DNA of 64,000 nt from Crossiella equi (lineage in GTDB: Bacteria > Actinomycetota > Actinomycetes > Mycobacteriales > Pseudonocardiaceae), in the NCBI RefSeq assembly GCF_017876755.1, contig NZ_JAGIOO010000001.1, positions 5,627,786 to 5,691,785 on the forward strand, written 5' to 3'. Numbering within the stretch: position 1 is the stretch's first letter; every line of letters starts with the position of its first letter. Shown here piece by piece: positions 1-64,000 of the stretch. The position numbers and the translations under genes are program-made. Below the pieces are notes generated by a model. It was not told the DNA's origin, ran no database searches, and worked only from the letters and a program-made list of their open reading frames with translations.

Positions 1-2
1 TC

Positions 3-995
<993 letters not shown>

Positions 996-1011
996 GCATT
1001 ACCCTCTTCGC

Positions 1012-1902
1012 GTGACTGAGATTCCGGCACCGGCCGGGCCGCAGGGCTCCGCGCTCCTCGGCCCGGCCGACGTGCGTCGGTTGGCCGCCGACCTCGACGT
1101 GCGCCCCACCAAGAAGCTGGGGCAGAACTTCGTGCACGACCCCAACACGGTGCGCCGCATCGTGTGGGAGGCAGGCCTGTCCGCCGACGACGTGGTGCTG
1201 GAGGTCGGGCCCGGCCTCGGCTCGCTCACCCTGGCCCTGCTGCCCGCCTGCGCGTCCGTGGTCGCGGTGGAGATCGACCCGGTGCTGGCCGGGCTGCTGC
1301 CGAACACCGCCGCCGAGCGCGCCCCGGAGCTGGCCGCGAACCTGCGGGTGGTCCTGGCCGACGCGATGCGCGTGCGCGCCGCCGACCTCGGCGAGCCCGC
1401 CCCCACCGCGCTGGTGGCCAACCTGCCCTACAACGTCGCGGTGCCCGTGGTGCTGCACCTGCTGGCCGAGCTGCCCTCGTTGCAGCGCGGGCTGGTCATG
1501 GTCCAGGCCGAGGTCGCCGACCGCCTGGCCGCGGGCCCGGGCAGCCGCATCTACGGCGTGCCCAGCGTCAAGGCCGCCTGGTACGCCGCCATGCGCCGGG
1601 CCTCCGCGGTCCCGCGCAACGTGTTCTGGCCGGTGCCCAACGTCGATTCCGCCCTGGTCGCCTTCACCCGCCGCCCGGAGCCCGAGGGGGCCACCAAGCA
1701 GGCCGTGTTCGCCGCCATCGAGGCCGCCTTCGCCCAGCGCCGCAAGACCCTGCGCGCCGCCCTGGCCACCTGGGCGGGCTCGGCCGAGCGCGCGGGCCGG
1801 GTGCTCGCCGCCGCGGGCATCGACCCCAGCACCCGGGGCGAGCAGCTCGACGTCACCGGCTTCGTCCGGATCGCCAAGGCCGAGGCCGAGCTCGGGGAAT
1901 AA
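1012..1902 (+). CDS. rsmA: 16S rRNA adenine(1518/1519)-N6-dimethyltransferase RsmA (KsgA)
   Basis: Dimethylates two adjacent adenines in the 3'-terminal hairpin of 16S rRNA during 30S maturation, using SAM. 296 residues, the usual family size. Motifs in order: [10 protein letters not shown] near residue 38, the SAM-binding [10 protein letters not shown] near 63, and the target-base motif NLPYNVAVP near 135. The GTG at 1012 is preferred because the frame upstream is the rpfB reading region and the family normally has about 20-40 residues before LGQNF. It follows rpfB by 16 bases and is probably co-transcribed with it. Confidence 0.95.
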
Positions 1903-2008
1903 CCACGCTGGGTCGAGCGTTGGACTACGAGGTGTGTCCGCCACGCGGCGCTGTCCGGTCACCACGTGTGATGTGGCGAACGAACCACGGCCAAACGGGC
2001 GGATCCAC

Positions 2009-2040
2009 TTGCAATTTTTCACCGCAGTCCGCTGTACTGT
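2009..2040 (+). promoter_or_regulatory. Putative promoter of the metNIQ leader
   Basis: A -10-like TACTGT lies at 2035-2040 and a TTGCAA at 2009-2014 could serve as -35, though the 20-base spacer is long. A start about 7 bases after the -10 falls at 2047-2048, immediately before the first paired base of the riboswitch. Seen in sequence; function inferred. Confidence 0.45.
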
Positions 2041-2048
2041 TCGAGTAA

Positions 2049-2135
2049 TCCATCCCGAGCGGCCGAGAGACCTGGATCTGTGACGCCGCAGCAACCACCC
2101 GGTGACGGGCAGGTGCTACCGCCAGGAGCGATGGA
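2049..2135 (+). promoter_or_regulatory. SAM riboswitch (S-box, SAM-I-like)
   Basis: Cis-acting RNA that binds S-adenosylmethionine and turns off methionine genes. The S-box core is readable in order: GAGAGACCTGG, GACGCCGCAGCAACC and AGGTGCTACCGCC. A closing P1 helix can form perfectly between TCCATC (2049-2054) and GATGGA (2130-2135). The next functional genes are metN, metI and metQ, the expected regulon. The 3' strand of P1 contains the GGA of the Shine-Dalgarno for the short ORF that starts at 2142, so ligand-stabilised P1 would hide that ribosome site. SAM-I versus the related SAM-I/IV form cannot be decided without a covariance search. Confidence 0.85.
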
Positions 2136-2141
2136 GCAGAC

Positions 2142-2219
2142 ATGAAGCTCATGCGCGTGCTGACGCGTCGACGGGTTGTCGATCACGGCCGCCGCACGGT
2201 CACGGGTTGTCGGTGCTGA
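2142..2219 (+). CDS. Putative sulfur-gene leader peptide (25 aa)
   Basis: A short ORF with an ATG at 2142 and GGAG at 2133-2136, five bases away. It encodes a 25-residue basic peptide containing LTRRRVVDHGRR and ending GCRC. Actinomycete sulfur-metabolism operons often start with annotated leader peptides of the pattern RRHVD...R...C, and this resembles them. It sits between the riboswitch and metN and ends 131 bases before metN. Terminal Cys codons could sense cysteinyl-tRNA or cysteine supply by ribosome stalling, which is inference. Its ribosome site overlaps the riboswitch P1 helix. Confidence 0.6.
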   Translation: MKLMRVLTRRRVVDHGRRTVTGCRC

Positions 2220-2283
2220 CCGGCACGTCCCCGGCCTGACGGCTCATCTCTCCTTTCCCCACCCACGCTCTACCCGCAACCTC

Positions 2284-2299
2284 GTCCTGTCCGCAGGAC
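2284..2299 (+). promoter_or_regulatory. Perfect hairpin in the metN leader
   Basis: GTCCTG-TCCG-CAGGAC forms a perfect 6-bp stem with a 4-base loop between the leader peptide and metN. No U-tract follows, so it is not an intrinsic terminator as written. It may be part of an attenuation switch coupled to translation of the leader peptide. Confidence 0.35.
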
Positions 2300-2350
2300 A
2301 TCGGTGCGTGCGGGCCGCCGAGCGCGGCTTCGCCCTGCCATGGAGACATC

Positions 2351-3373
2351 GTGATCACAGTTGAGAACCTGACCAAGGCCTACCGGGGCCGCAGCGGAAC
2401 GACCGTCGCACTCGACGGCGTCTCGCTCCAGGTCCCCGCTGGGACGGTGTGCGGCGTCGTCGGCGAGTCCGGCGCGGGCAAGTCCACGCTGGCCCGGTGC
2501 ATCGCGCTGCTGGAGCAGCCCGACTCCGGCGGCATCCTGGTCGACGGCACCGACCTGGTGACGCTGCGCGGGTCCGCGCTGCGCGCCGCCCGCCGCCAGA
2601 TCGGCGTGGTGCCGCAGAACGAGTCGCTGCTGCGCCAGCGCACCGCCGCGGGCAACATCGCGCTGCCGCTGGAGGCCGCCGGTGCCCCGGTGGAGGCCCG
2701 TCGCAAGCGCGTGGTGGAGCTGCTGGACCTGGTCGGCCTGGCCGACAAGGCGGGCAACTACCCCGACCAGCTCTCCGGTGGCCAGCGCCAGCGCGTGGCC
2801 ATCGCCCGTGCCCTGGCCGCGAACCCGTCGGTGCTGCTGGCCGACGAGCCGACCTCCGCGCTGGACCCCGACACCACCGCCTCGGTGCTGACCGTGCTGG
2901 ACCGCGCCCGCGCCGAGCTGGGCGTGACCGTGCTCGTGGTCACCCACGACATGGGCGTGGTGCGCCGCATCTGCGACGACGTCGCGGTGCTGGACCGCGG
3001 TCAGGTCGTGGAGCACGGCAAGGTGCTGGACCTGGTCACCCAGTCCGGCAGCCGCACCGCGGGCGCGCTGCTGCCCGGCGTCGAGGACATCGTGCGAGCC
3101 TCCGATGTGGACGGTCGGTTCGACCGGGTGGCCGACGTCGTGCTGGTCGGCTTCGCCGCCGTCGGCGCGCTGCTGCCCGAGGCGGCCAGCCGCTTCGAGG
3201 TGGACCTGAACCTGCTGGGCGGTGGCATGACCCGCCTCGCCGACACCCCCGTGGCCCGCTTCCGGGTCGCGTTGACCGGAGCCAACGCCGACTCCGCCTT
3301 CGACTGGATCGCCGACCGCGGTGCCGTCGTCCGCCGTCGGCCGACTGTGCTCGCTGGAGGAGCAGCCGCGTGA
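2351..3373 (+). CDS. metN: Methionine ABC transporter ATP-binding protein MetN
   Basis: ATPase of the D/L-methionine importer, on the cytoplasmic side of MetI. 340 residues, usual for MetN. Walker A GESGAGKST near residue 38, signature LSGGQRQRVAIARALA near 142, Walker B VLLADEPTSALDP near 160, and a C-terminal NIL-type regulatory domain (about residues 255-335) that in known MetN proteins binds methionine and causes transinhibition. GTG start with GGAG at 2342-2345. Its stop overlaps the GTG of metI (GTGA). Placement behind a SAM riboswitch agrees with the function. Confidence 0.95.
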   Translation: MITVENLTKAYRGRSGTTVALDGVSLQVPAGTVCGVVGESGAGKSTLARCIALLEQPDSGGILVDGTDLVTLRGSALRAARRQIGVVPQNESLLRQRTAAGNIALPLEAAGAPVEARRKRVVELLDLVGLADKAGNYPDQLSGGQRQRVAIARALAANPSVLLADEPTSALDPDTTASVLTVLDRARAELGVTVLVVTHDMGVVRRICDDVAVLDRGQVVEHGKVLDLVTQSGSRTAGALLPGVEDIVRASDVDGRFDRVADVVLVGFAAVGALLPEAASRFEVDLNLLGGGMTRLADTPVARFRVALTGANADSAFDWIADRGAVVRRRPTVLAGGAAA

Positions 3374-4053
3374 AAGAAGCAACACCCTGGGCGGAAGTGT
3401 TCGACAAGCTCGCCCAGGCGGGGGCCGAGACCGGCCTGATGGTCGGGCTCGGCACCCTCTTCGCGGTGCTCGGCGGCCTGCCCCTCGGCGTCCTGCTGCA
3501 CAACAGCGCGCCGGGCGGCCTGGCCCCGCAGCCCGTGGTCAACCGAGTGCTGGGCTTCGTCGTCGACCTGACCCGGTCGCTGCCGTTCATCATCCTGCTG
3601 GTCGCGCTCATCCCGGTCACCCGGGCGATCGCGGGCAGCTACATCGGCAGCGGACCGGCGGTCGTCCCGCTGGCCATCGGCGCCGTCCCGTTCCTCGCGC
3701 GCCTGGTGCAGTCCGCGCTGCGCGAGGTCCCGGCGGGCGTCGTGGAGGCCGCGCTGACCACCGGCGCGAGCAAGCCCAAGATCGTGCGCAGCGTCCTGGT
3801 GAAGGAGGCCGGGCCCTCGCTCATCGCGGCGGTCGGCGTCACCGCGGTCGCGCTCGTCGGCTACTCCGCCATGGCGGGCGCCGTCGGTGGTGGTGGCCTG
3901 GGCAACCTGGCCATCACCTACGGCTACCAGCGCTTCGACTCCCGGCTGCTCTACAGCTCGGTGATCGCCCTGGCCGCACTCACCTTCCTCGTCCAGTACC
4001 TCTTCGATCTTGTTTCGCGCACGGTAGACCGGCGCCGCCAGATCACCGTCTAG
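3370..4053 (+). CDS. metI: Methionine ABC transporter permease MetI
   Basis: Membrane channel subunit of the methionine importer; two copies pair with MetN. 227 residues with about five membrane segments and the permease EAA-loop (EAALTTGASKPKIVRSVLVKEA near residues 125-145), which contacts the ATPase. GTG at 3370 overlaps the metN stop by four bases, so translation is likely coupled. metQ follows 14 bases after the stop. Length and order (N-I-Q) are standard. Confidence 0.93.
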   Translation: MKEATPWAEVFDKLAQAGAETGLMVGLGTLFAVLGGLPLGVLLHNSAPGGLAPQPVVNRVLGFVVDLTRSLPFIILLVALIPVTRAIAGSYIGSGPAVVPLAIGAVPFLARLVQSALREVPAGVVEAALTTGASKPKIVRSVLVKEAGPSLIAAVGVTAVALVGYSAMAGAVGGGGLGNLAITYGYQRFDSRLLYSSVIALAALTFLVQYLFDLVSRTVDRRRQITV

Positions 4054-4067
4054 AAAGGACACCCGCC

Positions 4068-4877
4068 GTGCGGGTCCGCACCCTCATCGCCACCGCCGTC
4101 ACCGCCGTGCTCACCCTGACCGCCTGCGGCGCCCCGGACAACGCCGCCAACCAGGACGCGCCGATCCGCGTCGCGGTCAGCCCGGTGCCCCACGCCAAGA
4201 TCCTCAACTGGGTCAAGGACAACCTCGCCGCGAGCAAGGGCCTCAAGATCGAGGTCGTGGAGTTCCAGGACTACGTGCTGCCCAACACCTCGCTGGTGGA
4301 CAAGCAGCTGGAGGCCAACTACTTCCAGCACGTGCCGTACCTGACCAACTTCAACTCCGAGCGCGGCGCGGACCTGAAGTTCCTCGCCCCGGTCCACATC
4401 GAACCGCTGGCGGTCTTCTCCAACAAGGTCAAGAACATCGCCGACCTCCCGCAGGGCGGCAAGGTGGCGCTGTCCAACGACGCGGCCAACCAGACCCGCG
4501 CCCTGGTCCTGCTCCAGGCGAACAACGTCATCAAGCTGAAGCCGGGCACCGAGCAGGCCGCGGCACTGCGCGACATCGCGGAGAACCCGAAGAACCTGCA
4601 GTTCGTGGAACTGGAGCCCGCCCAGCTGGCCCGCAGCCTGGACGACACCGCGGCCAGCGTGGTGAACGGCAACTACGCCATCGACGCCAAGCTGGACCCG
4701 ATCAACGGCTCGCTGGCCGTGGAGAAGGCCGAGGGCAACCCGTACGCGAACGGCCTGGTCACGCGGCCCGAGCTGACCGAGGACAAGCGGGTGAAGGCAC
4801 TGACCGAGCTGCTGACCTCGCAGCAGACGAAGGACTACATCAAGAAGGAGTTCGGCGGAGCGGTCATCGGTGTCTGA
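4068..4877 (+). CDS. metQ: Methionine-binding lipoprotein MetQ
   Basis: Extracytoplasmic binding protein that delivers methionine to MetNI. 269 residues; a signal peptide ends in the lipobox LTAC, so the mature protein begins with a lipid-modified Cys near residue 19. NlpA/MetQ family features include VSPVPHAKIL, the region EVVEFQDYVLPN, and NYFQHVPYL. GTG at 4068 preceded by AAAGGA. Last gene of the metNIQ unit; a large palindrome starts 20 bases after its stop and may end the transcript. Confidence 0.94.
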   Translation: MRVRTLIATAVTAVLTLTACGAPDNAANQDAPIRVAVSPVPHAKILNWVKDNLAASKGLKIEVVEFQDYVLPNTSLVDKQLEANYFQHVPYLTNFNSERGADLKFLAPVHIEPLAVFSNKVKNIADLPQGGKVALSNDAANQTRALVLLQANNVIKLKPGTEQAAALRDIAENPKNLQFVELEPAQLARSLDDTAASVVNGNYAIDAKLDPINGSLAVEKAEGNPYANGLVTRPELTEDKRVKALTELLTSQQTKDYIKKEFGGAVIGV

Positions 4878-4897
4878 TTGGCGCGCTCCGCGCGCGG

Positions 4898-4994
4898 GTG
4901 TTTTTCGCTCCTGAGTGACCTCGCCGCGCCCTCGCCACGCGCGAAGCGAGCTTCGGCGTGTCGAGGGCGCGGCAAGGTCACGCGAAAAACACAC
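4898..4994. repeat. Large imperfect palindrome downstream of metQ (possible terminator or dispersed repeat)
   Basis: Two arms form a cruciform of nearly 100 bases. The core arms 4915-4934 (GTGACCTCGCCGCGCCCTCG) and 4962-4981 pair at 19 of 20 positions. Outside them GTGTTTTTCG (4898-4907) faces CGAAAAACAC (4983-4992), and inside CACGC/GCGTG and GAAG/CTTC continue the stem. The outer arms hold the T/A tract that a bidirectional terminator would use. The rest of the 4878-5194 gap holds only a smaller hairpin around TTCG at 5013-5036 and the ispE promoter region. Whether this is repeated elsewhere in the genome cannot be seen here. Confidence 0.6.
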
Positions 4995-5194
4995 AAGCGC
5001 GTGGGGGGCGGGGGTGTCGCCTTCGGCGCCACACCACGCCTCGCCGTACGGCAGCAGAAGCAATGCGGTGGCCGAAGTGAAGCGGCAGTGCACGCCCGGC
5101 TCTTGCCCAGGACACTTTCCGCCAACCGGCAGAAAGTAGTGACCGGGTCATGAGCCGGGCGTGTTTTGTCGATCGAGCACGTACGCTGGTGGAC

Positions 5195-6160
5195 GTGCTG
5201 GCAGTCGTCCCACCCCCGGTCATCGTCCGCGCCCCGTCCAAGGTCAACGTGCACCTTGCGGTCGGAGACGTGCGCCCGGACGGCTACCACGACCTGATGA
5301 CCGTCTTCCAGGCCCTGTCCCTGAACGACGAGGTCACGGTGGCCGCGGCCGAGGAGCCCGGCATCGAGGTGCTCGGCGACAGCGCGGACATGGTGCCCGC
5401 CGACTTCTCCAACCTGGCCTGGAAGGCCGTCGAGGCGCTGGCCGAGTACGTCGGCCGCGACCCCAAGGACCCCCGGGTGCGGGTGTCCATCCGCAAGGGC
5501 ATCCCGGTCGCGGGCGGCATGGCCGGTGGCAGCGCGGACGCCGCCGCCACCCTGGTCGGCCTGGCCGCGCTCTGGAAGCTCGAGATCGGCAAGGACGAGC
5601 TGGGCGACGTGGCCGCCGCCCTGGGCGCGGACGTGCCGTTCTGCCTGCACGGCGGCACCGCGCTCGGCTCCGGCCGGGGCGACCGCCTGGTGCCGGTGCT
5701 GGCCCGCCACCAGTTCCACTGGGTGCTGGCCCTGGACCACGAGGGGCTGTCCACGCCCTCGGTGTTCAAGGAGCTGGACCGGCTGCGCGAGGAGGGCGAC
5801 CCGCCGCGCGTGGGTGCGGTGGAGCCCGTCGTCGAGGCGCTGGCCACCGGTGACCCGCGCCAGCTGGCGCTGCTGCTCGGCAACGACCTGCAGGCCGCGG
5901 CCGTCTCGCTGCGCCCCCGCCTGCGCCGCACGCTGCGCGCCGGGGTCGACGCGGGCGCGCTCGCGGGCATCGTGTCCGGCTCCGGCCCGACCTGCGCGTT
6001 CCTCTGCCTGGACGCCGACTCGGCGGTCCGGGTCGCCGCGGAGCTGTCCGGGGTCGGCGTGTGCCGTACCGTGCGGGTGGCACAGGGCCCGGTGCACGGC
6101 GCCCGGGTGATGAGCGTGGACGAGGCCCCTCGTCCGGCCCCGCCCGAGGTGCACGCGTAG
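5195..6160 (+). CDS. ispE: 4-(cytidine 5'-diphospho)-2-C-methyl-D-erythritol kinase IspE
   Basis: GHMP-family kinase that phosphorylates CDP-methylerythritol in the MEP route to isoprenoids. From the GTG at 5195 it has 321 residues. Visible motifs: [13 protein letters not shown] at the N terminus, the ATP-binding [17 protein letters not shown] near residue 105, and the C-terminal [20 protein letters not shown] box at 5182-5187 lies 7 bases before this GTG, fitting leaderless initiation. An upstream ATG at 5150 would add 15 residues and is the alternative. The gene is separated from rsmA by the metNIQ insertion, unlike in mycobacteria. Confidence 0.93.
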
Positions 6161-6199
6161 CCCCACCGCGCACCCCACAACTGGAGAACCCGAAACTTC

Positions 6200-8002
<1,803 letters not shown>

Positions 8003-8009
8003 TGCCGGG

Positions 8010-8076
8010 GCGCCAAACTGCATCTACCGTGTAGTTTGGCGCTCATTAGGCGCGTCAAACTAAATCTTTAGCGTAG
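8010..8076 (+). promoter_or_regulatory. Duplicated putative operator and hairpin upstream of the AbiE pair
   Basis: Two imperfect direct copies of GCGC(GT)CAAACTnnATCTnnnGnGTAG occur at 8010-8034 and 8050-8076. The first copy also forms an inverted repeat, GCGCCAAACT (8010-8019) with AGTTTGGCGC (8033-8042), which could also end the ABC-F transcript. The second copy lies just before a TACACT box at 8084-8089. Known AbiEi antitoxins repress their own promoter by binding inverted repeats, so an operator role is plausible. Confidence 0.5.
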
Positions 8077-8095
8077 CTAGACGTACACTGGCTTG

Positions 8096-8689
8096 GTGGT
8101 AGCCCACCCGGGAGAGCTACGCCGCATGATCATGGGAGTCGCCCTGACCCAGTGCGGCTACTTCACCGCGCAGCAGGCCGTCGCCGCCGGGTACTCCCAC
8201 CAGGCGCAGAACTACCACGTGCGCCAGGGAAACTGGCACCGAGAGGGTCGTGCTCTGTTCCGCCTGCCGGGCTGGCCGGACTCGGACCGGGACATCTACG
8301 TCCGCTGGCGGCTCTGGAGCGGAGACCGGGCGGTGGTCTCCCACGAGTCGGCGCTGGCGGTCCACGACCTGGGCGACGTCAACCCGGCCAAGGTGCACCT
8401 GACCGTGCCCGCCGGTTTCCGGGCCAGGCACGAGGGCGTGGTGCTGCACAAGGCAGACCTGCCAGCCGAGGACATCGAGGACCGGGGCGAGTTCCGCGTG
8501 ACCACGGTGACCCGCACGCTCCTCGACACCGCCGCCGGGCAGACCAGCCAGGAACAGCTGGACACCGCCGTGACCGAAGCCCTGACGCGTGGGCTGATCT
8601 CGCCCCGCCGCATCCGCGAACGCTCCGATACACACGGGAACCGTGCGGCCCTGCGCGTCGAACGCGCACTCGGGGCGGCGGGCCGGTGA
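8096..8689 (+). CDS. AbiEi-type antitoxin / transcriptional repressor
   Basis: Antitoxin of a type IV AbiE toxin-antitoxin system. 197 residues from the GTG at 8096. The N-terminal quarter reads as a winged-helix DNA-binding domain (GYFTAQQAVAAGYSHQAQNYH, then RLPGWP), followed by the AbiEi antitoxin region (SHESALAVHDLGDVNPAKVHLTVP). A TACACT box at 8084-8089 is 6 bases before the GTG, so the mRNA may be leaderless; TTG at 8093 and ATGs at 8126 and 8132 are alternative starts. The stop overlaps the toxin GTG by four bases. The duplicated repeats just upstream are candidate binding sites. Confidence 0.8.
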   Translation: MVAHPGELRRMIMGVALTQCGYFTAQQAVAAGYSHQAQNYHVRQGNWHREGRALFRLPGWPDSDRDIYVRWRLWSGDRAVVSHESALAVHDLGDVNPAKVHLTVPAGFRARHEGVVLHKADLPAEDIEDRGEFRVTTVTRTLLDTAAGQTSQEQLDTAVTEALTRGLISPRRIRERSDTHGNRAALRVERALGAAGR

Positions 8690-9534
8690 GCACCAACCCG
8701 GCCGCGCTGCGGGCCAGGCTCGACGCACGCCTCAAGACCGACTCGGCTGATCGCGCCATTGACGTGAACCGGTTGCGCAGGCAGCTCGCCTTCGAGCGCA
8801 TCCTGGTGCGCCTGGGCGAGGACTGGGTGCTCAAGGGCGGACTGGCCCTGGAGTTCCGGCTGCGCAACCAGTGCCGTGCCACCCGAGATCTCGACCTCGC
8901 GCTGCTCGGCCAGGCCGAGGACGGCGAGAGGGTTCGTGAGCACCTCATCGACGCCTTCGCCGAGGACCCGCAAGATGATCACTTCAGCTTCGTGGTGGGG
9001 CCACCACAGATGCTCGCCGCGGACAGTGCGGGCCGTCCTGGCTGGCGGTTTTCGGTGGAAGCCAGGCTCGCGGGCCGCAGCTTCGTGCATGTCCGGGTGG
9101 ACGTAGTCGCGCGGGCCGAGGAGATCGCCGATGGGGTCGAACGCCTGACGCTGCCGTCCGGCCTGGGCTTCGCGGGGTACCCGCCCGCCATCTCCGTGCT
9201 CGCCATCGACGTGCACCAGCACGCTGCGGAGAAGGTCCACGCCCTCACCCGGGACTACGGCGACCGCCCGAACACCAGGACCAAGGACCTCGTCGACCTG
9301 GTCCTGCTGATCGAGCATGAGCTGCTCGACCCCGCCAGGTTGGGCCGAAGGCTGCGGACGGTGTTCGACGTGCGCGGCACCCACGACCTCCCTCGGCATC
9401 CGCCGACACCCCCGGCCGCCTGGGCGGCCGACTACCTCGCCCTGACCGCCGACCTGGACGTCACCGCGCACACCGTCGAGGCTGCCCACGAGCTGGTGTC
9501 CCGGTGCTGGGCGGACTGGGTCCCAGCCGGGTAG
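8686..9534 (+). CDS. AbiEii-type nucleotidyltransferase toxin
   Basis: Toxin partner of the AbiE system; characterised relatives are nucleotidyltransferases whose activity stops growth, and the family is linked to phage abortive infection. 282 residues. The fold signature is clear: LKGGLALEFRLR near residue 47, followed by ATRDLDLAL, the DxD metal-binding pair. A Lys-rich region near 190 (HAAEKVHALTRDYGDRPNTRTKDLVDLVLL) matches the second conserved block. GTG at 8686 inside the antitoxin stop (GTGA) gives translational coupling. It looks intact. Confidence 0.82.
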   Translation: MSTNPAALRARLDARLKTDSADRAIDVNRLRRQLAFERILVRLGEDWVLKGGLALEFRLRNQCRATRDLDLALLGQAEDGERVREHLIDAFAEDPQDDHFSFVVGPPQMLAADSAGRPGWRFSVEARLAGRSFVHVRVDVVARAEEIADGVERLTLPSGLGFAGYPPAISVLAIDVHQHAAEKVHALTRDYGDRPNTRTKDLVDLVLLIEHELLDPARLGRRLRTVFDVRGTHDLPRHPPTPPAAWAADYLALTADLDVTAHTVEAAHELVSRCWADWVPAG

Positions 9535-9535
9535 C

Positions 9536-9958
9536 TCAGCCCGCCGCGTACTCCCCGACCACGGCCGCGAAGTGCACGTCCCCGTCCTCCGGGCACACCC
9601 ACCTCGCCACGTCCTCCGCCACCTCGGTCACCACCGCGTGCTCGTGCCCCGGGCACCGCGGCACGGCGAAGCCCCGGTGTTCCAGCACCATGGCTTGGAG
9701 CTCCTCGGCGGCCCGCGCGGTGAACTCCGCGTCGGTCTCGGTGGCGCGCGGGCCCTCGCGGCCGACCACGGACTCCCAGCGCTCCGGGTAGAAGGTGATC
9801 TCGTACAGGGCCAGGTCCGGGTGGTCGGACATCATCTCGGCGTAGACCTTGAGGTCCGGGGTGTCCTCGGGGGTGCGGCCCGCCAGGTCCTGGATGACCA
9901 GTTTCGCCGTGGAGATCACGAGTTCGGTCGTTTCGGCGGAAGATCGGGTTTGGGGCAC
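9536..9958 (-). CDS. Hypothetical protein with Cys/His pairs near the C terminus
   Basis: I do not recognise this protein. 141 residues from the GTG at 9958, or 127 from the GTG at 9919. It is acidic, with VVGREGPRATETDAEFTARAAEE mid-way, and near the C terminus has RCPGHEHA and WVCPEDGDVHF, spacing that could bind a metal. A TATCGT box on the minus strand (9965-9970) is 6 bases before the GTG at 9958, favouring the longer form. It is transcribed divergently from the acyl-AMP ligase with only 33 bases between starts, and it ends one base after the AbiEii stop, tail to tail. Confidence 0.65.
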   Translation of the reverse strand: MPQTRSSAETTELVISTAKLVIQDLAGRTPEDTPDLKVYAEMMSDHPDLALYEITFYPERWESVVGREGPRATETDAEFTARAAEELQAMVLEHRGFAVPRCPGHEHAVVTEVAEDVARWVCPEDGDVHFAAVVGEYAAG

Positions 9959-9964
9959 CGCGGA

Positions 9965-9984
9965 ACGATAACTCGCTCTAACCT
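9965..9984. promoter_or_regulatory. Back-to-back putative promoters
   Basis: TATCGT on the minus strand (9965-9970) and TAACCT on the plus strand (9979-9984) each stand 6-7 bases before a GTG (9958 and 9992). Both genes could therefore be transcribed without a leader from one compact divergent control region. Confidence 0.4.
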
Positions 9985-9991
9985 CGGTGGG

Positions 9992-11578
9992 GTGAGCCGG
10001 TTCGTCGAGACGATGGTGTCCACCGCGCGTCGTGAGTTCCAGCGTGGGCTGGTGACGGGGGCGCCCGCGGAGCCCGTGCGGCGCACGTGGGCGGAGGTGC
10101 ACGGGCAGGCCCTGGCCGTGGGCGGGGGACTGGTCGCGGCCGGGTTGCGGCCCGGTGAGGCCGTCGGGGTGCTCGCCGCCGAGCCCGCCGCCATCGCGCC
10201 GCTGGCCCAGGGCATCTGGCTCGGCGGGGGCAGCGTCACCATGTTGCACCAGCCCACCGCGCGCACCGACCTGGCCGCCTGGGCCGCGGACACCGTGCGC
10301 ACCCTCGGCATGATCGAGGCCGCCACCGTGGTCCTGGACGCCACCTTCGCCGCGCTGGCGCAGCCGTTGCGGGACAACGGGATCCGCGTACTGGACGTGG
10401 CCGACCTGCTCCGGGGTGAGCCCCTGGCGCAGCCCGTGCCGCGTGCGGAGGGCGATACCGCGCTGCTCCAGCTCACCAGCGGGTCCACCGCCGCGCCCAA
10501 GGCCGTGGTGATCAGCCACGGAAACCTGTACGCCAACGTCACCGCCATGGCCCAGGCCTCCCAGCTCGATCCCGCCACCGACGTCATGGTGTCCTGGCTG
10601 CCGCTGTTCCACGACATGGGCATGATCGGCTTCCTGACCGTGCCCATGGCCGTCGGCATGGAGCTGGTGAAGATCACTCCGGTCGACTTCCTGCGCGCGC
10701 CGCTGGTCTGGCCCGAGCTCATCACGACCTACCGCGGCACCATCACCGCCTCACCCAACTTCGGCTACGCGGTGTTCGCCCGCCAACTGTCCAAAGTGGC
10801 GGACGAGGACCGGTTCGACCTGTCCCGCTTGCGGATCGCGCTCAGCGGCGCCGAACCCATTGACCCCGGCGTGGTGCACGCGTTCACCTCGGAGGGCGCC
10901 CGGTTCGGCATGCCCGCCGAGTGCGTGCTGTGCGCCTACGGCATGGCCGAGGCCACCCTCGCGGTGTCCTTCGCGCCCCTGGGCATCGGCCTGGACGTCG
11001 ACGAGGTGCGCGGCTTCCCCAAGCTCGGCCCGCCCCTGCCCGGCCTGGAAGTGCGCGCGGTCGGCGAGCACGGCGAGGTGCTGCCCGACCACGGGATCGG
11101 CGAGCTCCAGGTGCGCGGCGACGCCGTCACCGTGGGCTACCTCACCGTGGACGGTCCGGTGGCCACCCAGGACGCCGAGGGCTGGCTCGCCACCGGCGAC
11201 GAGGGCTACCTGATCAACGGCCAGGTCGTGGTGTGCGGGCGGCGCAAGGACGTGATCATCCTCGGCGGCCGCAACATCTACCCGACGGACGTGGAGCGCG
11301 CGGCCTGCGCCGCCCCGGACGTGCGCGCGGGCAACGCGGTCGCGGTGCGCTGGGACGGCAACGGCCGCGAACGCCTGGCCGTGGTGGTGGAGTCGCGCCG
11401 CGCCGGGGACACCGACGCCGAGCGGGCCATCCGCAAGAACGTGGCCGCGGAGGTCGTGCACTCCCTCGGCGTGCGCCCGAGCACCGTGGTCGTACTGCCG
11501 CCGGGCGGGCTGCCCAAGACGCCCTCGGGCAAGCTGCGCCGCGCCGAGGTGCGGGACAAGCTCGCCGAGTGGGTCTAG
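9992..11578 (+). CDS. Fatty acyl-AMP ligase / acyl-CoA synthetase-like (FadD/FAAL family)
   Basis: Adenylate-forming enzyme that activates a fatty acid to acyl-AMP, for transfer to CoA or an acyl carrier. 528 residues. Core motifs: LTSGSTAAPKAVVISH near residue 160, SWLPLFHDMGMIGFLT near 195 (typical of FAAL-type enzymes), YGMAEATLAVSF near 310, GDEGYLINGQ near 400, and the C-terminal PKTPSGKLRR with the catalytic Lys. The third position of the P-loop reads GSTAAPK rather than the usual GSTGxPK. It occupies the position of M. tuberculosis pks16 (Rv1013) before pth. Its TAG stop shares the CTAG at 11575-11578 with the convergent pth gene. Confidence 0.85.
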   Translation: MSRFVETMVSTARREFQRGLVTGAPAEPVRRTWAEVHGQALAVGGGLVAAGLRPGEAVGVLAAEPAAIAPLAQGIWLGGGSVTMLHQPTARTDLAAWAADTVRTLGMIEAATVVLDATFAALAQPLRDNGIRVLDVADLLRGEPLAQPVPRAEGDTALLQLTSGSTAAPKAVVISHGNLYANVTAMAQASQLDPATDVMVSWLPLFHDMGMIGFLTVPMAVGMELVKITPVDFLRAPLVWPELITTYRGTITASPNFGYAVFARQLSKVADEDRFDLSRLRIALSGAEPIDPGVVHAFTSEGARFGMPAECVLCAYGMAEATLAVSFAPLGIGLDVDEVRGFPKLGPPLPGLEVRAVGEHGEVLPDHGIGELQVRGDAVTVGYLTVDGPVATQDAEGWLATGDEGYLINGQVVVCGRRKDVIILGGRNIYPTDVERAACAAPDVRAGNAVAVRWDGNGRERLAVVVESRRAGDTDAERAIRKNVAAEVVHSLGVRPSTVVVLPPGGLPKTPSGKLRRAEVRDKLAEWV

Positions 11579-12153
11579 GACGCGTGGAAGCGGTTCTGCG
11601 CCGCCTCCAGGCCTTCCTTGGCCAGTGACTCGACCGCGTCCGCGCACTGGTCGATGAGGAAGGCCAGCTCCTTGCGCTCCACCGTGGCGAAGTCCTTGAG
11701 CACGAAGTCGGCCGGGTCCTGGCGGCCGGGCGGACGGCCGATGCCGAACCGCGCGCGCAGGTAGTCCTTCGTGGACAGCGACTTGGAGATCGACCGCAGC
11801 CCGTTGTGCCCGTTCTCGCCCCCGCCGAGCTTCAGGCGGATGGTGCCGAACGGCAGGTCCAGCTCGTCGTGCACGACGACGACGCGGGACGGGTCGATCT
11901 TGTAGAACCGGGCGGTGCCCGCGACGGCGCCCCCGGACAGGTTCATGAACGAGCGCGGCTTGGCCAGCACGACCCGCGCGCCGCCCAGCCTGCCCTCGGC
12001 GACGGCCGCGCCGCCCTTGTGGCTCTTGAACTTGGCCCCGATGCGTGCGGCCAGCTCGTCGAGCACCAGGAAGCCGATGTTGTGCCGGTTGCCCTCGTAC
12101 TCGGGGCCGGGGTTGCCCAGGCCCACGATGAGCAGCAGCTCGTCCTCAGCCAC
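11575..12153 (-). CDS. pth: Peptidyl-tRNA hydrolase
   Basis: Releases tRNA from peptidyl-tRNA that drops off ribosomes; essential cytoplasmic enzyme. 192 residues, standard length. N-terminal LLIVGLGNPGPEYEGNRHNIGF holds the catalytic His; FMNLSGGAV, VVHDELDLPFG and GGENGHNGLRSI are the family blocks. Co-directional with rplY, whose stop is 93 bases upstream with a strong hairpin between. Ends tail to tail with the acyl-AMP ligase gene, the two stop codons sharing one CTAG. Confidence 0.95.
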   Translation of the reverse strand: MAEDELLLIVGLGNPGPEYEGNRHNIGFLVLDELAARIGAKFKSHKGGAAVAEGRLGGARVVLAKPRSFMNLSGGAVAGTARFYKIDPSRVVVVHDELDLPFGTIRLKLGGGENGHNGLRSISKSLSTKDYLRARFGIGRPPGRQDPADFVLKDFATVERKELAFLIDQCADAVESLAKEGLEAAQNRFHAS

Positions 12154-12184
12154 GGCCCTGCCCCTCCCTGCTCAACAGATGCCA

Positions 12185-12220
12185 ACGGCGCGCCACCCCG
12201 GGTGAGGGGCAGCGCGCCGT
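12185..12220 (-). terminator. Hairpin between rplY and pth
   Basis: ACGGCGCGC (12185-12193) pairs perfectly with GCGCGCCGT (12212-12220), and CCCC/GGGG extends the stem inside. No T-tract follows, so it may attenuate rather than fully stop transcription from rplY into pth. Confidence 0.5.
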
Positions 12221-12246
12221 CCAGCATGATGCCCGACGTCGAGGGC

Positions 12247-12852
12247 TCAGCTCTCGGTGGTCTCGGCGGCGGCCGACTCGTCGGCGCCACCCTCCATCTG
12301 CTCGGCGGTCGGGGCGGCGACCACGTTGACCACGAGGGCCTCCGGGTCGGCGGCCAAGGTCACACCGGCGGGCAGGGTGACCTGGGAGGCCAGGATCTGG
12401 GTGCCGGGCTGCACGCCCGCGATCGACACCTCGACCTGCTCCGGGATGTTCAGCGCGTCGGCCTCGACCTGGAGCTGGCTGATCTCCTGGGTGATCAGGG
12501 CACCCGGCACGGCGTCGCCGGTGACGACCACGAGGACGTCGACGGTGACCTTCTCGCCGCGCTTGACCAGCAGCAGGTCGACGTGCTCGATGTAGTTCTT
12601 CAGCGGGTGGGTGGTGACCGTCTTGGTCAGGGCCAGCTCGTTGGCGGCCTCACCCAGGTCGAGGGTCAGCACCGCGTTGGTGCCGTGCTCACGCACGACG
12701 CGGGCGAACTCCAGGGCGGGAAGGGCAACGTGCTTCGGGTCGGAGCCGTGGCCGTAGAGCACTGCGGGAATCTTTCCAGCGCGGCGGGTACGGCGAGCGG
12801 CGCCCTTGCCGAACTCGGTGCGCGGCTCAGCTGCGAGACGGACCTCGGACAC
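12247..12852 (-). CDS. rplY: 50S ribosomal protein L25 (long CTC form)
   Basis: Binds 5S rRNA in the large subunit; the long form is also called general stress protein CTC. 201 residues: an N-terminal L25 domain (about 1-95, [30 protein letters not shown]) and a C-terminal TL5-like beta domain, ending in an acidic Ala/Glu tail. The GTG at 12852 is chosen because AAGGAG lies seven bases upstream and the homologous N terminus starts here; the open frame upstream reads into non-conserved sequence. The position between prs and pth matches mycobacteria, though lpqT is absent. Confidence 0.94.
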
Positions 12853-13096
12853 GGCGATGCTCCTTGCATGACGTCGGGCAGTGAAAAACTTCAGTCGTGT
12901 GTGGTGACCTGCGGCGGCGATTCCTGCGCGGCGGAAAATGACAACACGCGGCGACTGAACGCCGCCGCGTCGATCACGGAGCCGCGAGATGAACACCCTC
13001 GCCGAGGCAACCCGTCAAGTGTATGCCGAGCAGGCCGAGACTCCCAATCGGGGGTACCGCCAACCGGGTTTTCCGGCTGGTCCCGGACACGGGAAC
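12853..13096 (-). other. Gap upstream of rplY without a supported gene
   Basis: About 240 bases between rplY and the prs terminator. It should hold the rplY promoter on the minus strand but I find no convincing -35/-10 pair. A short stem CGCGGCG (12947-12953) opposite CGCCG/CCGCG is the only local structure. The open frames here lack family signatures. Confidence 0.5.
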
Positions 13097-13135
13097 GGCG
13101 GCCGGGCACCCCCTGGGCAGGGGTGCCCGGCCGCC
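13097..13135 (-). terminator. Strong terminator after prs
   Basis: A perfect 16-bp stem, 13097-13112 with 13120-13135 (GGCGGCCGGGCACCCC and its complement), loop of 7 bases. It begins about 20 bases after the prs stop in the direction of transcription. There is no U-tract, as is common for GC-rich actinobacterial terminators. Confidence 0.75.
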
Positions 13136-13155
13136 GCCGGGAGCTCAGGCCAAGA

Positions 13156-14142
13156 TCAGGCGTGGCCGTCGAACAGGCTGGTCACGGAGCCGTCCTCGAA
13201 CACCGCGTGGATGGCCTTGGCCAGCAGCGGGGCGATCGAGAGCACCTTCATCCCGGGGAACTGCTTCTCCTCGGGAATGGGCAGGGTGTTGGTGAAGATG
13301 ACCTCGGTGGCACCGCACTCGGCCAGCTTCTTCGGGGCGTCGTTGCTGAGGATGCCGTGGGTGGCGGCGATGATCACGTCCGCCGCGCCCTCGGACCGCA
13401 GCTGGGCTGCCGCCTTGGCGATGGTGCCGCCGGTGTCGACCATGTCGTCGATCACCACGCACAGCCGCCCGCGCACCTCGCCGACCACACGGTTGGCCAC
13501 GACCTCGTTCGGCTTGAGCGGGTCGCGGGTCTTGTGGATGAACGCGATCGGCGTGCCGCCGAGCGTGTCCGCCCACTTCTCCGCGAGCTTGGTGCGGCCC
13601 GAGTCGGGGGAGACGACCGTGATGTCCCGGCCCGCGTACTTGTTGCCCACGTAGTCGGCAAGCAGCCGCATGGCGAGCAGGTGGTCGACCGGGCCGTCGA
13701 AGAAGCCCTGGATCTGCGCGGTGTGCAGGTCCACGGTCATGATCCGGTCCGCGCCCGCCACCTTGAACAGGTCGGCGATCAGGCGCGCGGAGATCGGCTC
13801 GCGGCCGCGGTGCTTTTTGTCCTGACGGGCGTACGGGTAGAAGGGCATGATCACGGTGATGCGCTTCGCGCTGGCGCGCTTGAGCGCGTCCACCATGATC
13901 AGCTGCTCCATCACCCAGGTGTTGATGGGCTCGCAGTGGCTCTGGATGACGAACGCGTCGCACCCGCGGACGGACTCCTCGAAGCGGACGAAGATCTCCC
14001 CGTTGGCGAACTCGTAGGCCGCCTGAGGGGTCACGGTCACGTCGAGGTGCTTGGCCACTTCGTCGGCCAACTCGGGGTGGCTGCGGCCGGAGAAGAGCAT
14101 CAAGCTCTTCTTGGGGGTCGCCGACATCGCGCTCACGGTCAT
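13156..14142 (-). CDS. prs: Ribose-phosphate pyrophosphokinase (PRPP synthetase)
   Basis: Makes PRPP from ribose 5-phosphate and ATP for nucleotide, His and Trp synthesis. 328 residues, class I size. Motifs: LMLFSGRSHPELADEVAKHL at the start, FANGEIFVRFEESVRG, the catalytic flexible loop YPYARQDKKHRGREPI, and the PRPP-binding VVIDDMVDTGGTI. The ATG at 14142 has GGGGAG close upstream and lies one base after the glmU stop, so the two are translated together. A strong hairpin follows its stop. Confidence 0.96.
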   Translation of the reverse strand: MTVSAMSATPKKSLMLFSGRSHPELADEVAKHLDVTVTPQAAYEFANGEIFVRFEESVRGCDAFVIQSHCEPINTWVMEQLIMVDALKRASAKRITVIMPFYPYARQDKKHRGREPISARLIADLFKVAGADRIMTVDLHTAQIQGFFDGPVDHLLAMRLLADYVGNKYAGRDITVVSPDSGRTKLAEKWADTLGGTPIAFIHKTRDPLKPNEVVANRVVGEVRGRLCVVIDDMVDTGGTIAKAAAQLRSEGAADVIIAATHGILSNDAPKKLAECGATEVIFTNTLPIPEEKQFPGMKVLSIAPLLAKAIHAVFEDGSVTSLFDGHA

Positions 14143-14143
14143 T

Positions 14144-15631
14144 TCACTCCCCGTTTGGCTGGTGTTTGCCCCCATCATCGCTGGTGACAGCGAGTGCTCG
14201 CGCGGCAGCATCCGCCGCCGCGGAGCCAGGGCGCTTGCGCTCCACCCATCCGGTGACGTTCCGCTGCTTGGCCCTTGCCACGCCCATCGCCCCCGGCGGG
14301 ACGTCCTGCGTGATCACCGAGCCGGCGGCCGTGTAAGCACCATCGCCAATGGTCACAGGCGCGACGAACATGTTGTCCGACCCCGTGCGGCAGTACGAGC
14401 CGATCGTCGTGTGGTGCTTCTGGAGACCGTCGTAGTTCACGAAAACTGAAGCGGCGCCGATGTTGGAGAACTCGCCGATCGTGGCGTCGCCCACGTACGT
14501 GAGATGCGGCACCTTCGTGCCCTCGCCGATGTTCGCGTTCTTCGTCTCGACGAAGGTGCCGATCTTGCCCTTGGTGCCCAGCCGGGTGCCCGGCCGCAGG
14601 TAGGCGAACGGTCCTACCAGCGCGTTCTCGCCGATCACCGCGCCCGAACCGTGCGTGCGGATGATCTTCGCGCCCGCGTGCACGACCGAGTCGGCCAGCG
14701 TGGTGTCCGGACCGATCTCCGCGCCCTCGCCGACCCGTGTGCCCTCGCGCAGCTGCACGCCCGGGTGCAGGGTCACATCGCGCGCCAGCTCCACGTCCGC
14801 GTCCAGCCACACCGAGGCCGGGTCGACGACCGTGACGCCCTCGCGCATCCAGCGCTCCACCAGGCGGCGGTTGAGCTCCGCGCCCAGCTTCGCCAGCTGC
14901 ACGCGGTCGTTGACGCCCTCGACCAGCCACGCGTCCGCGCTCTCCAGCGCGCCCACGCGCAGGCCGTCGCCGCGGGCGATGGAGAGCACGTCGGTGAGGT
15001 ACAGCTCACCCTGCGCGTTGTCGGTGGACAGGCGGCCGATCGCGCCGCGCAGCACCGAGGCGTCGAAGGCGTACACGCCGGAGTTGATCTCCTTGATCGC
15101 GCGCTGCGCCTCGTCGGCGTCCTTCTGCTCCACGATCGCGGTCACCACCCCGGTGGTGTCGCGCACGATGCGCCCGTAGCCGGTGGGGTCGCCCACCTGG
15201 GCGGTGAGCACGGTCACCGCGTTGCCCGCCCGCTTGTGCTCGGCGAGCAGCGCGCGCAGCGTGTCCGCGTCCAGCAGCGGCACGTCGCCGTAGGTGACGA
15301 CCACCACGCCGGACAGCTCGGCGGGCAGGGCCTCCAAGGCGCAGCTGACCGCGTGCCCGGTGCCCTTCTGCTGTTCCTGGACCGCGGTGCGGACCTCGCG
15401 GTCCAGTGCCTTGCCCACGGTGCCGAGGTGCTCGCGGACCGCGTCCCGGCCGTGCCCGACGACCACCGCGAGGTGGTCCGGGCCCAGCTCGGCCGCGGCG
15501 CGCACGGCGTGCTCGACGAGGGTGCGCCCGGCGAGCCGGTGCAGCACCTTCGGGGTGGCCGAGCGCATGCGGGTGCCTTCGCCTGCGGCGAGCACGATCG
15601 CGGTGATGGGGCCGACGTCGCCCTGGAGCAT
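14144..15631 (-). CDS. glmU: Bifunctional GlmU (glucosamine-1-P acetyltransferase / UDP-GlcNAc pyrophosphorylase)
   Basis: Makes UDP-GlcNAc for peptidoglycan. 495 residues. The N-terminal pyrophosphorylase domain shows AIVLAAGEGTRMRSATPKVLH and VVTYGDVPLLDADT; the C-terminal left-handed beta-helix acetyltransferase domain starts near residue 270 and shows the hexapeptide rhythm (GENALVGPFAYLRPGT, YVGDATIGEFSNIGA) and NYDGLQKHHT with the catalytic His. ATG at 15631 with GGGAGAG upstream. Operon glmU-prs, stop and start one base apart. Confidence 0.96.
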   Translation of the reverse strand: MLQGDVGPITAIVLAAGEGTRMRSATPKVLHRLAGRTLVEHAVRAAAELGPDHLAVVVGHGRDAVREHLGTVGKALDREVRTAVQEQQKGTGHAVSCALEALPAELSGVVVVTYGDVPLLDADTLRALLAEHKRAGNAVTVLTAQVGDPTGYGRIVRDTTGVVTAIVEQKDADEAQRAIKEINSGVYAFDASVLRGAIGRLSTDNAQGELYLTDVLSIARGDGLRVGALESADAWLVEGVNDRVQLAKLGAELNRRLVERWMREGVTVVDPASVWLDADVELARDVTLHPGVQLREGTRVGEGAEIGPDTTLADSVVHAGAKIIRTHGSGAVIGENALVGPFAYLRPGTRLGTKGKIGTFVETKNANIGEGTKVPHLTYVGDATIGEFSNIGAASVFVNYDGLQKHHTTIGSYCRTGSDNMFVAPVTIGDGAYTAAGSVITQDVPPGAMGVARAKQRNVTGWVERKRPGSAAADAAARALAVTSDDGGKHQPNGE

Positions 15632-15663
15632 GGGGTTGCTCTCCCTGCCTGCCGTCTGTGATC

Positions 15664-15683
15664 GGTCCGGAGAAGCGCGGACC
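15664..15683 (-). terminator. Hairpin after the diguanylate cyclase gene
   Basis: GGTCCG (15664-15669) pairs with CGGACC (15678-15683); a second small stem GGGGC/GCCCC lies just before it around 15693. Both are between the GGDEF gene stop and the glmU start on the minus strand. Confidence 0.4.
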
Positions 15684-15714
15684 GCTCAGGGACGGGGCCG
15701 CGCCCCCGGCGATC

Positions 15715-17397
15715 CTACGGCGCGACCGGAGGCAGCAGCCCGGGGCTGCCGAAGGTCTCCAGGCTTGCCTCGGCCGGGCCGCCCGCCACCCGGTTGCCAC
15801 CTTCCCGCTTGGCCACGTACATCGCGGAGTCCGCACGGGACAGCGCTTGACCTGGGCTTTCCTGCGGGTGCACGGCGATCACGCCGATGGAGAGGGTGAC
15901 GCCCCGGGACAGGTGGTTGGGCAGCCGGTCGACCGCGTCCACGGCCCGGTTCAGCGCGGCCACCGCGGCCGAGATCGGGGCGCCCGGCAGCAGCACCACG
16001 AACTCGTCGCCGCCGTAGCGGGCGACCAGGTCGTCACCGCGCAGCGCGTCGCGGATGGTGCCGGCCACCGCTCGCAGCACGTCGTCGCCCTCGGCGTGGG
16101 AGTGCCGGTCGTTGACGCCCTTGAAGCCGTCGAGGTCGATCAGCGCGACCGCGAGCGGGTAGGCGCCCGGGGCACCGAAGAGGGTGTCCATGCGCTCGTC
16201 CAGCGCGCGCCGGTTGGGCAAGCCGGTGAGCGGGTCCTGGAGCGCCTGCTGGGCCATCGCGCCGTGCTTGCGGGTGAGCCGCTCGTGGTCCAGGCGCGTG
16301 CGCAGCGTGGACTCGCGCGTGCGGGCCAGGCCCCAGAGCTCGTTCTCCAGCTCGTTGGCGTACTCCGACAGCGCGGTGTTGGTGGCGCGGCTCTCCGGGC
16401 CGGACAGGCGGGCGAACTCGCGCACCAGGCACAGCCGCAGCGAGGGCTCGGAGGTGTCGTGCTCCAGCTGCATGCGCACCTTGGTCAGCGCGGACAGCGC
16501 CTCCTCGTGCCGGTCGTTGTCGGCGAGGCAGCGGGCCAGCGCGATGGCCGTCATGATCATCTCGGACGGGTACATCGCCATGTCCAGCAGCGACTTCAGG
16601 CCGTCCACGTGCTCGGGACCGGGCCGGGCCAGCGCGTGCGCGGCGCCGAGCACCGGCACCTGCGCGGCCGCGGGCAGGTCGGTGCGGCGGGGGAACAGCG
16701 ACTCCCGCCACGGGCCCTCCACCGCGACCGCGATGGCCGAGGCGGTGCAGAAGCGGTCGAGCGCGTCATCGTCCTTGTCGACCCGTTCCAGGCGCAGGCC
16801 CCAGCCCAGCTGGAGGCGGACGCGGTTTATCAGGTGCACCGCGATGTCGTGCGGGCCGCCGGAGTGGCGGATGTGCTGGTTGGCCTTGGCCAGCTCGCGG
16901 TCGGCCATGTCGTAGACGCCGAGCTGGGTGAGCACCAGGCCGATGTCGACCAGGGCGGAGACCAGCAGGCGGTCCCACTGGCGGCGCGGCAGCATGGCGT
17001 CCGGCGAGGGCTCGTCGTCGAGCATGGCCAGCGCCTTGGCGATCGAGCTGAGCGCGGAGTCCTCGCGGTCGGCCATCAGGGCACGGCGGCCGGACAGCGC
17101 GTGCGCGTCGGCCTCCAGCACCAGCAGGCCGTGCCGCCGGGTGTGCGCGATCATCTCCTCGAGCAGGTCCTCGGCGTCGTCGGCGATGCTGGGGGTGACC
17201 AGGCGCACGATGACCGCGCAGCGCAGGATCTCGCCGACCATCCAGGGCTCGCCGCGCCGCTGGGCCTCCGCGAGCAGCCCGTCGATCTCCTGGGCTGCTT
17301 CCAGCTGGGTGCCCAGCTCGCTGTTCTGCGCCACGGCGGCGAGTTCGCGGGCGCGCCCCACCAGCCACGCTTCGGAAAGTTCAGACCGCGTGGGCAA
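15715..17397 (-). CDS. Diguanylate cyclase (GGDEF) with helical-repeat sensor region
   Basis: Makes the second messenger cyclic di-GMP from two GTP. 560 residues. The last 175 residues form the GGDEF domain: DPLTGLPNRRALDERM near 385, the catalytic GGDEF near 461, and an intact inhibitory I-site (RGDD, five residues before GGDEF). The first 380 residues are Ala/Leu-rich helices resembling TPR-like repeats, with no membrane segment or signal peptide, so the protein should be cytoplasmic. No EAL domain. The start is a TTG at 17397 with a weak ribosome site; GTG at the WLVGRARE position is an alternative. Confidence 0.88.
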   Translation of the reverse strand: MPTRSELSEAWLVGRARELAAVAQNSELGTQLEAAQEIDGLLAEAQRRGEPWMVGEILRCAVIVRLVTPSIADDAEDLLEEMIAHTRRHGLLVLEADAHALSGRRALMADREDSALSSIAKALAMLDDEPSPDAMLPRRQWDRLLVSALVDIGLVLTQLGVYDMADRELAKANQHIRHSGGPHDIAVHLINRVRLQLGWGLRLERVDKDDDALDRFCTASAIAVAVEGPWRESLFPRRTDLPAAAQVPVLGAAHALARPGPEHVDGLKSLLDMAMYPSEMIMTAIALARCLADNDRHEEALSALTKVRMQLEHDTSEPSLRLCLVREFARLSGPESRATNTALSEYANELENELWGLARTRESTLRTRLDHERLTRKHGAMAQQALQDPLTGLPNRRALDERMDTLFGAPGAYPLAVALIDLDGFKGVNDRHSHAEGDDVLRAVAGTIRDALRGDDLVARYGGDEFVVLLPGAPISAAVAALNRAVDAVDRLPNHLSRGVTLSIGVIAVHPQESPGQALSRADSAMYVAKREGGNRVAGGPAEASLETFGSPGLLPPVAP

Positions 17398-17515
17398 GGG
17401 GGAATCCGGCTTGTCGACCGTTTCCGAGGACAGTGGTGCACACCCCCTTACTGACGTGTCGCAATAGCCGCCGGTTGTCCACCGTTCGGGTTGGACCCTC
17501 CCCGAGTCCGCGCCG

Positions 17516-17586
17516 CTCCGCCGCCAGGATTCGAACCTGGACCATCGGAACCAAAATCCGAGGTGCTGCCGTTACACCACGGCGGA
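17516..17586 (-). tRNA. tRNA-Gln (anticodon TTG)
   Basis: On the minus strand TCCGCCG (from 17586) pairs with CGGCGGA; the T arm is CCAGG-TTCGAAT-CCTGG; the anticodon arm TCGGA-TTTTGGT-TCCGA places TTG at 34-36, reading CAA (Gln). 71 bases; no CCA is encoded. Confidence 0.92.
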
Positions 17587-17625
17587 TCACGGGCACCGGC
17601 TGCGCGCCCGCCCGGACATCGTTAC

Positions 17626-17681
17626 ACATCCGGACGCGGCGCAGTGACATCCGGCTGGGTTTGGCATGGCCGGACATCCGG
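17626..17681 (+). repeat. Three direct copies of ACATCCGG
   Basis: ACATCCGG occurs at 17626-17633, 17647-17654 and 17674-17681, between the tRNA-Gln gene and the end of the hydrolase gene, in the presumed promoter zone of the tRNA on the minus strand. Meaning unknown. Confidence 0.5.
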
Positions 17682-17735
17682 TTGGCGAGTTCCGGTCCAG
17701 CGGACAAGATCGTTCCTGGGTGGACCGCACCCCCG

Positions 17736-18926
17736 TCAGCCTGCGGGAATGGCCAGTGTGCGACCGAGAAACTGGGTCACGTTCCGCTCGTACGCGGCCG
17801 GGTCCAGGTTCCACGAGGCGACGTGGTCGGCACCCGGGACCTCGACGTAGTCGATGGGCCAGTCCAGCCTGCCCGCGGCCTCGGCCAGCTCGCGGCTGGC
17901 GGTCACCGGGACCGTGCCGTCGGCCGAACCGTGGATGAGCAGCGTGGACGGCTTCGTCGCGGGCGGGTGCTCGATCAGCTCCATGCCGTCGAAGTCGATG
18001 CCCGAGCGCCAGCCGGAGACCAGGGTCGCGACCGGCGTCAGGAACCGCGGCAGCCCGCGTTCGCTGGCCTGCCAGTCCAGCACCTTCCGCCAGCTCACCA
18101 CGGGTGCGTCCAGCACCACCGCGGCCACCGAACCGGCCACCGGCGACCGGCTGAGCAGTTGGCCGACGATCGCCCCGCCCATCGAGTAACCGAACAGCAC
18201 CACTCGCCGCGCGCCGTTCCGCTGTGCGAACTTCACCGCGGGTTCCACATCCCGCCATTCGGTATCGCCAAGGTGATACAACCCATCGGGTGATTTTTGG
18301 GCGCCATTGTCATTGCGGTAAGTGACCGAAAGATTGGTGATTCCCAGTCGGTGCAAGGCGGGGATGATCCGGAGGGTCTCGTTGCGGCTGGCGCCCCGCC
18401 CGTGCACCTGCACGGCCCAGATCCCGGTGTCCTTCCCGGCTTCGGGACGCACCAACCAAGCGGGCATCGGGCCCAGCTCAGAGGCTATGGAAACGTCCTC
18501 AGTCGGCAGTCCGAGGGACTGGTTGGGGTTGCCGTCGAACACGTCGTTGTCGAAGCGCACCCTGGTGCCGGCCGGGACCGAGGACCCCTCCGGGAGCTTG
18601 CGCTCGACCTGCTCCCCGGTGCGCTTGACCACCTCGCCCACGCGGGCCGAGCCACCGGCCCAGACCAGCGTGAACACCCCGGGCTGGCGGGCGTTCTCGC
18701 TGTCCGCGAGCGTCACCGTGCCCGCGCTGGTGGCCAGCACGGTGTCCCGGTACTGCGGTTCACCCGAGTAGGGGACGAGCAGCTCTCCGCTGTAGTACCA
18801 GCCGACCCCGCCGGTGCCGAGCAGCAGCACGGTGAGCACGGCGACCAGGGCGGCCACCAGGCGCCTGCGGTGGCGGGGGCGGACCGGAGCGGGCGGCGGG
18901 GCGGTCCGGACCGAGGTGTTCTCCAC
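17736..18926 (-). CDS. Membrane-anchored alpha/beta hydrolase
   Basis: Probable serine hydrolase facing outside the membrane; substrate unknown. 396 residues. A single membrane segment (VAALVAVLTVLLLGTGGVGWYY) follows a Pro/Arg-rich N terminus, then a beta-rich spacer of about 130 residues, then the hydrolase fold with nucleophile GYSMGGAIV, an acid in HGSADGTVPV, and the catalytic His in VPGADHVASW. The GTG at 18926 is chosen so that only about 20 residues precede the membrane segment. It is divergent from the desaturase gene. Confidence 0.82.
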   Translation of the reverse strand: MENTSVRTAPPPAPVRPRHRRRLVAALVAVLTVLLLGTGGVGWYYSGELLVPYSGEPQYRDTVLATSAGTVTLADSENARQPGVFTLVWAGGSARVGEVVKRTGEQVERKLPEGSSVPAGTRVRFDNDVFDGNPNQSLGLPTEDVSIASELGPMPAWLVRPEAGKDTGIWAVQVHGRGASRNETLRIIPALHRLGITNLSVTYRNDNGAQKSPDGLYHLGDTEWRDVEPAVKFAQRNGARRVVLFGYSMGGAIVGQLLSRSPVAGSVAAVVLDAPVVSWRKVLDWQASERGLPRFLTPVATLVSGWRSGIDFDGMELIEHPPATKPSTLLIHGSADGTVPVTASRELAEAAGRLDWPIDYVEVPGADHVASWNLDPAAYERNVTQFLGRTLAIPAG

Positions 18927-19062
18927 GACGGCATTGTCCTGATCATGGCGTCCGGGTGGCAGACAGGTGACCTGGACGTGGGACGCGTGTGAACCGACAC
19001 GCCCGGGGAAGGCCAACACACCGAGAGCTGCACCACCGGGACTGGCAACTTGGGCTCGCCTT

Positions 19063-19093
19063 ACTTACGCTTGCGTAAGTTACGGTCCCGTAA
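19063..19093 (+). promoter_or_regulatory. Double palindromic operator upstream of the desaturase gene
   Basis: ACTTACGC-TT-GCGTAAGT (19063-19080) is a perfect inverted repeat and is followed directly by TTACGG-TC-CCGTAA (19080-19093), so half-sites related to CGTAA occur four times in 31 bases. The layout is typical of TetR-family operators, and a TetR gene sits just beyond the desaturase. Confidence 0.6.
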
Positions 19094-19145
19094 GTTGGAG
19101 CCGGACCGCCTCGACTTCCCCCGACACCGCTGAGGTAGCCATCGC

Positions 19146-20108
19146 ATGACGAGCACCATCGAGACCCCCACGCAGGACAAGACCGCCAGTGGCCCCAAGC
19201 CCATGCTCGCCGAGCCGCGCACCACCGGCGCGCACATCACCATCAGCGCCTTCGTGATCTTCCCGACCCTGGCGCTGATCGCGGCCGTGCCGCTGGCCTG
19301 GGGCTGGGGGCTCGGCTGGGTGGACATCGGCCTCGCCGTGTTCTTCTACTACCTCTCCGGCCTGGGCGTGACGATCGGCTTCCACCGCCTGTTCACGCAC
19401 GGCTCGTTCAAGGCCAAGCGCTGGCTGCGGGTCGCGCTGGCCAGCGCGGGCATGATGGCCGTGCAGGGCTCGGTGCTGCACTGGGTGGCCGACCACCGGC
19501 GGCACCACGCCTTCTCCGACAAGGAGGGCGACCCGCACTCGCCGTGGCTGCACGGCACCACCCCGTGGGGCCTGACCAAGGGCTTCTGGCACGCGCACAT
19601 GGGCTGGACCTTCGACCGCGACAAGACCAACGCGGAGCGGTTCGCCCCGGACCTGCTGGCCGATGAGGACATCAAGCGGGTGGACAAGCTGTTCCCGCTG
19701 TTCACCGTGGCCACCTTCGTGCTGCCCGGCATCCTCGGCGGTCTGATCACCTGGTCCTGGTGGGGCGCGCTGACCGCGTTCTTCTGGGCGGGCATCGTCC
19801 GGGTGGGCTTCCTGCACCACGTCACCTGGTCGACCAACTCGATCTGCCACATGATCGGCGACCGCCCGTTCAAGTCCAAGGACAAGGCCGCCAACTTCTG
19901 GCCGCTGGCCATCCTCAGCTTCGGCGAGAGCTGGCACAACCTGCACCACGCCGACCCGACCTGCGCCCGCCACGGCGTGAAGAAGTGGCAGCTGGACACC
20001 TCGGCGCGGATCATCTGGTTCTTCGAGAAGTTCGGCTGGGTGCACTCCGTGCGCTGGCCGACCGAGGCGCGGCTGGCCCGCATCACCATCACCGAGGCGG
20101 CGCACTGA
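19146..20108 (+). CDS. Membrane-bound acyl-CoA (delta-9-type) desaturase
   Basis: Introduces a double bond into a fatty acyl-CoA using a di-iron centre, O2 and an electron donor. 320 residues. The three His boxes are present: HRLFTH near residue 80, HRRHH near 118 and HNLHH near 265, with four predicted membrane segments (for example VIFPTLALIAAVPLAW and ALTAFFWAGIVRVGFL). It resembles actinobacterial DesA3-type stearoyl desaturases. ATG at 19146. It is preceded by palindromes and followed by a TetR gene that may or may not control it. Confidence 0.92.
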   Translation: MTSTIETPTQDKTASGPKPMLAEPRTTGAHITISAFVIFPTLALIAAVPLAWGWGLGWVDIGLAVFFYYLSGLGVTIGFHRLFTHGSFKAKRWLRVALASAGMMAVQGSVLHWVADHRRHHAFSDKEGDPHSPWLHGTTPWGLTKGFWHAHMGWTFDRDKTNAERFAPDLLADEDIKRVDKLFPLFTVATFVLPGILGGLITWSWWGALTAFFWAGIVRVGFLHHVTWSTNSICHMIGDRPFKSKDKAANFWPLAILSFGESWHNLHHADPTCARHGVKKWQLDTSARIIWFFEKFGWVHSVRWPTEARLARITITEAAH

Positions 20109-20204
20109 GGTTTCGACAGTTTTCCGACTCGCGGCCCAGTTCACGCGCGGCGTGAGCTGGGCCGCTGGCATATTGCCGGGGTAGCAGCATCTAGGGTGGG
20201 GGCA

Positions 20205-20879
20205 ATGGCAGCACGACGACGCGAACGGGCGCAGAGCGAGGTCGCCGCCGAGGCGCGCCCGGTTCCCCGCGTGCGCATGACCGGCAAGGAGCGGCGGCAG
20301 CAGCTGCTGGACATCGGCCGCGCCCTGTTCGCCGAGAAGGGCTACGACGCGGCCAGCATCGAGGAGATCGCCAACCGCGCCGGGGTGTCCAAGCCGGTGG
20401 TCTACGAGCACTTCGGCGGCAAGGAAGGCCTGTACGCGGTGGTCGTGGACCGCGAGATGGACCTGCTGCTGGAGGGCGTGATCGGCGCGCTGGGCAAGGC
20501 CACGCACCCTCGTGAGCTGTTGGAACACGCCGCCATCGCGCTGCTGGACTACATCGAGGAGTCCACCGACGGCTTCCGCATCCTGGTGCGCGACTCGCCC
20601 GTGGCCAGCGCCACCGGCAGCTTCTCCAGCCTGCTCAACGACATCGCCAGCCAGGTCGAGCACATCCTCGGTCTGCACTTCTCCGCCCAGGGCTACGACC
20701 CCAAGCTCGCCGGGCTCTACGCGCAGGCGCTGGTCGGCATGGTCGCGCTCACCGGGCAGTGGTGGCTGGAGGTGCGCAAGCCGAAGAAGGAAGAGGTGGC
20801 CGCGCACCTGGTCAACCTGTCCTGGAAGGGCCTGTCCCACCTGGACCCGGCGCCGAAACTCCGTATCACCAGCGCCTGA
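20205..20879 (+). CDS. TetR family transcriptional regulator
   Basis: DNA-binding repressor or activator; ligand unknown. 224 residues. The HTH spans about residues 30-80 (GKERRQQLLDIGRALFAEKG, IEEIANRAGVSKPVVYEHFGGKEGLY); the C-terminal domain shows GFRILVRDSP and QALVGMVALTGQWWLE. It looks like the ortholog of Rv1019, which also sits between glmU and mfd. The ATG at 20205 is preferred: TAGGGT at 20192-20197 is 7 bases upstream, a leaderless arrangement. A GTG at 20196 in frame is the alternative. Confidence 0.9.
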   Translation: MAARRRERAQSEVAAEARPVPRVRMTGKERRQQLLDIGRALFAEKGYDAASIEEIANRAGVSKPVVYEHFGGKEGLYAVVVDREMDLLLEGVIGALGKATHPRELLEHAAIALLDYIEESTDGFRILVRDSPVASATGSFSSLLNDIASQVEHILGLHFSAQGYDPKLAGLYAQALVGMVALTGQWWLEVRKPKKEEVAAHLVNLSWKGLSHLDPAPKLRITSA

Positions 20880-20899
20880 TCTTCCCTAGGGTCAACCGC

Positions 20900-22111
20900 G
20901 TGCTGGCCCCCCTGCGGTACTCGGCGTTCCGGCTGCTGACCACTGGCCGCGTGATCACGCAGGTCGGTGACTCCGTGGCCACGATCGCCCTCGCGTTCGC
21001 GGTGCTCGACCTGACCGGCTCGGTCGTCCAGCTCGGCCTGGTGGTGGGCCTGCGGTCGATGATGTCGGTGATCTCGCTGCTGTTCGGCGGCGTGGTGGCC
21101 GACCGGCTGCCCCGGCACGTGGTGCTCGTCGGCTCGTGCGCGGTCAGCGCCCTGTCCCAAGCCGTGGTGGCCGCGCTGGTGCTCACCGGTACCGCGACCG
21201 TGCCGGTGGTCACCGTGCTGGCCGCGGTCAACGGCTTCGCCATCGCCTTCTCCTGGCCCGCCAGCGGCGCGCTCACCCCGCAGACCACGCCGGAGGAGCA
21301 CTGGCTGCGGGCCAACGCGCTGGTCCGCCTCGGCGTGAACGGCGCCAAGATCGTCGGCGCCTCGTTCGGCGGGCTGCTGGTCGGCCTGGTGGGACCGGGC
21401 TGGGGCCTGGCCCTGGACGCGGTGACCTTCGCGGTGGCCGGGGTGTGCTTCCTGCTGATCCGGGTGCCCCCGGTGGTCGAGCGGCCGGAGCGGCGCAGCG
21501 TGGTGCGCGAGCTTGCCGAGGGCTGGCAGGAGTTCGTCTCACGCCGCTGGGTGTGGGTGGTCGTGGTCGGCTTCCTGTTCATGAACGCCGCCATCGTCGG
21601 GGTGCTGCAGGTGCTCGGCCCGGCCCTGGCGGACGAGACGATCGGCCGCCCGGCCTGGGGCCTGGTGCTGGCGGCGGAGACAGCGGGCATGGCGGTGGGC
21701 GCGGTGGTGGCCATGCGCCTGCGGCTGCGGCGGCTGCTCTACGTCGGCACCGCCTGCATGGGGTTGGCCGCGCTGCTGCCGGTGACCATGGCGGTGGCCC
21801 CGGTGACCTGGGTGCTGGTGCTGGTGGGCTTCGGTGCGGGCATCGGCCTGGAGCAGTTCGGCGTGGCCTGGGAGACCTCGATGCAGCAGCACATCCCGGC
21901 CGACCGGCTGGCCCGGGTGTACTCCTACGACGCGATCGGCTCGTTCCTGGCCGTGCCGGTGGGGGAAATCGCGATCGGCCCGGTCTCGCACGCCATCGGC
22001 GTGGGCCCGACCCTGTTCGCCGCGGCCGGGGTGATCCTGGTGGCCACGGTGTTCATGCTCGGCAGCCGCTCGGTGCGGCGGCTGCCGAACACCGCGTTCA
22101 GCCCCGCGTGA
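20900..22111 (+). CDS. MFS transporter (drug/siderophore exporter type)
   Basis: Proton-driven exporter of unknown substrate. 403 residues with about 12 membrane segments; the loop 2-3 motif reads GGVVADRLPRHVVL, a variant of the MFS GxxxDRxGRR signature, and ITQVGDSVATIALAFAV is typical of the MFS_3 (enterobactin-exporter-like) group. GTG at 20900 is 7 bases after TAGGGT (20887-20892), so a leaderless transcript is possible, and it follows the TetR stop by 20 bases. Its last 14 bases overlap the convergent sugar dehydrogenase gene. Confidence 0.85.
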   Translation: MLAPLRYSAFRLLTTGRVITQVGDSVATIALAFAVLDLTGSVVQLGLVVGLRSMMSVISLLFGGVVADRLPRHVVLVGSCAVSALSQAVVAALVLTGTATVPVVTVLAAVNGFAIAFSWPASGALTPQTTPEEHWLRANALVRLGVNGAKIVGASFGGLLVGLVGPGWGLALDAVTFAVAGVCFLLIRVPPVVERPERRSVVRELAEGWQEFVSRRWVWVVVVGFLFMNAAIVGVLQVLGPALADETIGRPAWGLVLAAETAGMAVGAVVAMRLRLRRLLYVGTACMGLAALLPVTMAVAPVTWVLVLVGFGAGIGLEQFGVAWETSMQQHIPADRLARVYSYDAIGSFLAVPVGEIAIGPVSHAIGVGPTLFAAAGVILVATVFMLGSRSVRRLPNTAFSPA

Positions 22112-23276
22112 CCCGCAGCAGCTTGTCGCCGGTGCCGTTGGACGTGGTCAGGTACAGCGCGCCGTCCGGGCCGAGCCGGGCCGCGCGCAGCCGCCCGTGC
22201 GTGTCGTCCAGCTCGCGCGGGATGGACACCGAGGTGACCGCCCCGGCCTGGTCCAGGCGCAGCAGCATGAGCTTGGTGGCCTTGAGCGTGGTCATGGCCA
22301 GCACGCCCTCCAGGTCACCCCATCGCGACCCGGTGAGGAAGTCGATGGCACTGGTGGCCACGGTCGGGTCGCCGGAGGACCACACCGCGGGCACCGCGTC
22401 CGGGAAGCGCTTGGTGTCGGTCATCGGCACGTCCTCGTCGTAGCTGGTCACGGTGCCGCCCTGGGACGGGTCCCAGCCGTAGTTGGCCCCGGCCTTGAGC
22501 ACGTTGACCTCGTCGTCGACGGTCGGCCCGTGCTCGGCGGCGAAGACCTGCCCGCTCCCGGGCCGCACGGCCAGCCCCTGCACGTTCCGGTGCCCGACCG
22601 TCCACAACAGCCGCTCCCGGGGATCGGCCGCAGTCAGGAACGGGTTGCCGGGCGCGGGCTGCCCGGTGTTCAGGTCGATGCGCAGCACCTTCCCGCCGAG
22701 CCCCCTGCGGTCCTGCGCGGCGGCGGCCTGCGCGGCGTCCCCGGTCCCGACCAGCAGCGCCCCGTCCGGCGCGAGCTGCAACCGGCACCCCGAATGCCGC
22801 CCACTGGCGATCGGCAACCCGGTGAGCAGCGGCTGCGGCGCCTTGACGGCGCTGCGCCCGTCCTCGGCCAGCGTCCACGTGACCAGCCGGACGTCCACCG
22901 GCCGGTCGTCCTGCTGGTGCGTCTGGCAGGTGGTGAACTTCCGGCTGGTGGCGAAGTCGGGGTGCACGAGCAACCCGAGCAGCCCACCCTCCCCGCGGAC
23001 CAACACGTCCCCGAAGTCGGCCTGCACCTCGCTCACGGTGGCCCCGGGCTTGGTGCTGGACAGCAGCGCGACGCGGCCGGGCCGCTGGCTGACCAGGGCC
23101 CGGCCGTCGGGCAGGAAGCCGATCTCCCACCCGTGCGTGAGCTTGTCGGTGACGACCTCCACCGCCAGCCCGGGGGACTGGCCGGTGGACGGGGCCGTCC
23201 CCGCCGGTGCGCCGGCGCTGGAACAGCCAGCGGTGAGCAGCAGGGACACCCCGAGGACCACCAGGCGAGAGCGCAT
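22098..23276 (-). CDS. Lipoprotein PQQ-dependent sugar dehydrogenase (GDH/sorbosone type)
   Basis: Extracytoplasmic beta-propeller enzyme of the soluble quinoprotein glucose dehydrogenase family. 392 residues. The signal peptide ends in LTAGC, so it is membrane-tethered by a lipid. Family signatures: GWEIGFLPDGRALVSQRPG, GEGGLLGLLVHPDF, DGALLVGTGDAA, GHRNVQGLAVRPG, and EHGPTVDDEVNVLKAGANYGW. Because a complete pqq operon lies about 38 kb away, the cofactor can be made by the same organism. Ends in a 14-base convergent overlap with the MFS gene. Confidence 0.87.
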   Translation of the reverse strand: MRSRLVVLGVSLLLTAGCSSAGAPAGTAPSTGQSPGLAVEVVTDKLTHGWEIGFLPDGRALVSQRPGRVALLSSTKPGATVSEVQADFGDVLVRGEGGLLGLLVHPDFATSRKFTTCQTHQQDDRPVDVRLVTWTLAEDGRSAVKAPQPLLTGLPIASGRHSGCRLQLAPDGALLVGTGDAAQAAAAQDRRGLGGKVLRIDLNTGQPAPGNPFLTAADPRERLLWTVGHRNVQGLAVRPGSGQVFAAEHGPTVDDEVNVLKAGANYGWDPSQGGTVTSYDEDVPMTDTKRFPDAVPAVWSSGDPTVATSAIDFLTGSRWGDLEGVLAMTTLKATKLMLLRLDQAGAVTSVSIPRELDDTHGRLRAARLGPDGALYLTTSNGTGDKLLRVTRG

Positions 23277-23464
23277 GCTCTCCAGGGTGGTCCAGATCGT
23301 GTGGTTTCGCCGTGAGAGTCCGGATCAGGCGCAGTAGTTGATCTTCGCTCGGAGCGCCGGTCTCCAGCTGGCCGACGGCGAACTGGCCGTAGACGGGTGT
23401 TGTAGCCGCAGAGCACTGGCAAATCGGTAGGGCGGACCGGGTGGCGCGTGCGACCCTGCCGGGG

Positions 23465-24274
23465 ATGTCAACCACCTTCGTGCTGGTGCACGGTTCGCAC
23501 TCCAACTCCTTCGGCTGGACCGCCCTGCAACGCGAGCTGGCCCTGCGCGGCCACCGCGGCCTGGCGGTCGACCTCCCCGGCCACGGCTACACCGCGCCGA
23601 TCCCCGCGCAGCCGTCCGGTGTGGCCCACCTGACCCTCGACGACTACGCCGAGCACACCCTCGCCGTCGTGCGGCGCGCGGCCGAGCACGGCCCGGTGGT
23701 GCTGGTCGGGCACAGCCTCGGCGGGTTCACCATCAGCGCGGTGGCGCAGCGCGCGCCCGAGCTGGTGGACCGGCTCGTCTACATCTCCGCCTGGTGCTGC
23801 ACGCGCCCGCCCGCCGAGTACACGGCCACGCCGGAGTACGCCTCCGGTGCGCTCAACGAGCTCGCGGGCCTCCAGCTGGTCGGCAACCCGGCCGAGCTGG
23901 GTGCGGTGCGGCTCAACTGGGACATCGCCGACCCGGCACTGCTGGCCCGGGTGTGCGAGGCCAACTTCGCCGAGCTGACGCCCGCCGAGCAGCACAGCGC
24001 CCTGAGGCTGTTCGAGGCCGACGAGCCCACGCAGAACATCGCGGGCGGCGCCGCCGGGATCGACCCGGAGGTCCTCGCCGCGGTCGACCACAGCTACATC
24101 CGGCTCGCCCAGGACCGGCTCATGCCCCTCGCGCTCCAGGACCTGTTTATCACCGACGCCGACACCGCCTGTACCGGCAACCCGTTCGACGTGCACACCG
24201 TGGACAGCAGCCACGGCGGTTTCCTCGCACGTCCGGACGCCGTGGTCGACGTCCTGGCGGGCTTCGTCCGGTAG
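23465..24274 (+). CDS. Alpha/beta fold hydrolase (esterase family)
   Basis: Cytoplasmic serine hydrolase, substrate unknown; resembles the short EstX/methyl-esterase-like group. 269 residues. FVLVHGSHSNSFGW at the N terminus gives the oxyanion-hole region, GHSLGGFTIS near residue 88 holds the nucleophile, DADTACTGNPF an acid, and SSHGGFLARPDAVVDVL the His. ATG at 23465 after GGGG. No signal peptide. It stands alone between the divergent sugar dehydrogenase and mfd. Confidence 0.82.
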   Translation: MSTTFVLVHGSHSNSFGWTALQRELALRGHRGLAVDLPGHGYTAPIPAQPSGVAHLTLDDYAEHTLAVVRRAAEHGPVVLVGHSLGGFTISAVAQRAPELVDRLVYISAWCCTRPPAEYTATPEYASGALNELAGLQLVGNPAELGAVRLNWDIADPALLARVCEANFAELTPAEQHSALRLFEADEPTQNIAGGAAGIDPEVLAAVDHSYIRLAQDRLMPLALQDLFITDADTACTGNPFDVHTVDSSHGGFLARPDAVVDVLAGFVR

Positions 24275-24379
24275 CTGTCGGCCCGGGCACGTAGGCTGGC
24301 GCTGGAGGCCTTGCCAGGGCCATAAGTCCCGGGCACAGGTCTGTCTCGCGTTCGAACTCAAAGGGGATCGCACTCCACC

Positions 24380-27994
<3,615 letters not shown>

Positions 27995-28047
27995 TGGGCG
28001 AGACTCGTCAAGACCTGCGCCACCCGATCGTGAGAAGGTACGGAGCT

Positions 28048-29046
28048 GTGACGAAGGCCATGACTCGCACCCGCCTGGTCGCCATCGCGATCACCACGGG
28101 CCTGTTCCTCACCGGCTGCGCCGGTGGCCCCAGCAAGGTGGGCGCCGCCGCGATCATCGGAAACACCTCGATCCCGGTGGACACGGTCCAGCAGCGGTTC
28201 GAGGCCTGGCTGAAGGCCTACCCGGACGGTGCCGCGCAGCTGCGCGGCGAGGGCCGCCTCGGCGAGCTGGGCCGCGCCATGGCCAGCGTGCTGATCAGCC
28301 GCGACCTGGTGCGCCAGGTCGCGCAGCAGGAGGGCGTGACCTACAGCGAGGAGCAGGTCAACCAGCTCGTCGAGCAGGCGGGCGGCTCCCAGCAGGCCGC
28401 GGCCAGCACGCTGGAGACCCCGGCGAACTACCGCGAGTCGGTGCGCGCGCAGCTGCTCAGCGTGGGCATCGGGCGCAAGTACATCGACAAGCTGCGCGTG
28501 AACGTCGACTACACCAACGCCGCCACCTACACCGAGGCGCAGACCAAGGCCAAGACCATGGCCGAGAGCGAGGCCGCCTCGGCCGAGCTGGTCCGCAAGG
28601 ACGCGGCCGCGCTGGGTGGCCAGGGCGGTGCGGCCGAGCGCGTGAACCGGCCGTTCACCGCGGCCGACCTGCTGCAGAACCCGCAGTCGCTGGCCCCGCT
28701 GGCGCTGTTCACGGCCAAGCCGGGCACCGTGGTGGCCTTCTCGCTCAACCAGGGCGAGCAGAGCGGCAGCGGCCAGTGGGTGGTCGCGCGCATCAAGACC
28801 CGCTCCGCGGAGACCGTCGAGGGCACGCCCGCGGGCGGCCTCGCCGAGCGCGCCAACCTCAACGCGCTGGAGGCCCTCGGCCAGGCCGTGGTGTCCTACT
28901 ACGCCGCCGGGATGGACGTGCAGGTCAACCCGCGCTACGGCGTCTGGGTGCCCACCGCGGCGCACGTGCAGGGCCGCCTGGCCGACCCGAAGGTGCCCTC
29001 GCCGTTCGGCTTCAGCATCCCGGCCCGGGCCAGCGTCAAGCAGTGA
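28048..29046 (+). CDS. SurA N-terminal-domain lipoprotein
   Basis: Probable extracytoplasmic chaperone-like lipoprotein. 332 residues. The signal peptide ends in FLTGCAGG (lipobox LTGC near residue 23). The next 150 residues match the SurA N-terminal helical domain (AAAIIGNTSIPVDTVQQRFEAWL, LISRDLVRQVAQQEGVTYSEEQVNQLVEQAG). No PPIase domain is evident afterward. GTG at 28048 has AAGG 10 bases upstream; GTG at 28030 and ATG at 28060 are alternatives. It follows mfd by 53 bases and its stop overlaps the mazG GTG. Confidence 0.8.
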   Translation: MTKAMTRTRLVAIAITTGLFLTGCAGGPSKVGAAAIIGNTSIPVDTVQQRFEAWLKAYPDGAAQLRGEGRLGELGRAMASVLISRDLVRQVAQQEGVTYSEEQVNQLVEQAGGSQQAAASTLETPANYRESVRAQLLSVGIGRKYIDKLRVNVDYTNAATYTEAQTKAKTMAESEAASAELVRKDAAALGGQGGAAERVNRPFTAADLLQNPQSLAPLALFTAKPGTVVAFSLNQGEQSGSGQWVVARIKTRSAETVEGTPAGGLAERANLNALEALGQAVVSYYAAGMDVQVNPRYGVWVPTAAHVQGRLADPKVPSPFGFSIPARASVKQ

Positions 29047-30020
29047 GCCCGGTCGTGGCGCGCGGCAGCGCGGTCGTGGTGCTGGGCGAGCGGCTCGGCG
29101 AGGTCTTGCCGCTGGCCGTCCTGCCGCTCGTCCGCGGCGCGGCCGAGGTCTACGCCGAGCCGGCGGGATGGGGCTTGCCCGTCCCGCCGCCGGTGGAGGA
29201 GTTGCTGGCCGTTGCCGGGCCGGTCGTGCTGCTGACGACGGATCCGGCCACCCCAGCCGCCACCGCGCTGGTGGCGGCGGGTGCCGAGCTGGTCCGCACA
29301 CCTGAGCCGCCCGGTGCCGCGCTGGTCCAGGCCGCGCGCACCATGGACGTGCTGCGCTCCCCGGGCGGCTGCCCGTGGGACGCCGAGCAGACGCACGACT
29401 CGCTGCGCCAGTACCTGGTCGAGGAGACCTACGAGCTGCTGGAGGCGATCGAGGACGGCGACCGGGCGGCCCTGCGTGAGGAGCTCGGCGACGTGCTGCT
29501 CCAGGTCCTCTTCCACGCCCGCGTGGCGCAGGAGGACCCCGCCGACCCGTTCTCCATCGACGAGGTGGCCGCCGAGCTGGTGGCCAAGCTGGTCGGACGG
29601 CACCCGCACGTCTTCCACGAGGACGGCGACCCGGCGGTGCGCGACGCACACACCCAGGAGAAGCGCTGGGAGGAGCTCAAGCAGGCCGAGAAGCGCCGCG
29701 AGTCCTGTGTGGACGGCGTCGCCCTCGGTCAGCCCGCGGTCTCCCTGGCGGCCAAGCTGGCGCAGCGCGGCGCCCGCGCCGGGCTGCCGGTCGACCTGCT
29801 GCCCGACGGCGACGACACCGGCAGCACGCTGTTCGCGGTGGCCGCGCTGGGCAAACTCGCCGGTCAGGACCCCGAGGGCGAGCTGCGCGCGGTGGCCAGG
29901 GCGTTCGAGGCCAGGATCCGGGCGGCCGAGGTGGCGGCCCGTGCCGACGGCGCCGACCCGGCGACCATGGGCGCGGAGGGCTGGCGCAAGTACTGGCCCA
30001 CCGATCAGCCGCAGGTGTGA
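29043..30020 (+). CDS. mazG: Nucleoside triphosphate pyrophosphohydrolase MazG
   Basis: Hydrolyses (d)NTPs to monophosphates, cleaning the nucleotide pool. 325 residues, the long mycobacterial form: an N-terminal 100 residues with no clear catalytic motif, then the MazG domain with RSPGGCPWDAEQTHDSLRQYL and the Mg-binding EETYELLEAIEDGD...EELGDVLLQV, then a second, weaker domain. GTG at 29043 overlaps the previous stop (GTGA). It is the same neighbour of mfd as in M. tuberculosis (Rv1020-Rv1021). Confidence 0.93.
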   Translation: MSPVVARGSAVVVLGERLGEVLPLAVLPLVRGAAEVYAEPAGWGLPVPPPVEELLAVAGPVVLLTTDPATPAATALVAAGAELVRTPEPPGAALVQAARTMDVLRSPGGCPWDAEQTHDSLRQYLVEETYELLEAIEDGDRAALREELGDVLLQVLFHARVAQEDPADPFSIDEVAAELVAKLVGRHPHVFHEDGDPAVRDAHTQEKRWEELKQAEKRRESCVDGVALGQPAVSLAAKLAQRGARAGLPVDLLPDGDDTGSTLFAVAALGKLAGQDPEGELRAVARAFEARIRAAEVAARADGADPATMGAEGWRKYWPTDQPQV

Positions 30021-30173
30021 ACACGGTGTGAGTCCGCGGCAGGCCAATCGTCCGGATTGGCGGGCCGAACGGGCGATGCCGTTTACCCCTGATCGGGTCA
30101 ATCGGAACGAATTCGTGACCAAGGGTGCCCCGGGGCGATGACCTTGAACCGGTTCCCGGGCACACTGGAGCCG

Positions 30174-30977
30174 ATGAACGCCGACGGCAACACCCGCAGC
30201 GACCGCCGCTGGGCCTTCCTCCTGCTCGGTGCCACCGGCGCCGCGCTGGCGGTCCTGGGCGCGGTGGTGGTGCGCGGCGAGCTGCGCGAGTCCCCCGCCC
30301 TGCGCCAGCCGCCGCCGAAGGCCGAGCTGAAGCTGCCGAGCGCGGTGGCCCCGCCGGACGCGGGCGACCGCCTGCCCGCCCTGACCCCGCAGCCCCCGGG
30401 CGCGCGGCCGCAGGGCCAGTTCGCCGAGTGGGCCGCCACGCACTCCATGAAGCTCAACGTGCCCAAGGCCGCGCTGGAGGCCTACGGCTTCGCCGCGGCC
30501 ACGGTCGCCGTCGAGCTGCCCACCTGCCGCCTCACCTGGACCGCGCTCGCGGGCATCGGCCAGATCGAGTCCAACCACGGCCGGTTCAACGGCGCCAAGC
30601 TGGACGCCTCGGCCCGGCCCACCAGCGAGATCCGCGGCATCCCGCTGGACGGCCGCCCGGGGGTGAAGGCCATCCGCGACACCGACGGCGGCCGCCTGGA
30701 CGGCGACCTCACCTGGGACCGGGCGATGGGCCCGCTCCAGTTCATCCCCACCACCTGGCAGGAGTGGGGCACCGACGCGGACGGCGACGGCCGGGCCGAC
30801 CCGGACGACCTGGACGACGCGGCCCTGGCCGCGGGCCGCTACCTGTGCGCCAGCGGCGGCGACCTGGGCACACCGGAGGGCTGGTGGCGCGCGGTCACCA
30901 CGTACAACGAGAGCCGCCGCTACGGCCAGGACGTGCTGGACCGGGCCGCCGACTACGGCCGCCGCAGCCGCGTCTGA
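30174..30977 (+). CDS. Lytic murein transglycosylase (SLT), membrane-anchored, copy 1
   Basis: Cleaves peptidoglycan glycan strands. 267 residues from the ATG at 30174, which has GGAG directly upstream; an ATG at 30138 is the alternative. One N-terminal membrane segment (WAFLLLGATGAALAVLGAVVV), a Pro-rich spacer, then the SLT domain: catalytic Glu in GIGQIESNHG, DRAMGPLQFIPTTW, a calcium-loop-like DADGDGRADPDDLDDAALAAGRYLC, and TYNESRRYG. It occupies the lpqU slot of M. tuberculosis between mazG and eno, and is duplicated immediately downstream. Confidence 0.88.
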   Translation: MNADGNTRSDRRWAFLLLGATGAALAVLGAVVVRGELRESPALRQPPPKAELKLPSAVAPPDAGDRLPALTPQPPGARPQGQFAEWAATHSMKLNVPKAALEAYGFAAATVAVELPTCRLTWTALAGIGQIESNHGRFNGAKLDASARPTSEIRGIPLDGRPGVKAIRDTDGGRLDGDLTWDRAMGPLQFIPTTWQEWGTDADGDGRADPDDLDDAALAAGRYLCASGGDLGTPEGWWRAVTTYNESRRYGQDVLDRAADYGRRSRV

Positions 30978-31043
30978 CCTGCGGATGTGAACGCCGTGTG
31001 CAGGATCGCGGCCCGATCCGGTGAATGTGCGTAGCCTGGCCTG

Positions 31044-31895
31044 GTGGTCGACCCCCTGCCGATGCCCACCGCCGACGAGCCGCGCCGCCGCACGGGCTGC
31101 GCGGTCCGGCTGCTCGTGGCCGGGCTGGTCCTGGGCGTGGCGGGCACCGGCATCTGGGCGCTGACCAGGGCCACCGAACCGGACCGCACCCCGCGCCGGG
31201 TGGAACCGCCGATCGTGGCCGTCCAGGTCGAACCGGGTTCGGCCGTGCCGGGCGAGATCCTGCCCGAACGCCAGGCCCCGCCCTCGGCCAAACCGCAGAA
31301 GCCCCAGAACGGCCAGGCCCCGCCGGACCCCATCGGCGAGTGGGCGAACCGGGTCTCCGACGCCATCGACGTCCCGGCCCGCGCCCTGCGCGCCTACGTC
31401 ACGGCCGACCTGGCGATGCGCGCGGAGAAGCCGAAGTGCCGCATCACCTGGGCCACGCTGGCCGCGATCGGCCGCATCGAGTCCAACCACAACCGCTACG
31501 GCGGCGCGGTGCTCCAGGACGACGGCCGCCCGTCCAAACCGATCATCGGCGTTCCCCTGGACGGCTCCCCGGGCTTCAAGGCCATCCCGGACACCGACAA
31601 GGGCCAGCTGGACGGCGACCCGCAGTGGGACCGCGCGGTCGGGCCGATGCAGTTCATCCCGAGCACCTGGAAGCGCTACGGCGCGGACGGCAACGGCGAC
31701 GGCAAGGCCGACCCGCAGAACATCGACGACGCGGCCCTGGCCGCCGGGCGCTACCTGTGCGCGGGCAACCGCGACCTGAGCACCGGCAAGGACTGGTGGG
31801 CGGCGGCCTTCACCTACAACAACTCGGTGGAGTACGGCCAGAAGGTCTTCGGCCTGGCGGACCGCTACGCCCGAGGAAGTCTAGGCCAGCGCTAA
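31044..31895 (+). CDS. Lytic murein transglycosylase (SLT), membrane-anchored, copy 2
   Basis: Paralog of the preceding gene: 283 residues with an N-terminal membrane segment (LLVAGLVLGVAGTGIWAL), Pro-rich linker, catalytic Glu in AIGRIESNHNRYG, GPMQFIPSTWKRYG, GNGDGKADPQNIDDAALAAGRYLC and TYNNSVEYG. GTG at 31044 stands 6 bases after TAGCCT (31032-31037), suggesting its own leaderless promoter rather than read-through. The two copies share the whole domain layout but diverge in the linkers, consistent with an old tandem duplication. Confidence 0.87.
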   Translation: MVDPLPMPTADEPRRRTGCAVRLLVAGLVLGVAGTGIWALTRATEPDRTPRRVEPPIVAVQVEPGSAVPGEILPERQAPPSAKPQKPQNGQAPPDPIGEWANRVSDAIDVPARALRAYVTADLAMRAEKPKCRITWATLAAIGRIESNHNRYGGAVLQDDGRPSKPIIGVPLDGSPGFKAIPDTDKGQLDGDPQWDRAVGPMQFIPSTWKRYGADGNGDGKADPQNIDDAALAAGRYLCAGNRDLSTGKDWWAAAFTYNNSVEYGQKVFGLADRYARGSLGQR

Positions 31896-31965
31896 CCGGA
31901 ACCGGCCACGGCTGATACCGGACGAACCGTGGTCGCCGGGGCCACCGCGAGTCCACTGTGGCCGG

Positions 31966-32775
31966 ATGCTGAAAAAGATCTTGCCCGTGCTGGTCGCCCT
32001 GACCGCGCTTCTCACCGCCGCGGCACCCGCGTCGGCGGCCCCGAGCTCCGGTGTGGACGACTGGCGCTGCCGCCCGTCGGCGGCGCACCCGCGACCGGTG
32101 GTGCTGCTGCACGGCATGACTGGCAACCGCGACACCTGGGCCTTCGGCGCCCCGAGGATCGCCGCGGCGGGCCACTGCGTGTTCACCACGACCTACGGCC
32201 GCACGCCGGGCGGCCCCGGCCTGGGCCTGGGCGGCTTCGCGCCGATCACCGAGTCCTCGCTGGAGATCGCCTCGTTCGTGGACGCGGTGCTGGCCGCCAC
32301 CGGCAGCACCCAGGTCGACCTGGTGGGCCACTCCGAGGGCGGGTTCCAGGCCCTCTACGTCACCAAGGTGCTGGGCTACGCGCCCAAGGTCGGCACGGTC
32401 GTCGGCCTGGCCCCGTCCACCGACCTGGCCAGCACCCTGCCGCTGCTCGAACTGGCGGGCGGCTGCCCGGCCTGCCACGAGATGGTGCGCGGCGGTGCCG
32501 CCTGGACGCCCCTGCACGACGGCCCGATCACCGTGCCCGGCGTGCGGTACAGCATGATCGCCACCCGCCTGGACCTCATCGCGGTGCCCGCGGGCCCGGC
32601 CTCGTTCATCCGGGAACCCGGTGTGCGCAACCAGTTCATCCAGGACACCTGCCCGCTGGACCCCGTGGGGCACATGAGCGTCGTGCACGACTCCAGCGCG
32701 ATCGACCTGGCCGTGGACGCCCTCGACCCGGGCGCCGGGCACCGCGTGCGGTGTGGACTGGGGCTGCCGGTCTAG
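31966..32775 (+). CDS. Secreted lipase/esterase (class 2 lipase-like)
   Basis: Exported triacylglycerol lipase or esterase. 269 residues. Sec signal peptide of about 28 residues ending ASAA|PSS, then PVVLLHGMTGNRDTWAF, nucleophile GHSEGGFQAL (Ser near 118), and a C-terminal catalytic His in HMSVVHDSS. Four mature Cys residues (WRC, GHC, GGCPAC) could form disulfides. ATG at 31966. The TAG stop shares the CTAG at 32772-32775 with the convergent TPR gene. Confidence 0.85.
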   Translation: MLKKILPVLVALTALLTAAAPASAAPSSGVDDWRCRPSAAHPRPVVLLHGMTGNRDTWAFGAPRIAAAGHCVFTTTYGRTPGGPGLGLGGFAPITESSLEIASFVDAVLAATGSTQVDLVGHSEGGFQALYVTKVLGYAPKVGTVVGLAPSTDLASTLPLLELAGGCPACHEMVRGGAAWTPLHDGPITVPGVRYSMIATRLDLIAVPAGPASFIREPGVRNQFIQDTCPLDPVGHMSVVHDSSAIDLAVDALDPGAGHRVRCGLGLPV

Positions 32776-33161
32776 GTGCCGGTGTCCTTCTCCCGCAGCA
32801 TGATCCGCGCCCGCACCTCGTTGACCGCCTCCAGGTAGTCCGGGGTCGGGTGCATCGCGGCGGCCATGCGCAGCTGCGTGATCGCCTCCTGCAGCCGGGA
32901 CTGCCGTTGCAGCGTGCGGCCCAGCGCGAAGCGCGCGTAGTGGTCCGTCGGGTCCAGCTCCAGCACCCGGCGGAAAGCGCGTTCTGCGCGCTCGAGCTGG
33001 GCCGAGTGCAGGTAACAGCGGGCGGCCAGCAGGTGAACGCTGGGCAGGTCCGGGTCCGACTCCAGGACGGGCTCCAGCCGGCGAAGTGCCTCCATCGGCC
33101 TGTTCGCGGCCAGGAGCGCCTCCGCCCGGCGGTATGCCTCGAAGGTGTCGGTCATGGTCAT
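32772..33161 (-). CDS. Small TPR-repeat protein
   Basis: Protein-interaction module; partner unknown. 129 residues with about three tetratricopeptide repeats (AEALLAANRPMEALRRLEPVLESDPDL, AARCYLHSAQLERAERAFRRVLELDPTD, ALGRTLQRQSRLQEAI). No signal peptide. Two ATGs are close together (33161 and 33155); a TACCGT box lies just upstream, so the transcript may start near the first ATG. Ends tail to tail with the lipase in a shared CTAG. Confidence 0.8.
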   Translation of the reverse strand: MTMTDTFEAYRRAEALLAANRPMEALRRLEPVLESDPDLPSVHLLAARCYLHSAQLERAERAFRRVLELDPTDHYARFALGRTLQRQSRLQEAITQLRMAAAMHPTPDYLEAVNEVRARIMLREKDTGT

Positions 33162-33369
33162 CCCACGGTACGTCCTGCGGACCGGTTCCGCGCCCGCCAT
33201 CCGGGCCATGATCGACACGGTTCGGGTGATTTCGCAGGTCACAGCAGCCAGACCGAGACAATCGCGTCACCTGTCTGACATTCGCCGCGCCAACCTTCAT
33301 CCTGGCGACAAGGGGCGTGCCCGGGTCCGGCTAGGCTCGGCATCGGTCAAGTCCCAGGCTGGGTGATAA

Positions 33370-34671
<1,302 letters not shown>

Positions 34672-34675
34672 ACCC

Positions 34676-35296
34676 GTGGCGGGCCGCGAGCACGACAGCA
34701 GGCGCAGGCGGACGGAGAAGACCTCCGCCGCCTCGGCACGCCGTCCTGAACGCGCCCGCCGCAAGTGGCAGCGACTGGACCGCACCGGCAACGGGGCCGC
34801 CTCCACCGAGGAGGCGCGCCCCGTCCGGGAGCGGGCGGGCGCGGGCCGCGAGCGCAGTGAGACCGCCCGCCGGGGAGCCCCCGCACACCGGCCGCGCAGG
34901 CCGACCGCGGGGCCCGGCGGTGCCTTCCGGCTCTCCTCCACGCGCCGCGCGGCGCTGCTGGCGCTCATCGCCTGCGCGCTGACGCTGTCCATCGCGGTGC
35001 CCCTGCGCAACTACTGGAGCCAGCGCTCGGAGATGCAGCTGGAACTGGAGAACGTGCGCAAGCTCGAGCAGGAGGCGAAGGAGCTGGAGGACCGCAAGGT
35101 CCAGCTCTCCGACCCCACCCAGATCGAGGCCGAGGCGCGTCGCCGCCTCCGCTACGTCCGCCCCGGCGAGACCCCGTACGTCGTGCAGCTGCCCCAGCCG
35201 ACGACCCCCGCGGGCCCGTCGGAGGAGGAGAAGCGCAAGCGCGACAGACCGTGGTACGACCAGCTGTGGGACTCGATCACCGGGAGTGGTTCGTGA
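34676..35296 (+). CDS. Septum formation initiator (FtsB/DivIC-like)
   Basis: Bitopic cell-division protein that joins the FtsL/FtsQ complex at the septum. 206 residues: a long basic, disordered N terminus (about 90 residues rich in Arg/Ala), one membrane segment ([19 protein letters not shown]), a coiled coil ([21 protein letters not shown]), and the conserved [23 protein letters not shown] at 34676 is four bases after eno; the stop overlaps the DUF501 start. Order eno-ftsB-DUF501-ppx matches Rv1023-Rv1026. Confidence 0.9.
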
Positions 35297-35817
35297 GTGA
35301 GGAAAGGCCGCGCCTGGGACTGGACGTCCCGCCGGTGCGGGAGGAGCTGACCGAGGCCGACCGCGCGGCGGTGACCGCGCAGCTGGGCAGGTCACCGCGT
35401 GGTGTCCGGGCGGTGGCGTACCGCTGTCCGTGTGGTAATCCCGCGGTGCTCCAGACCAACCCCCGGTTGGACGACGGCACCCCGTTCCCCACGATGTACT
35501 ACTCGACCTGCCCCCGGGTGAACTCGATGTTGGGGACGCAGGAGGCCAGCGGTCTGATGAAGGAGATGACCGACCGGCTCGAGACCGACGAGGGCCTCGC
35601 TGACCAGTACCGGAAGGCCCACGAGAGCTACCTCGAGGAGCGCGACTCGATCGAGTCGCTGGGCACCCAGGTCACCGCGGGCGGCATGCCGGACCGCGTG
35701 AAGTGTTTGCACGTACAAGTTGCACATGCACTTGCGTGTGGCAGAGGGGTGAATCCGTTCGGCGACGAATCGGCCGATCGGCTGGGCGAGTGGTGGCGCT
35801 CCGGTAGCTGCGTGTAA
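35293..35817 (+). CDS. DUF501 family protein
   Basis: Conserved actinobacterial protein of unknown function. 174 residues. Cys-containing blocks YRCPCGNPAVLQTNPRL and YYSTCPRVNSMLGTQEA near the middle and KCLHVQVAHALACGRGVNPFGD near the C terminus suggest a metal site. GTG at 35293 overlaps the ftsB stop (GTGA). In mycobacteria ppx follows directly; here two extra genes intervene. Confidence 0.9.
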   Translation: MSEERPRLGLDVPPVREELTEADRAAVTAQLGRSPRGVRAVAYRCPCGNPAVLQTNPRLDDGTPFPTMYYSTCPRVNSMLGTQEASGLMKEMTDRLETDEGLADQYRKAHESYLEERDSIESLGTQVTAGGMPDRVKCLHVQVAHALACGRGVNPFGDESADRLGEWWRSGSCV

Positions 35818-35849
35818 GGCGGCTCGGCTCTCTGTGGAACTCGGGGAGC

Positions 35850-35877
35850 TTGCTTGCGCCCAACGGGTCGCTACACT
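35850..35877 (+). promoter_or_regulatory. Putative promoter of the Uma2-family gene
   Basis: TTGCTT (35850-35855) and TACACT (35872-35877) are separated by 16 bases. The Uma2 ATG is about 80 bases downstream. This would make Uma2 independent of the eno operon. Confidence 0.4.
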
Positions 35878-35960
35878 CGTGCACCTCGTGTACGGCAGCC
35901 GAGTCGTCGCAGGTCACCGCCTTGCAACGGGGGTGGATCGTGGGCATGAGGAGCGCCACC

Positions 35961-36521
35961 ATGGGTAATGTCCCCGCGCTTCCGCACGGCAGGCCCTTGA
36001 CGCGGCTGGACCTGGAGGCGATGCCTCATGACGGCCATCGCTACGAGCTCGTGGACGGGGTGCTCACGGTGAGCCCGTCGCCCCGTCCACTCCACCAGCG
36101 CGCCATCCTCCGGCTGATCATGGCGCTGGAACCGCACTGCCCGGAGCAGTACGAGATCCTCCCGGCCCCGGTGGACGTGGTGCTGGCCGAGGACACCGTG
36201 CTCATCCCGGACGTGGTCCTCGCGCACGTCGACGACTGGACCGAGCGCGGCCTGTTCGGGCCGCCGCTGCTCGCGGTCGAGGTGTTCTCACCGAGCACCA
36301 AGCGGTTCGACCTGGACCTCAAGCGCGCCCGCATGCAGGCCGCGGGCTGCCCGAACTACTGGGTGGTCGACCCGGACGAGCCCGCGCTGCGCTGCTGGGC
36401 GCTGCGGGAGGGCCGGTACGAGGAGGTCGCGCACGTGCGCGGCGAGGAGTCCGCGGTTTTGGCCACCCCGTTCCCGGTTACCCTCTGCCCGGCGGAGTTG
36501 ATCTCTCCCCGACGGCGATAA
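35961..36521 (+). CDS. Uma2 family protein (DUF820, PD-(D/E)XK nuclease fold)
   Basis: Putative restriction-endonuclease-like protein of unknown role; many actinobacteria and cyanobacteria carry large sets of these. 186 residues. Fold markers: YELVDGVLTVSPSPRPLHQ, the acidic PDVVLAHVDD and AVEVFSPSTKRFDLDLK (D...ExK-type arrangement), and YWVVDPDEP. The ATG at 35961 is preferred because GAGGAG (35948-35953) is seven bases upstream; an ATG at 35946 would lack this. It interrupts the usual DUF501-ppx neighbourhood. Confidence 0.85.
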   Translation: MGNVPALPHGRPLTRLDLEAMPHDGHRYELVDGVLTVSPSPRPLHQRAILRLIMALEPHCPEQYEILPAPVDVVLAEDTVLIPDVVLAHVDDWTERGLFGPPLLAVEVFSPSTKRFDLDLKRARMQAAGCPNYWVVDPDEPALRCWALREGRYEEVAHVRGEESAVLATPFPVTLCPAELISPRRR

Positions 36522-36706
36522 CACCCGCTGATGCCTCTGACCGAGGGGTTGCGGCGGTGTTACGTGACATTCCTGGTACCCGCTCGTTGTGGTCAGTACC
36601 GTGGGAAACGGTGACACGGAGCCGCTGATCAGGCAGGCTGGCGCACGGCATGACGGGGGGCACGGCCGCGCGCGCAGCCGGTCGTGAGGGTGAGGAGAGG
36701 TTGTTC

Positions 36707-37993
36707 GTGGGTGCTCCGAACGGGCCTGGTTTCGTGGCGGCGACGACACGGAAGCGGCGCAAGGGTCGGAGGCTGATCGCGGCGGCCGCGGTCACCGCGG
36801 CGGTGGTCACCCCCGGTCTGCTGGCCGGAACCGGCGCACTGGCGTTCACGCCGGTCGCGAACGTCGGCACTGGCCCGGCCGAGCTGCCCAAGGCGGGCGA
36901 CATCCTCGCGCTGCTCCAGGACAACAGCCACCTCGGCGTCGGCGGCGAGCTGCCCAGCGGCTTCGACTCGGTCAGCCTTGAGCTGGTCAACGCGTTGCGC
37001 GAGACCGGGTCCGGCCTGCCGGACGACCCGTTCAGCCCCGGCGGCGGTGCCAACGGCATCCCCGGCACGGTGCTCCAGGCCTACCAGCGGGCCGCGCAGA
37101 CCCTCAGCGTCACCACGCCCGGCTGCGGTCTGCCCTGGCAGCTGCTGGCCGGTATCGGCAAGATCGAGTCCAACCACGCGGCCAGCGGCCGGCTCGACAT
37201 CAACGGCAACGCCACCCCGCGCATCCTCGGCCCGCGCCTGGACGGCCGGCCCGGGTTCGCCACCATCCGCGACACCGACGGCGGCGCGCTGGACAACGAC
37301 ACCGTCTACGACCGCGCGGTCGGCCCGATGCAGTTCATCCCGGGCACCTGGCGCGGGTACGCCTCCGACGGCAACGGGGACGGCAAGTCCGACCCGAACA
37401 ACATCTTCGACGCCGCGCTCGGCGCCGGGAACTACCTGTGCTCGGGCGGGCTGAACCTGCGCGAGGCCACCGGGCTGTCCGCCGCGATCTTCCGCTACAA
37501 CCGCTCCACCCAGTACGTGCAGAACGTGCTGTCCTGGATGGAGCGCTACACGAGCGGGGTCGACGTGCTGGACCCGGGCACGCCGCTCAACCCGACCGAC
37601 CCGGGCCTGGCGCAGCCGCCGCCCCAGGGCGGGGTCACGCCGCCGCCCACGGGCAACCCCGGCAACCCGCCCCCGCAGGTCACCACGACCACCACGGCCA
37701 CGACCACGCCGGGTGGCGGCACCACGACGACCACCACGACGTCGAAGACCACGACCACCACGACGACGACCACGACCACGACGACCACCACGACGTCGAA
37801 GACCACGACCTCGGTCACGCCGACCTGCACCACGACCACCACGGTCACCTCGACCTCGAACGGCCAGCCGCCCGCGTCCGCGACGATCACCTCGACCACG
37901 CCCGGCACCTGCGCCACGCCCCAGGTCACGGCGACCGGCCAGGGCGCGCCGCCGGAGGTGGCCAAGACCAACGCGGTGCGGCCCGGTCAGTAG
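36707..37993 (+). CDS. SLT transglycosylase with threonine-rich C-terminal tail, copy 3
   Basis: Third lytic-transglycosylase-like protein of the window. 428 residues from the GTG at 36707, which has AGGAGAGG six bases upstream; an ATG at 36650 would add 19 residues. A signal/anchor segment (LIAAAAVTAAVVTPGLLAGTGALAF), a linker, the SLT domain at about residues 125-280 (GIGKIESNHAASGRLD, DRAVGPMQFIPGTWRGY, GNGDGKSDPNNIFDAALGAGNYLC, RYNRSTQYV), a Pro/Gly segment, then about 50 residues of almost pure Thr broken by Ser-Lys, and a Thr/Ser/Pro end with two Cys. The tail could span the wall and be O-glycosylated; no LPXTG motif is seen. Confidence 0.86.
   Translation: MGAPNGPGFVAATTRKRRKGRRLIAAAAVTAAVVTPGLLAGTGALAFTPVANVGTGPAELPKAGDILALLQDNSHLGVGGELPSGFDSVSLELVNALRETGSGLPDDPFSPGGGANGIPGTVLQAYQRAAQTLSVTTPGCGLPWQLLAGIGKIESNHAASGRLDINGNATPRILGPRLDGRPGFATIRDTDGGALDNDTVYDRAVGPMQFIPGTWRGYASDGNGDGKSDPNNIFDAALGAGNYLCSGGLNLREATGLSAAIFRYNRSTQYVQNVLSWMERYTSGVDVLDPGTPLNPTDPGLAQPPPQGGVTPPPTGNPGNPPPQVTTTTTATTTPGGGTTTTTTTSKTTTTTTTTTTTTTTTTSKTTTSVTPTCTTTTTVTSTSNGQPPASATITSTTPGTCATPQVTATGQGAPPEVAKTNAVRPGQ
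37684..37830 (+). repeat. Low-complexity ACC/ACG tract encoding poly-threonine
   Basis: Repeated ACC and ACG codons, with two near-identical ACGTCGAAGACCACGACC islands (Thr-Ser-Lys-Thr). Such tracts are prone to slippage in multiples of three bases, changing linker length without breaking the frame. Confidence 0.85.
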
Positions 37994-38031
37994 GGTTTGC
38001 GCGGTAGGAATCCGCGTGAACGGGGTGGGCT

Positions 38032-38985
38032 ATGCCGAGGGTCGGTGCGATCGACTGCGGGACGAACTCGATTCGCCTGCTGGTCGCCGACGTGACGGTG
38101 CGCGAGGACGGCAGCCGCTGGCTGCGTGACGTGCACCGGGAGACCCGCATCGTGCGCCTGGGCCAGGGCGTGGACGCCACCGGCGTGCTGGCGCCGGAGG
38201 CCATCGAGCGCACGCGCGTCGAGCTCGCCGACTACACCGCGATCCTGCGCCGCAAGGGCGTGCAGCGGGTGCGCATGGTCGCCACCTCGGCCACCCGCGA
38301 CGCGGGCAACCGCGAGGACTTCTTCGGCATGGTCCGTGAGACGCTCGGAGCCGAGGCGGAGGTCATCTCCGGGCACGAGGAGGCGACCCTGTCCTTCCAG
38401 GGCGCTGTGGCCGATCTGGAGCCCGAGGACGGGCCCTTCGTGGTCGTGGACCTCGGCGGCGGCTCGACCGAGGTCGTGCTGGGCGAGTGGGACGGCGTGC
38501 GGGCCACCGTGCTGGCCGCCCGCTCGGTCGACATCGGCTGCGTGCGCATCACCGAGCGCTGCCTGCGCAGCGACCCGCCCACGGCCGCGGAGCTGGCCGA
38601 AGCCGGCCAGGTCGTCGACGCCGAACTGGCCAAGGCCTTCGAGGTCGTGGACGTCAGCAAGGCCCGCACCTGGGTGGGTGTCGCGGGCACGATGACCACC
38701 CTGTCGGGCATCAAGATGGACCTCCCGAGCTACGACTCGGACGCCATCCACCTGTCAAGGCTCCAGATGGACGACTTGCTGCACACGACCGAGCGGGTGC
38801 TCGGGATGCCGAGGGACGAGCGAGCGGCCCTCGGCGTGATGCACCCGGGCCGCGTCGACGTCATCGGTGGCGGTGCGTTAGTGACCGCCAAGATCGCCGA
38901 AGAACTGCGCGAACGCGCCGGAATCGGGGAGCTGGTCGTCAGTGAGCACGACATTCTCGACGGCATCGCGTTGTCGATCGTTTGA
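38032..38985 (+). CDS. ppx: Exopolyphosphatase / guanosine pentaphosphate phosphohydrolase (Ppx/GppA)
   Basis: Removes phosphate from polyphosphate or converts pppGpp to ppGpp. 317 residues, the short Ppx/GppA form like mycobacterial Ppx2. ASKHA-type motifs: GAIDCGTNSIRLLVADV, VATSATRDAGNREDF, the catalytic EVISGHEEATLSFQG, and VVDLGGGSTEVVL; near the C terminus DVIGGGALVTAKI. The codon for Leu in GGGALV is TTA (38878-38880), rare in this genome. ATG at 38032; a small CGCGG/CCGCG hairpin (38000-38016) precedes it. Confidence 0.92.
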   Translation: MPRVGAIDCGTNSIRLLVADVTVREDGSRWLRDVHRETRIVRLGQGVDATGVLAPEAIERTRVELADYTAILRRKGVQRVRMVATSATRDAGNREDFFGMVRETLGAEAEVISGHEEATLSFQGAVADLEPEDGPFVVVDLGGGSTEVVLGEWDGVRATVLAARSVDIGCVRITERCLRSDPPTAAELAEAGQVVDAELAKAFEVVDVSKARTWVGVAGTMTTLSGIKMDLPSYDSDAIHLSRLQMDDLLHTTERVLGMPRDERAALGVMHPGRVDVIGGGALVTAKIAEELRERAGIGELVVSEHDILDGIALSIV

Positions 38986-38991
38986 AGGACA

Positions 38992-39013
38992 GTCCGTCAA
39001 TCGATTGACGGAC
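38992..39013 (+). terminator. Perfect palindrome after ppx
   Basis: GTCCGTCAA-TCGA-TTGACGGAC is a 22-base perfect palindrome (38992-39013) 7 bases after the ppx stop, followed by ATCTTT. It reads as a rho-independent terminator with a short T-run. Confidence 0.65.
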
Positions 39014-39039
39014 ATCTTTCCGTGAAGAATCCGGTCACG

Positions 39040-39116
39040 TTGCGTAGTCGTAACTTGTTATTCAGTTGACAAAATTGACGATCGTGACCGGGTTGTGACC
39101 GTCCTCAGGTGTAGTT
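39040..39116 (+). promoter_or_regulatory. AT-rich control region of the peptide transporter
   Basis: A locally AT-rich stretch with TTGCGT (39040-39045), TTGACA (39066-39071), TTGACG (39075-39080) and TAGTTC (39112-39117). Several -35-like boxes are visible but no pair with a 16-18 base spacer is convincing. Confidence 0.35.
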
Positions 39117-39231
39117 CGTTGGGTTGAGCCGATTACGGTCCCTCTCACGGTTCGGGAAGGGTTCCCGTGGCCGTTCGGGCGGTGCTCGCGAACTTCATCG
39201 TGAGGCACGCCGTGTAGGTGGGAGGACGTAC

Positions 39232-40863
39232 ATGCGGAAGGGACGCGCGCTGTCCTTGGTCGCGCTGCCGATCGCGGCTTCGCTGGCCTTGACGGCCTGT
39301 GGCGGCGGTAGCGACACCGGCACCGGCAGTGGGTCGGCTGACGGCGCTATCACGATCAATGGCACCGAGCCGGAGAACCCGTTGATTCCCGGCAACACCA
39401 ACGAGGTCGGCGGTGGCAAGGTCATTGACGCCGTCTTCTCCAAGCTCGTCCGGTACAGCCCGACCGACGCCAGCCCGCAGAACGAGATCGCGGAGTCGAT
39501 CACCTCGTCTGAGGGCGGCACGCTGTACACCATCAAGCTGAAGTCGGGCTGGACCTTCCACGACGGCACCCCGATCAAGGCCGAGAACTTCGTGAAGGCG
39601 TGGAACTACACCGCCTACGCGCCCAACGGCCAGCAGACCGCGAGCTTCTTCGAGTCCATCGAGGGCTACAAGGACGTTTTCGCCAAGGACCCCGACGGCA
39701 CCGGTCCGCAGAAGCCGCCCACCCCGCCGAAGAGCGAGATGTCCGGCCTGAAGGTCGTTGACGACACGACCTTCACCGTGAAGCTGTCGGCGCCGTTCTC
39801 GGTGTTCCCGACCATGGTCGGCTACAGCGCCTTCTCGCCGCTGCCCGACAAGTTCTTCGCCGACCCGGCCGCCTTCGGCAAGGCACCGATTGGCTCCGGC
39901 CCCTTCAAGTTCGTCTCGTGGGACAACGGGCAGGCCATCAAGGTCACCCGCTACGAGGACTACAAGGGCACCAAGCCGAAGGTGAAGGACGTCACCTTCA
40001 AGATCTACGAGAAGACCGACGCGGCCTACCAGGACGTCATCACCGGCAGCCTCGACTTCCTCGACACGATCCCGACCTCGGCGATCGCGGGTGGCAAGTA
40101 CAAGGCCGACCTGGCCGGCCAGGTCATCGAGCGCCCGACCCTGGTGAACACCACCCTGGCGTTCCCGCTCTACAGCGACAAGTTCAAGAACCCGGACTTC
40201 CGCAAGGCCATCTCCCTGGCGATCAACCGCGAGGAGATCTCGCAGAAGATCTTCGAGGGCTCGCGCAAGCCGGCGACCTCCTGGGTCGTCGACGGCCTCA
40301 AGGGCTACAAGGAAGGCCAGTGCGAGTTCTGCAAGTTCGACCCGGCCAAGGCCAAGGAGCTGCTCACCAAGTCCGGTGTGAAGGAAGACATCCAGATCAC
40401 CTACAACGCCGACGGTGACCACAAGACCTGGATCGACGCGGCCTGCAACAGCATCAAGAACACCCTGGGCATCGGCTGCCAGGGCGACCCGGTGCCGAGC
40501 TTCCAGGTCCAGCGCCAGCGTGCCAACGCCAAGCAGTTCACCTCGCTCTACCGGACCGGCTGGCAGGCCGACTACCCGTCGATCGAGAACTTCCTGAACC
40601 CGCTGCTGCGCAGCAACGCCTCCTCCAACGACGGTGACTACTCCAACCCCGCCGTGGACGCCAAGCTCGCCGAGGCCGACAAGGCCCCGAACGAGGACGA
40701 GGCGATCAAGCTCTACCAGGAGGCGGAGAAGCTGATCTCCAACGACATGCCGACCATCCCGATGTTCGTCGCCGTTGGGCAGTCCGCTTTCTCCAAGAAC
40801 GTGAAGAACGTCACGGTCACTCCGTTCCGTACGCTCGACCTGCTGTCGATCACGACGGCTTGA
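39232..40863 (+). CDS. Peptide ABC transporter substrate-binding lipoprotein (SBP_bac_5)
   Basis: Binds oligopeptides outside the membrane and hands them to the permease. 543 residues. Signal peptide with lipobox LTAC (Cys near residue 23), then NGTEPENPLIPGNTNE, the family hallmark VRYSPTDASPQNEIAES and KSGWTFHDGTPIKAENFVKAWN, and FRKAISLAINREEI. ATG at 39232 with GGAGG six bases upstream. First gene of a five-gene operon; a strong hairpin follows before the first permease gene. Confidence 0.92.
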   Translation: MRKGRALSLVALPIAASLALTACGGGSDTGTGSGSADGAITINGTEPENPLIPGNTNEVGGGKVIDAVFSKLVRYSPTDASPQNEIAESITSSEGGTLYTIKLKSGWTFHDGTPIKAENFVKAWNYTAYAPNGQQTASFFESIEGYKDVFAKDPDGTGPQKPPTPPKSEMSGLKVVDDTTFTVKLSAPFSVFPTMVGYSAFSPLPDKFFADPAAFGKAPIGSGPFKFVSWDNGQAIKVTRYEDYKGTKPKVKDVTFKIYEKTDAAYQDVITGSLDFLDTIPTSAIAGGKYKADLAGQVIERPTLVNTTLAFPLYSDKFKNPDFRKAISLAINREEISQKIFEGSRKPATSWVVDGLKGYKEGQCEFCKFDPAKAKELLTKSGVKEDIQITYNADGDHKTWIDAACNSIKNTLGIGCQGDPVPSFQVQRQRANAKQFTSLYRTGWQADYPSIENFLNPLLRSNASSNDGDYSNPAVDAKLAEADKAPNEDEAIKLYQEAEKLISNDMPTIPMFVAVGQSAFSKNVKNVTVTPFRTLDLLSITTA

Positions 40864-40872
40864 TGCTCTAGT

Positions 40873-40910
40873 AGGAGCCGGTCCACCGGAGCGCCGGTGG
40901 ACCGGCTCCT
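40873..40910 (+). terminator. Intra-operon hairpin between binding protein and permease genes
   Basis: A perfect 17-bp stem: AGGAGCCGGTCCACCGG (40873-40889), loop AGCG, and its complement (40894-40910), followed by GGCTTTGC. It starts 10 bases after the binding-protein stop. It probably acts as a partial terminator or RNA-stability barrier giving excess binding protein over membrane subunits. Confidence 0.75.
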
Positions 40911-40993
40911 GGCTTTGCTACCACCATGTCGCGGACTGTCGGGGTCCCGTTGTTCCCACGGGGACCCGGCTGGTCGAGTCGAGGAAGTGACCC

Positions 40994-41920
40994 ATGGGCC
41001 GCTATGTGGCCAGACGGCTTTTGCAACTCGTCCCAGTGTTCCTGGGAACGACGTTCCTGATCTATTTCCTGGTGTGGTCCGTGCCCGGCGATCCGTTCGC
41101 GGGCAAGTGCGGAGACCGGCCCTGCCCGGACTCCTACGTGAACCTCATGCGGGACAAGTTCAACATGGATGACCCCGTGGTCATCCAGTACGGCAAGTAC
41201 CTGCTGAACCTCGTGCAGGGTGATTTCGGTGAGACCTTCTCCGGCGTCTCAGTCGGCAAGCTCATCGGCCAGGCATACCCGGTGACCATCAAGCTCGCCA
41301 TCGTCGCGCTCATCATCGAAGCGGTTATCGGCGTTCTCGCGGGCATCGTGACCGGTCTCCGCGGCCGAGGGTTCCTGGACAGCCTCGTTCTGGTCTCCAC
41401 CCTGTTCCTGATCTCCCTGCCGGTCTTCGTCACCGGTTTCGTGATCCAGATCGTGTTCGGCCTCCAGCTCGGGATAATCAACCCGACAGTGCCGGCCAAT
41501 CCGGGCTTCGCGGACCTCATAGTCCCGGGATTCGTGCTGGGCAGCCTCTCCATGGCCTACGTGACCAGGCTGATGCGCACGAGCATCGCGGAGAACAAGC
41601 GCTCCGACTACGTCCGCACCGCCGTCGCGAAGGGCCTGGCTCCGCGCCGAGTGGTGGGTGTGCACCTGCTGCGCAACTCCGCCATCCCGGTCATCACGTT
41701 CCTGGGCACCGACCTGGGCTCGCTGATGGGCGGCGCCATCGTCACCGAGGGCATCTTCAACATCAAGGGCATCGGCGGTCTGATCTTCCGCTCGATCACC
41801 ACCAAGGAAGGCGCCACCGTCACAGGTGTGGTCACCCTGCTGGTGATCGTCTACCTGCTGATGAACTTGCTCGTTGACCTGCTCTACGCCGTGCTCGACC
41901 CGAGGATTCGCTATGACTGA
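40994..41920 (+). CDS. Peptide ABC transporter permease (OppB/DppB type)
   Basis: Membrane subunit of the peptide importer. 308 residues, six membrane segments; the N-terminal family signature reads RRLLQLVPVFLGTTFLIYFLVWSVPGDPF, and the EAA loop is RTAVAKGLAPRRVVGVHLLRNSAIPVITF. ATG at 40994 preceded by GAGGAAG. Its last 8 bases overlap the next permease gene. Confidence 0.93.
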   Translation: MGRYVARRLLQLVPVFLGTTFLIYFLVWSVPGDPFAGKCGDRPCPDSYVNLMRDKFNMDDPVVIQYGKYLLNLVQGDFGETFSGVSVGKLIGQAYPVTIKLAIVALIIEAVIGVLAGIVTGLRGRGFLDSLVLVSTLFLISLPVFVTGFVIQIVFGLQLGIINPTVPANPGFADLIVPGFVLGSLSMAYVTRLMRTSIAENKRSDYVRTAVAKGLAPRRVVGVHLLRNSAIPVITFLGTDLGSLMGGAIVTEGIFNIKGIGGLIFRSITTKEGATVTGVVTLLVIVYLLMNLLVDLLYAVLDPRIRYD

Positions 41921-42875
41921 CCCGTCTGCCGCCGCCGCGGGCGGCCACATCGAAGCGCACGAGATGGTGTCGGCGGCCGAGCACGCGCCCGCGGGCAAGG
42001 CCGACAAGCCGCGCAGTCTCTGGTCGGACGCGTGGACCGACCTCCGGCGCCGACCGCTGTTCATCATCTCCGGGGTGCTTATCCTGTTCATTCTGGTGAT
42101 CGCGGCGTTCCCGTCGCTGTTCACCTCGGTGGACCCCACCTTCGGTGAGCTGTCCCGCAGCCGCCAGGCGCCGTCGGGTGCCGCGTGGTTCGGCTACGAC
42201 ATCCAGGGCCGGGACATCTTCGCGCGGGTCATCTACGGCACCCGGGCCTCGATCATGGTCGGCCTGCTGGCCACGCTGGCCACGGTGGTCTTCGGCTCGT
42301 TCATGGGAATCCTGGCCGGCTACTTCGGCGGCTGGGTGGACGCGATCCTTTCCCGCGTCGCCGACGTGTTCTTCGGCCTGCCGTTCGTGCTCGGCGCGAT
42401 CGTCATCCTGACCACCTTCAACACCGGTCCGGACTCGAACAACGCGGCGCGCATCATCACCATCGTGGTCATCTCGATCGCCGTGCTGTCCTGGCCGGTG
42501 TCGATGCGCATCATGCGCTCGGCCGCGATCACCGCGAAGCAGCAGGACTACGTGAAGGCCGCCCGCGCCCTCGGCGCGAGCTCCAGCCGGATCATCGCGC
42601 GGCACATGCTGCCGAACTGCCTCGCCTCGGTGCTGGTGTACGCGACGATCGCCCTCGGTGCCTTCATCGGCGCGGAGGCCACGCTGTCCTTCCTGGGTCT
42701 CGGCCTGCGCGAGCCGGTCGTGTCCTGGGGCGTGATGATCAGCGAGTCGAACACCTACATCCGGGTCGCTCCGCACATGCTGCTGTTCCCGGCGGCCTTC
42801 CTCACCATCACCGTGCTCGCGTTCGTGATGCTCGGTGACGCGGTGCGGGAAGCACTCGACCCCAAGCTTCGTTAG
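41913..42875 (+). CDS. Peptide ABC transporter permease (OppC/DppC type)
   Basis: Second membrane subunit. 320 residues: an N-terminal hydrophilic 40 residues, a first membrane segment (LFIISGVLILFILVIAAF), a periplasmic stretch with PSGAAWFGYDIQGRDIFARVIYG typical of OppC, then five more segments with the EAA loop VKAARALGASSSRIIARHMLPNCL. Overlaps the upstream gene by 8 bases; the ATPase gene starts 13 bases after its stop. Confidence 0.93.
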   Translation: MTDPSAAAAGGHIEAHEMVSAAEHAPAGKADKPRSLWSDAWTDLRRRPLFIISGVLILFILVIAAFPSLFTSVDPTFGELSRSRQAPSGAAWFGYDIQGRDIFARVIYGTRASIMVGLLATLATVVFGSFMGILAGYFGGWVDAILSRVADVFFGLPFVLGAIVILTTFNTGPDSNNAARIITIVVISIAVLSWPVSMRIMRSAAITAKQQDYVKAARALGASSSRIIARHMLPNCLASVLVYATIALGAFIGAEATLSFLGLGLREPVVSWGVMISESNTYIRVAPHMLLFPAAFLTITVLAFVMLGDAVREALDPKLR

Positions 42876-42888
42876 GAGGCAGTTCACA

Positions 42889-43926
42889 GTGTCGCAGAAC
42901 GAGTCCACTGTGGACCCGATCGCCGGTGGCGGAAGCTCCGGCAACGAGCCGCTGCTGGTGGTCGAGGACCTGCACGTCGAGTTCCGCACGCGGGACGGCG
43001 TGGCCAAGGTGCTCAACGGCGTCAGCTACCAGGTTGACGCGGGCGAGACGCTCGCGGTGCTCGGTGAGTCCGGCTCCGGCAAGTCCGTGACCGCTCAGAC
43101 GATCATGGGCATCCTGGACATCCCGCCGGGCCACATCTCCAAGGGTTCCATCCGCTACAAGGGTGAGGACCTGCTCAAGGCGAGCGACGAGCGGCGCCGC
43201 GAGGTGCGCGGTTCGGGCATCGCCATGATCTTCCAGGACGCGCTGTCCGCGCTGAACCCGGTCTACACCGTCGGGTTCCAGATCGAGGAACAGCTGCGTC
43301 TGCGCAAGGGCATGAGCAAGAAGGACGCCCGCAAGCGCGCGATCGAGCTGCTCGACCTGGTCAAGATCCCCAACCCCCAGGGCCGGGTCACGCAGTACCC
43401 GCACGAGTTCTCCGGCGGTATGCGGCAGCGCGCGATGATCGCGATGTCGCTGGCGCTGGACCCCGAGGTGCTGATCGCGGACGAGCCCACCACCGCGCTG
43501 GACGTCACGGTGCAGGCCCAGATCATGGACCTGCTGCACGAGATGCAGCGCGAGCGGAACATGGGCATGATCCTGATCACCCACGACCTCGGCGTGGTCG
43601 CCGAGGTCGCGGACCGGATCGCGGTCATGTACGCGGGCCGCATCGTGGAGAAGGCCGACGCGATGTCGCTGTACAAGCAGCCGGGGCACCCCTACACCCT
43701 CGCGCTGCTCGACTCGCTGCCGCGCCTGGACCAGAAGGGGACGGCCCTGAACACCATCAAGGGCCTGCCGCCGAACCTGATGCGGGTGCCGCCGGGCTGC
43801 CCGTTCCACCCCCGGTGCCCCCGGGCGCAGGACATCTGCTCCCAGTCCGTTCCCGCGCAGGTCCCGCTCGGCCTCGGCCGGGTCAGCGCCTGCCACTTCG
43901 CGGAGGAGGTGGTCAGCGGTGGCTGA
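42889..43926 (+). CDS. Peptide ABC transporter ATPase (OppD/DppD type)
   Basis: First nucleotide-binding subunit. 345 residues. Walker [13 protein letters not shown] near residue 63, signature [16 protein letters not shown] near 178, Walker [16 protein letters not shown]-loop [10 protein letters not shown], and the C-terminal oligopeptide-transporter domain with the Cys cluster [17 protein letters not shown], which in relatives can hold an Fe-S cluster. GTG at 42889 with AGGAGG nine bases upstream. Overlaps the next ATPase gene by 8 bases. Confidence 0.94.
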
Positions 43927-44941
43927 GAGCGACAACGTCCTCGAGGTCCGGGATCTGGTCAAGCACTTCCCGGTCAACCAGGGCATCCTGTTCAAGAAGA
44001 CGATCGGGCACGTCAAGGCCGTGGACGGGGTCAGCTTCGACCTCAAGCGCGGGGAGACGCTCGGCATCGTCGGCGAGTCCGGCTGCGGCAAGTCCACGCT
44101 GGCCCAGGTGCTGATGCGGCTGGAGAAGCCGACCAGCGGGTCCGCGCTGTTCAACGGCCGCGACATCTTCAAGATGCAGGGCTCGGAGCTGCGGAAGCTG
44201 CGGCGCAACATCCAGATCGTGCTGCAGGACCCGTACACCTCGCTGAACCCCCGCATGACGGTCGGTGACATCGTCGGGGAGCCGTTCGAGATCCACCCCG
44301 AGGTGGCCCCGAAGGGTGAGCGGCGGAAGAAGGTGCAAGACCTGCTGGACGTGGTCGGGCTCAACCCCGAGCACATCCACCGGTACCCGCACCAGTTCTC
44401 CGGCGGTCAGCGGCAGCGCATCGGCATCGCCCGCGCGCTGGCGCTGCGGCCCGAGGTGATCATCTGCGACGAGCCGGTGTCCGCCCTGGACGTGTCCATC
44501 CAGGCCCAGGTGATGAACCTGCTGGGTGACCTCCAGAAGGAGTTCGGCCTGTCGTACGTGTTCATCGCGCACGACCTGTCCGTGGTGCGGCACCTGTCCG
44601 ACCGGGTCGGGGTCATGTACCTCGGCAAGATGGTCGAGCTGGGCACCGAGGCGGAGATCTACGAGCACCCGACGCACCCGTACACCCAGGCGCTGCTGTC
44701 CGCGGTGCCGGTGCCGGACCCGACGCTGCGCGGCCGTCGTGAGGTCATCCGCCTCACCGGCGACGTGCCCAGCCCGGTGAACCCGCCCTCGGGCTGCCGG
44801 TTCCGCACCCGGTGCTGGAAGGCCGAGGAGAAGTGCGCGGAGGAGGTGCCGCTGCTCCAGATCCGCATGCCGGAGAAGGTCGGAGCCGCGCACCCGAGCG
44901 CGTGCCACTTCGCGGAGGAACGCCCGCACGTGGTCGCGTGA
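43919..44941 (+). CDS. Peptide ABC transporter ATPase (OppF/DppF type)
   Basis: Second nucleotide-binding subunit, pairs with the OppD-type protein. 340 residues. [27 protein letters not shown] at the N terminus, Walker [13 protein letters not shown] near 62, signature [17 protein letters not shown], Walker [15 protein letters not shown], and the C-terminal [18 protein letters not shown] cluster. GTG at 43919 inside the upstream gene. Last gene of the operon, followed 10 bases later by a textbook terminator. Confidence 0.94.
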
Positions 44942-44951
44942 TGTGCTGAGC

Positions 44952-44993
44952 AGCGGCGGGGCCGGGGGAATCTCCCCGGCCCCGCCGCTTTTT
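44952..44993. terminator. Strong bidirectional terminator after the peptide transporter
   Basis: A perfect 16-bp stem (44952-44967 with 44974-44989, AGCGGCGGGGCCGGGG and complement), a 6-base loop and TTTTT at 44989-44993. The convergent carboxypeptidase gene stops at 44998, five bases away, so the hairpin also serves the minus strand. Confidence 0.93.
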
Positions 44994-44997
44994 ACGC

Positions 44998-46494
44998 TCA
45001 GGTGTTGGCCGCGCCGCGGATGAAGTCGGCCAGGTCCGCGGACTGCTGGAGCCTGCTCGGCTCGTGCACGTACATCATGTGCCCGGCCGGGTAGTAGCGG
45101 CGCTCGATGTTGGCCGCAAGCTCGTCCGGGATGGCCAGGTGGGCCAGCACGTGCTCGGAGGCGAAGTACGGGGTGGCGCCGTCGTGGTAGCCGAAGGCCA
45201 CGTGCACCTTGAGGTGCTCGTTGGCGCGCATCGCCTCGGCCAGGCGGCCCGCCGAGTTCACGTGTGAGCCCTCGAACTCCTTGTAGGACCACGGGTGCAC
45301 GTTGCCGGTGAGGATCTCGTACGGCAGGTCGTTGGCGTAGCCCAGCTCGGCGCGCACGTACTGGTTGAGCGCGGCCGAGTACGGGCCGAGGATCGCCGCG
45401 TAGGACGGGTCCTCCTCGAAGATCTCACCGCCGGAGTCGGAGTCGTGCCCGGCGAAGCGCCCGTCCAGGCGGCCCGCGACCTTGCGCTCCGGGCGCAGCA
45501 GCTCGGCGAAGAAGCGCAGGTGCTCGATGCGCAGCCGCACCCGGTCCACGTAGTCCTCGGACAGGCCGGTGAGCCCGGCCAGCCGCCGCGCGTGCTCGGC
45601 CCGTTCCTCGGCGGTGAGCCGGTTGCCCCTGGCCAGCGCCCACGGGTAGTCACGGGCGGCGTAGTCCTCGGCCTCGGCGAGCACGTCGGCCAGGGGCCGG
45701 TCACCGTGGCGGCCGTGGTGGTGCGCGATGGCCGCGTAGGTGGGCAGGAACAGCGGGTAGGGCAGGTCGTTGCCGGGGGTGAAGCGGATGGAGCCCATGT
45801 CCAGCACGGCGGAGATGAGCAGCAGGCCGTTGAGGTACATGCCGTGGCGGGCCTGGAGGTGCTGGGCGAGCCCGGCCGCGCGCAGCGTGCCGTAGGACTC
45901 CCCGGCCAGGAACTTCGGCGAGGACCAGCGCCCGTTGCGGGAGGTCCACAGCCGGATGACCTCGCCGACGGACTCCAGGTCACCGGTGTAGCCGTGGTAG
46001 TCGCCGGGGCGCTCCCCGGCCACCGCGCGCGAGTACCCGGTGGAGACCGGGTCGATGAAGACCAGGTCGCTGTGCGCGAGCAGGGTCTCCGGGTTGTCCA
46101 CCACGCGGTAGGGCGGGGGCGTCAACGCGCCCGCGTCGCCCATGAGCACCCGCTTCGGGCCGAGCAGGCCCAGGTGCAGCCACACGCTGGAGGAGCCGGG
46201 CCCGCCGTTGAAGGCGAAGGTCACCGGCCGCGCACCCGGGTCCGCGCCGTCCAGGGTGTACGCGGTGAGGAAGACCTCGGCTTTGGCCGCGTGCCCGGTG
46301 AACGTCCCGTCGGTGTGCACCTCCTTGCGGAGGACGACTCGGCCGGTGGTCGCCGTGTAGGACAGGTACTGCCCGCTGGCGGAGAGCTCGTGGTGGGTGG
46401 TGACCAGGTCGTCGACCGGTTCGGGCCGGGGCCCGTCCACACCGCCGGGCTTCCGCGTCGACTCGCCGTCGGCCGGCGTGTCCGTGACTGCCAT
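44998..46494 (-). CDS. S10 family serine carboxypeptidase-like protein
   Basis: Peptidase of the S10 family, removing C-terminal residues from peptides. 498 residues. Substrate-binding FNGGPGSSSVW near residue 98, nucleophile GESYGTLRAAG near 195, acid in GYHDGATPYF near 420, and catalytic His in YPAGHMMYVHEPS. No signal peptide is seen, so it may act in the cytoplasm on imported peptides; it sits beside a peptide importer, which fits. A TAACCT box on the minus strand (46501-46506) is 6 bases before the ATG, a leaderless arrangement. Confidence 0.88.
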   Translation of the reverse strand: MAVTDTPADGESTRKPGGVDGPRPEPVDDLVTTHHELSASGQYLSYTATTGRVVLRKEVHTDGTFTGHAAKAEVFLTAYTLDGADPGARPVTFAFNGGPGSSSVWLHLGLLGPKRVLMGDAGALTPPPYRVVDNPETLLAHSDLVFIDPVSTGYSRAVAGERPGDYHGYTGDLESVGEVIRLWTSRNGRWSSPKFLAGESYGTLRAAGLAQHLQARHGMYLNGLLLISAVLDMGSIRFTPGNDLPYPLFLPTYAAIAHHHGRHGDRPLADVLAEAEDYAARDYPWALARGNRLTAEERAEHARRLAGLTGLSEDYVDRVRLRIEHLRFFAELLRPERKVAGRLDGRFAGHDSDSGGEIFEEDPSYAAILGPYSAALNQYVRAELGYANDLPYEILTGNVHPWSYKEFEGSHVNSAGRLAEAMRANEHLKVHVAFGYHDGATPYFASEHVLAHLAIPDELAANIERRYYPAGHMMYVHEPSRLQQSADLADFIRGAANT

Positions 46495-46543
46495 GGACGC
46501 AGGTTAGACGGCGATTCCCCCACGGACGGCATGATCGGCCAAC

Positions 46544-46556
46544 AGTGTTCAACACT
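46544..46556. promoter_or_regulatory. Palindrome in front of the uracil-DNA glycosylase gene
   Basis: AGTGTT-C-AACACT is a perfect 13-base inverted repeat (46544-46556), 6 bases before the ATG at 46563 and within the divergent control region. Operator candidate. Confidence 0.5.
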
Positions 46557-46562
46557 ATTCCC

Positions 46563-47267
46563 ATGCGGTACCCCACTCTCGCCTCCCTGGACGAGGCCGT
46601 GACCCACTGCCGCCGCTGCCCGCGCCTGGTCGCCTGGCGCGAGGAGGTCGGCCGGGTCCGCCGGGCGGCCTACCGCGACGAGACCTACTGGGCGCGTCCG
46701 GTCCCGGGCTTCGGCCCGCCGGATGCCCGCATCGCCGTGGTCGGCCTGGCCCCGGCGGCCCACGGCGCCAACCGCACGGGCCGCATGTTCACCGGCGACC
46801 GCTCGGGCGACTTCCTCTTCGCCGCCCTGCACGCCACGGGCCTGGCCAGCCAGCCAACGGCCACCTCCCGGACCGACGGTCTGACCCTGCACCACACCCG
46901 CCTGGCGGCCCCGGTCCGCTGCGCCCCACCGGACAACAAACCCACCCCGGCCGAACGCGACACCTGCCGCCCCTGGCTCGCCGACGAGCTCACCCTCCTG
47001 GCCCCCACCCTCCGCGCCGTCCTCGTCCTGGGCGGCTTCGGCTGGCAAGCACTGCTCCCGGTCCTGACCGCCGCGGGCTGGCCGGTCCCCAGCCCGCGGC
47101 CCAAGTTCGGCCACGGGGTCGAGCTGCCCCTGGTCCGGGCGGACGGATCGGTGCTGCACGTGCTCGGGTCCTTCCACGTGTCGCCGCACAACACGTTCAC
47201 CGGGCGGTTGACGCCGAAGATGCTGGAGGGGGTGCTGACCAGGGCAAAAGCACTTGCGGGGGTGTGA
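46563..47267 (+). CDS. Type 5 uracil-DNA glycosylase (UdgB family)
   Basis: Excises uracil and other deaminated bases from DNA; family 5 enzymes carry an Fe-S cluster. 234 residues. CRRCPRLVAWREEV near residue 16 supplies two cluster Cys and PVRCAPP and RDTC the others. The active-site block is GLAPAAHGANRTGRMFTGDRSGDFL, and the second block is GSFHVSPHNTFTGRLT. ATG at 46563; an in-frame GTG 18 bases earlier lies inside a palindrome and is less likely. Convergently overlaps a small membrane-protein gene by 71 bases. Confidence 0.9.
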   Translation: MRYPTLASLDEAVTHCRRCPRLVAWREEVGRVRRAAYRDETYWARPVPGFGPPDARIAVVGLAPAAHGANRTGRMFTGDRSGDFLFAALHATGLASQPTATSRTDGLTLHHTRLAAPVRCAPPDNKPTPAERDTCRPWLADELTLLAPTLRAVLVLGGFGWQALLPVLTAAGWPVPSPRPKFGHGVELPLVRADGSVLHVLGSFHVSPHNTFTGRLTPKMLEGVLTRAKALAGV

Positions 47268-47499
47268 GTCCATTCGGGTTGTTCCCGGTACCAGCCCCAG
47301 CCGCCGGGTCACCAAGGCGGACGTCGAACTGGAGTACCCGGAACAGCGAGGCGTTCACAGCCACCGCGCGTCCCTCGACGTGGCCGCGCCGCAGCGCGAT
47401 CGCGACGACCGCAGGGACGGCGAGCACGGCAAGTCCGAACACCACGGCTAAGAGCCAGGGAGCAGCGTTCACGAGAGTGGCCATGGCCTCCACCCACAT
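47197..47499 (-). CDS. Small single-span membrane protein, unknown
   Basis: I do not recognise it. 100 residues: a short N terminus, a clear membrane segment (WLLAVVFGLAVLAVPAVVAIAL), then a basic stretch and FRVLQFDVRLGD, and a Pro/Ser-rich tail. ATG at 47499 with GGAAGG about six bases upstream. The last 71 bases overlap the end of the glycosylase gene on the other strand, which makes the exact C terminus uncertain. The membrane segment and ribosome site support it being real. Confidence 0.5.
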   Translation of the reverse strand: MWVEAMATLVNAAPWLLAVVFGLAVLAVPAVVAIALRRGHVEGRAVAVNASLFRVLQFDVRLGDPAAGAGTGNNPNGLTPPQVLLPWSAPPPASSASTAR

Positions 47500-47710
47500 C
47501 GTTGTGCCTTCCGTCGCTGGCTGCCCTTGCGGGATGACGATCACGATGACGGTAGGCCGGAAATCATGGGCTGAACTGACAAGGAAGGGACAAACTTTTC
47601 CAAGCTCTGTTGGACGACTTCTCCAGGTAGTCCCAGCCGGTCGTCTCCACCTCCAGCCGGGGTGAGCCCGAGCTCGCCGAGATCGACCGGGCAGAGGAGG
47701 CCCTCGCGCC

Positions 47711-48253
47711 GTGACGCCGCTCATCCTCCTGGACGTGGACGGCCCGCTCAGCCCGTTCGCGGCCAAGGCCCCGCCGCCCGGGTACGCCGAGCACCGCATC
47801 CGGTTGTCCCGGTGGCGGCGCAAGCCCGAGCTGCGGTTCTGGCTCAACGCCGGGCACGGGGCCGCGCTGCTGGAGCTGGCCTCGGCCGGGGCCGAGCTCG
47901 TGTGGGCCACCTCCTGGGAGCAGCGCGCCAACCAGCACATCGGGCCCGTGCTCGGGTTGCCCTCGTTGCCGGTCATCCACTTCACCGATCCGCGCCTGGA
48001 CTGGACCTGGAAGTACCCGACCGTGGCGCGGTACGCCGGGCGGCGGCCGCTGCTGTGGTTCGACGACGACTTCGACCTCTACCCGCGCCACCGGGACGAG
48101 TTCCTGGTGGCGCGGGAGGGGGTGCCGACCGAGCTGGTGCGGGTGAGCCCGCGGACCGGGCTGACCGAGGAGCACCTGGATTTCGCCCGGGAGTGGTTAA
48201 CCCAGTGTGTTCCCCCGGTTTCCCCTGGTGACGGACCCGCCAACAGCGGTTGA
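47711..48253 (+). CDS. HAD-like hydrolase family protein
   Basis: Haloacid-dehalogenase-fold protein, probable phosphatase with unknown substrate. 180 residues. Motif I is LLDVDGPLSPF at the very N terminus, motif II region ELVWATSWEQRAN, and an acidic motif IV LLWFDDDFD; no large cap domain. GTG at 47711 with GAGGAGG ten bases upstream. A TTA leucine codon lies at 48197-48199, rare here. Similar proteins are common in actinomycetes as secondary-structure-only HAD predictions. Confidence 0.72.
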   Translation: MTPLILLDVDGPLSPFAAKAPPPGYAEHRIRLSRWRRKPELRFWLNAGHGAALLELASAGAELVWATSWEQRANQHIGPVLGLPSLPVIHFTDPRLDWTWKYPTVARYAGRRPLLWFDDDFDLYPRHRDEFLVAREGVPTELVRVSPRTGLTEEHLDFAREWLTQCVPPVSPGDGPANSG

Positions 48254-48264
48254 CCAGTGGCGCA

Positions 48265-48306
48265 GAACACCCCGCGAAACGCCGCACTGAGGTGCGGAAC
48301 ACCCCG
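48265..48306 (+). repeat. Direct repeat GAACACCCCG upstream of ndh
   Basis: GAACACCCCG occurs exactly at 48265-48274 and 48297-48306, 32 bases apart (three helical turns), the second copy 43 bases before the ndh ATG. Possible activator or repressor sites. Confidence 0.45.
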
Positions 48307-48349
48307 TTTGTGGCCAGCGGGCATACCCCGTGGGTGCGACGATTCAGGT

Positions 48350-49675
48350 ATGGCTGCTGTGAAGTCGCAACCGACCCGGATCCTGGTCGTCGGTGGGGGC
48401 TACGTCGGTATGTACACCGCACTGAAGCTGCAGGCCAAGCTGCGCGCGAGCGAGGCGTCCGTGACGGTCGTCGACCCGCAGCCGCACATGACCTACCAGC
48501 CGTTCCTGCCGGAGGCCGCAGCCGGTTCCATCGAACCGAGGCACGTCGTCGTGCCGTTGCGCCGGGTCCTCAAGAGGTGTCACGTGCTCACCGGGCGCGT
48601 GACCGAGATCAACCACGCCGACAAGCGAGCCATCGTCGCCTCGCCGACCGGCGACCTGGAGTCCGTGGCCTACGACGTGCTCGTCGTCGCCCTCGGCTCG
48701 GTCGCCCGAACCCTGCCCATCCCCGGTCTGGCCGAGCGCGGCATCGCGTTCAAGACCGTGGGCGAGGCGATCTACCTGCGCAACCACGTCCTGTCCCGCA
48801 TGGACCTGGCCTCCACCACCGATGACCCCGAGCTGCGCAAGAAGCTGCTGACCTTCGTGGTCATCGGCGGCGGCTACGCGGGCATCGAGGCCCTGGCCGA
48901 GCTCGAGGACATGTCGCGGTACGCAACGCGGTACTACAAGAACATCACGCCCGAGGACATGAACTGGGTCCTCGTGGAGGCGGCCGGCCGGGTGATGCCC
49001 GAGGTCAGCCCGAAGATGGGTGTCTACACCGTGGAGACCCTCGAGGAGCGCGGCATCAAGTGCTTCCTCGACACCCGCGTGGAGTCCATGGTGGACGGTC
49101 ACGTGGTGCTCAGCGACGGCACCGAGTTCGACGCCGAGACCATCGTGTGGACCGCGGGCGTGAAGGCCAACCCCGTCCTGGAGCAGACCGACCTGCCCCT
49201 GGACGCGCGTGGCCGCGTGCGCTGCACCGCCAACCTCCAGGTCGAGGGCAAGCCCGACGCCTGGGCCGCCGGGGACAACTCCTCGGTACCGGACCTGTCA
49301 CGGACCGAGGAAGACCCGACCGCCACGTGCAGCCCCTCGGCGCAGCACGCGGTGCGGCAGGCCGTGCATCTGGCCGACAACATTCTGGCCTCGCTTCGGG
49401 GCAAGAAGCTGAAGCCCTACCGCCACAAGTACGCGGGCTCGGTAGCCTCACTCGGCCTGTACAAGGGCGTCGCCGACGTCTACGGGATCAAGCTCAAGGG
49501 CTTCCCCGCGTGGTTCATGCACCGGACGTACCACGTCAGCCGCATGCCCACGTTCAACAGGAAGTTCCGGGTCCTGATCGACTGGACCCTTGCGCTACTC
49601 TTCCGGCGCGAGGTCGTGTCACTCGGTCAGATCAATGACCCGAAGGCTGAGTTCGCACGCGTCACAGCAAGTTGA
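48350..49675 (+). CDS. ndh: Type II NADH dehydrogenase (NDH-2)
   Basis: Single-subunit FAD enzyme that passes electrons from NADH to menaquinone without pumping protons. 441 residues. FAD-binding ILVVGGGYVGMYTA near residue 10, NADH-binding FVVIGGGYAGIEAL near 170, and AAGDNSSVPD near 305; the C-terminal 60 residues contain amphipathic/basic segments (FRVLIDWTLALLF) for membrane attachment. The ATG at 48350 is favoured over the upstream in-frame ATG at 48257 because homology starts here. Direct repeats lie upstream. Confidence 0.93.
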   Translation: MAAVKSQPTRILVVGGGYVGMYTALKLQAKLRASEASVTVVDPQPHMTYQPFLPEAAAGSIEPRHVVVPLRRVLKRCHVLTGRVTEINHADKRAIVASPTGDLESVAYDVLVVALGSVARTLPIPGLAERGIAFKTVGEAIYLRNHVLSRMDLASTTDDPELRKKLLTFVVIGGGYAGIEALAELEDMSRYATRYYKNITPEDMNWVLVEAAGRVMPEVSPKMGVYTVETLEERGIKCFLDTRVESMVDGHVVLSDGTEFDAETIVWTAGVKANPVLEQTDLPLDARGRVRCTANLQVEGKPDAWAAGDNSSVPDLSRTEEDPTATCSPSAQHAVRQAVHLADNILASLRGKKLKPYRHKYAGSVASLGLYKGVADVYGIKLKGFPAWFMHRTYHVSRMPTFNRKFRVLIDWTLALLFRREVVSLGQINDPKAEFARVTAS

Positions 49676-49757
49676 CCAACCGAGGGCCTGAGTTCCACGT
49701 TTTGGGCGTAAGGATTACTCCTTCTGGAGTTCCTCGACATCCGGACGTACGGAATGT

Positions 49758-49801
49758 AACTTGAGGTTGTCTTGACATTCTGTGATGAGAAACTTGAGAC
49801 T
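49758..49801 (+). promoter_or_regulatory. Promoter and direct-repeat operator of the peptide/ATP-grasp unit
   Basis: TTGACA (49772-49777) and GAGACT (49796-49801) are 18 bases apart, the best -35/-10 pair in the window. AACTTGAG occurs on both sides, at 49758-49765 and 49791-49798, 33 bases apart. The whole stretch 49710-49800 is clearly less GC-rich than its surroundings. A weak ACTCC-TTCT-GGAGT hairpin at 49717-49730 may end the ndh transcript. Confidence 0.6.
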
Positions 49802-49857
49802 ACGCCCGGTGCCGCACCTGAACGTGTGAAGCATCACACCGAAGAGAGGTGACCGCC

Positions 49858-49977
49858 ATGTCGATCGAGGAGCTGGCCGCCCTGGTACGCGAGGGGAAGG
49901 CCAAGGACAGCGCGCTCGCCGACTACGCCGCGGAGTACGCCAAGGCGCGGAAGGTCTTCCGCAAGAAGGACGACTGA
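49858..49977 (+). CDS. 39-residue charged peptide, candidate RiPP precursor
   Basis: A short ORF with a good ribosome site (GAGAGG) and ATG at 49858. The peptide starts MSIEELAALVREG, has a middle of KAKDSALADYAAEYAKARK and ends FRKKDD. It has 6 Lys, 8 Asp/Glu, one Ser, no Thr or Cys, and is predicted to be helical. Its stop is three bases before the ATP-grasp gene, so the two are translated together. Placement suggests a precursor modified by the ATP-grasp enzyme. If so, cross-links would have to be Lys-Asp/Glu amides rather than the commoner Thr/Ser esters. An alternative is a small helical partner protein. Confidence 0.6.
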   Translation: MSIEELAALVREGKAKDSALADYAAEYAKARKVFRKKDD

Positions 49978-49980
49978 CAC

Positions 49981-51177
49981 GTGACCGCCGCCGGACGGGG
50001 GCAGGAGGCCGCACCGAGGCCATCCGGTCCGCCAGCCGCCACCGAGGTGCTCGGCCCCGAGCCGACCGCCCCGGAGACGGCACCTGCCACCGTCCCCGCC
50101 CCGGCGGTCACCCCGTCCCGGGCCACACCCCTGCTGCTGCAGGGGCAGGACTACTACTACCGCTCGCCCAACACCTGCCTGGACTTCCAGGAGCGGGTGC
50201 ACGAGATGGGCCTGGTCGAAGAGGACAGCGGTGACCCGCTGCCCTGCGTGCTGGTGCTGGCCCGCGCCGCCGACATGGAGATGAACGAGCTCTCGCTCGC
50301 CCTCGCCGAACGCGGCATCCGCATGGTGCGCATCGACGCCGACCGGTGCCTGAACCTGCCGCTCACCGTCTACACCGACGCCCCGCTGATCGAGCTGAAC
50401 CTGCGCCTGCTGCGGCCCATCCTGGTCTGGCGGCGCCACTTCGACATCTCCGCGGTGCCCGTCGACCAGCGCACGATCAGCGGCGCCTACGCCGCCGACC
50501 AGTGGCGCTCGGTGATCAACTGGCTGGCCCAGCGCCAGGACTGGGCGCACGTGAACCCCACGCGCGCCACCTGCCAGCTGGACCGCCTCACCCAGCTCTC
50601 CGACGCCGCCTCGTTCGGGCTGAAGGTGCCGCGCACCGCGGTCACCACGCAGCCGGGCCGCACCCGCCCGGGCGGCGGCCGGTGCATCGTCAAGACCGCG
50701 GGCCAGCACCTGCTGGAGCCCCGTCCGGGCGCGCTGCACGGCCTGTTCCCGCGCCCGCTGGACACCAGCCGCGCCGGGGACAGCCCGGAGTCCGCGCCGG
50801 TCATCGTGCAGCAGTTCCTCAACTCCGACGGCGAGCTGCGGGTCTTCGTCGTGGACGAGAAGCTGATCACCTACCGGGTGGAGAAGCTCGACCCGGCGCA
50901 GCTGTGGGTCGACCCGGACGCGGTGAAGGTCACCCGCACCGAGGTCCCCGACGAGCTCGCCGACCGCCTGCTCAAGCTCGCCCGCCACTGGAACGTCCAG
51001 GTCGCCGCGTTCGACCTGCTCGTGGTGGACGGGGACCACGTGTTCCTCGAGATCAACGTCAGCTGCGACTGGCGCTGGTTCGAGCACCGCGCTGGCAGCA
51101 CCGAGGTCTCCGACGCGGTGCACGACTGGGTGGCAGGCCGCTTCGGCGAGCTGCTCGACGCCCGTGCCGGGATATAA
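49981..51177 (+). CDS. ATP-grasp ligase resembling graspetide synthetases (MvdD-like)
   Basis: Probable peptide-modifying ATP-grasp enzyme forming bonds between side-chain carboxylates and nucleophiles. 398 residues: a disordered Ala/Pro N terminus of about 50, then a pre-ATP-grasp domain (LARAADMEMNELSLALAERG, RIDADRCLNL, VWRRHFDISAVP), a recognition-helix region (YAADQWRSVINWLAQ), and the ATP-grasp core with DAASFGLKVPRTAVTT, CIVKTAGQ, VIVQQFLNSDGELRVFVVDEK and the metal site LLVVDGDHVFLEINVSCDW. That domain order and the ELRVFVV and LEIN blocks are those of graspetide synthetases. GTG at 49981 has AAGGA upstream and is three bases from the peptide stop. No protease or exporter is adjacent. 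Confidence 0.75.
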   Translation: MTAAGRGQEAAPRPSGPPAATEVLGPEPTAPETAPATVPAPAVTPSRATPLLLQGQDYYYRSPNTCLDFQERVHEMGLVEEDSGDPLPCVLVLARAADMEMNELSLALAERGIRMVRIDADRCLNLPLTVYTDAPLIELNLRLLRPILVWRRHFDISAVPVDQRTISGAYAADQWRSVINWLAQRQDWAHVNPTRATCQLDRLTQLSDAASFGLKVPRTAVTTQPGRTRPGGGRCIVKTAGQHLLEPRPGALHGLFPRPLDTSRAGDSPESAPVIVQQFLNSDGELRVFVVDEKLITYRVEKLDPAQLWVDPDAVKVTRTEVPDELADRLLKLARHWNVQVAAFDLLVVDGDHVFLEINVSCDWRWFEHRAGSTEVSDAVHDWVAGRFGELLDARAGI

Positions 51178-51286
51178 CGCCGCCGCACCGCCCGAGGTGC
51201 ACGGACGTACCGCCGGTCGGTCCCGGTGTGTTCGGCCGCACGGGCGAGTTGTCGCGATTGAGACCCGAAAGCGACCTTCAACGGCT

Positions 51287-51292
51287 TAGCAT
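51287..51292 (+). promoter_or_regulatory. -10 box of the tRNA gene
   Basis: TAGCAT ends 7 bases before the mature 5' end of the tRNA, so the primary transcript would start almost at base 1. No clear -35. Confidence 0.4.
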
Positions 51293-51299
51293 GCCCGCT

Positions 51300-51373
51300 G
51301 CCCCCGTAGCCCAATCGGTAGAGGCAGGCCCCTTAAAAGGGTCCGAGTGACGGTTCGAATCCGTCCGGGGGCA
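51300..51373 (+). tRNA. tRNA-Leu-like gene with UAA anticodon and short variable loop
   Basis: Acceptor GCCCCCG (51300-51306) pairs with CGGGGGC (51366-51372), discriminator A. D arm GCCC...AGGC; anticodon arm GGCCC-CTTAAAA-GGGTC puts TAA at 34-36, reading the codon TTA; T arm GACGG-TTCGAAT-CCGTC. 74 bases, no CCA encoded. The variable loop is only five bases (CGAGT), whereas bacterial tRNA-Leu normally has a long variable arm. The cloverleaf is complete, so it should fold; its charging identity is less certain than its anticodon. Confidence 0.85.
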
Positions 51374-51448
51374 CTACCGCGTCAGCCGAAAGGGAACCGT
51401 GAGGGTTTCCGCAGTGGCCTGACCACGCCGCCGTCCTAGGCTGGCCTC

Positions 51449-52174
51449 GTGGAAGCCAAGCCGGGGCAGGCCGTCGCCGATGTGCGGGGGCGGGTGCTGG
51501 TCGTCGACGACGACCTCACCGTGCGCGATGTCGTCCGCAGGTACCTGGAGAGCGCCGGGCACCAGGTGCGCCTGGCCGGGGACGGCGAGCAGGCGCTCTC
51601 GGTCTTCGAGCAGCACGGCGCCGACCTGGTGGTGCTCGACCTGATGCTGCCCGGCATCGACGGCCTGGAGGTCTGCCGCAGGCTGCGCCGCCGCAGCGCG
51701 GTGCCGGTGGTCATGCTCACCGCGCTGGGCGAGGAGGAGGACCGGGTGGCCGGCCTCCAGCTCGGCGCCGACGACTACGTCACCAAGCCGTTCAGCCCGC
51801 GCGAGCTGGTGCTGCGGGTCAACTCGGTGCTGCGCCGCCTGCGCGTGCCCGCCCCCGCGCCCAAGCTCGACCACCTCGCCGACGGCGACCTGCTGCTGGA
51901 CCCGGTGGCCCGGCGCGCCACCCGGGCCGGGGCCGAGCTGGCGCTGACCACCCGCGAGTTCGACCTGCTGGCCTTCCTGCTGGCCCATCCCGGCGAGGTC
52001 TACACCAGGGCCAAGCTGCTGGAGCTGGTCTGGGGCTGGGACTTCGGCGACGCGGCCACGGTCACCGTGCACGTGCGGCGGCTGCGGGAGAAGATCGAGC
52101 CGGACCCGGCCAACCCGGTGCGCATCGCCACCGTGTGGGGCGTCGGCTACCGCTACGACCCGAGCCCGGCATGA
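51449..52174 (+). CDS. OmpR/PhoB-family response regulator
   Basis: Phosphorylation-controlled transcription factor paired with the next gene. 241 residues. Receiver domain: [14 protein letters not shown], phosphoacceptor in [14 protein letters not shown] (Asp near 66), [11 protein letters not shown]; winged-helix domain from about 145 with [32 protein letters not shown] and [14 protein letters not shown]. The GTG at 51449 is 6 bases after TAGGCT (51437-51442), a leaderless arrangement. ATGA overlap with the kinase gene. Confidence 0.93.
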
Positions 52175-53184
52175 GCGTCGAGGCCCTCAACGCCGCGTTC
52201 TACGCGCTGGCCTTCTCCGTGCCGGTGGCCCTGCTGGGCGCGCTGGTGCTGCACTTCTGCCGCGACCGCTCGCTCACCGCGGCCATCACCGTCGCGGTGC
52301 TCACGCCGCTGGCCGCCACGCTGGCCGGGGTCACCGCGGTCAGCGGGTTCATGTTCACCAGCCAGCTCACCACCACCGTGGTGATCGTCGCGCTGGTCGG
52401 CCTGGTCACCGTGCCCGCCGCCATGTTGTTCGGCCGGGCCATCGCCCGGCGCAGCGTGTGGGAGCGGGAGGCGCGGGCCCGGGAGCGCGCGGCGGAGGCG
52501 GCCCGGCGCGAGCTGGTCGCCTGGATCAGCCACGACCTGCGCACCCCACTGGCGGGCATGCGCGCGATGACCGAGGCGCTCACCGACGGCGTGGTCACCG
52601 AGCCGGAGGAGGTGCGCGCCTACCTGGCGGGCATCGGGCGGGAGACCGAGCGCGTCTCCGGCATGGTCGACGACCTGTTCCAGCTCTCCCGCATCACCGC
52701 GGGCGCGCTCAACCTCGACCTGACCGCCCTGCCGCTGCGCGACCTGGTCAGCGAGGAGGTCGCCGCCCAGGCCGCGATCGCCCACCGCGCGGGCGTCACC
52801 CTGGAGGAGCGCCCCAGCGACTGGCCGGTGGTGCACGGCAGCGCCCGCGAGCTCGGCCGGGTCCTGCGCAACCTGCTGAGCAACGCCATCCGGCACACCG
52901 AACGCGGCGGCGTGGTCGCGGTGACCGCCGGCGAGGTCGACGGCCAGGCCTGGCTCGCGGTCGACGACGGCTGCGGCGGCATCCCGGACGGCGAGCTGCC
53001 CCGGGTCTTCGACGTGGCCTACCGCGGCAGCGCGGCACGCACCCCAGAGCCCGACCAGGCCGCCGGGGCCGGGCTCGGGTTGGCTATCGCCCGGGGGCTG
53101 GTTGAGGCGCACCACGGCCGGATCAGCGCCAGCAACCACGGTCCCGGGTGCCGGTTCGAGGTCCGGCTGCCGTTGGCGGGGTGA
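52171..53184 (+). CDS. Sensor histidine kinase
   Basis: Membrane sensor kinase that phosphorylates the upstream regulator. 337 residues. Three or four N-terminal membrane segments (to about residue 95) with almost no extracellular domain, HisKA with [17 protein letters not shown] (His near 125), then the ATPase domain with [30 protein letters not shown] and [18 protein letters not shown]. The tiny outside part suggests it senses membrane state or a membrane partner. ATG at 52171 overlaps the regulator stop. Confidence 0.92.
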
Positions 53185-53250
53185 GCCGGGCGGCCGGTCG
53201 CCTGCCCGAACGGGCCCGGCGCTGCGGCCAGCCCGGTGAGATTTCACCCG

Positions 53251-53284
53251 ATCGAGTACTTCAGCTGTCAAACTGGTACTCGAT
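53251..53284 (+). promoter_or_regulatory. Inverted repeat overlapping the MpaB start codon
   Basis: ATCGAGTAC (53251-53259) and GTACTCGAT (53276-53284) are exact complements 16 bases apart; the second arm includes the A and T of the ATG at 53283. GGTGA/TCACC (53235-53248) is a second, shorter pair. Could be an operator or an RNA hairpin that closes the start codon. Confidence 0.5.
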
Positions 53285-54128
53285 GAGCGCAGAGGCGGCC
53301 GGGCTGTTCGGGCCGGATTCGATCACCTGGCGGGTGCACTCGGATCCGGTGCTCTTCCTCGGCGGTCTGCGGGCGTTGTTCCTGCAGGCCCTGCACCCGC
53401 TGGCCATGGCGGGGGTGGCGCAGCACTCCGGGTTCGAGAGCGATCCCTGGGGGCGGCTGCTGCGGACCGCCGAGTACGTCGGGGTCGTCACCTACGGCAC
53501 GCTCGGCCAGGCGCGGGCCGCCGGGGCCGCCGTGCGGCGGGCGCACCGGGGGCTGACCGGGGTTGAGCCGGAGAGCGGGCTGCCCTACCGGGTGACCGAT
53601 CCCGAGCTGCTGCTGTGGGTGCACAACTGCGAGGTCGACTCGTTCCTGGACACCGCCCTGCGCAGCGGCATGCGGCTGACCGGCGCCGAGGCCGACCGGT
53701 ACGTGGCCGAGCAGGTGCGCGCGGCCCGGCTGGTCGGGGTGCCCGAGCGGATGGTGCCCACCACCCGGGCCGGGCTGGCCGCCTACTTCCGCGCCCAGCG
53801 GCCGGTGGTGCGCTCGACCGCCGCCGCCCGGCGCACCGCGCGGTTCCTGCTGTTCCCGCCCATGCCAACGCCCGTGCAGCTGCTCACCCCCGCCCGGCCC
53901 GCCTGGGCCGCCCTGGCCGCGCTCAGCTACTCGCTGCAGCCGGACTGGGCCCGGCGGACCTACGGCCTGTCCGGACTGCCCGGTACCGCGCTCGGGGCCA
54001 CCGCGCTGGCCCGCTCGCTGCGCCTCATGCTGCTCGCCCTGCCGAACTCGCTGCGCCAGGGGCCGCACCACCGCGCCGCGCTGGCCCGGGTGCAGGCCGA
54101 GCGGGACCGCGAGGAGCTCGGGGCGTAG
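53283..54128 (+). CDS. Oxygenase MpaB-like protein (DUF2236)
   Basis: DUF2236 protein; relatives include fungal MpaB oxygenase and the rubber oxygenase Lcp, with heme b. 281 residues. Family blocks: WRVHSDPVLFLGGLRALFLQALHPLAMAGVAQHS (His residues for heme), RLLRTAEYVGVVTYG, ARAAGAAVRRAHRGLTG, and LLWVHNCEVDSFL. No signal peptide. ATG at 53283 sits inside an inverted repeat. Ends in a GGGCGT/ACGCCC hairpin that includes its stop. Confidence 0.85.
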   Translation: MSAEAAGLFGPDSITWRVHSDPVLFLGGLRALFLQALHPLAMAGVAQHSGFESDPWGRLLRTAEYVGVVTYGTLGQARAAGAAVRRAHRGLTGVEPESGLPYRVTDPELLLWVHNCEVDSFLDTALRSGMRLTGAEADRYVAEQVRAARLVGVPERMVPTTRAGLAAYFRAQRPVVRSTAAARRTARFLLFPPMPTPVQLLTPARPAWAALAALSYSLQPDWARRTYGLSGLPGTALGATALARSLRLMLLALPNSLRQGPHHRAALARVQAERDREELGA

Positions 54129-54180
54129 CGGACGCCCTGACTGGGTAACCCCGAACGGGGGTCACCCGGAAAGGCAGGCC

Positions 54181-54816
54181 ATGCGTTCACCCGAGACAAC
54201 AGGTCCCGACCTCGTGGAGCAGGGACCGGCGGAAGCCGACGTTCTCTTCGTGCTCGACCCGGCCGGACTGGGCAGGCATGGTCGCCTGCCCGCGACCTGG
54301 CGGGACATCGCGCGGTCCACGCACATCGCCTGGCTGCGCCTGCCCGCGACCCCGGCCGCCATGCCCCGGGCGCGGGACGTGCTGGAACGCCTCGCGGACT
54401 CCGCCAGCACCATCGACGTGCTGGCCGAGGGCACCGCGGCGGGTCCGGCGATGCTGCTGGCCACCGACCACCCCGGCCAGGTGCGCTCGGTGCTGCTGGT
54501 CGACCCCGAGCCGTGTGATGCCGGACTCGCCGCCGAGCAGGGCGCGAGCCAGCTCGACCAGGCCCTGCTGAACCTGCGCTCGGTGCCGATCGAGCAGGTG
54601 CTCACCGGCCACGGTGTGCGGGTGAAGGTGCTGGACCGGGGAGCGGAGCCGGTGCGGCTCGGCCACCCGAGAGTGGTGGCCGAGGTGGCGGGGGAGCTGC
54701 GCGGCGAGCACGTGCCCGCGCGGGCGCGCTGCACGGTCAAGCGCCCGTCGGTGCCCGGCCAGGTGTGGCAGGCCCTGCGCATGCGCTTCCGCGACCGTTT
54801 CGCCCGGCAGCGCTAG
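54181..54816 (+). CDS. Hypothetical protein, possibly hydrolase-like
   Basis: I do not recognise it. 211 residues, no signal peptide or membrane segment. ADVLFVLDPAGLGRHGRLPATWRDIA and IDVLAEGTAAGPAMLLATDHPGQVRSVLLVDPE recall the beta-strand/nucleophile rhythm of alpha/beta hydrolases, but there is no GxSxG serine (GTAAG occupies that place), so a catalytic role is doubtful. The C terminus is strongly basic (RMRFRDRFARQR). The stop TAG lies inside GCTAGG, the IS481 target copy, so the element inserted right at its end. Confidence 0.6.
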   Translation: MRSPETTGPDLVEQGPAEADVLFVLDPAGLGRHGRLPATWRDIARSTHIAWLRLPATPAAMPRARDVLERLADSASTIDVLAEGTAAGPAMLLATDHPGQVRSVLLVDPEPCDAGLAAEQGASQLDQALLNLRSVPIEQVLTGHGVRVKVLDRGAEPVRLGHPRVVAEVAGELRGEHVPARARCTVKRPSVPGQVWQALRMRFRDRFARQR

Positions 54817-54840
54817 GTGTACTGACTCGTGACGTTGTTG
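54812..54840. repeat. IS481 left end: target duplication plus terminal inverted repeat
   Basis: GCTAGG at 54812-54817 is the target copy; the 23-base terminal repeat 54818-54840 starts TGTACTGACTC and ends GACGTTGTTG. It matches the right end at 20 of 23 positions in inverted orientation. Confidence 0.9.
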
Positions 54841-55900
54841 AGACTCACCCGGCCAGGACGCTGATCGGTGGGTGGCCTGCCAGGGCTGAGTGGGCGCGTT
54901 GGGTGTTGTAGCGATCCACCCAGCCCGGCAGTGCCGCCACCCGCTCGTCGTTGGAGGTCCAGGCCCTCGCGTAGGCGAACTCGGTCTGCAACGTCCGGTT
55001 GAACCGCTCGGCCTTGCCGTTGGTCCAGGGACACCCCGGTTTGATGAAGCGCCGCCGGATCCCCAGGGCGGTGCAGACCGCCTGCCAGTCCCGGTCCACT
55101 CGGTAGGCCTTGGCGTTGTCGGTGAGCACCCGCAACACGGTCACGCCCTGGTCCCGGAACCAGCAAGCGGCCCTGTGCAGGAAACCCGCGCAGGTCAGAC
55201 CCTTCTCATCCGGCAACGCCTCGACATAGGCCAGGCGGGAACGGTCATCGACAGCCACGTGCAGGTAGTCCCAGCCATTGCCCCGGCCACGGACGGCCTC
55301 GCTGCGACCGTGCACGCGCCAGCCACCACCATCAGGGATCCGGCCGAGCTTCTTGACATCGACATGCAGCAGGTCACCGGGGTGCGGGCGCTGGTAGCGG
55401 ATCCCGGTGTGGCGGCGGCGCACCGGCAGCCCGGTGACGGCGTCCAGGTGGGCGAGTGCGGGCACGTGGTGTCGGCGCAGGATCCGGCCGACGGTGGCCG
55501 CGGCCAGCCCGAGCAGTCCGGCCAGGTGCACCGCGCCCCGGCGGTGCTCGGTCCGGGCGGCCAGAACCGCCGTCTCGAGCTCGGCGGGGGTGCGGGTGGG
55601 GCTGGTGTGGGGGCGGGAGGAGCGGTCGGCCAGGCCCGCTTCACCCTCGGTGCGGTAGCGGTGGATCCATTTGTGCACGGTGGTGCGGGAGATGCCGAGT
55701 TGTTCGGCGATGCGGGCCGGTGGCCACCCGGCCTGGTAGCGGGTGTTGATGAGCTGGCGTGCGTGGATGGTGGTGCGGGCGTTACGGTGCATGTGAGGAC
55801 CTTCTGGTGCGCGGTGGTTGCGTAGAGAACATCCACTTCGCCTGAAGGTCCTCCCTGCTTTCAAGGCGACACGCCCGCAACAACGTCATGAGTTACTACA
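54818..55900 (-). mobile_element. Complete IS481-family insertion sequence
   Basis: 1083 bases bounded by 23-base inverted repeats and flanked by identical GCTAGG hexamers (54812-54817 and 55901-55906). GCTAGG fits the NCTAGN target reported for Bordetella IS481. It holds one transposase gene on the minus strand. Taking out the element and one hexamer restores the presumed original junction between the hypothetical gene and the convergent NarL-type regulator. Ends and ORF are intact, so recent and possibly active. Confidence 0.93.
54845..55792 (-). CDS. IS481 family transposase
   Basis: DDE transposase. 315 residues. N-terminal HTH (ARIAEQLGISRTTVHKWIHRYRTEGEAGLADRSSRP) then the rve integrase core: first Asp in DLLHVDVKKLGRI, second in RVLTDNAKAYR, and Glu in NGKAERFNRTLQTEF. 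The ATG at 55792 follows GGT and gives the usual start MHRNART; a longer frame to 55864 would reach toward the element end. Not frame-shifted. Confidence 0.93.
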   Translation of the reverse strand: MHRNARTTIHARQLINTRYQAGWPPARIAEQLGISRTTVHKWIHRYRTEGEAGLADRSSRPHTSPTRTPAELETAVLAARTEHRRGAVHLAGLLGLAAATVGRILRRHHVPALAHLDAVTGLPVRRRHTGIRYQRPHPGDLLHVDVKKLGRIPDGGGWRVHGRSEAVRGRGNGWDYLHVAVDDRSRLAYVEALPDEKGLTCAGFLHRAACWFRDQGVTVLRVLTDNAKAYRVDRDWQAVCTALGIRRRFIKPGCPWTNGKAERFNRTLQTEFAYARAWTSNDERVAALPGWVDRYNTQRAHSALAGHPPISVLAG

Positions 55901-55906
55901 GCTAGG
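55878..55906. repeat. IS481 right end: terminal inverted repeat plus target duplication
   Basis: CAACAACGTCATGAGTTACT... at 55878-55900 is the inverted partner of the left end, and GCTAGG follows at 55901-55906. The convergent regulator gene stops 16 bases further on. Confidence 0.9.
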
Positions 55907-55921
55907 ACACGCCCTCGGCCG

Positions 55922-56614
55922 TCAGGCCAGCCGACTGCCGCCCACCACGCCGTACTCGTAGGCGAACACCACCGCCTGCACGCGGTCCCGCAGGTCCAGC
56001 TTGGTCAGCAGGCTGGACACGTGCGTCTTCACCGTGTGCTCGGACAGCACCATGGCCTTGGCGATCTCGGCGTTGGACAGCCCGCGTGCGACCAGCTCCA
56101 GGGTCTGGGTCTCACGCGCGGTCAGCGTGTCCAGGCGCGGGTCCGGGGTGTCCGGGGCCGGGCGCAGCGCGCGGCTGACCACGTCCTGCACCAGGCGGCG
56201 TGTCATCGACGGCGCGAGCATGGCCTCGCCGGTGACCACCACGCGCACCGCGTGCACCAGGTCGTCCCGGCGCACGTCCTTGAGCAGGAACCCGCTCACC
56301 CCGGCGTGCAAGGCGTCGTAGAGGTACTCGTCCAGGTCGTAGGTGGTGAGCATGACGACCTTGGCCTCGGTCTCCGCGCAGATCACGCGGGCCGCCTCGA
56401 TGCCGTCCATGGTGGGCATGCGGATGTCCAGCAGCACCACGTCCGGGCGCAGCATGCGGGTGGCGAAGACCGCGTTCGCGCCGTCCTCGGCCTCGGCCAC
56501 CACCTCGATGTCGGGCTGGCTGTCCAGGATGAGCCGGAACCCGGCCCGGACCAGCTCCTGGTCATCGGCGATCACCACGCGGATCGCGGTGCTGGGGCTC
56601 TGCTCGGTCACCAT
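55922..56614 (-). CDS. NarL/FixJ-family response regulator
   Basis: Partner of the sensor kinase encoded upstream on the minus strand. 230 residues. Receiver domain IRVVIADDQELVRAGFRLIL with phosphoacceptor in VVLLDIRMPTMDGIEA, and the LuxR HTH LTARETQTLELVARGLSNAEIAKAMVLSEHTVKTHVSSLLTKL. The ATG at 56614 has AGGGGGA seven bases upstream; a GTG at 56620 is too close to that site. The kinase stop is 17 bases upstream. It ends 16 bases from the IS481 right target copy. Confidence 0.93.
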   Translation of the reverse strand: MVTEQSPSTAIRVVIADDQELVRAGFRLILDSQPDIEVVAEAEDGANAVFATRMLRPDVVLLDIRMPTMDGIEAARVICAETEAKVVMLTTYDLDEYLYDALHAGVSGFLLKDVRRDDLVHAVRVVVTGEAMLAPSMTRRLVQDVVSRALRPAPDTPDPRLDTLTARETQTLELVARGLSNAEIAKAMVLSEHTVKTHVSSLLTKLDLRDRVQAVVFAYEYGVVGGSRLA

Positions 56615-56631
56615 CGTCACGTCCCCCTGCT

Positions 56632-57789
56632 TCACTTGTGCGCCAACGGGATCTCCGCGGCCACGGTGAACCCGCCAGCCGGGCCCGGTCCGATCTCCAC
56701 CCGGCCGCCGCACGCCCCGACGCGCTCACGGATGCCCACCAGCCCCCGCCCGGAGGTGCCGTTCGCGCCGCCGCCCAGGCCGTCGTCGGTGACCAGCACG
56801 GACAGCTCCGCGCGTGACCAGCGCAGCCGCACCTGGGCCCGCCCCGCCCGCGCGTGCCGCACGGTGTTGGTCAGCGCCTCCTGGATCAGGCGGTACACCG
56901 CGAGCTCGGTGTCCGGCGCCAGCGGCCCCGGCGCGCCCTCGGAGTCGAAGTCCACGCGCAGCCCGGTGCCGCGCACGGTGTCGAGCATGCGCGGCAGGTC
57001 GTCCATGGTCGGCTGCGGTGCCCGGCCCACCTCGGCGGGGTCGCGCGGCACCATGCCGAGCAGCCTGCGCAGCTGGGCCATGGCATCGCGCCCGGCCGCG
57101 GCGATCGCGTCGAAGCTGGCCTCGGCACGTGCCGGGTCGGTGCGCACCACCAGCGGCCCGGACTCGGCCTGCACCACGATCAGCGCCACCGCGTGGGACA
57201 GGATGTCGTGCATGTCGCGCGCGATCCGGGCCCGCTCGGCACTGGTCGCCCGCTCGGCCTCCAGCCGCTGCTCCTGCTCCAGCCGGTGCGCCCGCTCCTC
57301 CAGAGCCAGCGTGTAGGCGGCGTTGGTGCGCACCGCCCAGCCCAGCAGGTAGGCGGTCAGCGAGCAGGTCAGCAGGAAGGTGAAGGACTGGAAGTCCAGC
57401 TCGTCCAGGGCGTAGTGCACGGGGGTGGACAGGAAGCCGACGCCCAGGGACACCCGGCGGATCAGCGGCTCGCTGTACCGGCTGGTGGTGTACAGGCCGA
57501 CCAGGGGCCCGTAGATGCTCCACACGTCCGGCAGCGCGGCGGCCACGTAGACCAGGTCGGCGACGCTGACCGCGAGGAAGGTGACCATGGGCGCCTGCCG
57601 CCGCCAGAGCAGCGGCAGCGCGGTCAGGGCGGCCACCGGGTAGCCCCACCAGGGCGCGCGCCCGTCGAGCTCCACCGCGAGCGGGACCTCCACCGCCAGC
57701 AGCACCGTGAACACCACCAGCACGTCCGCCTGGCGGGCGCTGAGGTGTTGCAGCGGGCGTGGCGGACGCCAGCCGAGCGGTGTGGACAT
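56632..57789 (-). CDS. NarL-type sensor histidine kinase (HisKA_3)
   Basis: Membrane kinase for the adjacent LuxR-type regulator. 385 residues from the ATG at 57789, which has GGAG five bases upstream; an open frame continues further out without homology. Five or six membrane segments up to about residue 155 (VFTVLLAVEVPLAVEL, VTFLAVSVADLVYVAAAL, FTFLLTCSLTAYLLGWAV), a short coiled coil, the HisKA_3 box ERARIARDMHDILSHAVALIV (His near 205), and the ATPase part LIQEALTNTVRHARAGRA and VTDDGLGGG...GRGLVGIRERV. Confidence 0.92.
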   Translation of the reverse strand: MSTPLGWRPPRPLQHLSARQADVLVVFTVLLAVEVPLAVELDGRAPWWGYPVAALTALPLLWRRQAPMVTFLAVSVADLVYVAAALPDVWSIYGPLVGLYTTSRYSEPLIRRVSLGVGFLSTPVHYALDELDFQSFTFLLTCSLTAYLLGWAVRTNAAYTLALEERAHRLEQEQRLEAERATSAERARIARDMHDILSHAVALIVVQAESGPLVVRTDPARAEASFDAIAAAGRDAMAQLRRLLGMVPRDPAEVGRAPQPTMDDLPRMLDTVRGTGLRVDFDSEGAPGPLAPDTELAVYRLIQEALTNTVRHARAGRAQVRLRWSRAELSVLVTDDGLGGGANGTSGRGLVGIRERVGACGGRVEIGPGPAGGFTVAAEIPLAHK

Positions 57790-58069
57790 GCGGGCTCCGA
57801 ACCACTGCGCGACCAGGGCAGTACCTCCCAACCTACCGCCGGTGAAGGCGGTGGGGTCAGGACCAGCCGGTGCCCTGTTCTGCCGGTTCTGCCGGTGGCC
57901 CACCGGTTCCGCCCCCGCCACCGAACCCTCCTCCCGCCCCCAGGTGTCCCGTAGAGACTGGCTGGCGGGGCGCGCGGGCCACCACAGGCGGCGGGCCGGT
58001 GTTCGCCACCCGCCCGGGAGGTAGCCCCCGGCGGCACTCCGACGCGGGGACTAGGCCGCATGGCCTCCG
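57790..58069. other. Gap without a supported gene
   Basis: About 280 bases between the kinase start and the endonuclease-like gene end. Pro-rich open frames are present on both strands but none has a ribosome site or recognisable fold. Confidence 0.5.
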
Positions 58070-58648
58070 TCAGGGGGACAGGCGCACGTCCGCGACCACG
58101 GCCGCGTGGTCGGAGTAGAAGACGCCGGGGCCGTGCACGCGCAGCCGCGTGTCCACCACGTGCGCGCCGGTCACCGACAGCCCCCGCGTGTACGTCAGGT
58201 CGATGCGCTGCGGGGTGATCATGCGCTCGGTGGGCTGCGGGCTCCAGGTGCGGCCCTCGGCGGTGCAGGCGTCCGGGTGGGCGGTGCGGTAGGCGTCGGT
58301 GAAGCCCTTGGCCAGGGGCAGCTCCGTGGTGCGCGGCGGGTAGGCCATGCCGAAGTGGTTCGGGCAGTGCTGCCAGCGGGCGGTCCAGTCGCTCGCGGCC
58401 GCGACGTTGAGGTCGCCGCCCAGGACCGTCGGGCCCGCGCCGTAGGTCTCCACCGAGAGCAGGACGTCCGGGCGCAGCGCCACCAGCTGGTCCAGCGGCC
58501 TCGGCAGGTTGTCCGCGCCCGCGCCGAGGCCGCCCCGCCACAGGTTCCAGGTCACGACCCGGAGGTCCTGGGACGGCGCGGCCCCGGCGGGGACCGCCAG
58601 CGCACCGGTGAGGGCCAGTACCGACGCGAGCACCCGCAGCCATCGCAT
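58070..58648 (-). CDS. Endonuclease/exonuclease/phosphatase-family protein, internally shortened
   Basis: Secreted EEP-fold protein. 192 residues; signal peptide VLASVLALTGALAVPAGAAP. The start of the fold (LRVVTWNLWRGGLGAG...LRPDVLLSVETYGAG) and its end (TVLGGDLNVAAASDWTARW, TWSPQPTERMITPQRIDLTYTRG, YSDHAAVVADVRL) are both clear, but the two are joined directly where relatives have a long central part. About 80-100 residues of the sandwich seem to be missing, with the frame kept. It may be inactive. ATG at 58648. Confidence 0.75.
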   Translation of the reverse strand: MRWLRVLASVLALTGALAVPAGAAPSQDLRVVTWNLWRGGLGAGADNLPRPLDQLVALRPDVLLSVETYGAGPTVLGGDLNVAAASDWTARWQHCPNHFGMAYPPRTTELPLAKGFTDAYRTAHPDACTAEGRTWSPQPTERMITPQRIDLTYTRGLSVTGAHVVDTRLRVHGPGVFYSDHAAVVADVRLSP

Positions 58649-58757
58649 GTCCGGGAAGCTAGCGGTGGCACGTGAACGGCGGGTGGCTGACGGGTCTTCC
58701 CCCAGACGACCCGTCGGCCGCCACCAGTAGACCGTGTCGGGCGAGCTGGGCGAACTC

Positions 58758-58787
58758 ATTCGAACCCGCTCGAATCCGCGATAGGTT
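58758..58787 (+). promoter_or_regulatory. Operator and promoter of the ArsR-like gene
   Basis: ATTCGA-N6-TCGAAT is a perfect inverted repeat (58758-58775), followed by TAGGTT (58782-58787), which ends 7 bases before the GTG at 58795. An autoregulatory site for the encoded ArsR-like protein is plausible. Confidence 0.5.
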
Positions 58788-58794
58788 CGGGCCC

Positions 58795-59766
58795 GTGATG
58801 GTGCTGCGGTGTGATGCCGTGACGGTCGCGAACATCCGCCTCGGCTACTCGCCGGTGATGGAGACGGTCGTCTGGCTCACCACGGCGGCCACCGGCGGGC
58901 GGCACCCGGTCTTCGGCGACCCCGGCTCGCTGGCCCGCAACGCGCTCGGCCTGCCGGACGTGGACCTGCTCACCGACCTGCTCGCGCTGACCGGGCAGTA
59001 CTACATCCCGGACATGCTCACCCCGCAGCCCCGGCCCCTGCCACCGGAGGAGGTGCTGGACGCCCAGCTCGCCGACCTGGCCGCGCTGCCGCAGGAGCTG
59101 GTGGCCGAGCAGCTGCGCTACGTCGAGGAGCACTGGGGCAGCCCGGTGTCCACGCGGGTGCGCCGCCTGGCCGACACCGGGCAGCTCACCCGGCGCCTGG
59201 CCGACGGCCTGGGCACCTTCTTCCGGCACGCGCTGGCCGAGGGCTGGCCGGGACTGCGCGCGGTCGCCGAGGCCGACCTCACCGACCGGGCGCGGGTGCT
59301 GGCCACCCAGGGCGTGGGCGGCCTGCTCGGCACGCTCAGCCCGCTGGTCAGCTGGAACGGCGAGGCGGTGGTGCTGGACAAGCCCTGGGCGGCCGAGGTC
59401 GATGTGTCCGGGCACGGCATCGTGCTGTCCGCGCAGGTGCTCGGCTGGCCCAAGCTGTCCGTGCAGGCCGACGTGAAGTCCCAGATCGCGGTGTACTACC
59501 CGGCCGCCCGGATCGGCCTGCGCGGCCGCCGCGACCCGGCCGAGCTGGCCCGCGTGGTCGGCAGCACCCGGGCCGCGCTGCTGGCCGACCTCGGCGAGCC
59601 GCGCTCCACCGCCGAGCTGGCGGTGCGGCACGACCTGGCCGCGGCCACCGTCTCCTACCACCTGGGCGCGCTGCGCAAGGCCAGCCTGGTCACCGCCACC
59701 CGGGACGGCCGGTTCGTGCTCTACCAGCGCAGCGCGCAGGCCGAGGCGCTGCTCGCCGCCTCCTAG
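58795..59766 (+). CDS. ArsR-like HTH regulator (DUF5937-type N-terminal region)
   Basis: Probable transcriptional regulator. 323 residues. The first 230 resemble the uncharacterised N-terminal domain found in actinomycete ArsR relatives (NIRLGYSPVMETVVWLTTAATGG). The C-terminal 80 residues are a winged helix: LLADLGEPRSTAELAVRHDLAAATVSYHLGALRKASLV followed by RDGRFVLYQ. No metal-binding Cys motif is seen. GTG at 58795 is a leaderless-type start. Its TAG shares a CTAG (59763-59766) with the convergent pqqB stop. Confidence 0.82.
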   Translation: MMVLRCDAVTVANIRLGYSPVMETVVWLTTAATGGRHPVFGDPGSLARNALGLPDVDLLTDLLALTGQYYIPDMLTPQPRPLPPEEVLDAQLADLAALPQELVAEQLRYVEEHWGSPVSTRVRRLADTGQLTRRLADGLGTFFRHALAEGWPGLRAVAEADLTDRARVLATQGVGGLLGTLSPLVSWNGEAVVLDKPWAAEVDVSGHGIVLSAQVLGWPKLSVQADVKSQIAVYYPAARIGLRGRRDPAELARVVGSTRAALLADLGEPRSTAELAVRHDLAAATVSYHLGALRKASLVTATRDGRFVLYQRSAQAEALLAAS

Positions 59767-60656
59767 ATCTCGATCTCCGTGCCGTCCGGGGGCGCGCTGG
59801 CGCCCGCGGTGACCACCTCGGCGTGCTCGGGTGAACCGGGGTCCAGCACCGGGTTGGTGTTGTTGAGGTGGGTGAGCACCCGGTGCTTGCCGGGGAAGCG
59901 GGACAGCACGTCCAGCCCGCCGCCCGGGCCCGCGATCGGGATGTGCCCCATGGACTTCTGGTCCGCGTCCACCTTCCGGCCGGTGGCCCCGGACATCTCG
60001 GCGGGGGAGTAGAACGTGCCGTCGATGATCACGCAGGCGGCGTCCGCGACCACCTCGTCGAAGCCCGCGGGCCACTCGCGCAGGCACGGCGCGTACACCA
60101 GCGTGCCGCCGGTGGCCGGGTCGGTGATCCGGTAGGCCACCACCCACGGACCGTCCGCGGTGGACCGCGCCGCGTACCGGGGGCGCTTGCCGCTCACCGG
60201 GACCGCGGTGACGTCCAGCCCGCCCACGGCGAACGGCGTGCCCGGTTCGACGGTGTGCCAGCCCCACTGGCGGTAGTGCGAGACCACGCCCCGCAGCCCG
60301 AAGTCCTCGGTCAGGCCGTGCACCACGGCGGGCGGCGCGAAGACGTCCAGGTTGTCGCCCTCGCGCAGCAGCATCAGGCCCAGCGCGTGGTCGAGCTCCG
60401 CGTCGGTGAGCAGCACGCCCTTGACCGGGGTCTCGCGCGGCGGTGCGGGCCGGAACCGCTCGTGCGCCAGCAGCTGCGCGCGGATGTCCGGACTGGCGTT
60501 GACCAGGTACCAGGACCGACCGTCCGCGCTCACCGCGATGCCGTCCTGGGTACGCGAGGGCACCCGCCCGTCCCGGCCCGCGGTGCACATGCGGCAGGCG
60601 CAGTTCCACTGCGGGAAGCCGCCACCGGCGGCCGTGCCCAGCAGGAGGACCTTCAT
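59763..60656 (-). CDS. pqqB: PqqB, PQQ biosynthesis protein
   Basis: Metallo-beta-lactamase-fold protein that hydroxylates the cross-linked Glu-Tyr intermediate in PQQ synthesis. 297 residues. MKVLLLGTAAGGGFPQWNCACRMC is the family N terminus; LTDAELDHALGLMLLREG, HTVEPGTPF and LTHLNNTNPVLDPGSPEH follow. Last gene of the operon; the start overlaps the pqqE stop as ATGA. Its stop is inside the CTAG shared with the ArsR-like gene. Confidence 0.95.
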   Translation of the reverse strand: MKVLLLGTAAGGGFPQWNCACRMCTAGRDGRVPSRTQDGIAVSADGRSWYLVNASPDIRAQLLAHERFRPAPPRETPVKGVLLTDAELDHALGLMLLREGDNLDVFAPPAVVHGLTEDFGLRGVVSHYRQWGWHTVEPGTPFAVGGLDVTAVPVSGKRPRYAARSTADGPWVVAYRITDPATGGTLVYAPCLREWPAGFDEVVADAACVIIDGTFYSPAEMSGATGRKVDADQKSMGHIPIAGPGGGLDVLSRFPGKHRVLTHLNNTNPVLDPGSPEHAEVVTAGASAPPDGTEIEI

Positions 60657-61756
60657 CGTGCTCCTCGTTCGGCGACCGGCCGCCGCATCACCAGGGGGGC
60701 GTCCACGGGTTCCGGCGCCTCGTGGTGGCGGGCCAGGATGGTGTCGATGATGGGCCGGTCGGGGGACCGCGAGCACACCGGGTCGGTGGCGGCCGCGTCG
60801 CCGGTGAGCAGGAAGGCCTGGCAGCGGCAGCCGCCGAAGTCGGTCTCCTTGCGCGGGCAGGCCCGGCAGGTCTCGCTCATCCAGTCGGTGCCCCGGTAGG
60901 CGTTGAACGACTCGCCCTCGTACCAGATCTCCGCCAGCGGCCGGTCCTTCACGTTCTCCAGCTTCAGCGTGGTGATCGCGGTGGCCGCCGGGCAGGGCAG
61001 CACGTCCCCGTTGGGCGCCACGGTCAGCTGGCGCGCGCCCCAGCCGTGCATGCAGGGCTTGGGGTAGTCCTCGTAGTAGTCGGCCACCACGTAGACCACC
61101 TGCATGGACCCGGCCAGGCGCTTGGTCGCCTCGCGCACGATCGGCTCGGCGCGGTCCAGCTGCTCGCGGGTGGGCATCAGCCGCGCGCGGTTCTTCAGCG
61201 CCCAGCCGTAGTACTGGGTGTTGGCCAGCTCCAGCCGGTCCACGCGCATTGTCTCGGCCATGGTGATGATCTCGCCGATGCGGTCGTGGTTGAGCCGGGT
61301 GAGCACCACGTTGCCGGTCAGCGGCAGGCCGACCTCGTGCACCACCTCGGCGGCGGCCAGCTTGCGGTCGTGCGCCCGCGCGCCCGCGACCTCGTTGCCC
61401 CGCACCGGGTCGGAGTCCTGGATGGACAGCTGCACGTGCGCGAGGCCGCGGTCGGCCAGGTCCTGGAGCACCGGCTTGCTCAGGCCCAGGCCGCTGGTGA
61501 CCAGGTTGACGTAGCAGCCGAGGTCGCTGGCGTGCTCGACCAGCTCGCGGATGTCGTGCCGCGCCAGGGGTTCGCCGCCGGACATGTGCACCTGGAGCAC
61601 ACCGAGGTCGCGGGCCTGGCTGAACACCGACCGCCACTGCTCGGTGGTGAGCTCGTTGTTCTTGGCGATCAGCTCCAGCGGGTTGGAGCAGTACGGGCAG
61701 TGCAGCGGGCAGCGGTGGGTGAGCTCGGCGAGCATCCCCAGCGGGGCCTCAGGCAT
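60653..61756 (-). CDS. pqqE: PqqE, radical SAM cross-linking enzyme
   Basis: Forms the carbon-carbon bond between Glu and Tyr of PqqA. 367 residues. Radical SAM motif in ELTHRCPLHCPYCSNPLEL (CxxxCxxC), SGGEPLARHD, and the SPASM-type C terminus with PNGDVLPCPAA and CRACPRKETDFGGCRCQAF for auxiliary Fe-S clusters. Overlaps pqqD by 8 bases and pqqB by 4. Confidence 0.96.
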   Translation of the reverse strand: MPEAPLGMLAELTHRCPLHCPYCSNPLELIAKNNELTTEQWRSVFSQARDLGVLQVHMSGGEPLARHDIRELVEHASDLGCYVNLVTSGLGLSKPVLQDLADRGLAHVQLSIQDSDPVRGNEVAGARAHDRKLAAAEVVHEVGLPLTGNVVLTRLNHDRIGEIITMAETMRVDRLELANTQYYGWALKNRARLMPTREQLDRAEPIVREATKRLAGSMQVVYVVADYYEDYPKPCMHGWGARQLTVAPNGDVLPCPAATAITTLKLENVKDRPLAEIWYEGESFNAYRGTDWMSETCRACPRKETDFGGCRCQAFLLTGDAAATDPVCSRSPDRPIIDTILARHHEAPEPVDAPLVMRRPVAERGAR

Positions 61757-62024
61757 CGGGCACCTCCACGATCCGCCGCTCGGCCAGCTGACCGAGCAAG
61801 CCCACCACGTCCTCGAGCTGGACCCCTTGGTAGCGCTCGGAAAGCAGCTTCACCACGGCGTTGACGTCGTTGGTCCCGTCGCAGTGCTCCAGCACCGCGG
61901 CCGCGGTGGGGTTGGGCACCAGCACACCTTCGGGGAAGAGCAGCACGTGCGTCTCGCGCACCTTGTCGTAGCTCAGCCGCACCCCGCGCCGCAGGCGGGG
62001 CCGGGAGGAACCGGTGATGGCCAC
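61749..62024 (-). CDS. pqqD: PqqD, PqqA-binding chaperone
   Basis: Small RiPP-recognition-element protein that carries PqqA to PqqE. 91 residues. PRLRRGVRLSYDKVRETHVLLFPEGVLVPNPTAAAVLEHCDG then VVKLLSERYQG is the PqqD fold. GTG start at 62024, four bases after the pqqC stop. Separate from PqqC and PqqE, not fused. Confidence 0.94.
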   Translation of the reverse strand: MAITGSSRPRLRRGVRLSYDKVRETHVLLFPEGVLVPNPTAAAVLEHCDGTNDVNAVVKLLSERYQGVQLEDVVGLLGQLAERRIVEVPDA

Positions 62025-62028
62025 GGGC

Positions 62029-62733
62029 TCAGCCCTTCGCCGAGGCGCGCTCGATCGCGTCGAGCATGCTCCAGAGCACGTCGCACTTGAAGCTCAGCGC
62101 GGCGATGGCCTCCTGCTGCAGCTCCGGGGTCGTGCAGTGCTCGAGCACCAGCTCGACGGTCTCCTTGCCCTCGCCGGAGACCTTGTTGATGCGCGTGGTG
62201 AAGTAGGCGAGGTCCTCGCGGCGGATCCAGTCGTAGTTGGCCAGCACGTCCGCCACCCGCTGGCGCATCAGGTGGCCGGAGAACATCTCGGTCAGACCGG
62301 AGGCCACCCCGATGATCCACGGCTGGTGGCGGCAGAAGTTGACGTAGGCGTCCACCGCGAACCGGGTGCCGGGCGCGACGTGGCGCTGGTCGAGGACTTC
62401 CTCCTCGGTGAGCCCGACCGCGTGGCACAGGCGCAGCCAGCTGGCCATGCCGCCCTCGCCCGCGACCTTGCCGTCGTGGTAGACGATGCGGTCCAGCCAG
62501 TGCCTGCGCACCTCGGGCAGCGGGCAGTTGGCGATGATCGCCGCGTCCTTCTGCGGCAGCACGCACTGGTAGTACCAGCGGTTGGCCGCCCAGGTGCGCA
62601 GCTCGTGCTCGCTCAGCTCACCGGCGTGCATGCGGTGGTGGAACGGGTGGGTTCCCCAGTAGCGGTGCGACAGTCCCTGCAACGCGGCGCGGAAGTCCTC
62701 GCGCGACAACAGGACCGGGCTGCTCGTGGCCAT
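62029..62733 (-). CDS. pqqC: PqqC, final oxidase of PQQ synthesis
   Basis: Cofactor-free oxidase that closes the last ring and oxidises to PQQ. 234 residues from the ATG at 62733 (a GTG at 62757 is an alternative). HRYWGTHPFHHRMHAGELSEHELRTWAANRWYYQ, RHWLDRIVYHDG and the active-site EMFSGHLMRQRV are typical. In a separate cistron from pqqD. A strong hairpin lies between pqqA and this gene. Confidence 0.95.
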   Translation of the reverse strand: MATSSPVLLSREDFRAALQGLSHRYWGTHPFHHRMHAGELSEHELRTWAANRWYYQCVLPQKDAAIIANCPLPEVRRHWLDRIVYHDGKVAGEGGMASWLRLCHAVGLTEEEVLDQRHVAPGTRFAVDAYVNFCRHQPWIIGVASGLTEMFSGHLMRQRVADVLANYDWIRREDLAYFTTRINKVSGEGKETVELVLEHCTTPELQQEAIAALSFKCDVLWSMLDAIERASAKG

Positions 62734-62803
62734 CTCCGCACAACCTTTCGGCGTCACAGGGCTTCGCGGGTGCTGGCGGCGGCGGGTTTCCGTGGCGGAC
62801 GGC

Positions 62804-62837
62804 GGGTGGGGACCGCGTCAGGCCGCGGCCCCCACCC
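62804..62837 (-). terminator. Hairpin between pqqA and pqqC
   Basis: 62804-62817 pairs with 62824-62837 over 14 positions (GGGTGGGG, one G-U, CCGCG), loop of 6. It starts about 10 bases after the pqqA stop on the minus strand. No T-tract; likely a partial terminator or stability element that keeps pqqA mRNA in excess. Confidence 0.65.
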
Positions 62838-62846
62838 GAGTGATGG

Positions 62847-62936
62847 TCACTCCATGCGGGCCGCGTACGCGGTGACCTCCATGGGCGTGTCGTACTCCGT
62901 GAATTCCGGACGCGTCCACATTTCACGAGTTTCCAT
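62847..62936 (-). CDS. pqqA: PqqA, PQQ precursor peptide
   Basis: Ribosomal peptide whose Glu and Tyr are fused to make PQQ. 29 residues, too short for usual gene calls. The peptide reads METREMWTRPEFTEY, then DTPMEVTAYAARME. The E-x-x-x-Y pair is EVTAY (Glu20, Tyr24), the invariant spacing. ATG at 62936 with GAGGAG about eight bases upstream. It leads the pqqA-C-D-E-B operon, divergent from a sugar dehydrogenase gene. Confidence 0.95.
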   Translation of the reverse strand: METREMWTRPEFTEYDTPMEVTAYAARME

Positions 62937-63205
62937 ACGCTCACTCCTCGGATGTCCGGGCGGTCCGCCGCCGAACCGCCCACTCCTGTGCTCGTGGCGA
63001 GCGTCACAACGCTAGACACGTTTTTCATGATCCCGCCAGACCCGGACGTATTTTTCAGGGAAGTTTCCAGACCACTTGACGGCGCTAGCGGTAAGCGCTT
63101 GCCTAGGAGTACGGTCCATGGATTAGGAAACGTTTTCAGTTGATCTCCGCCGCCGCCTTCGCCGCCACCGCACCCGCATCCACAGGCATGCTCAGGAGGG
63201 GCACG
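62937..63205. promoter_or_regulatory. Divergent control region with LacI-like palindromes
   Basis: Between pqqA and the sugar dehydrogenase: GGTAAGCGCTTGCC at 63090-63103 and GGAAACGTTTTC at 63126-63137 are near-palindromes with the central CG typical of LacI/GalR operators. TTGACG lies at 63076-63081. On the minus strand TAGCGT (63010-63015) could be the pqqA -10, and GGGCGGT/ACCGCCC (62958-62981) forms a 7-bp stem in the pqqA leader. Confidence 0.5.
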
Positions 63206-64000
63206 ATGAGAGTTCGGCGCAGCACGGTCATCGGAGCGGTAGTCGCCAGCGCCGCCATGGCCGCCGCGTTCACCGCACCGGCCGTCTCGGCGTCCGAGGC
63301 TTCCCCGCTGGCCATCAAGCAGATCGCGTCCGGCCTGAACCAGGCCTGGGCGGTGGACTGGCTGCCGGATGGCACGGCGCTGTTCACGGAGAAGGACAGC
63401 AGGAAGATCCGCAAGATCGACAAGGCGGGCAAGGTCTCCGACGTGCAGACCGTGCCCGGCGTCAGCGTGACCAAGGAGGCGGGCCTGCTGGGCCTGGCGG
63501 TCTCGCCGACCTACGCCACCGACCAGCTGGTGTTCATCTACTACACCACCGGCGGTGACAACCGGATCGCCAAGCTGAAGCTCGGCGAGGCCCCGCAGCC
63601 GATCGTCACCGGCATCCCGCGCGGCCCGCAGTTCCACCACGGCGGCCGCATCGCCTTCGGACCGGACGGTTTCCTGTACGCGGGCACCGGTGACGGCGAG
63701 AACGGTGCCAACGCCCAGAACCGGAACTCCCTGGGCGGCAAGATCCTGCGGGTGACCAAGGACGGCGCGCCCGCACCGGGCAACCCGTTCGGCAGCCGCG
63801 TCTACTCCTACGGCCACCGCAACGTCCAGGGGCTGACCTGGGTGGGCGGCGCGCTGTACTCCTCGGAGATCGGCGCGAACCGGGTCGACGAGCTCAACAA
63901 GATCGACGCGGGCAAGAACTACGGCTGGCCCACCTGCGAGGGCTCCTGCTCCACCGGTGGCATGACCAACCCGGTCAAGACCTGGCCGACCTCCGAGGCC
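63206..64000 (+). CDS. Secreted PQQ-dependent sugar dehydrogenase, 3' end outside window
   Basis: Second member of the soluble quinoprotein glucose/sorbosone dehydrogenase family. 265 codons visible, open to the right edge. Sec signal peptide (VIGAVVASAAMAAAFTAPAVSA), then IASGLNQAWAVDWLPDGTALFTEKD, KEAGLLGLAVSPTYA, FHHGGRIAFGPDGFLYAGTGD, GHRNVQGLTWVGG and AGKNYGWPTCEG. Unlike the copy at 22.1-23.3 kb it has no lipobox, so it may be released or wall-associated. ATG at 63206 with AGGAGG six bases upstream; divergent from the pqq operon that makes its cofactor. Confidence 0.9.
   Translation, partial: MRVRRSTVIGAVVASAAMAAAFTAPAVSASEASPLAIKQIASGLNQAWAVDWLPDGTALFTEKDSRKIRKIDKAGKVSDVQTVPGVSVTKEAGLLGLAVSPTYATDQLVFIYYTTGGDNRIAKLKLGEAPQPIVTGIPRGPQFHHGGRIAFGPDGFLYAGTGDGENGANAQNRNSLGGKILRVTKDGAPAPGNPFGSRVYSYGHRNVQGLTWVGGALYSSEIGANRVDELNKIDAGKNYGWPTCEGSCSTGGMTNPVKTWPTSEA

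Follow-up and report, generated by a model that had tools for sequence, protein, structure and literature searches.

Many soil actinomycetes carry a real, inherited unit of two genes, one for a short peptide and one for an ATP-grasp ligase. The unit was identified in a 64,000-nt stretch (hereafter, the window) of the 9.44-Mb genome of Crossiella equi, and its sequence suggests that it probably comprises a peptide and a modifying enzyme, a pairing that departs from what usually holds for such peptides. We judge it rather probable that the unit is RiPP-like, with the peptide as substrate of the ligase and a carboxylate at or near the peptide tail as the group attacked. The features of the locus are listed in Table 1.

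Table 1. Features of the peptide-enzyme locus and its flanks, in window coordinates
Feature	Position	Strand	Remarks and basis
Type II NADH dehydrogenase (NDH-2) gene, syntenic flank, outside the unit	48257..49675	+	
Conserved promoter: TTGACA (49772-49777), 18-base spacer, GAGACT (49796-49801)	49772..49801	+	upstream-region counts, alignment of 28
Conserved 5′ leader element GGTGCCGCACCTGAACGTGTGA, possible operator	49808..49829	+	upstream-region counts, genome search
Ribosome-binding site GAGAGGTG of the peptide gene, 5′ of its ATG	49844..49851	+	sequence; relatives with similar sites
Proposed precursor peptide, 39 residues, conserved	49858..49977	+	leader-like, about residues 1-27; tail, about residues 28-39
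AAGAAGGA within the KKDD codons, probably doubling as Shine-Dalgarno site of the enzyme	49963..49970	+	
ATP-grasp ligase, 398 residues, graspetide-synthetase-like	49981..51177	+	NCBIfam and PDB matches, alignment
tRNA-Leu(UAA) gene, syntenic flank, outside the unit	51300..51374	+	

The peptide gene

The initial annotation described a short open reading frame with its own ribosome-binding site, ending three nucleotides before an ATP-grasp gene, and the coordinates confirm this arrangement: the TGA of the peptide gene and the GTG of the enzyme gene are separated by CAC. The encoded peptide, MSIEELAALVREGKAKDSALADYAAEYAKARKVFRKKDD, contains no Thr, as annotated, and two Ser residues (S2 and S18) rather than the one reported. 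Of the residues checked as graspetide core donors and acceptors it contains Lys and Asp; it contains no Cys and no Pro, and its tail reads RKKDD. The Phhx(1,2)h leader motif does not occur in the window peptide, which lacks the Pro, and no GG-type cleavage motif occurs in 23 aligned peptides of the KKDD type. The N-terminal part, with the pattern [ST]LxELAxxxRxG...LAxYAxEY, may form two short helices. The genome of the window contains one convincing copy of the peptide (1.3e-20; next match, 0.29). In Saccharopolyspora loci (L126-L134, L136-L143, and L149), in L123, and in Gandjariella, the peptide gene starts with TTG in place of ATG.

The ATP-grasp enzyme

The claim that the enzyme is built like graspetide synthetases holds as kinship: matches to NCBIfam families and solved structures are significant, and all are below curated cut-offs. 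Specifically, the enzyme scores 86.7 bits against TIGR04187 (cut-off 350), which places it outside the GRASP_SAV_5884 subfamily as curated, 53.3 bits against MvdC (cut-off 425), and 48.5 bits against MvdD (cut-off 475); its Pfam matches are weak, and none reaches its cut-off. A profile of 19 relatives matches PDB entries 7m4s (AMdnB), 7mgv (CdnC), 7drm, 5ig8, and 5ig9 ahead of RimK types. K238, E285, R287, D345, E357, and N359 are invariant in the 19 aligned sequences, and we take these to be the usual ATP and Mg residues, on the basis of the aligned motifs; an N-terminal segment, PLLLQGQDY...DFQERV, is conserved in the same set. The locus thus combines a synthetase homologous to MvdC, MvdD, and PsnB, with scores below curated cut-offs, and an adjacent conserved short open reading frame in the position of a precursor gene, a role that is predicted.

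Among the matches listed, the nearest named loci are those of Crossiella sp. SN42 and S99.2, with enzymes 89-91% identical. Among loci from the best 80 of 98 relatives, the automatically chosen enzyme start lies -4 to +3 bases from the peptide end in 69 of 75. In three loci of the Actinosynnema type (L025, L029, and L099), a very long stretch of low complexity extends the enzyme frame at its N-terminus, and the peptide is consequently found as far as about 1 kb upstream of the conserved region.

Co-occurrence of peptide and enzyme

The check proposed in the initial annotation, co-occurrence of peptide and enzyme, gave a positive result. In a draw of 200 Pseudonocardiaceae genomes (thresholds: enzyme E ≤ 1e-20, peptide E ≤ 1e-4), 71 were found to contain the enzyme; the peptide was found in 69 genomes, every one of them among the 71. 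The two enzyme-bearing genomes with no peptide match are G011 (74% complete), where the enzyme is represented by just a fragment at the edge of a contig, and G191, whose enzyme is only 38% identical. The peptide lies upstream in 57 of the 58 family loci read (of 71), and the 58th is that of G191 (L050), where a diverged peptide was found. The best 80 of 98 relatives in the genome collection gave 79 named loci, 75 of them orthologous, and the peptide lies upstream in 75/75 of the latter; the pattern used, which required L-A at positions 6-7 and a C-terminal [KR][DE][DE], caught all 75, with none dropped. The remaining four named loci, which have no peptide, contain homologs 32-37% identical from Streptosporangium and relatives. 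Enzyme homologs devoid of a short upstream frame, which the initial annotation named as a refutation, are therefore not encountered among orthologous loci. In a mirror-tree comparison, the partial correlation of peptide and enzyme given NDH-2 is 0.54, and that of peptide and NDH-2 given the enzyme is 0.36, which is only suggestive of peptide-enzyme coupling.

Constraint on the peptide

The peptide is constrained at the protein level. We aligned 76 peptide coding sequences (61 distinct; 40 columns) from the best 80 of 98 relatives. Differences at codon positions 1, 2, and 3 amount to 24, 15, and 42%, mean pS is 0.52 and mean pN 0.19, and pN is below pS in 1825 of 1830 pairs of distinct sequences. 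These values, together with the finding of the peptide only in enzyme-bearing genomes, indicate that the frame is not a chance one. Nine residues are invariant in 76/76 sequences (L6, A7, R11, G13, A21, Y27, K38, D39, and D40 in alignment numbering), including the C-terminal KDD, so that lack of peptide conservation, the other refutation named in the initial annotation, is not borne out either. The claim of a conserved, co-inherited peptide and enzyme of RiPP-like layout is thereby supported. The claim of a misfit with known graspetide cores also finds support.

The KKDD codons, AAGAAGGACGAC, resemble a Shine-Dalgarno site of the enzyme, and this role may account for part of the tail conservation. 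The tail codons contain AAGGA in 60/76 sequences and AAAGA in 16/76, and the last Asp codon is GAC in 51 and GAT in 25. The last Asp codon thus varies while the residue is fixed, which indicates that the amino acids, not the DNA alone, are constrained; with the AAAGA sequences, it indicates that a DNA effect is not the whole story.

Control region

The initial annotation called the promoter of the peptide gene the clearest of the window. A strict sigma-70 consensus scan of positions 45000-55000 returned no promoters and did not list the TTGACA of the window. TTGACA is, however, conserved, being present in 71/76 upstream regions from the best 80 of 98 relatives. TTGAC[AT] is present in 74 (letter-shuffle expectation, 3.6 on average), at 82-88 bases 5′ of the start codon in 72 of these. 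The sequence TCACCTGAA, of which the window has the copy GCACCTGAA, is present in 49/76 (letter-shuffle expectation, 0.02). With at most one mismatch, the element GGTGNNTCACCTGAANGTGTGA occurs once in the genome, at the peptide-enzyme locus; three further sites have three mismatches, and a reversed control gave none. We conclude that the unit has a conserved control region of its own.

Genomic place and descent

All 74 orthologous loci tested from the best 80 of 98 relatives (L145 left out) have an NDH-2 match, which lies directly upstream in 17/17 whose coordinates were inspected. The tRNA-Leu(UAA) gene lies downstream in 73/75; the two loci in which no tRNA was found stop short, L102 at 203 bases past the enzyme and L145 within the enzyme itself. 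For an empty-site test, we used 20 family genomes having no orthologous unit, out of 130 in the draw. In 17/20, NDH-2 and the same tRNA are so close together that the unit could not fit between them (gap of 25-259 bases in 15 of the 17; tRNA on the opposite strand in L184); of the other three, two have no tRNA in the stretch examined and one has no close NDH-2. The same junction thus exists in genomes free of the unit, which makes the tRNA a mere neighbor. Enzyme and NDH-2 trees group similarly, largely by genus, with L123 and L135 placed differently among the branches listed. The fixed site and the largely concordant gene trees favor vertical descent, and the simplest reading is that the unit is a cassette inherited at a single fixed site and gained or lost as a whole.

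Several other connections were considered and rejected. The enzyme has matches in only 6 plasmid records and 1 phage record, at about 23-28% identity, which argues against a mobile origin; PADLOC gave no match for enzyme, peptide, or SagB-type protein, which argues against antiphage defense; and neither gene contains a TTA codon, which argues against bldA-type control. The response regulator of the downstream two-component system was found in 0 of 21 loci of relatives compared, including another Crossiella, which argues against a role for that system. The statement that no protease or exporter is adjacent holds for the direct neighbors identified (NDH-2, tRNA, and response regulator). Farther upstream, the window contains a serine-carboxypeptidase-like gene (44998-46494, minus strand), 3.4 kb from the unit and on the opposite strand, and a uracil-DNA-glycosylase gene (46545-47267, plus strand), upstream of NDH-2. 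The two are syntenic upstream of NDH-2 in 12/17 orthologous loci compared, and their orientation and distance suggest background gene order.

A SagB-type third gene in relatives

A gene for a SagB-type nitroreductase lies 3′ of the enzyme in 22/75 orthologous loci from the best 80 of 98 relatives, a count to which L102 and L145 are too short to contribute. The protein scores 127.5 bits against TIGR03605 (cut-off 78.4) and 164.3 bits against TIGR04511 (cut-off 240), and matches Pfam Nitroreductase. The orthologous loci with this gene are from Saccharothrix, Umezawaea, Actinosynnema, Solihabitans, Streptoalloteichus, Longimycelium, and Actinoalloteichus. No SagB-type gene was found in the genome of the window at E ≤ 0.001, or in four other Crossiella genomes at E ≤ 1e-30. 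All five outgroup loci with a recognizable peptide (L050, L158, which is the same as L206, L207, L257, and L259) carry SagB, and SagB presence requires five changes on the enzyme tree and four on the NDH-2 tree. The outgroup loci indicate that SagB is likely ancestral and the two-gene form of the window reduced; the window unit is likely, judging by these gene contents, a reduced form of a three-gene system. The unit had been described as minimal, a state that is probably derived, since relatives have a third gene.

SagB alone was rejected as a marker of the unit: SagB relatives also occur in unit-free genomes, in other settings. Two such loci, L249 and L255 (Pseudonocardiaceae genus g16), have a SagB-type gene 42-45% identical, preceded by a TPR/regulator-like gene and a gene for a conserved short acidic peptide (MHDEDEDEFLYELEAEYKAQSTWGGFEPPPNGGPPFRSRR or a near copy); peptide and SagB there are possibly another small peptide system.

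Outgroup peptides

Among the five outgroup loci, L050 is from Pseudonocardiaceae, and L158, L207, L257, and L259 are from family f31, which is presumably Streptosporangiaceae, since one of its loci, L161, has a match in the named Microbispora locus L155. The peptide tails read KKDN (L259), CKSCHGG (L050), CKGCHGG (L158), CNKTHC (L207), and CAKTHC (L257); L207 and L257 are near-copies, with enzymes 85% identical, so that the five loci represent four independent tails. Against the peptide profile, the L259 peptide scores 23.1 bits (best of 1000 shuffles, 9.0) and is clearly homologous to the KKDD type. The L050 peptide scores 11.1 bits (99th percentile of shuffles, 4.7; best shuffle, 11.4), and the L158, L207, and L257 peptides score 2.8, 3.2, and 3.7 bits, each below the 99th percentile of its own shuffles; of these four, L050 alone is set apart from its shuffles. 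The sequence kinship of the Cys-tailed peptides to the KKDD type is therefore weak, and their link to the family comes from gene order, ribosome site, and enzyme kinship. The N-terminal parts of the outgroup peptides look alike, with M[ST][IV]Q... followed by F..[YF]...Y ahead of the tail. A leader-like part kept and a tail exchanged, as these peptides suggest, is the pattern of RiPPs.

Past the conserved Tyr, L050, L207, and L257 (3/5 outgroup tails) contain no Asp or Glu, so that a side-chain acceptor is unavailable in that segment and the family as a whole cannot be explained by the usual side-chain links of graspetides. Common to all tails are a Lys and the C-terminal carboxylate.

A leader-pattern search of 25 loci (L206-L230) found a peptide in 2. 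No leader-type peptide was seen by eye in L153-L156, L160-L163, L165, L166, or L077, and no recognizable peptide in L229 (enzyme 31% and SagB 35% identical). The locus L164 has an unrelated-looking short open reading frame, MQKEFEDFMRQYEASRARLNKSETE, upstream of a distant ATP-grasp relative with no SagB match; it was not counted, and is possibly another precursor type. In L153, L154, and L156, ATP-grasp relatives 32-33% identical are followed by a gene that by eye resembles those of AfsR/SARP-type regulators.

Proposed mechanism and alternatives

In the mechanism that we infer, including the modification itself, its site and manner, the peptide helices, the order of events, and the function, the N-terminal part of the peptide would act as a leader that binds the enzyme; the ligase would phosphorylate a carboxylate at or near the C-terminal tail, either in the invariant Asp pair or at the terminus; and the activated carboxylate would be joined to an amine, most likely a tail Lys, giving a lactam, and otherwise a small cellular amine. 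These two outcomes are close sub-readings of the substrate reading. In relatives, the SagB-type flavin dehydrogenase would then oxidize the product, a step missing from the Crossiella line. The nearly fixed tail and vertical descent suggest a single conserved product that serves a constant role, as opposed to an antibiotic that changes fast. Several observations count against the substrate reading: GG cleavage motif, Phhx(1,2)h motif, and a directly adjacent protease or exporter are all absent; the peptide is conserved end to end within the family, unlike typical precursors with variable cores; the Cys-tailed peptides are weakly linked by sequence; and the probable Shine-Dalgarno role of the KKDD codons may explain part of the conservation. 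A more specific proposal, which we regard as tentative, is that the graspetide-like ligase works on the tail of a fixed, carrier-like peptide, forms no side-chain macrocycles, and yields one conserved small product. The product would be a signal, a cofactor, or a cross-linked tail, inherited like a housekeeping trait beside NDH-2 in Pseudonocardiaceae.

Two alternatives are special cases of the substrate reading. Enzyme kinship with graspetide synthetases, the invariant Lys and Asp of the tail, and the existence of isopeptide-forming graspetides, noted in the accessible part of PMC13097080, are compatible with an ordinary graspetide in which only Lys-Asp/Glu side-chain lactams form, in the KKDD tail or the helical part. 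This alternative, which overlaps our best explanation, is possible and on balance doubtful, since the peptide lacks Thr and a leader motif and the L050, L207, and L257 tails lack Asp and Glu, unless leader carboxylates serve. The other special case is addition of an amino acid or amine to the terminal carboxylate of a carrier peptide, as in PEARL (pearlin) or LysW pathways, with a small molecule built on the scaffold and later released. The peptide is fixed end to end with a C-terminus invariant within the family, the terminal carboxylate is the sole carboxylate past the Tyr in 3/5 outgroup tails, and PEARLs use ATP to activate a C-terminal carboxylate at a site like that of ATP-grasp enzymes, according to the accessible part of PMC11962472. 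Against it are the lack of a directly adjacent protease and of a further enzyme in the two-gene form, PDB matches in which graspetide synthetases rank above RimK types, and the lack of a known donor, and we consider it doubtful.

The remaining alternatives give the peptide another role. It is unlikely that the peptide is a small partner or activator of a ligase whose true substrate lies elsewhere: end-to-end peptide conservation, the conserved N-terminal segment of the ligase, and the partner-dependent graspetide synthetases noted in the accessible part of PMC13097080 would fit, but a leader-like part kept with exchanged tails fits a precursor better, with kinship weak for 4/5 peptides. Still harder to accept is an upstream regulatory frame that provides translational coupling only, its KKDD kept because AAGAAGGA is the ligase Shine-Dalgarno site. 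AAGGA in 60/76 tails and enzyme starts within -4 to +3 bases in 69/75 agree with it, but AAAGA in 16/76, an invariant last Asp despite codon variation, pN below pS, and outgroup Cys tails ending in quite different residues do not. Pup-like tagging, in which the ligase would conjugate the peptide C-terminus to cell proteins, is highly improbable: the peptide is small, rich in Lys, Asp, and Glu, nearly fixed in sequence, and acidic at its C-terminus, but the KKDD type lacks a GG motif and the Pup ligase PafA has another fold.

Implications

If the peptide is modified, the unit would be a small, easily expressed two-gene system with chemistry not guessable from known graspetides. A sequence so fixed and a chromosomal position so stable would suggest that the product serves the producer in a lasting way. 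Such roles are uncommon for RiPPs, with PQQ and mycofactocin as examples. The outgroup tails KKDN, CKxCHGG, and CxKTHC would provide ready comparison substrates for these ATP-grasp enzymes. If the tail-acting proposal is true, the family would be an ATP-grasp RiPP branch outside the graspetide class, including, in relatives, SagB-type oxidation of CKxCHGG and CxKTHC tails.

Comparison with known systems

LysW and LysX, a small acidic-tailed carrier peptide and a RimK-like ATP-grasp ligase, resemble the window unit. LysW has zinc-finger Cys residues and an EDWGE C-terminus; the window peptide has no Cys and ends in RKKDD rather than EDWGE, and the window enzyme, unlike LysX, is nearest another ATP-grasp branch. 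With MvdC/MvdD, PsnB, CdnC, and AMdnB (microviridin and relatives), the unit shares the ATP-grasp domain, the active-site motifs, and a precursor gene adjoining the ligase; in contrast to these, its enzyme is far below family cut-offs, and its peptide has no Thr/Ser...Asp/Glu core, leader motif, or GG site. With PEARL pathways (TglA/TglB), it would share, if the ligation reading is right, ATP-driven activation of a terminal carboxylate and a fixed scaffold peptide. PEARLs, as described in the accessible part of PMC11962472, are LanB-like and use aminoacyl-tRNA, and no PEARL was seen at the window locus.

The unit had been proposed as an undescribed RiPP system, which is doubtful. In a search of the open-access literature for ATP-grasp with SagB or nitroreductase (most subscription journals lie outside this scope), only PMC8939145 was relevant; a survey of 21,584 predicted graspetides, which adds 19 groups to 24, names no SagB group in its accessible part (PMC13097080). 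The accessible part of PMC8939145 (Makarova et al. 2022) reports Phhx(1,2)h in about 50% and a GG-type motif in about half of graspetide precursors. It describes branch 6 ATP-grasp loci whose precursor clusters 367 and 1115 have neither motif, most of them with a SagB-like enzyme of the nitroreductase superfamily, and suggests that their products are possibly outside the graspetide class. The window unit differs from branch 6 in having no SagB gene, no SagB-like dehydrogenase having been found in its genome at E ≤ 0.001, and the likeness is one of description. That description, as far as the accessible part gives it, fits the relatives found here: a short precursor with neither motif, a SagB gene, and two distantly related precursor clusters. 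We predict that branch 6, with clusters 367 and 1115, is probably the same group or a sister group.
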